A stretch of DNA of 45,923 nt from Armatimonadota bacterium. Its GTDB lineage: Bacteria; Armatimonadota; Zipacnadia; UBA1398; JAKPQA01. The position numbers and the translations under genes are program-made. Positions within the stretch are counted from its first letter, which is position 1. Every line of letters starts with the position of its first letter. Under the pieces are notes generated by a model. That model was not told the DNA's origin. It made no database searches and worked only from the letters and a program-made list of their open reading frames with translations. This document shows, piece by piece, positions 1-45,923 of the stretch. The DNA lies in contig JAKPQA010000023.1 of NCBI GenBank assembly GCA_029547025.1, positions 1 to 45,923 of the forward strand. The letters run 5' to 3'.

Positions 1-270
1 CAGGACGAGCATCAGAGCCATATAGAAGCCGCTGAACACGGTGGCGTAGGCATGGGGGAATGCGGCGAACAGGGCGCCGCCGCCGGTGAGGAGCCACACC
101 TCGTTGCCATCCCACACCGGTCCGATGGCAGTGCGGAGCACTCGCCGGTGCGTGTCCGACCGGGTGAACAGGTACCAGAAGCCGACACCGAGATCGAAAC
201 CGTCCAGGACGGCATAGACCGTCAGCAGGATGCCGACCAGGAAGAACCAGACCACCTCGAGGTTGCTCAC
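1..270 (-). CDS. cydB: Cytochrome bd oxidase subunit II, partial (CydB)
   Basis: Only the first 90 codons are in the window; the rest lies beyond position 1. The protein starts [20 protein letters not shown], followed by the LDGFDLGVG stretch typical of CydB and then [12 protein letters not shown], the conserved loop of this family. At least two membrane segments are visible. CydB pairs with CydA to form the quinol:O2 oxidoreductase of the inner membrane, which reduces O2 to water with high affinity. The GTG start overlaps the cydA stop (GTGA), so the two genes should be translationally coupled. Identity is firm; only completeness is unknown. Confidence 0.95.
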
Positions 271-1604
271 GGGTCCGCCTCCTCCCCCGACGGCTCCGGT
301 CCTTCCCTCATGATCCTTCGGAGCACCAGGACCCAGGCGGCGAAGAGCACGCCGTAAATGGTTGAGATGAGGATGATCGAGGCGAGTACCTCGCCGGCCG
401 GGACAACCACGGAGACGGCGTCAGCGGTGCGGAGCATGCCGTAGACAGCCCACGGCTGGCGCCCGACCTCGGCGCAGATCCAGCCGAGTTCGTTGGCGAT
501 GAATGGCAGCGGGATCGCGAGCACCGCCAGCCACAGATACCACCGGGTGGTGTACAACCGGCCGATTCGCGCGAGATACACGCCAAGCACGGTGAGGCCG
601 ATGAAGAATGTGCCGCAGATCACCATAAGATGCCATGAGAAGTAGGTGACGGCCACGGGTGGCCAATCGCTCTTGGGCTGGAAGTCCTTGAGGCCCTTGA
701 CCTCAGCGTTCGGGTCAAACGCGACCAGGATGCTCAGGATAGCGGGCACGCTGATCTCGCCGATGATGCGTTCGTTCTCCTCGTCGGGTATCCCGAACAG
801 GAGGATCGGGGCGCGCCGCTGGGTCTCGAACAGGGCCTGGCCAGCCGCGAGCTTGAGGGGTTGCGTCTCGGCCACCTGAACGGCGTGCATGTGGCCCAGG
901 CCTAGCTGGGCCAGCGATGAGATCAGGGCGACGATCAAAGCGATGCGCATCGACTCCTTGGCGAAGTCGAGGTGCCGCCCTTTCAGGATGAACCACGCCG
1001 AGAGGCCGAGCACGAACAGGCTGCCGGTGATCAGGCTCGCGTCCACCGTGTGGAGGTAGCGGGGCACGGTGGACGGGTTGAAGACGGCGGCCCAGAAGTT
1101 GGTCAGTACGGCGCGCTGACTGACGGGATCGATGGTGTAGCCAGCCGGGGTCTGCTGCCATGAGTTAGCGACGATGATCCAGAAGGCCGACAGGGTGGCC
1201 CCAAAGGCCACCAGCATCGAGGAGACAAAGTAGGCCCTGGGTGACACGCGGCCCCAGCCGAAGAGGAGCACGGCCAGGAATGTGGACTCGAGGAAGAAGG
1301 AGAGGATCCCTTCGGCGGCCAGTGGGGCGCCGAAGATGTCGCCAACGAATCGCGAGTATTCGGACCAGTTGGTACCGAACTGGAACTCGAGGGTGATCCC
1401 CGTGGCGACCCCCACCGCGAAGGTGAGAGCGAACACGCGGATCCAGAAGCGGGCCATGCGCCGATAGAGATCGTCGCGCGTTCGCAGATACCGCGCCAGG
1501 ATCCAGACATTGATCCAGCCCAGTCCGATAGTCAGGGGAGGGAACAGGAAATGGAACCCCGCGGTGAGGCCAAACTGAACCCGCGCCAGCAGCTCGGCTG
1601 ACAT
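267..1604 (-). CDS. cydA: Cytochrome bd ubiquinol oxidase subunit I (CydA)
   Basis: This is the quinol-oxidising, haem-bearing subunit of cytochrome bd, an integral membrane protein of 445 residues. The N-terminus carries the haem-ligand histidine in [14 protein letters not shown] (His18). A second candidate haem-ligand His lies in [12 protein letters not shown] near residue 184. The signature [12 protein letters not shown] is present in the C-terminal half. The protein is clearly shorter than E. coli CydA (522 residues), consistent with the short Q-loop type. It is followed with overlap by cydB. A perfect 13-bp hairpin ends only 8 bases before the ATG (see 1613-1644), and no strong ribosome site is visible. 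Confidence 0.97.
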
Positions 1605-1612
1605 AGGCCTGT

Positions 1613-1644
1613 GTCACGGGGGCGCTACCCGGCGCCCCCGTGAC
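1613..1644 (-). terminator. Perfect 13-bp inverted repeat between ferritin-like gene and cydA
   Basis: GTCACGGGGGCGC at 1613-1625 pairs perfectly with GCGCCCCCGTGAC at 1632-1644, leaving a 6-base loop. It lies in the 47-base gap between the ferritin-like stop (1652) and the cydA start (1604). There is no U-run after it on the minus strand, so a simple intrinsic terminator is doubtful. It could equally be a transcript-stability element, or could hinder ribosome access to cydA. Confidence 0.5.
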
Positions 1645-1651
1645 TTCCCCC

Positions 1652-2151
1652 TTACCGGGAGGGAAATCGGACGGCGGCCAGCCGCCGGGAGAGGGTCACG
1701 ACATGACCCATCTCTTCCTTGATGATCCCCTCGAGCCGGGCCCCGCCCAGATCGGCTGGAACCGACTCCTTCATGCCCAGGTAGAACAAGATGGACTCGT
1801 TCTCCATGGAGATGGCCGTCCGGAGCACCTCCTCGAGGGTCTCCTTCCCCGTGAGCGTTGCGGTGGGGTCGGCTCGCATGTCAAAGACGGACCCATCGGC
1901 CATGGCCTGCAGGTAGAGCACCGCATCACCCTCGGGATCGAAGGTGACCGGCTTCCGCTCGGCGGCCGTGAGTTCCCGGCGCATGTCGGAGAAACGTGCC
2001 AGGTGCTGGTCCTCCATGGCGGCCAGAGAGAGCAGCATATCCTTGCTGTCGGCCGTGGCCGCGTTGTCGGCCACCATGCGGTACCAGCGGGCACCGTTGC
2101 GCTCGATCTGCTCGGCGATCTCGAAGACCTCATCGGCGTTGAACCGGATGC

Positions 2152-2155
<4 letters not shown>
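1652..2155 (-). CDS. Ferritin-like di-iron protein (rubrerythrin-type four-helix bundle)
   Basis: A 167-residue soluble protein with the spacing of a ferritin-like di-iron bundle. It has an early Glu in the first helix ([14 protein letters not shown]), [10 protein letters not shown] with an ExxH pair, a third helix [13 protein letters not shown], and a fourth helix with EEMGH giving another ExxH pair. No C-terminal rubredoxin Cys pairs are present, so it is not a full rubrerythrin. The likely role is iron oxidation/storage or peroxide scavenging in the cytoplasm. Its ATG overlaps the stop of the upstream ferritin gene by 4 bases (ATGA), so the two are probably made together. Confidence 0.8.
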
Positions 2156-2682
<527 letters not shown>

Positions 2683-2701
2683 ATGAACCATCCTTCCCAG
2701 C

Positions 2702-2720
2702 GCCCCCATCCTTTGGGGGC
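2702..2720 (-). terminator. Small hairpin between octahaem cytochrome and ferritin genes
   Basis: GCCCCCA (2702-2708) pairs with TGGGGGC (2714-2720) around a 5-base loop. It sits in the 44-base gap just after the cytochrome stop and before the ferritin ribosome site. It may reduce read-through or protect the transcript end. No U-run follows. Confidence 0.35.
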
Positions 2721-2726
2721 AAGAAC

Positions 2727-4223
2727 CTACTGTCCACCCGTAGGTCGTTGGCGCCGGTCGACCCACTGGTGCATGGCCTCGATGTTGCGAGACAGCTGCC
2801 AGCGGCCGTCGGCGAACACACCATAGTCGGCGCCGGCCATGGCCGCGGCCAGCCGGGTCGAGTTGGCGTAGAACAGCCAGTGTTCGACCCACATCCTCTC
2901 GATCTCGTCGTCGAACACGCTGGCGCCCGCGGCGAGGCCGTTGGCCAGCCCACTGTCCCACGCCTGCAGCAAGAGCTGCGTGGCGGTCAGGGTGGACTGG
3001 TTGGTGGTCTCGATGGCGTGATCGAGCTTGGCGAAGTGGCCACCGACCCAGCCGCCGGCATGGCAGTTGAGACAGACCTGCCGCATGCGGCCGAGCCGCA
3101 CCGCTTGCTCCTCGGGCCCGATGAGGAACTCGGAGGCGGGCTCCCCCGTGAGCTCAGTGGCCAGCGGCAGCCCTGCCTGGTTGCGGATGATGGTCGTGTC
3201 CGGGCTCTTCGGATGCGCGTGAGCATAGGGCAGGCCCATCAAGCGCCAGGGCAGGCGGTCGCTGTAGGCATGGGTGCGTTCCGAGAGCACTCGGCCATCG
3301 GGCGAGGAGAGCATGGACGCATGGCACACGGCGCAGGTCGGGGTGCTGATATGCCGCCCCGGTACCCACGGCAATGCATCGTAGTCATCCGTGTTGCCGT
3401 GTGAGGCGTACAGGTTCCCGTGCTTGCTCGCCATGTAGACCTTGTAGGCGGGCACATCGGGCCCCTGGTGGCACTGGGAGCACGTGTACGGCTGGCGGGC
3501 CACGGCCATGGAGAACCGGTGGCGCGTGTGGCAGGCGGTGCAGGCCCCGGCGCTGCCGTCGGGGTTCACTCGGCCGACGCCCTGGTTTGGCCACCCCGTG
3601 AGGACGGGGAAGTCCATCTCGCCGAGCTCGGTGTTGCGCGAGCGGGTGCCCTCGACGCCGACCGTGGTGCCGTGGCACGCGAAGCATGAGTCGGCCTCGG
3701 TCATCGCGGAGGGGCGGTCCTGCACCAGTCGGCCTCCCTCGAGCCTTTGGGGCCCGTTGGCGGCATCGGCCAGGCTGTGGTAGACGGGGTTCGCCTCCAG
3801 ATTGGTCTTCGCATGGGACATGAGGTTGCGGGCGTACTCCTCCCGCTCCACGGGATGGCAGGTCGCGCAGTCGTCAGGCGTCACGACGGTGTGGACCTTG
3901 AACCCGTTGTGATCGAAGGTATCGGCGTGCTTCTCCGGGTTGAGCGTGTGGCATTCGGCGCATCCCACCGATGCGGCCCGCAGGCTCTCGGGCACATCGG
4001 TGGCCGAAAGCCGCCCGAATCGCCGCGATGGCTCGGGCTCAGCCAGCACCTCTGCGAGGGCCCTCTTGGCGTGGCGACTGGCCGTCCAGTCATGGAACAC
4101 GCCGGGCGTGACGGTCTCGTGACACACGAGGCACTGCAGTGTGGTGTCGCTGGCCGCGTCGCACGCCGCCGAGCCCCAGACGACGCCGAGGGCGGCGACC
4201 AGTAGCCGAAGATCGCACCTCAT
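2727..4223 (-). CDS. Octahaem c-type cytochrome of the hydroxylamine oxidoreductase family
   Basis: A secreted 498-residue cytochrome with eight CXXCH haem sites, their first Cys at residues 31, 88, 119, 180, 228, 248, 297 and 384. The middle region ([22 protein letters not shown], then MASKHGN) follows the hydroxylamine oxidoreductase (HAO) family pattern. HAO relatives interconvert hydroxylamine, NO and nitrite in the periplasm. At the site where I recall HAO having GPDH, this protein reads GPDV (254-257), so classic HAO chemistry is uncertain. I chose the ATG at 4223: it has GGGAGG 11 bases upstream and a signal peptide, [20 protein letters not shown]; the Cys right after might be lipidated. 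A longer GTG start at 4262 is possible. It sits between superoxide reductase and ferritin genes. Confidence 0.85.
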
Positions 4224-4267
4224 ACAGCCCGACGCCTCCCGCGGGGACTCGCGGATATACACCGCGG

Positions 4268-4648
4268 CTAGCCCTCAGCTTTCCAGAGACCGTGCTTATT
4301 GCAGTGTTCGCGGACGGTGACGGCGCTACCGCAGACGGTGAACTCGGCGACCGGGGCATCGCCCGGGTGGAGGTACTTGCGCTGCAGGCAGTCGCCGTCG
4401 AGGACCTCGATGAACTCGATCCAGTGGTCGGGGTCCATGGGATGGGCGACACTGCCGACCTGGACTCTGATCGTGGATCCGTTGCGCTCGATGGCGGGGA
4501 CGTGTTTCTCGACGGCCGCATCCTGCGTGTTGGCGGTGAGTGCCGCCATCTCCTCGCCGCAGCACTGGAGAGTGCAGTCAGCAGGAGTGAGCACCTCCAC
4601 CAACAGCCCTTGCTTACCGCACTGGTAGATCTCGCCACGCTGAGCCAT
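4268..4648 (-). CDS. dfx: Superoxide reductase, desulfoferrodoxin type, centre I degenerate
   Basis: Reduces superoxide to hydrogen peroxide without making O2. The 126-residue sequence aligns position for position with desulfoferrodoxin. All ligands of the active Fe(His)4Cys site are present: His49, His69, His75, Cys116 and His119, plus Glu47-Lys48. The N-terminal desulforedoxin-like domain keeps Cys10, Cys29 and Cys30, but Cys13 is Gln, so the usual FeCys4 centre I cannot form as such. An extra Cys25 is present. The start is clear: a GGAGGAGAGAGGG stretch lies just before the ATG. It is 44 bases from the cytochrome gene and 70 bases after fumC. Confidence 0.95.
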   Translation of the reverse strand: MAQRGEIYQCGKQGLLVEVLTPADCTLQCCGEEMAALTANTQDAAVEKHVPAIERNGSTIRVQVGSVAHPMDPDHWIEFIEVLDGDCLQRKYLHPGDAPVAEFTVCGSAVTVREHCNKHGLWKAEG

Positions 4649-4718
4649 TTCCCTCTCTCCTCCATGGGACAAGTTGTCTGACCCGCCCCCGACGGGGCGG
4701 CAGGGCAGCACCGTTTCC

Positions 4719-6140
4719 TCACGAGCCGGGCCGGCCAGCATCCGGTTCATCCGGAGGGATCGTCATCGCTCGGACATCGAGCAGCTGATTGGCCTCGTCG
4801 GACGATAGCAGACCCCGCTCGACCACCAGGTCTCGGATCAGGAGATCGCGGTCGAGGGCCTCTTTGGCAAGCTCCGCGGCGCGGAAGTAGCCAATGGCGG
4901 GGTTCAGGGCGGTCGCCAGGGCGGGGCTCCGCTCGGCGTTCCGCCGGCACGTCGCCTCGTCGGCCTCGATGTGCCACACGCAGTGTTCGGTGAAGGCGGA
5001 CATACCGCCGGACAGGATGGCGATCTCCTGCAGCAGGTTGTAGGCGATGATGGGCATCATCACGTTGAGCTCGAGCTGGCCCGCCTGGGCGGCGGCCACG
5101 ACGGCCATGTCGTTGCCCAGGGCGTGGAAACACACCATGCTGAGCATTTCTGGCAGAACAGGGTTCACCTTACCGGGCATGATCGAGGAGCCGGGCTGGA
5201 CGGGCTTGAGCCGTATCTCCGACAGACCCGTGCGCGGGCCGGAGGAGAGCAGGATCAGGTCGGCGGCCATCTTGCGGAGGCTGGTAACCAGGACACGCAG
5301 CGCCCCAACCGTTTCGACGACGGCATCGAAGCACTGCATGGCCTCAAAGCGATCCTCGCAGGGCACGAACTCGTGCCCGGTTATCTCGCAGATGTAGCCG
5401 ACGGCCAGACGGCGGTACCCGGGGAAGGTGTTGAGGCCCGTTCCGACAGCGCTACCTCCCATGGCCAGTTCGCGCAGGGCTCCGGCGGCATGGGACACGC
5501 GGTGGACCCCCTTGTCCACCATGGTGGCGTAGGCGCCGAACTCCTGGCCGAGCCGCACGGGGACGGCATCCTGGAAGTGCGTCCGGCCCGCTTTGACGAT
5601 GGGATCAAACTCGACCGCCTTGTGCCGCAACGCCCGGCTCAGCTCTTCGGCGGCCGGGATCAGGCGGCGGTGGATCTCGCAGTAGGCAGCGACATGGATC
5701 GCGACATGGATCGTGTCGTTGGTGGACTGCCCCATGTTCGCGTGATCGTTGGGGCTGACCCGCACCTCGGTCAGGCCACGGGCCGCGAGCAACTGGGACG
5801 CACGGTGGGCGAGCACCTCGTTCATGTTCATGTTCTGCGACGTGCCCGCACCCGCCTGGAACACGTCGACGACGAAATGCTCATGGTGCTGACCGGCGAG
5901 GATCTCTTCGGCAGCGGAGACGAGAGCGCCGCCGATGTCGGGATCCAGCCGGCCACCGTCCATGTTGGCACGGGCAGCGGCCCACTTGGTGACGGCCTGG
6001 GCCCGAATGAACTCGGGAGGGAGGCGCAGTCCACTGATGGGGAAGTTGCGTACGGCACGTTGGGTCTGGGCGCCGTAGAGTGCCTGGGCGGGGACTTCCA
6101 CATCGCCCAGGGTATCGCGCTCGATCCGATAGTCACTCAT
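4719..6140 (-). CDS. fumC: Class II fumarate hydratase (FumC)
   Basis: Converts fumarate and malate in the TCA cycle without an iron-sulfur cluster. The aspartase/fumarase signature GSSIMPGKVNP is present, as are the active-site regions SPNDHANMGQSTNDT and AGRTHFQDAVPVRLGQE. Aspartase is the main alternative, since NPVLPE and VVERGLLS look aspartase-like. However, actinobacterial FumC also has NPVLPE, and the tail LNPAIGYFRAAELAKEAL is fumarase-like. The length of 473 is normal. It heads the minus-strand run leading to superoxide reductase, ferritins and cytochrome bd. A cluster-free fumarase resists superoxide, which suits those neighbours. Confidence 0.88.
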   Translation of the reverse strand: MSDYRIERDTLGDVEVPAQALYGAQTQRAVRNFPISGLRLPPEFIRAQAVTKWAAARANMDGGRLDPDIGGALVSAAEEILAGQHHEHFVVDVFQAGAGTSQNMNMNEVLAHRASQLLAARGLTEVRVSPNDHANMGQSTNDTIHVAIHVAAYCEIHRRLIPAAEELSRALRHKAVEFDPIVKAGRTHFQDAVPVRLGQEFGAYATMVDKGVHRVSHAAGALRELAMGGSAVGTGLNTFPGYRRLAVGYICEITGHEFVPCEDRFEAMQCFDAVVETVGALRVLVTSLRKMAADLILLSSGPRTGLSEIRLKPVQPGSSIMPGKVNPVLPEMLSMVCFHALGNDMAVVAAAQAGQLELNVMMPIIAYNLLQEIAILSGGMSAFTEHCVWHIEADEATCRRNAERSPALATALNPAIGYFRAAELAKEALDRDLLIRDLVVERGLLSSDEANQLLDVRAMTIPPDEPDAGRPGS

Positions 6141-6222
6141 CGATCGTGCATCCGTTCATTGGAGCGCTGCGGCCCACCCCATGCCACGACGGGGCTGCGG
6201 GCTTCTGACCCAACGCGGACAC

Positions 6223-7314
6223 CTAGGTAGAGGGTTCCCTCCCCGACTCCTCAGAATCTGGTCTCGAACCGATGGCCCGACTGGTCAGCTCCCGCAGGCG
6301 CCGTTCGAGCTCACGGATCTGCTGCCGCATGACCGGGAGATGCCGGAGTGTTGCTTCCTGGCGCAGGGCGGCACGGTGGTCCTGGGCCGGGTAGCCCGAC
6401 ATGGTCGAGCCCTCCGGGACATCCTGGATCACGCCGGCACGTCCCCCCAGGCGCACCCGAGCGCCCACGCGAACGTGGTCACGGATGCCCGACTGGCCGC
6501 CGAAGACGCAACCATCGCCCACTTCGACGCTGCCCGAGATTCCCGTCTGGGCGGCGACGACGCACTGCCGACCGATGACGCAGTTGTGGCCGATCTGAAC
6601 GAGATTATCGATTTTCGTGCCCTCGCCAATGATCGTGGCTTCTTCGGGCATGGTGGCGCGGTCGATGGTGGTGTTGGCCCCGATCTCGACATCGCTGCCG
6701 ATTCGAACGGTACCCATCTGGGGGAACTTCTCGAGCCCGGTCTCTCCCTGGGCGAAGCCGAACCCATCGGCCCCGATAACCGCATTGGGAAAGACGACGA
6801 CCCGATCGCCCAGAACGCAGTCGCGCTCGACGCGGACGCCGGCCCGGAGATCGCAGTCCTCACCGACACGGGCTCGGGGCCCGATGGTAACGTGGGCGTG
6901 GATCCTCGTGCGCGCGCCGATTCGGGCGCCGGCGGCCACATGGCAGAAGGGACCGATCCGGACATCGGGACCGAGCTCCGCCCCCTCATCGACGACGGCC
7001 GCGGGATGGACTCCGAGCGGGAGGGCCTCGGCCGGGCCGAACAAGCTCATGACCTTGAGGAACGCCAGGCGGGGATCGTCAACCCGGACCAGGGGCGCCG
7101 CGCACGGCGGGAAGTCGCGTCGCACCAGGATGGCGGAAGCCTGGCATGCTAGTAGGCGTTCGGGAGGGCCCGTGTCGGCGAATGCCACGTGGCCGGGGCG
7201 CGCTCGATCGAGACTCGCCACGCCGTCCAGTTCCAGGTCGGGCGGCAGGTCAGTCGTGCCGTCGACGAGTTCGAGCACCTGGCGGAGCAGAAGCACCAGA
7301 GCATCACCCGGCAT
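6223..7314 (-). CDS. lpxD: UDP-3-O-acylglucosamine N-acyltransferase (LpxD)
   Basis: Third step of lipid A synthesis: adds the N-linked hydroxyacyl chain to UDP-3-O-acylglucosamine. The protein has an N-terminal uridine-binding domain (ELDGVASLDRARPGHVAFAD), then a left-handed beta helix of hexapeptide repeats with NAVIGADGFGFA, NTTIDRATM and IGHNCVIG, the last holding the catalytic His. It ends in a short coiled coil, RQQIRELERRLRELTS. I chose the ATG at 7314, which gives 363 residues and a normal N-terminus; the ribosome site is weak. The start region lies 40 bases after the stop of the coiled-coil lipoprotein gene. The usual fabZ and lpxA do not follow; fumC does. Confidence 0.95.
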   Translation of the reverse strand: MPGDALVLLLRQVLELVDGTTDLPPDLELDGVASLDRARPGHVAFADTGPPERLLACQASAILVRRDFPPCAAPLVRVDDPRLAFLKVMSLFGPAEALPLGVHPAAVVDEGAELGPDVRIGPFCHVAAGARIGARTRIHAHVTIGPRARVGEDCDLRAGVRVERDCVLGDRVVVFPNAVIGADGFGFAQGETGLEKFPQMGTVRIGSDVEIGANTTIDRATMPEEATIIGEGTKIDNLVQIGHNCVIGRQCVVAAQTGISGSVEVGDGCVFGGQSGIRDHVRVGARVRLGGRAGVIQDVPEGSTMSGYPAQDHRAALRQEATLRHLPVMRQQIRELERRLRELTSRAIGSRPDSEESGREPST

Positions 7315-7354
7315 CCCCAGCTTAGGGTGGTTCGTGAACAGAAGGACCGGCGGC

Positions 7355-8461
7355 CTATTCGGCGTTGGTTTCGTCGGCGCCTCCCGGGCGTGCCGGTTGG
7401 TCCCCGGGCTCCGAGCCGTGGGGGTCGAGGCGGTACATGCGGCGCAGAAGCCCACGGATCTCATCGGTGACGTCGGGTATCCCTGGGGCTGGCTCGAACA
7501 CGAGCTCGATATGGCTCTGGCGCGCGACGGCCCGGGACAGCCGCTCGATGTCGCCCAGAATGCGTGCGTGCAGTGTGGTGACTTGGGCCTCGAGCGAGGC
7601 CACCCGGTGGCTGGCCACAGCCGCGCGCTCGCGCTCGATCTGCGCCGACCTCGCCGTCAGTGCCCGATCGGACTCATGGGCGCGACGCGTGTCGACCTGC
7701 ACAGCCTTGCCCCCCTGGGCAGCGCCAGAGTCCGGCATGAAGCCTGCAACGCGGTCGGCCTCGCCGGTGCGGGTCTTTGCTCGCGCCACCCAGCGCTGCT
7801 CGGCGCTGGAGGTGCTTCCCCGAAGCGCCTCGCGCTCCTCGCGCTCCGCCTGATCGAGCTCGCGAGCAGATTCCGCCCGCAGGCGGGCCGCTTCGGACCG
7901 TGCCTCGCGACGGGCCCACTCGCCGGCGCCCCGGGCGGCCGATGCCGTGCGCGCCGCCCCGGATCGAGCCCGGCGGCCGGCAGCGATCCGCTGGGTAGCC
8001 TCGTCGGCCTGGCGGCCCGTCGCCTGGCTGAGGGTCTCGACACGCTCGGCCAGCCGGGCGGCCGACCGGTCGGTCTCCGCGGCCGTGGGGCCGGTCGTTG
8101 GCCGGGGCGATGCGGGCGCCGTGTTCACCGAAGCCGCCGCTTCCTGTCGCCACGCTTCCGTGTCCGCAACACGGCCGGGTTCGGGTTCGAGCAGATAGGA
8201 GGGCTCAACAGCGTCGGGGTGCCTCCGAGGCGGCGGCGTACTGGCAACGGCCTCCGCCAACGAGGCTCGCGCATCGAGCAAGGCCCGCCACATGGGGTGC
8301 TCGGACGCGAGAGACTCCACGTTGGCGTAGCCTCGTCGAGACACCGGCTCTGACTCGACCAGAGGGCGGTCGCGCCGGCAACCCGAGCACCCAAGCACAA
8401 CCGAGGCGCCGAGGACCACCAGCAGAAGGAGGCCTGTGCGGCGCAACAGGGATTGGCTCAT
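7355..8461 (-). CDS. Coiled-coil lipoprotein of unknown function
   Basis: I do not recognise the family. The N-terminus MSQSLLRRTGLLLLVVLGASVV is a lipoprotein signal, with a lipobox ending in LGC. After a Pro/Ala-rich linker (about 50-130), a long stretch to about residue 330 is rich in Ala, Arg and Glu (for example WARREARSEAARLRAESARE) and should form a helix or coiled coil. The tail has VTDEIRGLLRRMYRLDPHG and a polar end. A GTG at 8470 would add three residues. It lies between a Skp-like chaperone gene and lpxD on the same strand, so an envelope role is likely, but no function can be read from the sequence. Confidence 0.7.
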   Translation of the reverse strand: MSQSLLRRTGLLLLVVLGASVVLGCSGCRRDRPLVESEPVSRRGYANVESLASEHPMWRALLDARASLAEAVASTPPPRRHPDAVEPSYLLEPEPGRVADTEAWRQEAAASVNTAPASPRPTTGPTAAETDRSAARLAERVETLSQATGRQADEATQRIAAGRRARSGAARTASAARGAGEWARREARSEAARLRAESARELDQAEREEREALRGSTSSAEQRWVARAKTRTGEADRVAGFMPDSGAAQGGKAVQVDTRRAHESDRALTARSAQIERERAAVASHRVASLEAQVTTLHARILGDIERLSRAVARQSHIELVFEPAPGIPDVTDEIRGLLRRMYRLDPHGSEPGDQPARPGGADETNAE

Positions 8462-8513
8462 GCCTATCACGACCGTGTGCGGCTCACCCGGTGCGACGCA
8501 GGGCTTCGTGAGA

Positions 8514-9278
8514 CTACTTCACCGCTCCGGGAATGATGGTTCCCTGTTCGTCCGGCCCCGGTGCGGGTGGCGCCTCGCCGCCGTTCATCACCGTGATCAA
8601 GCTATCGGTGACATCGCGGCCACCGTAGTAGACCACATTCTCCCATCGCAGGTCCGTGGGGCGCCCGTCGGCGAAATTCTGTGGGACCAGGATATGCGAG
8701 GCCACGATGATCTGGAGGCCGTTCTGCTCGGCCGTTGACTTCAGAGCCGCAACGAACCGGTCGTCGGCATCCTTCTGCAGCCTCTCCTCGGCCTGCGAGA
8801 GCTCGGCCTGAAGCTGCTGCTGGAGGGCATCGATCTCGTCGGCCCGCTTGTTCCGGATGGTCTGGAGCTCGTTGAGCCGGGCCATGTCCTGCTCGCTGGG
8901 ATTGTTGCGCCCCACGAGCTTCACGTGTTCGAGTTCCATGTCCGAGGTCTTCCGGCGGAGCGCGGTGAGCTCCTGGTTCTCCTCATTCGTGCGCTGGACG
9001 CTCTTCATGTCCAGCTCCACGGCTCGCTTGGCCTCATCGCCCACCAGAAAGGCGAACTGGCGATGCCGATCGAGAAGCTCGAGGCGAGACCGCTGCTCCT
9101 GGAAGAGCTGATCGCGCGCCGCCTGGAACACTTTCACGTACTTCTGCACCCGCACCATGTTGACGAAGCCAACAGACGGCCCCGCCTGCGAGCGCACCGG
9201 TGCCAGGAAGGCGACCAAGCCCACGATCACAAAGCCTCCCACCACGGCAGTCCGCAGTGGGATCATCCGATCTCGCAT
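8514..9278 (-). CDS. Skp/OmpH-like periplasmic chaperone, second tandem copy
   Basis: OmpH/Skp proteins hold unfolded outer-membrane proteins in the periplasm. The ATG at 9278 has GGAGG 8 bases upstream and starts MRDRMIPLRTAVVGGFVIVG, a signal/anchor segment. The sequence then reads VGFVNMVRVQKY, the usual Skp strand, and goes into a long alpha-helical hairpin (about 60-190). The C-terminal strand region is [11 protein letters not shown]. At 254 residues it is much longer than typical Skp (about 160); the extra part includes [17 protein letters not shown] and an acidic, Pro-rich tail. It aligns end to end with the copy at 9593-10357 without a gap. Confidence 0.82.
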   Translation of the reverse strand: MRDRMIPLRTAVVGGFVIVGLVAFLAPVRSQAGPSVGFVNMVRVQKYVKVFQAARDQLFQEQRSRLELLDRHRQFAFLVGDEAKRAVELDMKSVQRTNEENQELTALRRKTSDMELEHVKLVGRNNPSEQDMARLNELQTIRNKRADEIDALQQQLQAELSQAEERLQKDADDRFVAALKSTAEQNGLQIIVASHILVPQNFADGRPTDLRWENVVYYGGRDVTDSLITVMNGGEAPPAPGPDEQGTIIPGAVK

Positions 9279-9592
9279 TGCTATGCCTCCGTTTCGCCGC
9301 CCCCTCCAGGCCGAGCGGTACACACGCACACCCACTCAGGCACGGATCGGGAGCGACGTCAAGTACGACGTGGGCTCAGGCGGCATCCGGTGCAGCGCCG
9401 GCTATCGCACGCACGGTGCATGATAGCAGAAAACCCGGGTGCCGAGAATCCACCGCACCCCCCCTCATGGACCCCCGTCCCCATCCGCTCTGGGCCTATC
9501 GAAGGGCGGACGGGGACGCCAAGACGTGCCGGTGGGGCGACGTCATGAGGCTCCCGCCCCGGGCCGACGCATCCCCGCGGCGAATGACCGAG
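9279..9592 (-). other. 314-base gap between the two Skp-like genes, with a stem-loop
   Basis: No gene is supported. A 12-bp stem joins 9477-9488 and 9506-9517 across a 17-base loop. The one A/C mismatch on the plus strand becomes a G-U pair in a minus-strand transcript, so the structure is complete only in the RNA made from the Skp genes. It may end or attenuate transcription from the first copy, with a separate promoter for the second copy further on. I could not identify a convincing -35/-10 pair. Confidence 0.35.
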
Positions 9593-10357
9593 CTACCGCG
9601 TCGTACCCGGGAGATCGATCCCCTGCTCGTCTGGAGACGGTGGAGGAGGAGCCTCACCACCGTTCATGGTGGTGATCAGGGCGTCGGTAACATCCTGGCC
9701 TCCGTAGTACACAACATTCTCCCATCGGTACCCCGCGTCGCGCCCCTCGACGCCCGGTTGGGGCACCAGGATGTGCGATGCCATGATGACCTGAACGCCG
9801 GTCTGTTCGGCGATGGATCTGAGCGCCGCCGCGAACGCATCGTCGACCTCCTTCTGGAGGCGCTCGTCCACCCGCAACAGCTCCTCCTCGAGCTGCTTGC
9901 GGAGTGCTTCGAGCTCATCACAGCGGCGGTTGTACACGGCTTGGAGTTCATCCCGCCGCGCGGCCTCCTGGTCGCTCGGGTTGGCACGGCCGATCAGCTT
10001 CACGCGGTCGAGATCCATCTCGGAGCTCTTCCGGCGGAGCGCCAGCAGCTCCTGGCTCTCCTGGGCCGTGCGCCGAACGTCTTTCAGGTCGAGTTCGACG
10101 GCCCGCCTGGCCTCGTCACCGACCAGCATGGCGAACTGCTCGTGCCGGTCGAGCAGCGTCTGACGGTCCAGGCGCTCTTGGGCGCGCTGGTCGCGCGCGG
10201 TCTGAATCGCCCGGGCATACCGCTGGACGCGCGCCATGTTCACGAGGCCGATCACTGGCCCGGTCTGGGACCGCACAGGGGCCAGGAATGTGACCAAGCC
10301 CATGAGAACGAACCCGGCCGCCACCGCGGTGGGCACCGGGATCACCCGATCTCGCAT
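9593..10357 (-). CDS. Skp/OmpH-like periplasmic chaperone, first tandem copy
   Basis: Same architecture and exact length (254 residues) as the neighbour at 8514-9278: MRDRVIP start, one N-terminal hydrophobic segment, [12 protein letters not shown], a long charged helical hairpin, then [11 protein letters not shown] and the shared ending [16 protein letters not shown]. The ATG at 10357 has GGAGG in the same place as in the other copy, so the duplication included the translation start. The two have diverged mainly in the helical arms. The likely role is a periplasmic holdase for outer-membrane proteins. It is the first gene of the minus-strand envelope block and is divergent from tkt. Confidence 0.82.
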
Positions 10358-10683
10358 GGCTCTGCCTCCGTTCCACGACATTGCCGCGCCCGCGGGGTGG
10401 CGCCTGTGCGCCACGCCCGCGGCAGGGAACTGCTCCGATCATGCGCCGGGTCCGAGCGGAGTCCGCAGGGGGCCTACCGCCGCCCGGTGGCGTACAGCTG
10501 GGACGGTTGTCGGCACGGCCGATGTTTCAGGGATCCCATATGTCACCGCGCCTGCTGCCTGTGGGCGCCCGATGGCCGGGCCTAGAGGGCGGTGGAATGC
10601 GCGAGTCGGATGGGGTATCCTCTGGCACGGTCACGCGGGCGTGGAAGCCTTGCCCGACACCATGGACCAGGAGACGAGGAGTC
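10358..10683. other. Divergent intergenic region between skp-like gene and tkt
   Basis: 326 bases between two divergent genes must hold promoters for both. I see the ribosome sites (GGAGG before 10357, AGGAG before 10684) but no consensus -35/-10 pair that I would defend in this GC-rich sequence. Open frames through it are extensions of neighbouring genes and lack coding features. Confidence 0.4.
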
Positions 10684-12687
10684 ATGACATCGATCGACGA
10701 CGTCTGCATCAACGCCATCCGGTTCCTGAGCGTCGATGCGGTGCAGAAAGCCAAGTCCGGCCACCCGGGAGCGCCCATGGGTATGGCCCCGATGGCCTAC
10801 ACCCTGTGGGACCGGTTTCTCAAGCATAATCCCGCCGACCCCCAGTGGCCGGACCGGGACCGTTTCATCCTCTCCGCCGGGCACGCCTCGGCCCTGATCT
10901 ACTCACTGCTGCATCTGGCGGGCTATGACTTGCCGCTCGACGAGGTCCGCAACTTTCGCCAGTGGGGGAGCAAGACACCGGGCCATCCCGAGCACGGAGA
11001 GACGCCCGGTGTTGAGATGACGACGGGCCCTCTGGGCCAGGGCTTCGCGCACGGCGTGGGCATGGCGCTGGCCGAGCGCTGGCTTGCCGAACGCTACAAC
11101 CGTCCCGGTCACACCATCGTCGACCACTTCACCTATGCCATCGTATCCGACGGCGACCTGGAGGAGGGCGTGAGCGCTGAGGCGGCCAGCCTTGCGGGCA
11201 CGCTGGGCCTGGGCAAGCTCGTCTACCTGTACGACAAGAACGACATCCAGATTGAGGGCAGCACCAGCGTCGTGTTCACCGAGAACGTGGCCGCCCGTTT
11301 CGCGGCCTACGGCTGGCAAGTGATCGGTCCCATCAACGGGCACGATGTGCAGGCCATCGAGGCCGCAATCGCCTCGGCTCGGGCCGAGCGGTGCCGTCCC
11401 TCGCTGATCATCTGCCAGACCATCATCGGCTATGGTAGCCCGGCCCAGGGCACGGCCAAGGTCCATGGCGAGCCCTTGGGCGAGGAGGGGGTCCGGGCGG
11501 CCAAGGACGCCCTCGGCTGGCCGCAGGAACCGGCGTTCTACGTGCCAGACGATGCGCTGGCCCACATGAGGAAGGCCGTCGAACGGGGTGCCGCCGCCCA
11601 GGCCGAGTGGCGTTCACGCTTCGAGTCCTACGCGGCCGCTCACGCCGACCTGGCGCGCGAGTTCGAGCTCTACGGCCGAGGGCAGCTGCCCGAGGGCTGG
11701 GATGCGGGCCTCGAAGAGCTCTTCCCACCCGATGCCCCACCCAATGCCACCCGCAACACGTCGGGGAAGGTGCTCAACGTTCTCGCGAAACGTATCCCGG
11801 TGCTGATGGGTGGCTCGGCCGATCTGGCCCCCAGTAACAAGACGCTGATCGACGGCGCGGGGGACTTCGGGGCGAGCACACCCAGCGGCCGCAACCTGCA
11901 CTTCGGAGTCCGGGAGCACGCGATGGGGTCCATCGCGGGCGGCATGGCACTCCATGGCGGTGTCATCCCCTACACGGGCACGTTCCTCACCTTCGCCGAC
12001 TACATGAGACCCCCCATGCGGCTGGCCGCACTCATGAAGCAGCGTGTCATTTACGTGTTCACCCACGACAGCATCGGCCTGGGGGAGGACGGTCCCACAC
12101 ACCAGCCTGTGGAGCAGACCATGAACCTGCGGGCTGTGCCGAACCTGACGGTGATCCGCCCGGCCGACGCCACAGAGACCGCAGAGGCCTGGCGAGCAGC
12201 CATTGCGAACACGACGGGGCCCACCGCGCTCCTTCTCACTCGGCAGAACCTGCCCACCATCGATCGGACCCAGTACGCGCCGGCCGCCGGCGTCCTCAAG
12301 GGCGGCTACGTGTTGTGGGACTCGCGTCCCGGCCAGCCGGAGGTCATCCTCATTGGCACCGGTTCCGAGCTGGAGCTGGCCATGAAGGCTGCGGATGCAC
12401 TGGCGGCGGAGGGCATCGGAGTCCGCGTGGTCTCGATGCCGAGTTGGGAGCTGTTCGACGCCCAGGACGCCGAGTACCGCGAGAGCGTTCTCCCGGCGGC
12501 GGTGCGCGCTCGAGTGGCCGTGGAGGCGGGCCTGCGCCTCGGCTGGGAGCGCTACGTTGGCCTGGATGGCGAGGTCGTCGGGATGGACGGGTTTGGTGCC
12601 AGTGCCCCATACCAGAAGCTCTACGAGGCCTTCGGCATCACCGCCGAGGCCATCGTCGAGCGCGCGAAGGCGCTGCTCGCATCATAG
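10684..12687 (+). CDS. tkt: Transketolase
   Basis: Thiamine-diphosphate enzyme of the pentose phosphate pathway, moving two-carbon units between sugar phosphates. The start at 10684 is set by ACGAGGAGTC just upstream and the typical N-terminus AINAIRFLS-like (here [26 protein letters not shown]). Visible motifs include [14 protein letters not shown], the ThDP/Mg motif VSDGDLEEG followed by the [10 protein letters not shown] loop, [25 protein letters not shown], and [14 protein letters not shown] with the catalytic Glu and His region. The length of 667 is normal. A longer in-frame start at 10381 exists but adds a non-homologous leader. It is followed by a cold-shock gene after 87 bases. Confidence 0.97.
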
Positions 12688-12703
12688 GAGCACCCGGAAC
12701 CGG

Positions 12704-12728
12704 GGGGCGCGCCCCTTCGGGCCGCCCC
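12704..12728 (+). terminator. GC-rich hairpin between tkt and cold-shock gene
   Basis: GGGGCG at 12704-12709 can pair with CGCCCC at 12723-12728, with an inner CCC-TTC-GGG hairpin. It lies 17 bases after the tkt stop. There is no U-run, so it could be a weak terminator or a structure in the leader of the cold-shock mRNA. Confidence 0.35.
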
Positions 12729-12774
12729 TTCGGTCCGGCCTGGCTGCGGGCCGGGACTACTGGGGGTTCACGCC

Positions 12775-12975
12775 TTGCGCCAAGGAACGGTGAAGTGGTT
12801 CAGCGACGCCCGGGGCTATGGTTTCGTTACCCTGGACGACGGTGCCGAGGTGTTCGTCCACTACTCAGCCATCGCCGTCGACGGGTTCAAGTCGCTGGCC
12901 GAGGGACAGCGGGTCGAACTGCAGGTCGAGTCGAGCCCCAAGGGCCCCATAGGCACGCGTGTCCGTCCGCTCTAG
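12775..12975 (+). CDS. Cold-shock domain protein (CspA family)
   Basis: A 66-residue single cold-shock domain that binds single-stranded RNA or DNA. QGTVKWFSDARGYGFVTLDD contains the RNP1-type motif (RGYGFV), and VFVHYSAI is the RNP2-type motif. The start is a TTG at 12775 with GGGGG about 8 bases upstream, giving MRQGTVKWF as in most family members. It follows tkt on the same strand, with a structured 87-base spacer that could serve as its leader. Confidence 0.93.
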   Translation: MRQGTVKWFSDARGYGFVTLDDGAEVFVHYSAIAVDGFKSLAEGQRVELQVESSPKGPIGTRVRPL

Positions 12976-13006
12976 CCGGGTGGCGCCGCACGTGGGCCAG
13001 TGCCGG

Positions 13007-14119
13007 CTACCACGGCCAGTCCTGCCAGCGGTCGTGCCGAGCTCGGTCGGGGTAGTACCGCGCCCAGCGCACCGATCTGCCCCGGATGTCGATGTGTAGG
13101 TTCGCATCGGTCGGGTGCCGAGGGTCGTTGGGGTCTCGGAGTCCGTAGATGCCGATGCCGCCGGGTACCACGCGGCCGGAGGCATCGAGTTCCCGGGCGA
13201 TCTCGCCGACGAGCCTGGCGTCGTCGATGTTCACCACTCCATCGCCCGTCAGCTCGTCCATCCGCCCGTCGCCGTCGTCGTCGATGATGAAATCCATGGC
13301 CAAGCCGGTCAGGTGCTGGCTCGCCGGCGCACCACCGACCGAACGGTTGTAGCCGGGTGACCGAAAGCCGGAGTAGCAGTGGACGGCCCGCGCGGCGATG
13401 GATCGCCGCCGCAGGGAGTCGTTGAGGGCCTCGATCTTGTCGACCAGCGCGTAGTGGAAAGGGGCATAGCGCGGCCAGGCGTCGGGGTGACCTTCGGAGG
13501 GAGGTGACGTGAACTCGCCGAGCCTGAGATGCCGCGAGACATGCGCCTTCGCCGCCTCGCGGGGCACGGCGACGAACGACGAGGGCACAGGCACGCCGGC
13601 CGGGTACTCGCCGATCCAGTAGCCCCTCAGGAACCCTCTGCGCAGCTCTCGGCTGCTGATCGGGACGCAGACGAAGAGACGCTGAAGTGTCGTGACCGAG
13701 TGGGGGCGCCCACGGCGTGCCCATGTCCCTGGCAGCGTGAAGACGGCCGTAGTCGCACAACGGACCTCGTATGAGCCACCCTGCGCCGGGGCCTCGGCCC
13801 GCCACCCGGGCTTCTTGCCCTCCAGGGAGAAGGCCGGGGGCGAACCTTCCATCCGCTGGACCATGGAGTCGAGCACCCATGACCCAGCACCCGTGATCTC
13901 GGCCCGTGGCATGACCGCCAACGCGCCGCCTGGCCTGGCCACCAGGGCCAGGGTGCCGCTGCCGCTCAGACTACGGGTCTCCCCCTCTGGTGCCTCCCAC
14001 CGCACGTGGAGCGAGGTTGACACCTCCGGCGGCGGCGGAGCGGGGGCGGCGTACCGCATGGCGGCCAGCGCGACGCCGGCCAGAGCCATGCCGCACACCA
14101 GCCAGAGCCTGACCGCCAT
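13007..14119 (-). CDS. Secreted M15/YcbK-like peptidase with embedded calcium-loop segment
   Basis: Likely a zinc peptidase acting on peptidoglycan cross-links in the periplasm. The C-terminal domain has SGFRSPGYNRSVGG, then SQHLTGLAMDF, giving zinc ligands His269 and Asp276, and LHIDIRG with His342. Between the second and third ligands sit DDDGDGRMDE (280-289) and TGDGVVNIDD (291-300), which look like dockerin/EF-hand calcium loops. The N-terminus is a signal or anchor segment (to about residue 20). Residues 30-200 are an unrecognised beta-rich region. The ATG at 14119 has GAGGGGGG a few bases upstream. It is convergent with the cold-shock gene and divergent from the Memo gene. Confidence 0.78.
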   Translation of the reverse strand: MAVRLWLVCGMALAGVALAAMRYAAPAPPPPEVSTSLHVRWEAPEGETRSLSGSGTLALVARPGGALAVMPRAEITGAGSWVLDSMVQRMEGSPPAFSLEGKKPGWRAEAPAQGGSYEVRCATTAVFTLPGTWARRGRPHSVTTLQRLFVCVPISSRELRRGFLRGYWIGEYPAGVPVPSSFVAVPREAAKAHVSRHLRLGEFTSPPSEGHPDAWPRYAPFHYALVDKIEALNDSLRRRSIAARAVHCYSGFRSPGYNRSVGGAPASQHLTGLAMDFIIDDDGDGRMDELTGDGVVNIDDARLVGEIARELDASGRVVPGGIGIYGLRDPNDPRHPTDANLHIDIRGRSVRWARYYPDRARHDRWQDWPW

Positions 14120-14390
14120 ACGTCACCCCCCTCGTTCGCGCGAGTCCCTGCGGTCTGTCCTCATCCCGAAGACACCGACTAGCGCTGGCGTCGCGGCCCT
14201 GCAGAGCGCTCGCCTCCGGACGGACAGCAAGGAGCGTACCCCCTCGTCGCGGAAGGGACAACCGCCTTGTGGCGGCGCCAGAGTGCTACCCATGTGCCCG
14301 GTGCGCGCCTCCCCCATGGCGCCCCTGCGCCACCAGGCCGAGGGGCGGCTGGGGCCCCCCAGTCACCGCCAATGCCTTGGAGGGGCATCG
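14120..14390. other. Divergent gap between M15 peptidase and Memo genes
   Basis: 271 bases with the ribosome site of the Memo gene (GGAGGGG before 14391) and that of the peptidase gene on the other strand. Short open frames here have no recognisable protein features. No convincing promoter hexamers or repeats were seen. Confidence 0.35.
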
Positions 14391-15608
14391 ATGGACACTC
14401 ACCCGCGGCGCCGGGCACTCGAGGTGATCCCGCTGGAGGCCAAAGGCCAGCGTGCCGTCGCCTTGCGGGATCCCGCCGATCACTCGCGGCAGCCAGTCAT
14501 CCTGACAGCGGCCGCATTCCTACTGTGGTCGATGTGCGATGGCGAGCACACCGTCCGCGACCTGCAGGTTGAGCTCACGCGGCGCGTTGGGGAGCTCGTG
14601 ATGAGCTCGACCATCGAAGCGATGCTCCGCGAGTTCGACGATAATCTCCTGATGGACACCCCCACCTACCACGACTATGTTCGCGGGCGCCTCGAGGCCT
14701 ATCGTCAGCGCGCCAGCCGTCCGGCCATCCACGCGGGAGGGGGCTATCCGGCCGACCCGAAGGAGCTCGCTCGGCTCCTCGACGGCCTCCTCGATTCGGC
14801 GCCTCCCTTCCCGGGACTGCCGGCCGACGTCATGGGCCTGATCGCACCCCACATCGACTTGGCGCGTGGCGGCCCCGTGTATGGCTCGACCTACGCAGCC
14901 CTGCGCCAGTCCGTCCCGGAGGCCCGGCGCTTCGTGGTGCTCGGGATCGCGCATCACGCGACCCAGACGCCGCTGGTGCTCACCCGCGTGCCCTACGAGA
15001 CGCCCCTCGGCCGATGCACGCTGGATGCCGCGTTCATCGACTCCCTGGCCCTCCGGTGCTCGCAGGACCTGTTCGCCGATGAGCTGGCGCACGAGTCCGA
15101 GCACTCCATCGAGTTCACCGCGTTGTTCCTGAACCACATCTACGGCCCCGATGTGACCCTCGTGCCGATTCTGTGCGGTTCCTTTGAGCCTGGGGGCGGA
15201 GAGGGGGAGTCCCCGGCCGACCTGGGCCCGGTCCGCGAATGCGTCGAGGCGCTGGCTGCAGGGGTGGCCGAGGCCGATGGGCCCACGTGCGTCATTGCCG
15301 CGGTGGACTTCAGCCACATCGGGCCTCAGTTTGGCGATCCGCGCCCGGCGACGCCGGCCTTCGTCGAGTGGGCCGAGGCGCGCGACCAGCAGCTCCTGAA
15401 CCTTGCCGCCGCCGGCGACGCGGAAGGGTTCTACGCGGCGGCTGTCGCCAACGACAACGAGAGCCACGTGTGCGGCGTCCCGGCGATCTACATGCTCCTC
15501 GCCGCCCTCGCACCCGTAACCGGAGTGCTCATTGATCACGCCCACGCCGTCACCGACGAGACGCGGTCAGCCGTCACCTTCGCGGGCATGGTCTTGGCGA
15601 AGGCCTGA
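14391..15608 (+). CDS. Memo-family protein (AmmeMemoRadiSam protein B) with PqqD-like N-terminal domain
   Basis: Memo proteins share a dioxygenase-like fold with putative metal-binding His residues. The enzymatic role in bacteria is not established; homologues occur with a radical SAM partner. Visible motifs are APHIDLARGGPVYG (His154), GIAHHATQTP (188-189), HESEHSIEF, VDFSHIGPQFGD and HVCGVPAIYML. Residues 36-90 (LTAAAFLLWSMCDGEHTVRDLQVELTRR... split here only for reading) resemble a PqqD-like winged-helix domain, which in other systems binds peptides. The ATG at 14391 has GGAGGGG upstream, giving 405 residues; a much longer in-frame extension to 13692 overlaps the M15 gene and is not credible. 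No radical SAM partner is in the window. Confidence 0.85.
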   Translation: MDTHPRRRALEVIPLEAKGQRAVALRDPADHSRQPVILTAAAFLLWSMCDGEHTVRDLQVELTRRVGELVMSSTIEAMLREFDDNLLMDTPTYHDYVRGRLEAYRQRASRPAIHAGGGYPADPKELARLLDGLLDSAPPFPGLPADVMGLIAPHIDLARGGPVYGSTYAALRQSVPEARRFVVLGIAHHATQTPLVLTRVPYETPLGRCTLDAAFIDSLALRCSQDLFADELAHESEHSIEFTALFLNHIYGPDVTLVPILCGSFEPGGGEGESPADLGPVRECVEALAAGVAEADGPTCVIAAVDFSHIGPQFGDPRPATPAFVEWAEARDQQLLNLAAAGDAEGFYAAAVANDNESHVCGVPAIYMLLAALAPVTGVLIDHAHAVTDETRSAVTFAGMVLAKA

Positions 15609-15621
15609 GGAGCCCGCGCTG

Positions 15622-18600
15622 CTACCTTCCCCACTCCACGCTCAGCGCCAGGCCGAAGGGGTGGTTCGGGTAGCGGAGCAGGAGCGTGTCGCCCTCGACC
15701 ACCCGCTCCACGTCGACGGGCCGGCCCTTGGCATCCTGGGCCGCCAGCGTGCCGACGGGTCGCCCTCCGGTGGAGAAGCGACAGACACCGAACGTTCCCT
15801 CAGCGCCCGAGACGATGGCACGGACGCGCTCCGGCTCATCGCTGCGCCACTCGACGCACGACGAGGAGTAGATGAGTCTCGGATTCCCTGCCAGGTCGGG
15901 CGCCGCATCGTAGAGCAGGGCGACCTGGTCGGGGCCGAGCTTGCAGCCGGCGACGACCGGCAGATCGGCCTGGAGCAGAGGGATGAAGCGCCCCTCGAGA
16001 TCCAGGGGCTCATCGAACGTCTTGACCATGACATACCGCCCACGGCGCAGGGCGATGTGATGCGGTTCGCGCCAGTCGCCGACGGGGCCATACGCATACC
16101 GTGCTAGCGCGCGCATCTGCCCGGCGGCCTCCGCCGACGCCGCGAAGTATGAGGGCGCCAGGCCGCAGAACAACACCCGGCCTTGCCCGACTCTCTGCTC
16201 CGATAGCAGCACGCTCTCGTCGTTCGCGTACACCGGAGCGGCGCCCGAGCCCGGGTAGTCGACCACCGCCTGTGCCATGGGCACGGCGATCCTCGCCGCG
16301 CCCAACGGTTGGGCCTCGCCCTGCGCCGCAAACTCGCGAGCGTCCTGCCGCTTGCCCGCCGCCGCGGTGATGCGGTACTGATTGCCGACGGTCACCCGGA
16401 GCGTCGCGCTCGAGCCGGCGTCGAACGCGAATCCGTACGTCACCGATGTCTGCGCGTCGCAGAAACGAGCGCCAAGGTCCGGGACGATGCTACCACGGTC
16501 ATCCACGACCAGATCGCGCTCCTCGGCACTGCCGGGGACGACGTCGAGGGCCACTGGCTTGCCGTCGCGCACCCCTTCAGCGACCAGCCGCGTGATGTAC
16601 GGACCCCAGCCGTCGCCGGGCAAGATGTCCTCGAAGCGTACCAGTGCCTGCCCTGAGCCCAGGAAGGGCGTCAGGTCGACCATGACCTCTCCCTGGTTCT
16701 CAAGGTTGCGCCCCGTGTAGTCGGTCTGCGCCACGGTCTGCCAGCCCCCGCCTGGGCCCGGACGGCCCAACACGCGCCGTCGGCTCACATCGAACCCACA
16801 GCGCGAGAGCAGGTCATCCTGCGGGCTGGCAAACCCACGCTCGTGCCACCACTCGGGCACATCGTTGTAGGCGTCATCACCACCAAGCACCACGAGGCAC
16901 CCGCCGCCCTCGGCCCAGCGCGCCAGGGCCTCGTTGATCTCCGGCCGCATGGGCTTGAGCATGTCATAGGACACGAACAGCACTCGATAGCGCTCCAGGT
17001 AGCCCGGGTCGTCGGCGCGATCCAGGTGCGGCACTTCGACCGGGATGCCGCGCATCAGCAGCGGGAGCGTGATCCCATAAAAGCAGCTCAGATCGCTGGG
17101 CGATGGTGCGCCGCGCTGCCACATGGCCGAGTCGGCCAGGAAGGTCCCGATGCCCCGTGGGCCGGCGTCCCACTCGGCCGCGGTCTGGTTCTGCATATCC
17201 GACAGGGCGTTGATGGCGGTCCCGATCACCGTGGCGAACTCGCTGGGTACGCGGCCGAAGATCCGCGTTGGCCATGGCATGGTCTCGAAGTGGGTAACCT
17301 CGGGGAACATGAGCGCCGCCACCAGGCTGCGCTCGTAGTTGTCGCGATAGTCCTCCATGGTCCGGTCCGGGTTGTCCTCGAGCGGGTCCATGAGGAACCA
17401 CGGCTCGACATCGGTGCCGCGAACGAGTCCCAGTGATGAGGCATACTCGAGGAACGCGTTCTCGAATGTCCGCTGCGCCACGCGGCCCTCATAGGGGACC
17501 GGGGTCCGGGCCGTGCCCGTCCAGACCTGGGCGACCATGGCATCGATGGGCAGTTTTGACAGCGCATCGTGGTGGCCGAAGACGATGTTCCACGCGGCAT
17601 AGTTGAGCGGCGAATGGGCCAGGAGGAAGCACCGAACGTTCGGGTCGACGCTCCTGCCGCCCTCGTAGCAGGCGCGCAGCAGCTCCGTCTCGAGGTGCAC
17701 CTTCAGTCGCTCGGCCCGGTACCGATCGGCGACTGACCCCGCGGGATCCTGCCAAGGCTGGCCATAGAAGGCCTGCCACTCGCGGCGGAAGGCGCCGCTG
17801 TAGCCGGCTCGTGAGAAGAACTCGGGCTCCTCCGGGCAGACCGCTTTGGCTCCCCGACGCACCGCATCGGCGAAGTAGTCCCGGAAGACCGCCCGACGTC
17901 GCTCCGTGGGCACCATGTAGTAGCTGCCCGGGCCGCAGTCAAGCAGGACGCCGTCACCGGCGGTCTGGACTTCGTCCGCATGCCCCTGCTGCTCGACATA
18001 CTCCGGACCGGCCCGGAACCCGACCATGACGTGCGGCTCATAGCCTGTGGCGGCCCAGCTGCGGATACTGCTCTCGTCGTTGCCCGCGACGATGACGGCA
18101 TCGACCTTGAGGTCATTGTCCTCGCGGTAGCCGGTCGGGGTCTGGAAGCTCGTGGTCTTGGCTCGGGTGAGCCGCAGGCTGCGCGCGCCTTCGGCGGGCG
18201 CAATACCGAGGAAAGCCTCGAGCGTATCGGGGAGGCCATTGGCATCCGCATCGGACGGCAGGTTCTGTGCGGTGTCGATCTGACGCCAGTCGGCGCCGTT
18301 CGGTTCCTCACCGATGAGGCCCGCCATGGCCCCCTCCAGGTCGCCTCGCGCCAGGCCGACGGCGCCGATCAGCACCTTGGCGGCAGACCGGATCTGCACG
18401 GACACGTCGACCCGGGCCGACGCCGTCGGCACAGTCACGCGTCCAATGAGCAGCCGCCACTCCCGCCCCAATCCCGCCAGCGAGAGACCTTCCTGGCCCA
18501 GAAACCCCCGCTCCGTGAAGAACCGCACGTACACATGGTCGCCGCCGGTGGCCTCGGGGCCTGGCCTGAGGGACGCCCAGACGGCCATCGTCAGGATCTC

Positions 18601-18879
18601 CCCGGGCACGACGTCCACCGCAGTCGACGTGAGCCCCGCCCAGTCGCGCCCGGAGCCCTCCAGGAGCACGGCGCGCGCGCCAGTGGCAGCGTCCTGTTGC
18701 CAGGTGACCCGGTTGCCCTCAGGCGTGTTGTACGACCAACCCCGGGGGCCGAGCACGCCTTCGTCGAACCGGGGGTTCACCAAGAGGTTCGCCAGCGGCT
18801 CGGCCCCGGATCCCCCCGGAAGCGCAGCCAGCGCCGCGGCACTCAGTGCCAATGCGCCATAGGCGCCCAGACGGCCCAT
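15622..18879 (-). CDS. Large secreted glycoside-hydrolase-like protein, unassigned
   Basis: A 1085-residue exported protein that I cannot assign to a known family. A signal peptide covers residues 1-26. Next comes a galactose-binding-like beta domain (NLLVNPRFDEG... to about 180). A calcium-type spacer, DADANGLPDTLEAF, sits near residue 215. A long central region (about 240-590) reads like a TIM-barrel glycosidase, with AKAVCPEEPEFFSRAGYSG as a candidate acid/base loop and FETMPWPTRIFG. A segment VLFVSYDMLKPMRPEINEAL...GGGCLVVLGGDDAYND (near 690-740) resembles the class I amidotransferase-like fold of beta-galactosidase trimerisation domains. The C-terminal third is beta-rich. It starts 3 bases after the stop of the small upstream gene, so the two form one unit. 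Confidence 0.65.
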   Translation of the reverse strand: MGRLGAYGALALSAAALAALPGGSGAEPLANLLVNPRFDEGVLGPRGWSYNTPEGNRVTWQQDAATGARAVLLEGSGRDWAGLTSTAVDVVPGEILTMAVWASLRPGPEATGGDHVYVRFFTERGFLGQEGLSLAGLGREWRLLIGRVTVPTASARVDVSVQIRSAAKVLIGAVGLARGDLEGAMAGLIGEEPNGADWRQIDTAQNLPSDADANGLPDTLEAFLGIAPAEGARSLRLTRAKTTSFQTPTGYREDNDLKVDAVIVAGNDESSIRSWAATGYEPHVMVGFRAGPEYVEQQGHADEVQTAGDGVLLDCGPGSYYMVPTERRRAVFRDYFADAVRRGAKAVCPEEPEFFSRAGYSGAFRREWQAFYGQPWQDPAGSVADRYRAERLKVHLETELLRACYEGGRSVDPNVRCFLLAHSPLNYAAWNIVFGHHDALSKLPIDAMVAQVWTGTARTPVPYEGRVAQRTFENAFLEYASSLGLVRGTDVEPWFLMDPLEDNPDRTMEDYRDNYERSLVAALMFPEVTHFETMPWPTRIFGRVPSEFATVIGTAINALSDMQNQTAAEWDAGPRGIGTFLADSAMWQRGAPSPSDLSCFYGITLPLLMRGIPVEVPHLDRADDPGYLERYRVLFVSYDMLKPMRPEINEALARWAEGGGCLVVLGGDDAYNDVPEWWHERGFASPQDDLLSRCGFDVSRRRVLGRPGPGGGWQTVAQTDYTGRNLENQGEVMVDLTPFLGSGQALVRFEDILPGDGWGPYITRLVAEGVRDGKPVALDVVPGSAEERDLVVDDRGSIVPDLGARFCDAQTSVTYGFAFDAGSSATLRVTVGNQYRITAAAGKRQDAREFAAQGEAQPLGAARIAVPMAQAVVDYPGSGAAPVYANDESVLLSEQRVGQGRVLFCGLAPSYFAASAEAAGQMRALARYAYGPVGDWREPHHIALRRGRYVMVKTFDEPLDLEGRFIPLLQADLPVVAGCKLGPDQVALLYDAAPDLAGNPRLIYSSSCVEWRSDEPERVRAIVSGAEGTFGVCRFSTGGRPVGTLAAQDAKGRPVDVERVVEGDTLLLRYPNHPFGLALSVEWGR

Positions 18880-18882
18880 GGG

Positions 18883-19374
18883 TCACGACCCTTCGCTGGA
18901 CTTGAAGGCATCGGTCGCCCTCAGCACATTCCTCTGCTTGGCGGCCTCGAAGCGGAACAGGTAGTTCCCCTTGTAGGCAAGCACTGTGGCCGGTTTGTCA
19001 GGGTCGCGCCCCTTCTCTCGGAGCAGATAGCCCGTCGTACCGTCCATGTTGACCTTCTCGGGATAGTAGTCTTTGGTCTTGTCAAACCCAAACTGCTTGA
19101 AAAGCGCATCGGCGTACGAGCCCAGAGTCTGCTCGCTGACACCAGGCACTTGGAGATAAGACACCACGAGCACCTGCTGCCCTTGGGCGTCCTTGAAGAC
19201 GATCTGGCCGCCGTCTGCTGTCCCCGTCTCGGTCACCGTCCAGGGGTACTTGACCCGGATGCTGAAGTCCGGGTGCCGGTGGTGGTACGTCTTGAGCCCG
19301 AAGTGCGTCCACAGGAAGTACCCAATACCCCCCAGGGCGATGATGGTCAGCGGCCAACCCACGCGTTTGAGCAC
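18883..19374 (-). CDS. Small membrane-anchored protein of unknown function
   Basis: A 163-residue protein with one N-terminal membrane segment (WPLTIIALGGIGYFLWTHFG) and an exported globular part. The part reads HPDFSIRVKYPWTVTETG... IVFKDAQGQQVLVVSYLQVPG, which resembles PsbP/DcrB-like folds, but I would not assign it. Cys is absent, so no lipid anchor. The GTG start at 19374 has AAGGAG 9 bases upstream. It directly precedes the large secreted protein gene at 15622-18879 with a 3-base gap, suggesting a joint function. Confidence 0.7.
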   Translation of the reverse strand: MLKRVGWPLTIIALGGIGYFLWTHFGLKTYHHRHPDFSIRVKYPWTVTETGTADGGQIVFKDAQGQQVLVVSYLQVPGVSEQTLGSYADALFKQFGFDKTKDYYPEKVNMDGTTGYLLREKGRDPDKPATVLAYKGNYLFRFEAAKQRNVLRATDAFKSSEGS

Positions 19375-19463
19375 GAGGAGTCGCTCCTTCCGGACGGCGC
19401 GCAGCCACGTCCGTCCCCGATGTTCGGCCCCCGAAGTATACCGTGAACCCGGACGGTGATCGC

Positions 19464-20510
19464 CTACGCCGGCGACGACCAGACGATGATCTTGCCGACC
19501 TGGTCGTCACCCGAGGCCATCATCTGCAGACCTCTCTCGGTGTCCTCTATCCCCACGCGGTGGGTGATGAGGCTCGCGATGTCCACCTTGCCGGTCTCCA
19601 GCAGGCGCAACGCCGTCTTGTGATCCCAGCAGAAGCCCAGCGTGCCAAGCACCGCCAGTTCGTTGAGCGTAACCGAAGTCATGTCCATCGCATCGGAGGG
19701 GTTCCCCGACCAACCAATGAGCATGATGGTGCCACCTCGCCGGGCCAGTCCCACTGTCTCCGCAAGCGTCTCGGGTTTCCCGACGGCCTCGATGACCACA
19801 TCGGCCCCCACGCCTCCGGTGAGTTCAAGAACACGGGACTTCAATGACTCCGGGCCGCCGGCTACCGGCCGCAGGAACGTGTGGGTCGCGCCCAAGCGCC
19901 AGGCCAGATCCGCCCGCGACGGCTTGACCTCAGCCACGAGGGCTTCCGCGCCCGCGTTGAGCACATGCTGGAGTGCCAAGGAGCCGATGGTCCCGCACCC
20001 GATCACCACCACGAAGTCCCCGATGGACACTCCTGCACGCTTGACCGCGTGCAGCGAGCCGGCGAGCGGCTCGGCGATGGCCGCCTCGTCGAATGGCACA
20101 CAGGCCGGCTTGGGGTGCAGAAACCGCGCCTGAGCCTTCACGTACTCGGCCAGTGATCCGGGGATCTGGTGGCCAATAATCAGCAAATCCACACATAAGT
20201 TGTACTGACCTTTGAGGCATGCCGGGCAGACCCCGCACACGAAGAAGGGCTCGACCACCACGGCGTCGCCCTCAGTGAACCCGCTGACGCCCGGTCCCAC
20301 GGCCGCCACGGTTCCTGAGCACTCGTGCCCCATGATGGCGGGATATCCGATCATGGGGTGCTTCCCATGGTAGCCATCGAGATCGGACCCGCAGAGGCCA
20401 GTGGCGCACACTCGCACCAACACCTCGCCTGGCCCAGGCTCGGGGCGCTCGACCTCATCCATGATGATCCGCCCCGGCTCGGGGCACACGGCTGCCCTCA
20501 TCTTGGCCAT
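19464..20510 (-). CDS. Zinc-dependent alcohol/polyol dehydrogenase (MDR family)
   Basis: NAD(P)-dependent medium-chain dehydrogenase, probably acting on a polyol, sugar alcohol or threonine-like substrate. Catalytic zinc ligands are Cys40 and His62-Glu63 (GHECSGTVAAVGPGV). The structural zinc site has Cys92, Cys95, Cys98 and Cys106. The Rossmann nucleotide site is VVIGCGTIGSLALQ. The length of 348 is standard. The ATG at 20510 has GGGAGG 7 bases upstream. It stands between a membrane glycosyltransferase-like gene and a small anchored protein gene, all on the minus strand. The substrate cannot be read from sequence. Confidence 0.9.
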   Translation of the reverse strand: MAKMRAAVCPEPGRIIMDEVERPEPGPGEVLVRVCATGLCGSDLDGYHGKHPMIGYPAIMGHECSGTVAAVGPGVSGFTEGDAVVVEPFFVCGVCPACLKGQYNLCVDLLIIGHQIPGSLAEYVKAQARFLHPKPACVPFDEAAIAEPLAGSLHAVKRAGVSIGDFVVVIGCGTIGSLALQHVLNAGAEALVAEVKPSRADLAWRLGATHTFLRPVAGGPESLKSRVLELTGGVGADVVIEAVGKPETLAETVGLARRGGTIMLIGWSGNPSDAMDMTSVTLNELAVLGTLGFCWDHKTALRLLETGKVDIASLITHRVGIEDTERGLQMMASGDDQVGKIIVWSSPA

Positions 20511-20614
20511 GGTGAGACCTCCCTATGTGCGGGGCTCAGACCCCGCCAGCAGCGACCGGATGTTCGCTTTGGGCACTCCATCGGCCTGCGGCCGCAGATC
20601 CGGCCCGAAGCGTG

Positions 20615-22339
20615 TCACCGACCAAGCAGCAGCTCATACACGGCCGTCTTGCCCTCCTGGTGCGCCAGGCGATGGGGAACGGCCGCCAGGAAGGCATCGG
20701 GCTCGCCGAACACGGCCCGCTCGACCGCGCCCCAAAGCAGCCAGCGGGCACCCGATGCCTCGACGAAACGGCGAGCCTGGTCCTGACGGAGGCGCCCCGA
20801 CAAGACCGCGGCCACCTCGGCGACTTTCCGTGAGTAGTCCAGGGTCTCGGCCCAGTGCCCAGCATAGACCTTGCAGCCGGCGATTCCGGGGAGGTAGGCA
20901 GCGCTCAGTGGGGAGAGCAGGACGACGGCGTCGGGCGTCATCCGGGGACCCTCGCTGCCGCCCAGCCATGCCATGCATGCCACATCGTCCCTCGCCATGT
21001 AGTAGGGCGGCAGATGGCGGGACCGGTTGTTGTCGGTCACCGTGGAGAGGGCCCTCTGCGTAAACACCCCCAGCGAGGGGACACACGCGGCCACGGTCAT
21101 GAGGACAACGACCCGTGCCGCGGCCTGCAGCCGGGCGCGGCGGCCGCGGCGCCGCAGGCGCCGGTGCAGGGCCGGTATGGCGCACTCCGCCACGATCCAT
21201 GCGGTCAGGAGGCACAGCGGAAGATAGGCGCCCTCCACCATCTTGCGCTGGAAGGACAAGCCGGGCAGGAACGGAATCGCGCACGCCACAACGGCCCAGG
21301 CCACGAGCGGATGCCATCGCCGGCGCCGGCAGCGCAGCGCGAAGGCCGAGCCCGCCGCAGCGGCGAGCAGCGGCAGACCCATCGACACCACGTAGCTGAG
21401 AACCGACGGCGAGGCGGTTACGGTGAGCGCCTTCTGCCGAAACACTGCATCCACCTGGAACACGTAGGTCTGGTAGGCCACAGGTGGCAGTGCCAGCAGG
21501 GCGATGGTGGCCAGCGACGTGCAGATCGAGCGCCACCGACCACGGTCCTGCAGCCAGGCCAGCACGGCCAAGACCAGCAGCGCCAGGGCTGTGGGGATGG
21601 CGTCGTAGGTGTGGATATTCCCGAGCAGGAATGCGGCGACGCCCGCCGCGAGGGCGTCGCGCCGTCGCCCACCACCAAAGGCCCGCCCGCCCCACACCAC
21701 AGACACGAGCAGCAGCGACATCGACAGAGCGAAGTGCGGGTGCAGAAGCAGCGACATGGCGGGAACGAGCTCGGGCATCGCCAGGGTGATGGCATCCCCT
21801 TGGCCGCCCGTGTACGCGATGTCCACGCAGGCCACGTTCCCGAAGCGGCCGGGCCAGGTCAGGTCGACGAGCCGGTACAGCCAGCCCAGACCCGAGGCCG
21901 TGGCGACCAGGTACACCGCCAGGCGCCGAACCACCAGGCGACTCGAAAATGCTGCCGCGGCCAGATAGGTTGTGTAAAGGAGTGCTACACCACAAACGAT
22001 GCGCGAGCCGGCATAGACGGTCCCGATCGAGAGCCCGGAGACGCGCGCGATCCAGCCGATGGCCAGGAAGAACAGATTGGTGTAGCGTCCGTTCTGGGCC
22101 TCGGTGGTGAACAGATCCTGGAGGAAGAGCCGCCCGTCGGCCGCTTGGCGCGCCCAGGCCATGTAGACGCACGGGTCATCGGGGTTCCAGATGTGACCCA
22201 TGAACACACCGTCGGCGGGTGTGGACACCCAGGCCAAGACATAGGGCAGGCTGAGGATCACCATGAACCCGGTGGCCACCGCCAGGGCCCAACGCTTCTC
22301 GGCTGGCAGGACCCGCATCGAGCGCCTCGGCGCGGCCAT
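20615..22339 (-). CDS. Polytopic membrane protein, probable GT-C glycosyltransferase
   Basis: About 574 residues with around ten predicted membrane segments and a soluble C-terminal part. After the first membrane helix, the outer loop reads GHIWNPDDPCVYMAWARQAADG; the acidic pair at this place is what GT-C lipid-sugar-dependent transferases (ArnT/PMT type) use in catalysis. That makes sugar transfer on the outer face of the inner membrane likely, but this is inference. I chose the ATG at 22339, which follows the hflX stop by 7 bases; another ATG at 22363 overlaps hflX. The C-terminal region (about 470-570) reads ARRFVEASGARWLLWGAVER and is probably periplasmic. Confidence 0.72.
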   Translation of the reverse strand: MAAPRRSMRVLPAEKRWALAVATGFMVILSLPYVLAWVSTPADGVFMGHIWNPDDPCVYMAWARQAADGRLFLQDLFTTEAQNGRYTNLFFLAIGWIARVSGLSIGTVYAGSRIVCGVALLYTTYLAAAAFSSRLVVRRLAVYLVATASGLGWLYRLVDLTWPGRFGNVACVDIAYTGGQGDAITLAMPELVPAMSLLLHPHFALSMSLLLVSVVWGGRAFGGGRRRDALAAGVAAFLLGNIHTYDAIPTALALLVLAVLAWLQDRGRWRSICTSLATIALLALPPVAYQTYVFQVDAVFRQKALTVTASPSVLSYVVSMGLPLLAAAAGSAFALRCRRRRWHPLVAWAVVACAIPFLPGLSFQRKMVEGAYLPLCLLTAWIVAECAIPALHRRLRRRGRRARLQAAARVVVLMTVAACVPSLGVFTQRALSTVTDNNRSRHLPPYYMARDDVACMAWLGGSEGPRMTPDAVVLLSPLSAAYLPGIAGCKVYAGHWAETLDYSRKVAEVAAVLSGRLRQDQARRFVEASGARWLLWGAVERAVFGEPDAFLAAVPHRLAHQEGKTAVYELLLGR

Positions 22340-22346
22340 GGTGGCC

Positions 22347-23639
22347 CTACCGTCCTCTGGCATTCACGACGAGCGCCCCCAGTCGCCCGGCCACGTCGCG
22401 CGGCACTTCGGCAACCACATGGACGCCATCGGCCTCGTACCGCTCCTCGATGAGCCGACCGCGCCGGCGCACCTCGGCCAACCGGTCCATCTCGGCGAAC
22501 GGCACCACGAGCCGGACCACGCGAAGCAGTGTCGAGGCCTGTTCGACCAGGGCCTGCCGCAGATCCTCGAGGCCGGCGCCGGTCCGCGCCGAGACCTGCA
22601 GCACATGGTCTCCCTCCGGCAGCTCGGCGAGCTGTTCGGGCGTGGCCTTGTCGATCTTGTTCAGCAGCAGGAGCGAGGGGCGATCGAGGATCCCAAGCTC
22701 CTCGAGCACCGCATATACGGCCTCGATCTTATCGGCCGCTGCCGGGTCGCTGGCATCGACCACATGGAGAAGCAGCTGCGCGGCCGCGGCCTCTTCAAGT
22801 GTCGCCGCGAACGCCGCCACCAGGTTGTGGGGCAGCTTCTCGATGAACCCCACGGTGTCGGTGAGCAGGATGCGGGGACCATCGGGTGTCTCGATGGCCC
22901 GCGTCGTGGGATCCAGGGTCGCGAACAGCAGGTCGTCCACATAGGCATCCGCGCCGGCCAGTCTGTTGAGGAGCGTGGACTTGCCGGCGTTGGTATAGCC
23001 CACCAACGCGGCCGTGAAGCGCTCTTGCTCCTCGCGCGACTGGCGCTCGATCTGCCGGCGCCCCCGAATCTCGCGGATGGACTCGTGAAGCCGAGCGATG
23101 CGGGCACGGATACGTCGCCGGTCTACCTCAAGTTGCGTCTCGCCCGGGCCCCGCGTGCCGATCCCGCCGCCGAGCCGAGAGAGCACCTCGCCACGCCCCG
23201 TGAGGCGCGGCAGAAGGTACTCGAGTTGCGCCAACTCGACCTGGAGCTTGCCCTCGCGGCTGCGCGCGCGCTGCGCGAAGATGTCCAGGATCACCTCGGT
23301 CCGGTCGATGACGGGCACGCCCCACTCGCGCTCCAGGGCTCGCTGCTGCCGGGGACTCAGCGGATCATTGGTCACGGCGATGTCGAGGTCCTCCGACTCG
23401 ATGATGAGCCCGATCTCCGCGACCTTGCCCTTCCCCACGTAGGTTCCCGCGTGCGGCGATGACCGGGATTGGACCGACACCACGCACGCCACGCCTCCGG
23501 CCGTTCGCACCAGCTCCGCAAGCTCGGCCATCGACCGTTCGGCCGACCCATCGCCCGTGTCGATCCCGACCAGGACGGCTCGCTCGGCCTCGCCGTCCGG
23601 GTTACGGAGTGACCGGTGTTTCTCCTCGCTGGTCTCCAA
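22347..23639 (-). CDS. hflX: GTPase HflX
   Basis: Ribosome-associated GTPase that splits stalled or heat-damaged ribosomes. The N-terminal HflX domain (GTYVGKGKVAEI, NDPLSPRQQRALE, VIDRTEVILDIFAQRA) is followed by GGGIGTRGPGETQLE and a coiled segment, then the G domain with Walker A GYTNAGKSTLLN, DTVGFIEKLP and NKID. The length of 430 is normal. The start is a TTG at 23639, with only a weak ribosome site. It is transcribed with the downstream membrane glycosyltransferase-like gene (7 bases apart) and follows dapL closely. Confidence 0.97.
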   Translation of the reverse strand: METSEEKHRSLRNPDGEAERAVLVGIDTGDGSAERSMAELAELVRTAGGVACVVSVQSRSSPHAGTYVGKGKVAEIGLIIESEDLDIAVTNDPLSPRQQRALEREWGVPVIDRTEVILDIFAQRARSREGKLQVELAQLEYLLPRLTGRGEVLSRLGGGIGTRGPGETQLEVDRRRIRARIARLHESIREIRGRRQIERQSREEQERFTAALVGYTNAGKSTLLNRLAGADAYVDDLLFATLDPTTRAIETPDGPRILLTDTVGFIEKLPHNLVAAFAATLEEAAAAQLLLHVVDASDPAAADKIEAVYAVLEELGILDRPSLLLLNKIDKATPEQLAELPEGDHVLQVSARTGAGLEDLRQALVEQASTLLRVVRLVVPFAEMDRLAEVRRRGRLIEERYEADGVHVVAEVPRDVAGRLGALVVNARGR

Positions 23640-23655
23640 AGCTCGCCGGCTGAAC

Positions 23656-24846
23656 CTAATCCCACCTTAGACCCAGTCTACCGACCCGCTCCACGGCCTC
23701 GGCGATGTAGCGCTGCACGTCGTCAGCCTGGATCGTCAGCGACAGGCGGATGTAGCCCTCGCCATGCGATCCATACGCACTCCCCGGCGTCACCAGCATC
23801 CCGGCGTCCCGCAGCAGGAGCGCTGCGAAGTCCGCCGAGGTGTAGCCCCGAGCCACGGGTGCCCAGATGTAGAAGGTGCCGTCAGGCTTGCGCACCGGCC
23901 AGCCCAGGGAGCGGAGACCATCCACGAGCCAGTCCCGTCGCTGCTGAATCAGGGCCCTCATTCGATCCACGGAGTCCTGGGGCCCGGACAACGCTGCCGC
24001 GCCGGCACGAGCCACCGCCGGGAAGGCATTCGAGTCCACGTTCGACTTCAGTTTCGTGAGCCCACCCACCAGCTCCGAACAACCCACCGCGAAGCCCAGG
24101 CGCCACCCGGTCATGTTGTAAGTCTTGGACAGCGAGTGGATCTCGATGGCGCAGTCCATGGCCCCGTCGACCTGCAGGATCGAGGGCGCCTTGCGCCCCT
24201 CGAAGTACACCTCGGAGTAGGCCGCGTCGTGGCACACGATCACCGAGTGCTCTTTCGCGAACTCGATGGTCCGCCTGAAAAAGGCCAGGTCGGCACAGGC
24301 ACCTGTGGGATTGTGCGGGTAGTTGATGAACAGCATCTTGGCCCGGTCGGCCACGTCGCCGGGGATGGCGTCGTAGTCGACCAGGAATCCGTTGCTCTCG
24401 AGGAGGGGCATCTCATAGATGCTGCCGCCGGCGAACTTCGTGCTCACGCTGTAGACCGCGTACCGTGGATCGGGAACGAGGACCAGGTCGCCCGGGTCGA
24501 CATAGGCCCACACCAGGTGGGCCAGCGCCTCCTTCGCTCCGATCGTCAGCTTGATCTGCCCATCGGTATCCAGCCGGACCCCGAAGCGGCTCTGGAACCA
24601 CGAGGCCACGGCCGAGAGGAACTCGGGGGGCCCGTAGGTGCTCTCGTCATACCGGTGCGTTTCGGGATCCCGCGCCGCCGCGCACAGGGCATCGATGATC
24701 GGCGCCGGTGTCGGCTGGTCAGGATCCCCGATGCCGAAGTCGAGGAGATGGACCCCGTCTGCCAGCGCCTGCTGCTTCAGCCGCGCGAGTTCGGCGAAGG
24801 GGTAGGGGGGCAAAGATGCGACGCGGTCGGCTCTCTTGATCTCCAC
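23656..24846 (-). CDS. dapL: LL-diaminopimelate aminotransferase (DapL type)
   Basis: PLP enzyme that converts tetrahydrodipicolinate directly to LL-diaminopimelate for lysine and peptidoglycan. Class I/II aminotransferase features are present: LLDFGIGDPDQPTP, INYPHNPTGA, CHDAAYSEVYFEG, and the PLP-lysine motif SLSKTYNMTGWRLGF. The GTG at 24846 has AGGAGG 5 bases upstream; this gives 396 residues. It is followed by hflX and preceded by dapF on the same strand, so the neighbouring dap genes support the substrate. Other aminotransferases of the same subgroup are an alternative. Confidence 0.85.
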   Translation of the reverse strand: MEIKRADRVASLPPYPFAELARLKQQALADGVHLLDFGIGDPDQPTPAPIIDALCAAARDPETHRYDESTYGPPEFLSAVASWFQSRFGVRLDTDGQIKLTIGAKEALAHLVWAYVDPGDLVLVPDPRYAVYSVSTKFAGGSIYEMPLLESNGFLVDYDAIPGDVADRAKMLFINYPHNPTGACADLAFFRRTIEFAKEHSVIVCHDAAYSEVYFEGRKAPSILQVDGAMDCAIEIHSLSKTYNMTGWRLGFAVGCSELVGGLTKLKSNVDSNAFPAVARAGAAALSGPQDSVDRMRALIQQRRDWLVDGLRSLGWPVRKPDGTFYIWAPVARGYTSADFAALLLRDAGMLVTPGSAYGSHGEGYIRLSLTIQADDVQRYIAEAVERVGRLGLRWD

Positions 24847-24932
24847 GGGGGCCTCCTGTGTGAGTGAACTTCCGCCGCGTGGCACGCGACGGCGTCATCG
24901 ATCCTGAGGGTGTTGGCGAGTCGCGAACTCGG

Positions 24933-25805
24933 CTAGAGCCCGATGGTCCCCGAGAACACCGTCTCGGCCGGACCGGTCATCAGCACGTGGTCGTTCTCGG
25001 TCCACTCAATGGACAGCGAGCCCCCGGGCAGCTCGACGGTCGCTTTGCGGTCCGATCGGCCCGCCAGGCTCCCGGCGACGACCGACGCGCATGCTCCGGT
25101 GCCACAGGCCAGTGTGATACCGGCGCCTCGCTCCCAGACACGGACCTTGAGCCGGTCGGGCGCCAGCACCTGCGCGAACTCGACGTTGGTCCGCTCGGGG
25201 AATACCGGGTGGTGCTCGATCTGAGGCCCCCAGCTTTCGACCGGCACATCGAACACCGAGTCGACGAACACGACGCAGTGCGGGTTGCCCATCGAAACGC
25301 AGGTGACCCGAAACTCCTGGTCACCGACGGCCAGGATCTCGTCGACGACGCGTTCGGAGGGAAGCCCCAGCATCGGGATCTGCTGCCGAGACAGTCGCGG
25401 CGGGCCCATGTCGACCCGCACCGCATGAACGACACCGAGCGCCTTGCCGAAGTCCTCGCCCCGGCCCACCTCGATCTCGAGCGCGACATCGACGATGCCA
25501 CCGATGGTCTCGATGCGGAACTGGTCTCGCGGCAGACGCCCGCTCTCGTAGGCATACTTGGCGAAACAGCGGAGGCCATTGCCGCACATGCCCTCGCTCG
25601 AGTCGGGGTTGTAGAACACCATCCTGAGGTCGGCATCGCGCGTGTTGGGTGCGCACACCAGCACCAGACCATCCGAACCGATACCGAAACGACGGTCACA
25701 GAGGCTGACCGCGCGTGGCTGGATGTCCTCAGGTTTGAGGCCACTCTCCAGGCAGTCCACGAGTATGAAATCGTTGCCGAGCCCCTGCATCTTAACGAAG
25801 TCCAA
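24933..25805 (-). CDS. dapF: Diaminopimelate epimerase
   Basis: Turns LL-diaminopimelate into meso-diaminopimelate with two active-site cysteines acting as acid and base. Both are visible: MCGNGLRC (Cys74) and ACGTGACA. KMQGLGNDFILVD and the GNPHCVVFVD region fit the family. The start is a TTG at 25805 with GGGAGGTGA 5 bases upstream, giving 290 residues, a normal length; longer upstream frames are non-homologous. dapL follows 86 bases downstream, so both last steps of the aminotransferase route are here. Confidence 0.96.
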   Translation of the reverse strand: MDFVKMQGLGNDFILVDCLESGLKPEDIQPRAVSLCDRRFGIGSDGLVLVCAPNTRDADLRMVFYNPDSSEGMCGNGLRCFAKYAYESGRLPRDQFRIETIGGIVDVALEIEVGRGEDFGKALGVVHAVRVDMGPPRLSRQQIPMLGLPSERVVDEILAVGDQEFRVTCVSMGNPHCVVFVDSVFDVPVESWGPQIEHHPVFPERTNVEFAQVLAPDRLKVRVWERGAGITLACGTGACASVVAGSLAGRSDRKATVELPGGSLSIEWTENDHVLMTGPAETVFSGTIGL

Positions 25806-26138
25806 CGCGGTCACCTCCCATGGCCTTGATCGATGACGAACCGGCTGAGTGTAGCACGCAGCCCGCGCGTGGAACAACCGCGCGGCATGACGGCATGGCG
25901 GACGTGGCGCCCCAGGAGCCGAAGCCGATAGAGCCGTAAGGTTCGGGGGTCGGTCGTGGGAACCCGCCGCAGGCTGGTGGGGCCTCACCCGGCCCGAGGG
26001 TGCCGGTACCTGCCGGGGCTCGGAGCCTGGTGGAGGAGCCAAAGGCCCTGCCGCATGCACCGCGCCTCTCCCTGCCCGCCGTGTCTTGTGCTATAGTCAG
26101 CCGGTACCTCGTACAATCGAGCCCGGAAGGGGCCAGCC
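25806..26138. other. Divergent gap between dapF and the small coiled-coil gene
   Basis: 333 bases. A 7-bp inverted repeat (25863-25869 with 25879-25885, 9-base loop) lies on the dapF side. TATAGT at 26092-26097 could be a -10 box for the plus-strand genes, but I see no matching -35 box. No further gene is supported. Confidence 0.3.
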
Positions 26139-26318
26139 ATGGCGACGCCAGAGGAGCGGGTCCAGAAACTCGAGGAGCGCGTGAAGAACCTCGAACTCTT
26201 CGTCATCGGGATTCTCAAGGCGTTCCAGGCCGACGGGCGTGTCGACCCGGTGTGGCTCGAGGAGGTCCGCGGGTGCCTCGGGCCCGGTGGCTCCGCGGGA
26301 GAGCGGCCCTCGAACTAG
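26139..26318 (+). CDS. Small coiled-coil protein, 59 residues
   Basis: An open frame with GGAAGG 7 bases before its ATG. The product begins MATPEERVQKLEERVKNLEL, a clear heptad pattern (Val/Leu every three to four residues), then a hydrophobic stretch FVIGILKAF and a polar tail. It ends 21 bases before yhaM on the same strand, so the two are probably one transcript. I do not recognise a family; a homo-oligomeric adapter is one possibility. Confidence 0.65.
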   Translation: MATPEERVQKLEERVKNLELFVIGILKAFQADGRVDPVWLEEVRGCLGPGGSAGERPSN

Positions 26319-26339
26319 GTCCACGACGGAAAGGCCCCC

Positions 26340-27350
26340 ATGGCGCGCAGACGGTACATCGCTGATCTCGAGCCCGGAGAAGCGGTCCGGCAGCACTTCG
26401 CGGTCACCAAGAAGGCTCTCCGGCCATTCCGCAATAAGGATGGTCAGTTCCTGTCGCTGGTACTCTCCGACAAGACGGGCACGGTTCCGGCCAATGTGTG
26501 GGATCACGCCGAAGAGGCGGCCTCCTCGTTCAGCGAGGGCGACATCGTCTTTGCCGAGGGCAAGGTCGAGCAATACCAGGGCCGCGCGCAACTGACGCTG
26601 TCGGCCATCGAGGCCGTCGATCCGTCGACGGTTGACCTGACCGAGTTCCTGCCGCGCTCTGATGTCGACCCGCATTGGCTGGAGAAACGTTTCCGCGCCG
26701 TGGCCGGGGCCATCAGCAGCGCGCCCTTGCGGGCGCTCCTCGAGGGGATGCTCGGCGACCCCGAGCTCTTGAGCCGGCTGCTCGAGTCCCCGGCAGCCAA
26801 GGGGCTGCACCATGCCCGCATCGGCGGCCTGGCCGAGCACATCGCGTCGGCGCTCGCCATCGCCGAAGTGGTCTGTCAAGCGCATCCGGGCCTCGATCGG
26901 GATCTCGTCATGGCCGGCGTCATGCTGCACGACATTGGCAAGTTGTGGGAACTGCAGTGCGGTGCCACGATCAACTACTCGGTCCCGGGGCGCCTGCTCG
27001 GACACATTGCCATCGGGTTCTCCGAGGTCGACCGCCGGGCCCGCGCCATCCCGGATTTCCCCGAGGAGCTGCGCCTGCAGCTCCTGCACATCATCCTCGC
27101 CCATCACGGCTCCTCGGAGTTCGGATCGCCGGTTCGCCCGATGACTGCCGAGGCCGTGGCCGTCCACTGCATCGAGAACTGCGACGCCCAGGTGGCGCAG
27201 TTCGAAGAGAAGATCGGCGCTGCGGTCGAGGAAGGGCGCGAGTTCACCGAGTATGACCCGCTGCTCGAGCGGTACCTCTACGCCGGCAGCCGGGCCGTGA
27301 GGGATCCGGGTAAACGGATCGGCGCCAACGGGCAGGTCGAGCTGTTCTGA
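26340..27350 (+). CDS. yhaM: 3'-5' exoribonuclease YhaM family (OB fold plus HD domain)
   Basis: YhaM-type enzymes trim RNA (and in some cases DNA) from the 3' end. The N-terminal 100 residues form an OB fold (QFLSLVLSDKTGTVPANVWD, FAEGKVEQYQGRAQLTLS). The C-terminal HD domain shows HHARIGGLAEHIASAL, GVMLHDIGK, LGHIAIGF and HIILAHHG, all metal-binding elements of this group. The length of 336 is close to family members. The ATG at 26340 has GGAAAGG about 5 bases upstream. It is preceded by a 59-residue coiled-coil gene and is convergent with the M16-like gene. Confidence 0.92.
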   Translation: MARRRYIADLEPGEAVRQHFAVTKKALRPFRNKDGQFLSLVLSDKTGTVPANVWDHAEEAASSFSEGDIVFAEGKVEQYQGRAQLTLSAIEAVDPSTVDLTEFLPRSDVDPHWLEKRFRAVAGAISSAPLRALLEGMLGDPELLSRLLESPAAKGLHHARIGGLAEHIASALAIAEVVCQAHPGLDRDLVMAGVMLHDIGKLWELQCGATINYSVPGRLLGHIAIGFSEVDRRARAIPDFPEELRLQLLHIILAHHGSSEFGSPVRPMTAEAVAVHCIENCDAQVAQFEEKIGAAVEEGREFTEYDPLLERYLYAGSRAVRDPGKRIGANGQVELF

Positions 27351-27361
27351 CGGCGGGGCCG

Positions 27362-28612
27362 CTACTCGCCCCAGATCTCGATGGGCTTGTAGGGCCAGGT
27401 GCTCTGGACCAGGGACACGACCTCTTCGACCTCGGGACCCACGTACAACACACTGAGGTTGTCCCACGAAAGCACACGCTGCGCGGCCTCGAAAACCTGA
27501 TCACGCGTGGCCGTGGGCTCGCCAATCAGGAGCTGCTCGAAGGCGAGTGGGTCGTCCATCCCGCTGGCGAAGTAGAGCGACCCCCGAGCCGTGGCGGCGG
27601 TCTGGGGGTCGTCGAGCTGGTAGTCACGCTCGAAGGCCAGCACGGTCTGCGCCTCTTGCAGCTCCGCCTTGGTGGGGGGCTCGAAGGTCAGGCTCTCGAC
27701 GCTCCGCACCAGAGCTCGAAGGATCTCGTGGAAGCGCTCATAGATCCCCTCGACATAGACAGTGAGGATGCTCTGGTCGTTGACGAAGAACACCATCGAG
27801 TAGGAGGCGTCGGCCAAGCCCAGGTCCCATGCCAGCCGCTTGGGCACCCTGGCATCGGGGGTGCCTCCGACGATGCAGTCGAGCAGCCGAATGAGGAATG
27901 CATCGGAGTGAAGAACCGAGACTCCCGGGAACAGCAGATGCAGGCTGAACCGCTCGTCTGGAACGGGGACGACGGCGGCTCGCCTGGGCGCCTCGACGCC
28001 CCCCCGGAACGGCGCGGTATTGCTCGAACCGGCCGAGGCAACCAGCGTCGACAGCTCTCCGACGGCCTGTTCGAGGTCCTCGCGTGAGTAGGCGCCGGCC
28101 ACGGCAAGGACCATATCACTCCCCAGCCAGTGCTCGTTGAACGATGTGGCCACGTCGGCCACCGTGATGCTCTCGACGGACTCGCGGGAGCCAAACACAT
28201 TCCAGTTCAGTCCCGGAGCCAGCAGCAGGCGGTTGACCAAGTCGGTCGTGTCCGTCCACCCGTCGTTGGTGTCGGGCAGGGTGTCCCAGAGGCGCGACTT
28301 CTCCCGGAGCAGGGCCTCCTCGGTGAACTCGGCATCGGCCAGCACCTGAGGCACGAGCCGCGCCAGCTCCTCACCGCGGGACCGGTGGCCCCAGACCGTC
28401 ACGTAGGCTTGTCCCACGTCGACGCCGCCATAGCACATGCGGCCGTGAGGCGCCGAGCGGCGACGCGCCATGGTCTCCGCCTCGATCACCACCCTTTGGG
28501 TGAGCGAAGCCACACCCGGGCGATTGGGCGGATCCGTAAGGCTACCAGCGCCCACATGCAGCGAGTAACACACGGAATGCACGTGGGGCGAGAGGAGCTC
28601 GATGACCTTCAT
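27362..28612 (-). CDS. M16 peptidase homologue lacking the HXXEH zinc motif
   Basis: Inverzincin-fold protein of 416 residues with the N-terminal SVCYSLHVGAGSLTDPPNRPGVASLTQ pattern (shown here in part). Active M16 enzymes have H-x-x-E-H right after this; here the site reads SLTQR, so both His and the Glu are gone. The second half keeps the fold-typical GGTPDARVPKRLAWDLGLADAS region. It is therefore probably a non-catalytic partner or scaffold, as in the inactive halves of known M16 pairs. No active M16 gene is in the window. It starts 10 bases after the rpoD stop, on the same strand. Confidence 0.82.
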   Translation of the reverse strand: MKVIELLSPHVHSVCYSLHVGAGSLTDPPNRPGVASLTQRVVIEAETMARRRSAPHGRMCYGGVDVGQAYVTVWGHRSRGEELARLVPQVLADAEFTEEALLREKSRLWDTLPDTNDGWTDTTDLVNRLLLAPGLNWNVFGSRESVESITVADVATSFNEHWLGSDMVLAVAGAYSREDLEQAVGELSTLVASAGSSNTAPFRGGVEAPRRAAVVPVPDERFSLHLLFPGVSVLHSDAFLIRLLDCIVGGTPDARVPKRLAWDLGLADASYSMVFFVNDQSILTVYVEGIYERFHEILRALVRSVESLTFEPPTKAELQEAQTVLAFERDYQLDDPQTAATARGSLYFASGMDDPLAFEQLLIGEPTATRDQVFEAAQRVLSWDNLSVLYVGPEVEEVVSLVQSTWPYKPIEIWGE

Positions 28613-28622
28613 GCTGGGTCGC

Positions 28623-30764
<2,142 letters not shown>

Positions 30765-30858
30765 CGCCAATCCTTCCGCGTCCTCGCGCGGCCGCGGTCG
30801 ATGCCATCGCCCCGCTGATCCGGCCGAGGCGTCTCGTGAGTGCAGGTGTGTCCTCACC

Positions 30859-32754
30859 CTAACCCCCATCGGCGGGCGAAAAACGACCCCGCGGCCCCGC
30901 GTGGCGGCGACGGACGAGCTCCATGAACTCCCTGACGTCGTCGCTTGTTCTCTGCTCCTCGGGGGGAATCCTCGCGACCCGCTCCCGCAGCTCCCGGAAC
31001 CGCTGTTCCTCCCAATGATCGCGAACCAAGTCGAGCTGCTGGAGAGGGAGACCTTCGGCCTCGTGGATGCTCCCCGGCAGGACAACCTCCCCAAACTCCT
31101 CGGCCGCGGCGGCACTGAGCGCCGAGAGGATCTCGGCCCCGGCAACCGCAGCGCCGCTGGCCCAGGCTCGCTGCAGTTCGCGGGCGATCTCCCGCGAGAC
31201 CGGTCGCAGGAACCGATCGGGCGGGAGTTCGCGGAAGATCCGTTCCGCATGGCCGCGGTCGGCCAACGCCGACCGCAAGAGCACTCGCTCTGCCTGCACC
31301 ACCGCCGGCCGCAGCTCTGCCGTGGCGCCCTGAGACACCGACTCGACGACGAAGCCCCGGTCGCGCCTGGGGTCGACCGGCCGCGCCACGGTCCGTGAGC
31401 TCTCGCCCTGCGCGGCTCCCGAATGCGCCCGCAGGCGCTTCCGCTCCGACAGGCGGAGCTGCTCACCCAGAGCTCGCTCCAGGCTGGCCACCCGGCCGGG
31501 GTCTGAACCGGCCAGACGGCTCGCCGCATAGGCTATGTAGCCCGAGCGGGCCACCGGCTTGCGGATCGCCGCCAGCAGATCGGCGATCTCCTCGGCGGCA
31601 CGCTCCCGGCCCGCCACCCCTTCAGACGCCCGAGACGCGACGATGTGGTCAATGGCGAAGTGCACCAGAGGCACCGCCTCGGCCACGACCGCATCGAACG
31701 CTGAGGGACCGCGCTCCCGCAACAAGGAGTCCGGGTCCTCCCCGGCGGGCAGAACCGCGACCTCGACAGGCAGTCCGGAGTTCTCCAGGCTCTCGGTGCT
31801 GCGCAGCACGGCCCCCTTGCCGGCCGAGTCGGCGTCGTATGCGACGATCACGCGCTGGGCCAGCCGGGACAGGGCTCGTACGTGATCGGCCGTCAGCGAT
31901 GTCCCCAGCGTGGCCAGCACATTGGCACGGCCGGCCTGGTGAGCCGCGATCACGTCCGTGTAGCCCTCCACGACCACGGCAACCCCTGAGCGGCGAATGG
32001 CTTCGCGGGCCTGGGCCAATCCGTACAGCGTTTTGCCCTTGGCGAAGACTGCCGACTCGGGGCTGTTGAGGTACTTGGGCTCCTCATCACCGATGGCACG
32101 AGCGCCGAAGGCCACCACTTCACCTTCGAGATTGGTGATGGGGAACATCAAGCGACCGCGGAAGCGATCGTACGCGGCTCCCGTTTCCCTGGGGACCAGG
32201 AGCCCAGCGGCAACCAGTTCCTCCTCGCTAAATCGCTTCTTGGCCGCATCGCGCAGCCGATGCCAGTCGGCCGGTGCGAACCCGAGTCCAAACGCCTGCA
32301 CGCTGGCTGAGGAAATGCCCCGCCGGGCCACGTAGTCCCTCGCTACAGCCGCCTCAGGCGCCTCAGAGAGCACTTGAGCAAAGAACCGGGCCGCGAACGC
32401 GTTCACTCGACACAACTTCTCGCGAACCGAAACCTGCCCGGGCGGCTCCCCTCTACCAACATACCGCAGACCATAGCGCTGTGCCACGCGACGGGCTGCC
32501 TCATGGAATGGAATTCCGAGGAGCCTTTGCACGAACTGGATCGCATTGCCTGCCGCCTTGCACCCGTGGCAGTAGAACATCCGCTTGCTGGGTATGACAT
32601 AGAACGACGGCTGCGTCTCCGAGTGGAACGGGCATGGAGCTTTGAAGTCCTTGCCCGCCCTCTTCAGAGGGACGTACTCGGAGACCACGTCGACGATGTC
32701 GGCGGCCTCGACGATCTCCGCCGCAGTGGCAGGTCTCTCGGCGGAATGAGCCAC
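30859..32754 (-). CDS. dnaG: DNA primase DnaG
   Basis: Makes RNA primers at the replication fork. The N-terminal CHC2 zinc finger ([11 protein letters not shown] ... [10 protein letters not shown]) is followed by the RNAP-like core ([32 protein letters not shown]) and the TOPRIM domain, with [16 protein letters not shown] and [14 protein letters not shown]. The C-terminal helicase-binding region runs to residue 631. The GTG at 32754 has GGAG 6 bases upstream and starts [20 protein letters not shown], a usual primase N-terminus. It precedes rpoD by 94 bases, the classic dnaG-rpoD order. Confidence 0.97.
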
Positions 32755-32908
32755 GGGTTCTCCATCCCCTGGGTGCAGCCGCGCTGATAGCCGGCATCGG
32801 CAGCACACCGCCACGCGAGCCACCGGGCCTTGCCAGCTCGGAGCAGTGTTCCCGACCCGAACTCAGCGCCCTCCCGCAGAGTCCTCAGGCGGAACCTCAG
32901 AGAACACA

Positions 32909-32936
32909 CGAGGCCCGCGCGAAACCCCGGGCCTCG
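32909..32936 (-). terminator. Inverted repeat after the Gly/Met-rich gene
   Basis: CGAGGCCCG (32909-32917) pairs perfectly with CGGGCCTCG (32928-32936) across a 10-base loop. It lies 30 bases beyond the stop of the minus-strand gene at 32966-34153 and upstream of dnaG. On the minus strand it is followed by TGTGTTCTCT, mildly U-rich. It is a plausible terminator separating that gene from the dnaG operon. Confidence 0.5.
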
Positions 32937-32965
32937 CAGAGCAGTCTCTACCGGCGGGCTGCCGT

Positions 32966-34153
32966 CTAGCTGGGATCCGGATCCCAGATGTGGATCCGCG
33001 TGACCTTCATGTCGTGCAGAGTGAATGCCACATTGCCCTGCTTGAGCCCGCGGACCTCGTGGTACCACAGGATGGCATCACGGCGGAAGACATTGGTGGC
33101 CCCGCCGAAGGTCACCGAACCGAAGGTCACCGAAGTGCCCTCACCGAAGTTGGTGAGGACGGAACTGCCACTGCCGGTGAATGTCTCGAGCGTGTGGGGC
33201 CACATGTAGCGCTGGAGGACACGCTTGAAGTCATCGCCCAGCTTGACCGTCTCATGGGGTCGGCCCATGGCGGTCCGGGCGAAATCGCAACGCTCGCCGG
33301 CTACCGAGATGGCGACGATCTTGCCCGAGTTCTTATTGATGACAAATCCCACGGCACACTTGTCGCGCATGTAGAACCATTCGATCTCGTCCTCGTGCAG
33401 GTCAAACCAGATGGCCATGACCCAATCGGGGAAGTCGCTCACTCCCTGGGCCGGGCCAAAGCCGCCGGCTCCCGCACCCGCCGCGCCCGCGGCGCCACCG
33501 GGGCCGGCCATTCCGGGCATACCCATCATCCCGGGACCGGGACCGGCACCGCCCATCATGCCGGGCTGGCCCCCCATCATGCCACCGGCTCCTGCCATGG
33601 GGCCCGTGGCGCCGGCAGCGATTTGGCCGGGAGGCATCCCCATGCCGCCGCCGCTACCCATGCTACCCATCGGCGCAGCCATTTGCATGGCCATCTGCAC
33701 GGGCGTGACCGGTGCCACGGCGGAAGGGATGCTCCGAGTGCTTCCCCGCGCCATGCCCGGCCCCATGCCGCCGCCCATCATCCCGGGACCCGAGCCCATC
33801 GGTCCGCCGCCGGGGCCCATCATGCCAGCGGCACCGGGGCCCATCATACCCGCAGCACCGGGGCCGGCCGCACCGGTCCCGCCGGGACCCGTCAGGCCGG
33901 GGCCTTGGCCCCCCTCGGCACCGGGCACGTTGGCCCGATCGGCCGAGGTGGCCGTCGCGACGATAATCCCGTCCGGCTGGCCGTAGCCCGGGATGTCGAG
34001 CAGAATCATTGCGTTGTCGCCCAGGCGTATGCCCGCAAGCTGGGTCTCCATCCACCATGCGTGAGATGGAACGGCCGCAGCAGCCAGTGCCACAACCGCG
34101 ACCCACAAGACCGCACTGTGCGGGTAAGCCCGCCGACCAGACCTCGTGCTCAT
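32966..34153 (-). CDS. Secreted protein with Gly/Met/Pro-rich low-complexity middle
   Basis: Function unknown. Residues 1-33 form a signal peptide ending SHAWW. Residues 34-75 are a short ordered domain (LAGIRLGDNAMILLDIPGYG). Residues 80-245 are low complexity, with repeated GPGAAGMMGPG, GPGMMGGGMGPG and GGMMGGQPGMMGG. The C-terminal 150 residues are ordered (DWVMAIWFDLHEDEIEWFYM, GFVINKNSGKIVAISVAG, VFRRDAILWYHEVRGL) and contain ordinary beta-strand patterns. The ATG at 34153 has GGGAGG 7 bases upstream; a longer start at 34228 would place the signal peptide internally. It is followed by the dnaG operon with a hairpin between. Confidence 0.75.
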   Translation of the reverse strand: MSTRSGRRAYPHSAVLWVAVVALAAAAVPSHAWWMETQLAGIRLGDNAMILLDIPGYGQPDGIIVATATSADRANVPGAEGGQGPGLTGPGGTGAAGPGAAGMMGPGAAGMMGPGGGPMGSGPGMMGGGMGPGMARGSTRSIPSAVAPVTPVQMAMQMAAPMGSMGSGGGMGMPPGQIAAGATGPMAGAGGMMGGQPGMMGGAGPGPGMMGMPGMAGPGGAAGAAGAGAGGFGPAQGVSDFPDWVMAIWFDLHEDEIEWFYMRDKCAVGFVINKNSGKIVAISVAGERCDFARTAMGRPHETVKLGDDFKRVLQRYMWPHTLETFTGSGSSVLTNFGEGTSVTFGSVTFGGATNVFRRDAILWYHEVRGLKQGNVAFTLHDMKVTRIHIWDPDPS

Positions 34154-34462
34154 CAAGTCGCCTCCCGCCAGCCAGGACAAACTGGGCGCGCTGTCAGCAT
34201 CTTGCACGCCGAGAACCCATCGCCACATCCGCTCAGTTCAGCCTGGCAGGCAACTGCCATCGCATGATGCTCCCACGCCGCCACCGCCCGCGAGGCCAGC
34301 GCCCGCGGCATCCAGGAGCCGTGGCGATGCCATTCGGCGCACACATGCCCGACTCCTACCTGATCGTATAATGCCTTTCGCAGGGTTCTGGTTTTCTCCT
34401 GCCCTCAATCCTTCCCATTTCGCGGTCGGGTACACAACCGGATGGGCGCCAAATGGCCGCGG
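34154..34462 (-). other. 309-base gap between glycoside hydrolase and Gly/Met-rich genes
   Basis: Both flanking genes are on the minus strand, so this should hold the end of one transcript and the promoter of the next. I found no clear hairpin followed by a U-run and no defensible -35/-10 pair. A TATAAT at 34367-34372 is on the plus strand, where no gene follows. A 63-residue minus-strand frame ending at 34153 lacks protein-like features. Confidence 0.3.
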
Positions 34463-37105
34463 TCAGGCTGGCGGAGGTACCATCATGCCCCGGTCGTCGA
34501 AGGCGATGGGCCGGTGGGCCTGGCAAGGCGTGGCTGGCCCGCCGGCCACCGAGACCGCAATCCCCTCGGCGTCGGTCATGAACCAGAATCGGTCCCCGAT
34601 GCGTACCAGGTCCCACGACCCGTTGCGTTGCCGCACGCGGAGCAGCGGATAGCCGCCCAGCAGGAGGGTGGTCGCCGTCTGACTCGGCTGGCCAAGGGTG
34701 GTGGGCGGTGCCTCGCCTCTCCGCATCACGGCGTAGGGCTTGGGGCCTCCGGTCACTCGCGCGACCTGCTGTCGCTGGTTTTCCGCCACGGTGACCATAC
34801 GGACGACGTACGATCGCGACTCGAACAGGGGCTTGCCGTCCAGCGCCACCGCAGTCAGGGCGCAGCATCGGTCGTGCGTTCGGAGCTCCAGGTCGCCGGC
34901 CTTGGCAGAGAGGGCACTGGCGTCACTTGCGGCGATCATCCTCGCGGTGGGGGCGTTCACCGTGAGCAGTCCCTGGCCGGCATCACGGATGATCTCACCC
35001 GTATCTGAGATGGTGATGCCCTCTTCGAGAGTTCGGTGCGACGCGACCCGCTCGGCGGCGCTCAGCCGTTGCGCTCGACGGCCGAGCACGTCGAACACGA
35101 GGGCTGCCAGATCATGGTCGGGGAGGTTGCGGAACACGAAGTTGCCCTTGGCGTCGTCGTGGAAGCCGAGGGCGGACTGGAGTGAGCCGTTGGTTCCGAT
35201 CGGGACGAACCCGGCTTTCCCGATGGCATCGAGGTCGTACGTGCGGGTGAGGTCGTAGCCGGTACGGCGGCCGTCGGCGATGAGACCGTCGAACAAGACG
35301 GGTTGCGGCGAGTCGTCGCCCGGCGGCCGCCCGGGGGGCACCGCGTAGCCGGAGAGCCAGCCCATCTCGGACTCCATGGCCGGGGGCACCGGGCCGCCGG
35401 CGACGGAGCCGGGGAGGATCAAGCCACGGCCGTCGGCGCCGCGACCGGGGCTGCGTCCGGCCAGGACGGTCAGGTCGGCCTCGGCCGGTACCTGGCCGTC
35501 GTCGAACCGGTTCCGCAGCCGCGAGATCCATGCGGCCCGGTGGACGGGGTTCAGACCCTGAACCGACGCGAACACGTCGTCTGGGCCAAAGGACACATCG
35601 ACCCTCAGCTGGCCGGGGCGCAGATGGCGGCCGGCGAACACCTCGCCCGCCACCGCAAAGGGACCCCATCGGGCCGGGTCAGCCCGGAAGTCGAAGTAGT
35701 CGATGGGTCTGCCTCCATCGGCCGCCTGGTAGGTGAATGCCAGCGCCGCATCGATCTCCTGCAGGGAGCAGAATGCGGCCATTTCGAGCACGCCGGTGGC
35801 TCGGGCCGGGTTCGGCCAGCAGTAGGTCCACTCGCGCACCACCAGAGGCTTCCGCGCCGTAAGTGCCACGGCCAGTGCCGGCCCCAGGCTCCGGCCGCCG
35901 TCGGAGCGTAGTGGCGGCTCCTGGTTCACGAAATAGGGATCCTGCCACTCGCGCCCGGCGGGCCATGTGGGATGGTCCCAGTAGAAGTTGGCGCCGACGT
36001 AGTCGAGCGCATCGGTGATGGACCGGGTATCGGCCAACTGCTCCGAGCTGCCGACGGCTCCGATGGGGACCTTCACGCCCAGAGACCGGAGGTGGTCGCG
36101 CATCTGGGAGAAGTAGTCGACGTGAACCTCATGGAAGAAGCGGGCGCCATCGGCCCGGCGCCGCGGCCCCTGGCGGGCACCTGTCGCGGTCGTTCCGCCA
36201 CTCCCAGGGGCCAGGATCGGCAGGGCCACCGTTCCTTTCTCGAGCAGCTCGAACGGGAGCAGGTCGCTGCCACTCCCTCCAGTCGACCATTCGCGGCGCA
36301 GCCGGTCACTGTCGGAGTATCGGGCCCGAAGCCACTCATTCCATCGCTGCTTGAGCCGCTCCCGGTATGGCTCCCGGAGGGTCGGAATGTCGTTGCGGCG
36401 GATGAACAGGCCGTTCTCGTCGTAGAGCTCGACGAAGGCCACGGTCGGGTCATCGGCATAGGCCAGGCTCGTGTGTGGGTTCACGTGTTCCCGCAACAGC
36501 CTCTCGGCATAGTCCTTCTGCAGGGCGATGAGCTCGGGCACGAACACGGCATACGGCTTCGCGCCACGACCCAGGTCCACCCCCCTTTCGACCGTGGGTT
36601 CGCTGAACACGCGGTAGTCGAGGAGGTCGAGATAGACATAGATCCCCCGTTGGCCGAGCCGGGCGATCCAGTAGTCCAGGGCCGCCACGCGATCGGCGTT
36701 GAGGCCGCCGCCCTGGCCGACGATGCCTCCCGGCCCGTCGAGGTGGTGGAAGCGGACCAGGTTCACGCCGGACCGTGCGAAGGTTGCCACGACGCGATCA
36801 ATGACCTCACGTTGGGCGAAAACGCCGTCGCGCGCCACATTGACGCCCCAGAAACGCGCGGGTGTCCCGTCGGTGAAACGGAAGCGTCCCTCCGGATCAA
36901 CGGTGAGGAAGCCGTGCTTGCCGGTGGGTGCCTCGAGGCGGAAACTGAAGTCGAAGAGGCTGGAGCACGGCCACGGAGTGAGCGAGGGGCTCGTGACCCC
37001 CGGTTCGAACGCCACTGGCCAGGAGGGCGGCGAGCCCGGTTGTTGGCCGGCCGCCGTACCTAATGCGGCTGCAGACCACCCCGCCGCCAGCGCGCACCAC
37101 ACCCA
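34463..37105 (-). CDS. Secreted glycoside hydrolase of the cellulase superfamily, unassigned
   Basis: A large exported enzyme (about 880 residues) with a glycosidase-like (beta/alpha)8 barrel. The barrel start is PARFWGVNVARDGVFAQREV with RSGVNLVRFHHLDG. The candidate acid/base Glu230 sits in VELYDENGLF and the nucleophile Glu425 in PLVVREWTYCWPN. The segment DYVGANFYWDHP is also typical of the clan. The C-terminal half is beta-rich without a clear binding motif. The true start is unclear: the GTG at 37105 gives a short signal peptide (WCALAAGWSAAALGTAAGQQ), while the open frame runs on to 37294 into the deacetylase gene. It follows the polysaccharide deacetylase gene closely, suggesting a joint glycan-degrading unit. 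The substrate is unknown. Confidence 0.75.
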   Translation of the reverse strand, partial: WVWCALAAGWSAAALGTAAGQQPGSPPSWPVAFEPGVTSPSLTPWPCSSLFDFSFRLEAPTGKHGFLTVDPEGRFRFTDGTPARFWGVNVARDGVFAQREVIDRVVATFARSGVNLVRFHHLDGPGGIVGQGGGLNADRVAALDYWIARLGQRGIYVYLDLLDYRVFSEPTVERGVDLGRGAKPYAVFVPELIALQKDYAERLLREHVNPHTSLAYADDPTVAFVELYDENGLFIRRNDIPTLREPYRERLKQRWNEWLRARYSDSDRLRREWSTGGSGSDLLPFELLEKGTVALPILAPGSGGTTATGARQGPRRRADGARFFHEVHVDYFSQMRDHLRSLGVKVPIGAVGSSEQLADTRSITDALDYVGANFYWDHPTWPAGREWQDPYFVNQEPPLRSDGGRSLGPALAVALTARKPLVVREWTYCWPNPARATGVLEMAAFCSLQEIDAALAFTYQAADGGRPIDYFDFRADPARWGPFAVAGEVFAGRHLRPGQLRVDVSFGPDDVFASVQGLNPVHRAAWISRLRNRFDDGQVPAEADLTVLAGRSPGRGADGRGLILPGSVAGGPVPPAMESEMGWLSGYAVPPGRPPGDDSPQPVLFDGLIADGRRTGYDLTRTYDLDAIGKAGFVPIGTNGSLQSALGFHDDAKGNFVFRNLPDHDLAALVFDVLGRRAQRLSAAERVASHRTLEEGITISDTGEIIRDAGQGLLTVNAPTARMIAASDASALSAKAGDLELRTHDRCCALTAVALDGKPLFESRSYVVRMVTVAENQRQQVARVTGGPKPYAVMRRGEAPPTTLGQPSQTATTLLLGGYPLLRVRQRNGSWDLVRIGDRFWFMTDAEGIAVSVAGGPATPCQAHRPIAFDDRGMMVPPPA

Positions 37106-37140
37106 CGCGTGGCCGAGGGGGCACGCGACGTGGGGGTCTC

Positions 37141-39153
37141 TCAGTGGGCTCCCGCCCGGGGCACCGCGAGCTCGTCCACGGCGGAACTGCTCGGTGCCGC
37201 AGCAACCCCGGTCGTGGGCGTCGTCGCCCCCGCGACGGGCGTTAGCGGAGTGGCGGGTGCCTCGAAGGCACGCCCGGGGTACCGCTGGAGCCACTGTCCC
37301 ACGGTGAGGAACTCGAAGCCGGCATCACGCAGCATCCGGATGAGTGGCTCGAGGCAGTAGACGGTCTTGTCCTGCCCGTTGTGCAGCAGGATCGTTGAGC
37401 CGTCCTGCGCCTGGCTTGCCATGCGGCGCGCAATCTCCTCGGGCGCCAGCGACATGATGGGCCAGGTGTTCAGGCTGCTGGGGATGACCGTCAGGTTTGC
37501 CTGGCTCGCGACCAGTTGCGCTCGTGGTCCAAAGTTCTCGCCCGGCGCGCGGAAGTACGTCACCGGTCGGCCGAGTATGGCCTCCAGGAGAGCCTTGCCA
37601 CCAAGCATCTGCCGCTGGACCTCCGGCGCCAAGAGCCCATCGAGGTTGAGGTGCTCATAGGTGTGGTTCCCCACGTCGTGGCCCTCCTGAGCGATGCGGC
37701 GCACCAGCTCGGGGTACTGCTCGGCCTGGGTGCCAACGAGGAAGAAGCTGGCCTTCACGTCTTGCTCGGCCAGGATCCGCAGCAGCGCGGGCGTGACGAG
37801 GGGGTGGGGCCCATCGTCGAAGATCAGGGCCACGGACTTCAGGTGGCGAGGCACAATCGGGACCACCGGTTTGGGCCCCGGACTCTCGATCACGGGGGGT
37901 GGGGAGTCGGCCGGCCGGGGCACTGCGGGGCTGGGGACAGGATCTCGCGCACTCCGGACTACGGGGACCCAACCCGGGGGCAGAGTGGGCTCACGCTCCG
38001 CGGGGTCGCGCTGGGTCAACTGGGTGAGCCGCTCGCGCAGGGATGCGACCCATGCCTCCGACGGCTGGGGCGTCATGGCGGCCACGACTTGGCGGACGAT
38101 TGTGGGATCCTCTTCGGGGGCCAGCGCTACGGGCAGACCGCTCTCACGGGTCACATGGACCACGACCTGGTCGTGATAGAGCTCGGCCCCCAGATAGCTC
38201 TCCTGGGCGCGGACGGAGATCAGGTACTCGCCGGGGACGAGGTCGTAGACATCCCAGGTGTACCGGTACGGAGGCTTGTCGGTGGCGTGGATGCGGCCGC
38301 CATTCACGTAGAAGGTGACATACAGTGGCCGCGCCTCGCCAATGATCGAGGCCAGGAGTGGGACTTTCCCGCGCACCGTGGTACCGGTCAGCGGGGTGAT
38401 GATTCGGATCCCGGGGCGTTCGAACCGGGCGGCGGCCGAGACGGCTCCCATACCCTCGATCGGACTGCGGCCGGACACCAGAGCGTCGGGTCCCAGAAGC
38501 GCGAGTTGCCGGGCCGGCGTGATCAGGCTTCGGGCGCGGAAATCCAGGATTTGCCGCAGCGTGTTCCCCGCTTCGGGGGCGGTGCCGAGACGGGTGCCAG
38601 CCTCGGCCATTACCATGAGAGCCAGGTAGTTGGCGGGATCGCTGTCGAGGACGAGCCGGGCCTCTGCGCGCGCGTCGGCGCAGTCGCCGGCCAGCAGGGC
38701 GCAGTAGGCCAGCGTGGCGCGCACGGCGGCGACGGGCTGCACACCGAGGTCGATGGACTGCTGGAGCAGCGAACGCGCGGCCAGCACCTCGCCCGCGGCC
38801 AGGGAGGTGAGGGCTTGGCCCACCGTGGCCGCGGCCGGCAGGCGGCCGCCTGCCAGGCGGAAGCTCCGATCCGCCTCGGCCCGGCGCCCCAGGCGCAGCT
38901 GCGCCACGCCGCTGCCAAGGCGCGCGATCTGGCAGTCCGGCTCGACCTGGGTGGCCTGGGCGAAGGCTTGGAGGGCCACCTCGTCGGCACCCTCGGCCAG
39001 CGCGCGAGCGCCTTGGTCGAGGAACTGACGGGCCAGGGCGGCCGTACCGGCCCCCGCATCCGCGGCCCAGGCGTCCCAGGCGGATCCCGCCCATGAGATC
39101 AGGAGGCCTGCCATGGCCATGCAGAGCCCCCGCGAATGCTGTCGAGGTGCCAC
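37141..39153 (-). CDS. Secreted CE4 polysaccharide deacetylase with TPR-like and Ig-like parts
   Basis: Removes acetyl groups from a glycan such as peptidoglycan or chitin-like chains. The layout is a signal peptide (to about 31), a TPR-like helical region 35-215, an Ig-like domain (about 247-335: GIRIITPLTGTTVRGKVPLLASI in part), a Pro-rich linker (about 380-430), and then the CE4 catalytic domain from 437. Motif 1 is IFDDGPH (Asp446-Asp447), motif 2 HTYEH (His497, His501), motif 3 RAPGEN (535-540) and the later ILLHNG. The metal ligands are thus complete. The GTG at 39153 is used; an ATG at 39120 is possible. It lies next to a small membrane protein gene upstream and the glycoside hydrolase downstream. 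Confidence 0.9.
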   Translation of the reverse strand: MAPRQHSRGLCMAMAGLLISWAGSAWDAWAADAGAGTAALARQFLDQGARALAEGADEVALQAFAQATQVEPDCQIARLGSGVAQLRLGRRAEADRSFRLAGGRLPAAATVGQALTSLAAGEVLAARSLLQQSIDLGVQPVAAVRATLAYCALLAGDCADARAEARLVLDSDPANYLALMVMAEAGTRLGTAPEAGNTLRQILDFRARSLITPARQLALLGPDALVSGRSPIEGMGAVSAAARFERPGIRIITPLTGTTVRGKVPLLASIIGEARPLYVTFYVNGGRIHATDKPPYRYTWDVYDLVPGEYLISVRAQESYLGAELYHDQVVVHVTRESGLPVALAPEEDPTIVRQVVAAMTPQPSEAWVASLRERLTQLTQRDPAEREPTLPPGWVPVVRSARDPVPSPAVPRPADSPPPVIESPGPKPVVPIVPRHLKSVALIFDDGPHPLVTPALLRILAEQDVKASFFLVGTQAEQYPELVRRIAQEGHDVGNHTYEHLNLDGLLAPEVQRQMLGGKALLEAILGRPVTYFRAPGENFGPRAQLVASQANLTVIPSSLNTWPIMSLAPEEIARRMASQAQDGSTILLHNGQDKTVYCLEPLIRMLRDAGFEFLTVGQWLQRYPGRAFEAPATPLTPVAGATTPTTGVAAAPSSSAVDELAVPRAGAH

Positions 39154-39159
39154 CGAGGG

Positions 39160-39480
39160 TCATTCTCCCTTTTTGCCGCCCAGGACACCGATCAGCGAGG
39201 CGCCCTTATGGGCGATAAGTGCGGCAAGTCCACCTAGAACGAGGAGCGTCAGGAGATAGACGCCCGCCTCGGCCATGAACTGGACGAGCGGGCTCATCCC
39301 CTCCAGCGCACTCGGCGTGGTGACCCGGGCCGAGGGGATCGGCAGCCACTGGGGAGTCCCGGAGCCCAGGGCATGATGAAACAGCACGGGGAACATGTAG
39401 GCCAGGTAGAACACGTACCCGAGCAGGGCCATGCCTGCCACGAATACTGCTATTCCGATGGCCTTGCCGAAGGTCTCCAA
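39160..39480 (-). CDS. Small membrane protein of unknown function
   Basis: A 106-residue protein with two hydrophobic segments, near residues 7-30 (GIAVFVAGMALLGYVFYLAY) and 70-100 (EAGVYLLTLLVLGGLAALIA). An outer loop with PQWLPIPSARVTTPSALEG lies between. It ends GGKKGE. I do not recognise a family. The TTG start at 39480 has a GAGG stretch about 5 bases upstream. It precedes the deacetylase gene by only 6 bases, so coupling is likely. Confidence 0.65.
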   Translation of the reverse strand: METFGKAIGIAVFVAGMALLGYVFYLAYMFPVLFHHALGSGTPQWLPIPSARVTTPSALEGMSPLVQFMAEAGVYLLTLLVLGGLAALIAHKGASLIGVLGGKKGE

Positions 39481-39648
39481 GCCCGCCTCGGTCCCCGCTC
39501 GTCCAAACTCCGAATGGCCGCTTCAGCCCGACGCCACTCGGTGAAGGCGCTGGCAGTATATCCGACGCGCCCGGCGCGGCTCAATCGCTGCGGCAGCGCA
39601 CACTCTCCGTGTTGTTTGGGCAGCGGGATGGGATGTCCTGCCCCCGAG

Positions 39649-40842
39649 TCACCGTCTTCCGGCAGTGGAGGGGGGCCGGACCGCGCCAGCCAGATCCGTC
39701 GGCACACCATGCGTGAGACCGATGGGCCCGAGGACGTGCGGGTCCACCAGGTCGCGGCCCAGCGCCCGGAGCACGGAGAGCATGGCCGGCTCACCGTAGC
39801 GGGCGAAGGCCAGTTCGTAGACCGCGGCGTCGCCCTTGGCGCCTCGGAACGGGGACAGATCGGGCGCCTTGCGAGTGCCATCGAAGTCGGGCGCGTAGTA
39901 GAGGTACGCGCTGCGCAACCCGGCGCCCTTGTACTCAAACGCATACAGGTCCTGTCCCTGATGGCGCGCCAGCTCGGCCACATAGGTGAGGGCCTTGATC
40001 ACCTGGATCGCGCGTGACACCGGCGCGTCCTGGTTTGCCTCGTAGTTGGCCTTGCCATTGCTGTCGAACAGCCCGGGCATCTTCTTCCCAGTCGCCGCAT
40101 CTTTGGACCCGCGGAGCAGCCCCTGGAACGTGTCCGGATTGTCCGGGGCGTTGTAGGCAAACTCCACCAGCCCACGGTCCTCGCAGATGATCCCCGAGGA
40201 CGCAATCAGATTGAGGTTGAACGCGGTCAAATAGGGCGTGCAGAGTGGGTGCTTCTCTTTGGCCTGAGCCGCAATGGCGCCGGCCCAGGCCTTGATCTGC
40301 CCCTTGAGCTCGTCGGTCATAGGGGCGGCGTCCCAGCACAGGTCCACGGCGTAGTAGAGGGCCGGGAGGGTTTGCGCCACCACGAGCCAGGCCGAGTACG
40401 TGTTCGGCAGCTTCGCTTCCATGGCGCTCGCCCAGGCGGACGCGAACTCGGCCACTTTGGCCGCATATCTCTCGTCGCCCGTTAGGGCGTAGGCGATGCC
40501 GAGGTCACGAGCGGCAGCGAGATCGCGGCGCGCCAGCTGCCCGTGGGTGGTGACCAAGGTCACCTGGGATGGATCGGACGGCAGCGGCGGAATGAGCACA
40601 TTCCTGAATGGCCCGGTGACTGGCTGTGGGGTGCGCGCGAGGAGCTGGTCGGCACCGGCGACGAGTCGGTCGGCCATGGTCCGCGCTGGCGCGTCGCTGG
40701 CGATCCGCTGCCGCAGACGCGCGATCTCGTCCGCGTTGAGGTACATGCATGGATGGTCGAACGCCGCCGGCGTCGGCGGCTGCCCCCACGAGGAGCCGGC
40801 GGATAGCGCCAGTGCACCGATCGCCCAAGCGATAGCCCTCAA
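39649..40842 (-). CDS. Secreted alginate-lyase-like protein
   Basis: A 397-residue exported protein of alginate-lyase-like helical barrel type (PF05426-like). The start is a TTG at 40842 with GGAGG 9 bases upstream, giving RAIAWAIGALALSAGSSWGQ as signal peptide. Features are MYLNADEIARLRQRI at the N-terminus, ARDLGIAYALTGDERYAAKVAEFASAWA, LCTPYLTAFNLNLIASSG and QDLYAFEYKGAGLRSAYLYY. The family degrades uronic-acid glycans by beta-elimination, but the substrate here is inferred only from family resemblance. No clear neighbour overlap exists; the deacetylase and glycoside hydrolase are downstream on the same strand. Confidence 0.78.
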   Translation of the reverse strand: MRAIAWAIGALALSAGSSWGQPPTPAAFDHPCMYLNADEIARLRQRIASDAPARTMADRLVAGADQLLARTPQPVTGPFRNVLIPPLPSDPSQVTLVTTHGQLARRDLAAARDLGIAYALTGDERYAAKVAEFASAWASAMEAKLPNTYSAWLVVAQTLPALYYAVDLCWDAAPMTDELKGQIKAWAGAIAAQAKEKHPLCTPYLTAFNLNLIASSGIICEDRGLVEFAYNAPDNPDTFQGLLRGSKDAATGKKMPGLFDSNGKANYEANQDAPVSRAIQVIKALTYVAELARHQGQDLYAFEYKGAGLRSAYLYYAPDFDGTRKAPDLSPFRGAKGDAAVYELAFARYGEPAMLSVLRALGRDLVDPHVLGPIGLTHGVPTDLAGAVRPPSTAGRR

Positions 40843-41059
40843 CCCGACACGCCTCCGATGCCGTGCCACTTGCGGCCAGGCCGCCACAGCGGGCCGCGCC
40901 CACCAGCAGTAGGACGTTCTGGAGCCCGGCGAGGTGCCCCGCGCCCGGTGCAGACGCCGGTCGGCACTATATGCGCGGCCCAGTGGGGCTGTCAAAGCGC
41001 CGGCGGAGTGACACGGCCGCGAGTGCGGCCGTCGCGACGCCTCATGCGGCCCTGCCGCG
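40843..41059 (-). other. Gap before the alginate-lyase-like gene
   Basis: 217 bases between two minus-strand genes, with only the ribosome site of the lyase gene identified. No hairpin with a U-run was seen. Confidence 0.3.
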
Positions 41060-43096
41060 CTAGCCGGGGCTTCTGAGCATACGCGTGCGGGCGATCGATG
41101 ATGGATAGGCGGCAGCGCCCGTCGGGGGCGGATTGTCCGGCGCGATGTGGGTCCAATGGATGGTGACGGTCGTGCCGTCGTCGACGCGTGAGAAGCTGCG
41201 GGCGGGGATGTCCCAGTTCGCGGGAAGCGTCTCCGCCGGCAGCAGGCCGGCGGTGCCGTAACTCGCCGACCAGTGTGAGGTCGTGGTCCCCTCCGAGTCG
41301 GTACGAGTCAGGGTGCCGTCGACGTTGATGGAGGCGCGGCGCTGCACGGTACCGGCGTCGAGATCGAGCTGGAATGCCTGGATCAGGGCATTCGAGTCGC
41401 TATCACGATCTGCGCCGCCGCGGGCGTCCAGCGAGTAGTGGACGAGCTCCCCGCCGTCGACCACATCCCACTCGCCGCCGATGTTCCAGGTGATCTCCCA
41501 GTGCTCGGGTTGGAACAGGGCATAGCCGGACGGGGTGGGCATGGTTACGGGCGTACCGTCGATGTCGGCCCGAATCTGGTGGAGGAGGGCGCGTCCGTCG
41601 AAGACGGCCTGGATGGTTCCATCATAGCGGCCAGGCCGCTCCACATCGGCGTCGAATCCTCCGCTGAAGTGGGTGAGCGGCACGGGGTTGCTTTCGAGAT
41701 GGTTCACGCGAACCCGCACATCACCCACCAGTCCGGTGGTGCCCCGCGGGAAATCGCCCTGGACATAGAATGGTTGCCAGACCGCAATTGTCAAAGGTGT
41801 TTCATCAACAAGAATCTGCCCGCGCGTGCGGCCGAAGTAGCCGTTCAGCCAAACATTGGCCCGGGACGACTCCGTTTCGGGGTGGAACACGCCGCCACTG
41901 ATCACGGGGCACAGCGCCGTCCTCTCGTCATCGGCGCTGGTGGGCCGGAAGTACTCGAGGTCAGATGTGTCTCCCTGGGGCGACACGTAGCGTGTCCAGC
42001 CGCGGCGGTCCAGCTCTCGCCACACGTCGTCGGCGGTGAAGGGACGAGTGGGCGGGTCCAACGGGTGCGTCACGTTGAGGCCGCTCATTCGGTCGAGGGC
42101 CCACAGGGACCACGCCGTGGCCCGACGCACCGGGGCGGGCCCTCGCCAACCGAGGACCAACTCGGTCCCCATGTCACAGAGCGACGCGGCCAGGTCGGTG
42201 TAGTACGTCAGGCTGTTGCAGGCGTTGAGCCAGACGATTCCGTGGCTTGCCATGGGGTTGCAGTAGTGCTCGAAGAACCGGCGGGTCACGGCCATTGCGC
42301 GCACGTCCTCGACATGGTCGCCCGTCTTGTCGACGGAGAGGAACACCATCCGGCCCTCGGCCAGGTCCTCAGCCCAGGCGGGATTGGGCCCGTCGGCGGC
42401 CTCGTACCGCTCGGCGGTCTGCAGGGCATAGATCGGCACGTCGCCGGCGTCGGTGGGCCAGCGTCCCCATCCACCGTGACCGGTGAAGTAGATGACGCCG
42501 CAGTTGCCCCAGTTTCGGAACCAGTCGATGGTGGCCGTGGGCACGGCACTGGGTACCTGGTACCCGGCGACATGGTATGAGTCGAGCACACGCTGACATG
42601 CCTGTTGGATGGCGGTGTACAGGCCGTTCTCGTCGTAGGAGGCGGCCGCGGTTGCGGCCGGCGTATCCTGCGAGGGGAACCAGCGGGTGGTTACCGGGTG
42701 AGCAGACAGATCGCGCACGGCGCCCGAATCGAGCAGGCTATCCAGCGTAGTGCCCGTCTCGGTCTCCGGGCTGTCGCAATGGTGGAGAATGTGGACCACG
42801 CCCGAGCGGTAACGGACCGATGCATCGCCGGTGGTCTCGTCGACGGAGACGCTCACGACCTCGGCATTGGCTTCAGCCGCGGCCACAAAGGCCTCGGCGC
42901 TACCGGGCCAAGGAGCCGAGTCGCAGGCCTGGTGGAACGACTCAGTGACCGCGTCGGCCGCGTCAACGGTGGCGGTCAGCGGGCCGGTCGTATCGCCGCC
43001 GCCCCCACCACCGGGGCCGCCGCCGCAACCGGCCCACACGCAGAGGCCGGCGAGAGCGAGGGAGAAGACGACCGACGGACCCATGCGACTGACCAT
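41060..43096 (-). CDS. Lipoprotein with caspase-like His/Cys dyad
   Basis: A 678-residue lipoprotein. The signal is MVSRMGPSVVFSLALAGLCV with lipobox WAGC (Cys24), followed by a Gly-rich linker. Residues 190-300 match the clan CD cysteine-peptidase pattern: a strand then GHG (His207) in VIYFTGHGGWG, and a later strand then NAC (Cys293) in IVWLNACNSLTYY. The distance between His and Cys is about 86 residues, longer than in classic caspases but with an inserted region (YALQTAERYEAADG and FLSVDKTGDHVEDV). The remaining C-terminal region, from about residue 430, is beta-rich, probably binding or adhesive. The ATG at 43096 has GAGGGCGG upstream. Substrate and role are unknown. Confidence 0.65.
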   Translation of the reverse strand: MVSRMGPSVVFSLALAGLCVWAGCGGGPGGGGGGDTTGPLTATVDAADAVTESFHQACDSAPWPGSAEAFVAAAEANAEVVSVSVDETTGDASVRYRSGVVHILHHCDSPETETGTTLDSLLDSGAVRDLSAHPVTTRWFPSQDTPAATAAASYDENGLYTAIQQACQRVLDSYHVAGYQVPSAVPTATIDWFRNWGNCGVIYFTGHGGWGRWPTDAGDVPIYALQTAERYEAADGPNPAWAEDLAEGRMVFLSVDKTGDHVEDVRAMAVTRRFFEHYCNPMASHGIVWLNACNSLTYYTDLAASLCDMGTELVLGWRGPAPVRRATAWSLWALDRMSGLNVTHPLDPPTRPFTADDVWRELDRRGWTRYVSPQGDTSDLEYFRPTSADDERTALCPVISGGVFHPETESSRANVWLNGYFGRTRGQILVDETPLTIAVWQPFYVQGDFPRGTTGLVGDVRVRVNHLESNPVPLTHFSGGFDADVERPGRYDGTIQAVFDGRALLHQIRADIDGTPVTMPTPSGYALFQPEHWEITWNIGGEWDVVDGGELVHYSLDARGGADRDSDSNALIQAFQLDLDAGTVQRRASINVDGTLTRTDSEGTTTSHWSASYGTAGLLPAETLPANWDIPARSFSRVDDGTTVTIHWTHIAPDNPPPTGAAAYPSSIARTRMLRSPG

Positions 43097-43292
43097 GTCG
43101 ACACCGCCCTCTCGACGCACCCACACCCTCGGCACCAAACGAGACGACCACCACTCACGATGTTCCTTCCCAGGTTCGTGGCGGAATCCTCGCCGCTGGG
43201 TTGCTTGACGGGGCCGGAAGGCGGCGGGGACAATGGCCTCCGAGCTTGGCCGACCTCGGGCCTCATGCGCCCGGGTATCGTGAGGTGCCCTT
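43097..43292. other. Divergent region between caspase-like lipoprotein and discoidin-type gene
   Basis: 196 bases carrying promoters for both divergent genes; only the ribosome sites were recognised. It has no strong repeats. Confidence 0.3.
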
Positions 43293-45923
43293 GATGATAC
43301 GAACGCCCTCGCTCGTGACCGGCGTCGTGCTCCTGATCGCCCTGTGCGGCCTGGCCCCGGTTGCCCTCCCGGCGGACCCGCCGATCCGTTCTGATCAGCC
43401 CTATGAAGTGACGTTCGAGCCGCTCAATACCCGGTTCGTGCGCGTCGTGATCCGAGCGAGCAGTTCGGGTGACCAGCCGTGCATCGACGAGCTCGAGGTG
43501 TACGGCCCTGATCGTTCGGCGAACCTGGCTCTGGATCGCGTGGGAGCCACAGCGACGGCGTCGTCATGCCTGTCCGGCTACTCAAAGCACGCGGTGGCTC
43601 ACCTCAACGATGGCCGATATGGCAACGACCGGAGCTGGATTCCGGCCACGAGCGGCGTGGAGTGGGCACAGATCGAGCTGGCCCGGACTTCGCTGGTATC
43701 GAAGGTCGTCCTCTCACGGGACCGGGCACGCCAGTTCGGGGACCGAATCCCCACCGAGTTCGAGGTGCGGCTCTCCCAAGATGGCCAGACCTGGCAGACC
43801 GTGCGCCAGGTGTCGGCAGTGGCCATCAGCGGCGCTGCTTCCCAGGGACAGGACGCGGCCCCGCGGCTTCCGGGCCCCCCGCCCCCGCCGAAGCGAGATG
43901 GCGGCGCCTGGCGCACGGGCGGTCTGTCGGCCTCGTCGCTGGCAGCACCGAGGCAGGACGGGCGGGGTCTGCCCAACCTGGCCCTGGCACCCGACGCCAG
44001 GGCGTTGGCCTCGTCGGTCTACGCGGGCGGCGCCATGCCGATCCACCAGATCCGGCACCTCAATGACGGTTGGGCGGGGAATGACCACTCGTGGATCGCG
44101 AACACGGGGGGGCCGGAGTGGGCGGAGATCGACCTGGGCGCTGACTACTGGATCTGTCGCGTTGCGCTGGGGAATGACAACTCGGGGCGCTTCGGCGATC
44201 GAGGGGCGACCACGTACGCAATCCTCACGGCGAGGGAGCATACTGAGGACTCGTCCGCGCCCCAGTGGACCCGCGTGGCCCAGCGCAATGGGGCGCCGCT
44301 ACTGCTTCGAACGGAGATCACCTTCGCGCCGGTCCAGGCGCGCTACGTCCGCGTGCTGCTTGAGGGGTCGAGTGGCGAACCGCGACTCGACGAGGTCGAG
44401 GTCTACGGCCGGCCGACGCCGCTTGCGACCGCCGACGTGGGGCCGCTGACGCCCGAAGAGCAACCCGAGCCAACTGGTGTCACTGACGCACTGCTGAAGT
44501 ACGCGTTCGTCGGCGAGGAGCACGCCTGGCTGAAGACCTATGGCCGCGCGGACCTGGACCCAAGCCTCGTCCCCTACAATGGTCGAGTCCAGCAGTACCC
44601 GCGTCATGTGGGCGATGACGCCCTCCCACTACCACGGTTGGCCGATGGCCCGGTTGTCGATGGCGAGTTGGACGATGCCGCGTGGGCACTCTCCTCGCGA
44701 GGCGTCGCGCGCGTGGCCGACCCGCGCGACTTCGATGAGGGCCCCCTGGTCGAGTGCGCGGTGCGGGCCGGAATCGCCGGCAGCGATCTGGCATTGGCCA
44801 TCCATGTCGACCGCCTACTGAGCTCGCACGTGGCGGTCGTGTCCGCCGCCGACTGGCAGGGCTGCGGCATCGTGACCTGGACCGAGGGCGGCCTCGTGTT
44901 TCGCACGTTCACGCCTCAAGGCGAGCCGGCCGAATCGCGGCCCATCGAGGGTGCGTGCAGTGATGACCTCACCGGATTCGAACTGCGGATTCCGCTCGAG
45001 TGGTTGCCGGGGGCGGCCGGACGCGGTGTCCGGGTCGGTCTGGGCTTGGGCGGCCTTCATACTCCGGCCGCGGGACGGCCGGTCTACTTCCGGCCGTCGG
45101 ATCTTGCCGTCGCCGCGGAAGGCCCGTGTCTGCACGGTTGCTTCCGGCTTCGGCTCACGAACACGGGCGAGCGGCCGGTCGATGTCACCGGCACCGCGCC
45201 GGCGCTTCGCGGCGGGCTGACTCTGGGCCCGGGTGAGGTCCGCGTGCTCGACCTGGCGTCGGCAAGTGGTCCCATCGGACCGGAGCTGGACGTGACACTG
45301 GTCGAGCCGGGCCGTGAGGCCTACGAGCTGCACCTGTTCCGCTACGACCCCCTGGAGCGCACGCTGGACCTGATGGAGGGCATCGCCGACCGGCTCGAGG
45401 CGGCCGGACTCGAGGTCGCCCGCGAGCGGCGGCAGGTGTCTGAGCTTCGAGCGCGCCAGGAGGAGCTGCTCGCCGCCGCACCCGATCGAAGCGCCGAGCG
45501 CCAGGTGTTGTGGGAGGCGCGTGTGGCGAAACGCGACCTGCTGTTACGCGACCCCGATCTGGCCGTGCTGGACCGTGTTCTGTTCGCCAAACGTTTCGCG
45601 TACTGGCCCTCACACATCTACACCGACTACACCGATGCGCCTTTCCGACCGGGCGGCGGCGTTTATGCGCTGTCGATTCCACGGCCCGACGGCCGCCTGG
45701 CGCCTGAGCGGGGCCAGCTCGTCGAGCTGTTCGATGGCCGCAACGGCATCGTGCGCGACCCGGCCCCGACCTTCGACGCGCAGCGCATCTACTTCGGCTA
45801 CCGCCCCTCGGCCGACGGCTTCTACCACATCATGACCATGGCAGCCGACGGTTCCGGCCTGAAACAGCTCACCGACGGTCCGTTCCACGACTTCTACCCG
45901 TGCCCGCTTCCCAATGGTGATGT
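43293..45923 (+). CDS. Large secreted discoidin-domain protein, partial at the window end
   Basis: The frame is open from the ATG at 43293 (GAGG upstream) to the edge, giving 877 codons so far. A signal peptide is at residues 1-28. Two discoidin (F5/8 type C) domains follow, about 30-175 and 225-370: DELEVYG and HLNDGRYGNDRSWI in the first, HLNDGWAGNDHSWI and YVRVLLEGSSGEPRLDEVEVYG in the second. A carbohydrate-binding-like domain (DGPVVDGELDDAAWALS) comes at about 450-610. After a helical segment (RLEAAGLEVARERRQVSELR), LDRVLFAKRFAYWPSHIYTD and GGGVYALSIPRP resemble the start of hydrazine-synthase-alpha-like or TolB-like propeller proteins, with GSGLKQLTDGPFHD at the end. Function is unknown. 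Confidence 0.8.

Follow-up and report, generated by a model that had tools for sequence, protein, structure and literature searches.

The catalytic histidine of clan CD cysteine peptidases is described as preceded by glycine, and eight families were listed in the clan in 2025 (accessible text of PMC12445089). The described systems compared here are the caspases, metacaspases and orthocaspases of family C14, the CHAT proteins (PF12770), the gingipains of family C25, and the paracaspase MALT1. Gingipains are type IX cargo (PMC7712824, in the text available to us), and for bacterial metacaspases the available text of PMC3501461 gives a localization as unassignable for 529 of 671, with extracellular action already raised. 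We analyzed a 45,923-nt stretch of an Armatimonadota genome (the window), in which a single open reading frame on the minus strand (41060..43096; start ATG at 43096, stop TAG at 41060–41062) encodes the 678-aa protein P0001, with homologues that align over its full length. Taking sequence and model evidence together, we consider it likely that P0001 is an extracytoplasmic, lipid-anchored cysteine endopeptidase belonging to an unnamed clan CD family. This would add an unnamed, exported caspase-fold group to a poorly studied phylum, together with a concrete active-site prediction.

Export signal and predicted catalytic dyad

The N-terminus of P0001 carries a putative lipoprotein signal peptide (43025..43096, minus strand), in which a hydrophobic stretch precedes the lipobox VWAG-C24. 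The lipobox Cys24 is invariant in all 11 full-length homologues aligned (20–45% identity to P0001), and a PROSITE-style lipobox pattern is satisfied by seven of the 11 members, P0001 among them, which supports the lipid anchor proposed in the initial annotation. The Trp at position −3 of the P0001 lipobox is atypical and counts against a lipoprotein-peptidase reading. P0001 is nonetheless probably exported and lipid-anchored: signal peptidase II would cut before Cys24, and the lipidated cysteine would hold the protein at the outer side of the membrane.

The predicted catalytic histidine, His207 (G-H-G; 42476..42478, minus strand), sits in GVIYFTGHGGW and the predicted nucleophile, Cys293 (N-A-C; 42218..42220, minus strand), in GIVWLNACN, with a hydrophobic stretch before each. 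Strands 199–205 and 286–291 of the structural model directly precede the two residues, confirming the placement that the initial annotation had given them, and both residues are invariant in 11 of 11 aligned homologues. Other invariant columns of the 11-row alignment include C24, Y179, T227, T271, F274, W317, N341, P348, and R351. Gly208, which follows the histidine, is conserved in at least 90% of the rows; a glycine before the histidine is present in P0001 and in only seven of the 11 aligned members.

In the wider family, 55 distinct rows comprised 48 with both His and Cys, three with neither, and four fragments not reaching the sites. The 48 include truncated duplicates of L004 and L008 and represent 46 genes, so that among 49 distinct genes readable at both sites 46 keep the pair, three lack both residues, and none has one alone (for L009, L031, and L039 the entry counted is a piece of an interrupted or split gene). 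Because His207 and Cys293 are invariant in the close homologues and are jointly kept or lost in the wider family, the conserved dyad is not a matter of chance. This conservation and joint retention or loss, together with the caspase-type fold of the model, support the match to the clan CD dyad that had been claimed from the letters of the gene.

The three genes without the dyad carry Tyr/Ser (L033) or Leu/Val (L035 and L036, near-identical copies) at the two positions; Tyr/Ser is given as the commonest swap in bacterial pseudo-orthocaspases in the accessible text of PMC6426788. A tree built from 44 catalytic domains sets L035 and L036 within a starred clade of eight, six of them live, and L033 apart from it, on a long branch whose placement is unsure. 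The separate position of L033 makes two independent losses of the dyad likely and a single origin less so. In one genome (G206), a dead copy (L035) coexists with a live one (L055). All three dyad-less members are still open frames, so loss of the dyad need not entail loss of the fold, and this bears on whether P0001 has kept a caspase fold to serve, without proteolysis, as a cell-surface adhesin or scaffold for peptides or glycans. Its long beta-rich C-terminus would suit such a role, as would its neighbours in the window, which by domain matches are a polysaccharide deacetylase, an alginate lyase, and, divergently oriented, F5/8C domains. Against it, 46 of the 49 genes, P0001 included, keep both residues and none keeps one alone, and we judge an adhesin or scaffold unlikely. 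For the endopeptidase that we favor, the naturally dead members would allow catalytic roles to be told apart from binding roles.

Modeled fold and domain architecture

An AlphaFold2 model built on the 11-row alignment (pLDDT 77.7, pTM 0.74) contains a predicted caspase-fold catalytic domain at residues 141–397 (41906..42676, minus strand), to which fold matches and profile–profile comparison also point. Local pLDDT is 92 for the ten-residue block with His207, and 85 and 81 for blocks 281–290 and 291–300. The 86-residue stretch between His and Cys holds a hairpin and strands 250–255 and 265–270 in the model. Foldseek matches were weak: an HLA complex (E 8.7e-4) was alone in reaching E ≤ 0.001, and MALT1 followed (5e-3). 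VIA-align of the P0001 model was run on 996 Foldseek chains, of which 92 reached Z ≥ 8. Among the best 50 of these 92, residues 141–397 matched DdvA (Z 12.3), CHAT proteins (SAVED-CHAT, 11.8), RgpB (11.7), separase (11.2), caspases (caspase-7, 10.0), and MALT1 (9.9), with an overall range of 9.2–12.3; VIA-align does not state the fold class of the top match, DdvA, and without it the named caspase-type matches span Z 9.2–11.8. Two of the matches to residues 141–397 had poor rmsd values (7.0 and 21.6). Those of the 50 that lay outside residues 141–397 matched the TIG region described below (amylase/CGTases). The check by structure prediction and structural comparison that had been suggested for this gene thus found a caspase core, and the model supports a caspase-type fold for residues 141–397 with His and Cys at strand ends.

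The catalytic domain is preceded by a small alpha/beta region (residues 38–140; 42677..42985, minus strand), modeled with helices 38–60 and 67–75 and strands 80–105, which is a possible pro-region. It is followed by a predicted IPT/TIG Ig-like domain (residues 398–477; 41666..41905, minus strand) on the evidence of Pfam, the family profile, and fold. P0001 alone had no Pfam match, and Pfam TIG was found at E ≤ 1 in seven of the 11 members (best E 2.5e-5) and in four of another 10 members, in one of them over the cut-off. The family profile matched 1qho_A at E 2.6e-8, and the corresponding fold match to 1qho had Z 10.1 and rmsd 2.0 over 76 aligned residues. More distant members have an Ig-like domain of the Glucodextran_B type instead (three of 10, two over the cut-off).

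The remaining domain (residues 478–655; 41132..41665, minus strand) is beta-rich and barrel-like, and may be a binding module. When the C-terminal 217 residues were modeled alone the same character appeared (pLDDT 78.6), so that the long beta-rich C-terminus noted in the initial annotation is found in both the full-length and the separate model. The fold search with this domain gave a best Z of 7.1, which is not significant. We do not claim an outer-membrane barrel: OmpW-type matches had Z ≤ 7.1, and the chain continues as a tail beyond the last strand.

Within the caspase core, His207 would activate Cys293 to attack a peptide bond, the TIG domain may serve as spacer, and a substrate or a cell-envelope ligand could be bound by the C-terminal beta domain. 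The outcome would probably be site-specific cleavage of extracytoplasmic proteins, possibly once the N-terminal region has been removed; both peptidase activity and the “surface” location are plausible. The same layout could belong to a clan CD enzyme of the autoprocessing or transpeptidase type, acting a single time to cleave or ligate a partner or the chain it belongs to instead of degrading substrates. Some clan CD families, e.g., C80, cleave themselves (PMC12445089, accessible text), and cleavage of this kind might set free the N-terminal region and the domains downstream of the catalytic one; with no partner gene shared across the 21 family neighbourhoods compared, we consider such an enzyme quite unlikely.

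Family distribution and genomic neighbourhood

A search with the single P0001 sequence gave matches in five of 61 genomes (its own plus 60 relatives), and a profile of 11 members (E ≤ 1e-5) found the family in 42 of 291 Armatimonadota genomes, at 61 places. Four candidates were scored per genome in the profile search, so copy numbers are lower bounds, and 10 of the 61 places lie outside the rows read. One further candidate (L003, E 0.044) was dropped as a valyl-tRNA synthetase by eye. Five family matches occur in genome G002, and the source genome has three members, on contigs C54, C42, and C202. In the tree of 44 catalytic domains the pairs formed by P0001 with L004 and by the C42 copy with L005 are on starred branches, and the C202 copy is unplaced; since the P0001 and C42 copies pair with different relatives, at least two of the three source-genome copies are old paralogues. 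In a relative of the same order, two members, L004 and L008, are adjacent and divergent (G002:C506:22832-27034). Genome G055 has interrupted family copies on contig C208 (L009 and L013) and two intact ones elsewhere. Between its lipobox and catalytic region, L005 (G034) shows dockerin-like repeats by eye; a Pfam dockerin match is absent, and we do not claim a dockerin there.

Homologues also occur in MAGs titled Proteobacteria, Propionibacteriaceae, and Methanoregula (L063, L064, and L065), where binning error is possible; all three have the H and C motifs by motif reading. Spread outside the phylum was sampled by seven loci, four of them from genomes already in the set. A broader proposal, tentative and on balance rather doubtful, is that these proteins form a new clan CD family of exported, lipid-anchored caspases that has expanded within Armatimonadota, one genome carrying at least five copies, and that in some lineages dead members (Tyr/Ser or Leu/Val) are retained alongside live ones, where they would act as decoys or regulators of cell-envelope proteolysis.

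Across 21 neighbourhoods in 12 genomes, only the family itself was common; no other component occurred in more than three, and the sole one found in three overlies the family gene on the opposite strand. Likewise, no shared neighbour gene hinting at a substrate was found in the 21 neighbourhoods. With no widely shared neighbour family, the P0001 gene acts alone, as far as visible. A role in defence was rejected, PADLOC giving one weak match (E 0.082) in one of 11 catalytic domains.

Elsewhere in the window (28623–31529, minus strand) is a gene for a primary sigma factor with Pfam sigma-70 regions r1.1, r1.2, r2, r3, and r4 and, between regions 1.2 and 2, two Big_5 Ig-like stretches. Such inserts are uncommon in housekeeping sigma factors. 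A 650-aa query from region 1.2 to the end matched 13 of 13 genomes, in 11 as a single piece across the insert and in two in several pieces; this outcome favors a lineage feature over an assembly error.

Comparison with caspase-type families

By itself P0001 matched no Pfam family at E ≤ 10, a single NCBIfam model far below the cut-off, and no solved caspase by sequence. None of the 31 family proteins scanned matched a Pfam peptidase family at E ≤ 1, and direct membership in C14 or CHAT was rejected on this basis; the only C14 match in the source genome at E ≤ 1e-8 is a different gene (G000:C100). Among 21 members searched against NCBIfam, the sole peptidase name was fusolisin, a serine protease, in a sub-cut-off match (E 0.0091) near the N-terminus of L056. 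Searches of the PDB by hmmsearch with 11- and 44-row profiles found no caspase at E ≤ 10, the best match of the 44-row profile being a flavodoxin (E 0.27). With respect to C11, C13, C50, C80, C84, and C123, the unnamed status of the family reflects absent Pfam peptidase matches, and separase is among the proteins matched by fold. No title or abstract opening returned by our literature search names the P0001 family.

For profile–profile comparison, the 44 catalytic domains (fragments and short or duplicate rows left out) were aligned with C14, CHAT, and C25 families from related genomes, alongside six reversed controls. Partial and interrupted loci were left out, leaving 13 of 15 loci for C14 (34 places found), 14 of 15 for CHAT (56 places found), and 11 of 15 for C25. 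Scores were 33.2 for C14 (probability 34), 32.6 for CHAT (27), and 24.6 for C25 (3), vs. 13.1–14.8 for the reversed controls, whose probabilities were ≤ 0.2. The C14 comparison (E 4e-4 for a single comparison) has both H and C in register, and the two residues stay in register in the global hhalign alignment, which gave no useful alignment to CHAT or C25. In the local CHAT alignment H is in register and the CHAT Cys falls on a different strand; the alignment to C25 keeps H in register and extends only past it. When the part from the Cys onward was compared alone, the score exceeded its control for C14 (20.5 vs. 9.1), did not improve on it for CHAT (14.9 vs. 13.6), and was little better for C25 (13.9 vs. 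11.3). Known pairs gave probabilities of 51.9 (CHAT–C14), 16.6 (C25–CHAT), and 3.2 (C25–C14), so the P0001 family is about as distant from C14, CHAT, and C25 as those are from each other. The His–Cys spacing is 86 in P0001 and 72–103 in the family, compared with 46–60 in C14 (n = 13), 31–41 in C25 (n = 11), and 40–82 in CHAT (n = 14) from related genomes; that of P0001 exceeds the C14 and C25 domains and reaches only the extreme of CHAT.

These comparisons split the initial suggestion of a gingipain-like protein. It holds as fold kinship, RgpB being one of several near-tied matches (Z 11.7, rmsd 3.5, 184 aligned), and presumed extracytoplasmic location is a further likeness. It fails as a family assignment, and C25 membership was rejected on Pfam, profile, and spacing tests: P0001 has no Pfam C25 match, C25 is the weakest profile match of the three families, and the spacing is 86 vs. 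31–41. P0001 also differs from gingipains in being a predicted lipoprotein. C25 genes do occur among relatives, with matches over the Pfam cut-off (L066–L080) in 11 of 41 genomes searched, yet the source genome is not among them and the same model finds nothing in it at E ≤ 1e-3. That P0001 is a true surface peptidase of the C25 gingipain family is therefore very improbable, and an endopeptidase of a separate clan CD family remains our reading.

CHAT proteins resemble P0001 in fold (SAVED-CHAT, Z 11.8, rmsd 3.5; Craspase TPR-CHAT, Z 10.8, rmsd 3.1) and reach a profile score similar to that of C14; they differ in that P0001 has no Pfam CHAT match and the Cys is out of register in the local alignment. 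MALT1 has the same domain order, caspase first and Ig-like next (Z 9.9, rmsd 3.5, 180 aligned), although most aligned ranges end at the caspase domain; since the Ig-like domain of P0001 resembles the TIG domain of amylases and CGTases, the shared layout may be coincidence. C14 shares with P0001 the caspase core (caspase-7, Z 10.0), with H-G and Cys at strand ends, the register of H and C in both local and global profile alignments, and inactive forms in which His-to-Tyr accompanies Cys-to-Ser (L033 here; PMC6426788, accessible text). P0001 differs in having no Pfam C14 match, a spacing of 86 vs. 46–60, and a TIG domain and beta-rich C-terminus. Beside the mostly unlocalized bacterial metacaspases, a family built on a lipoprotein signal would provide a clean case.
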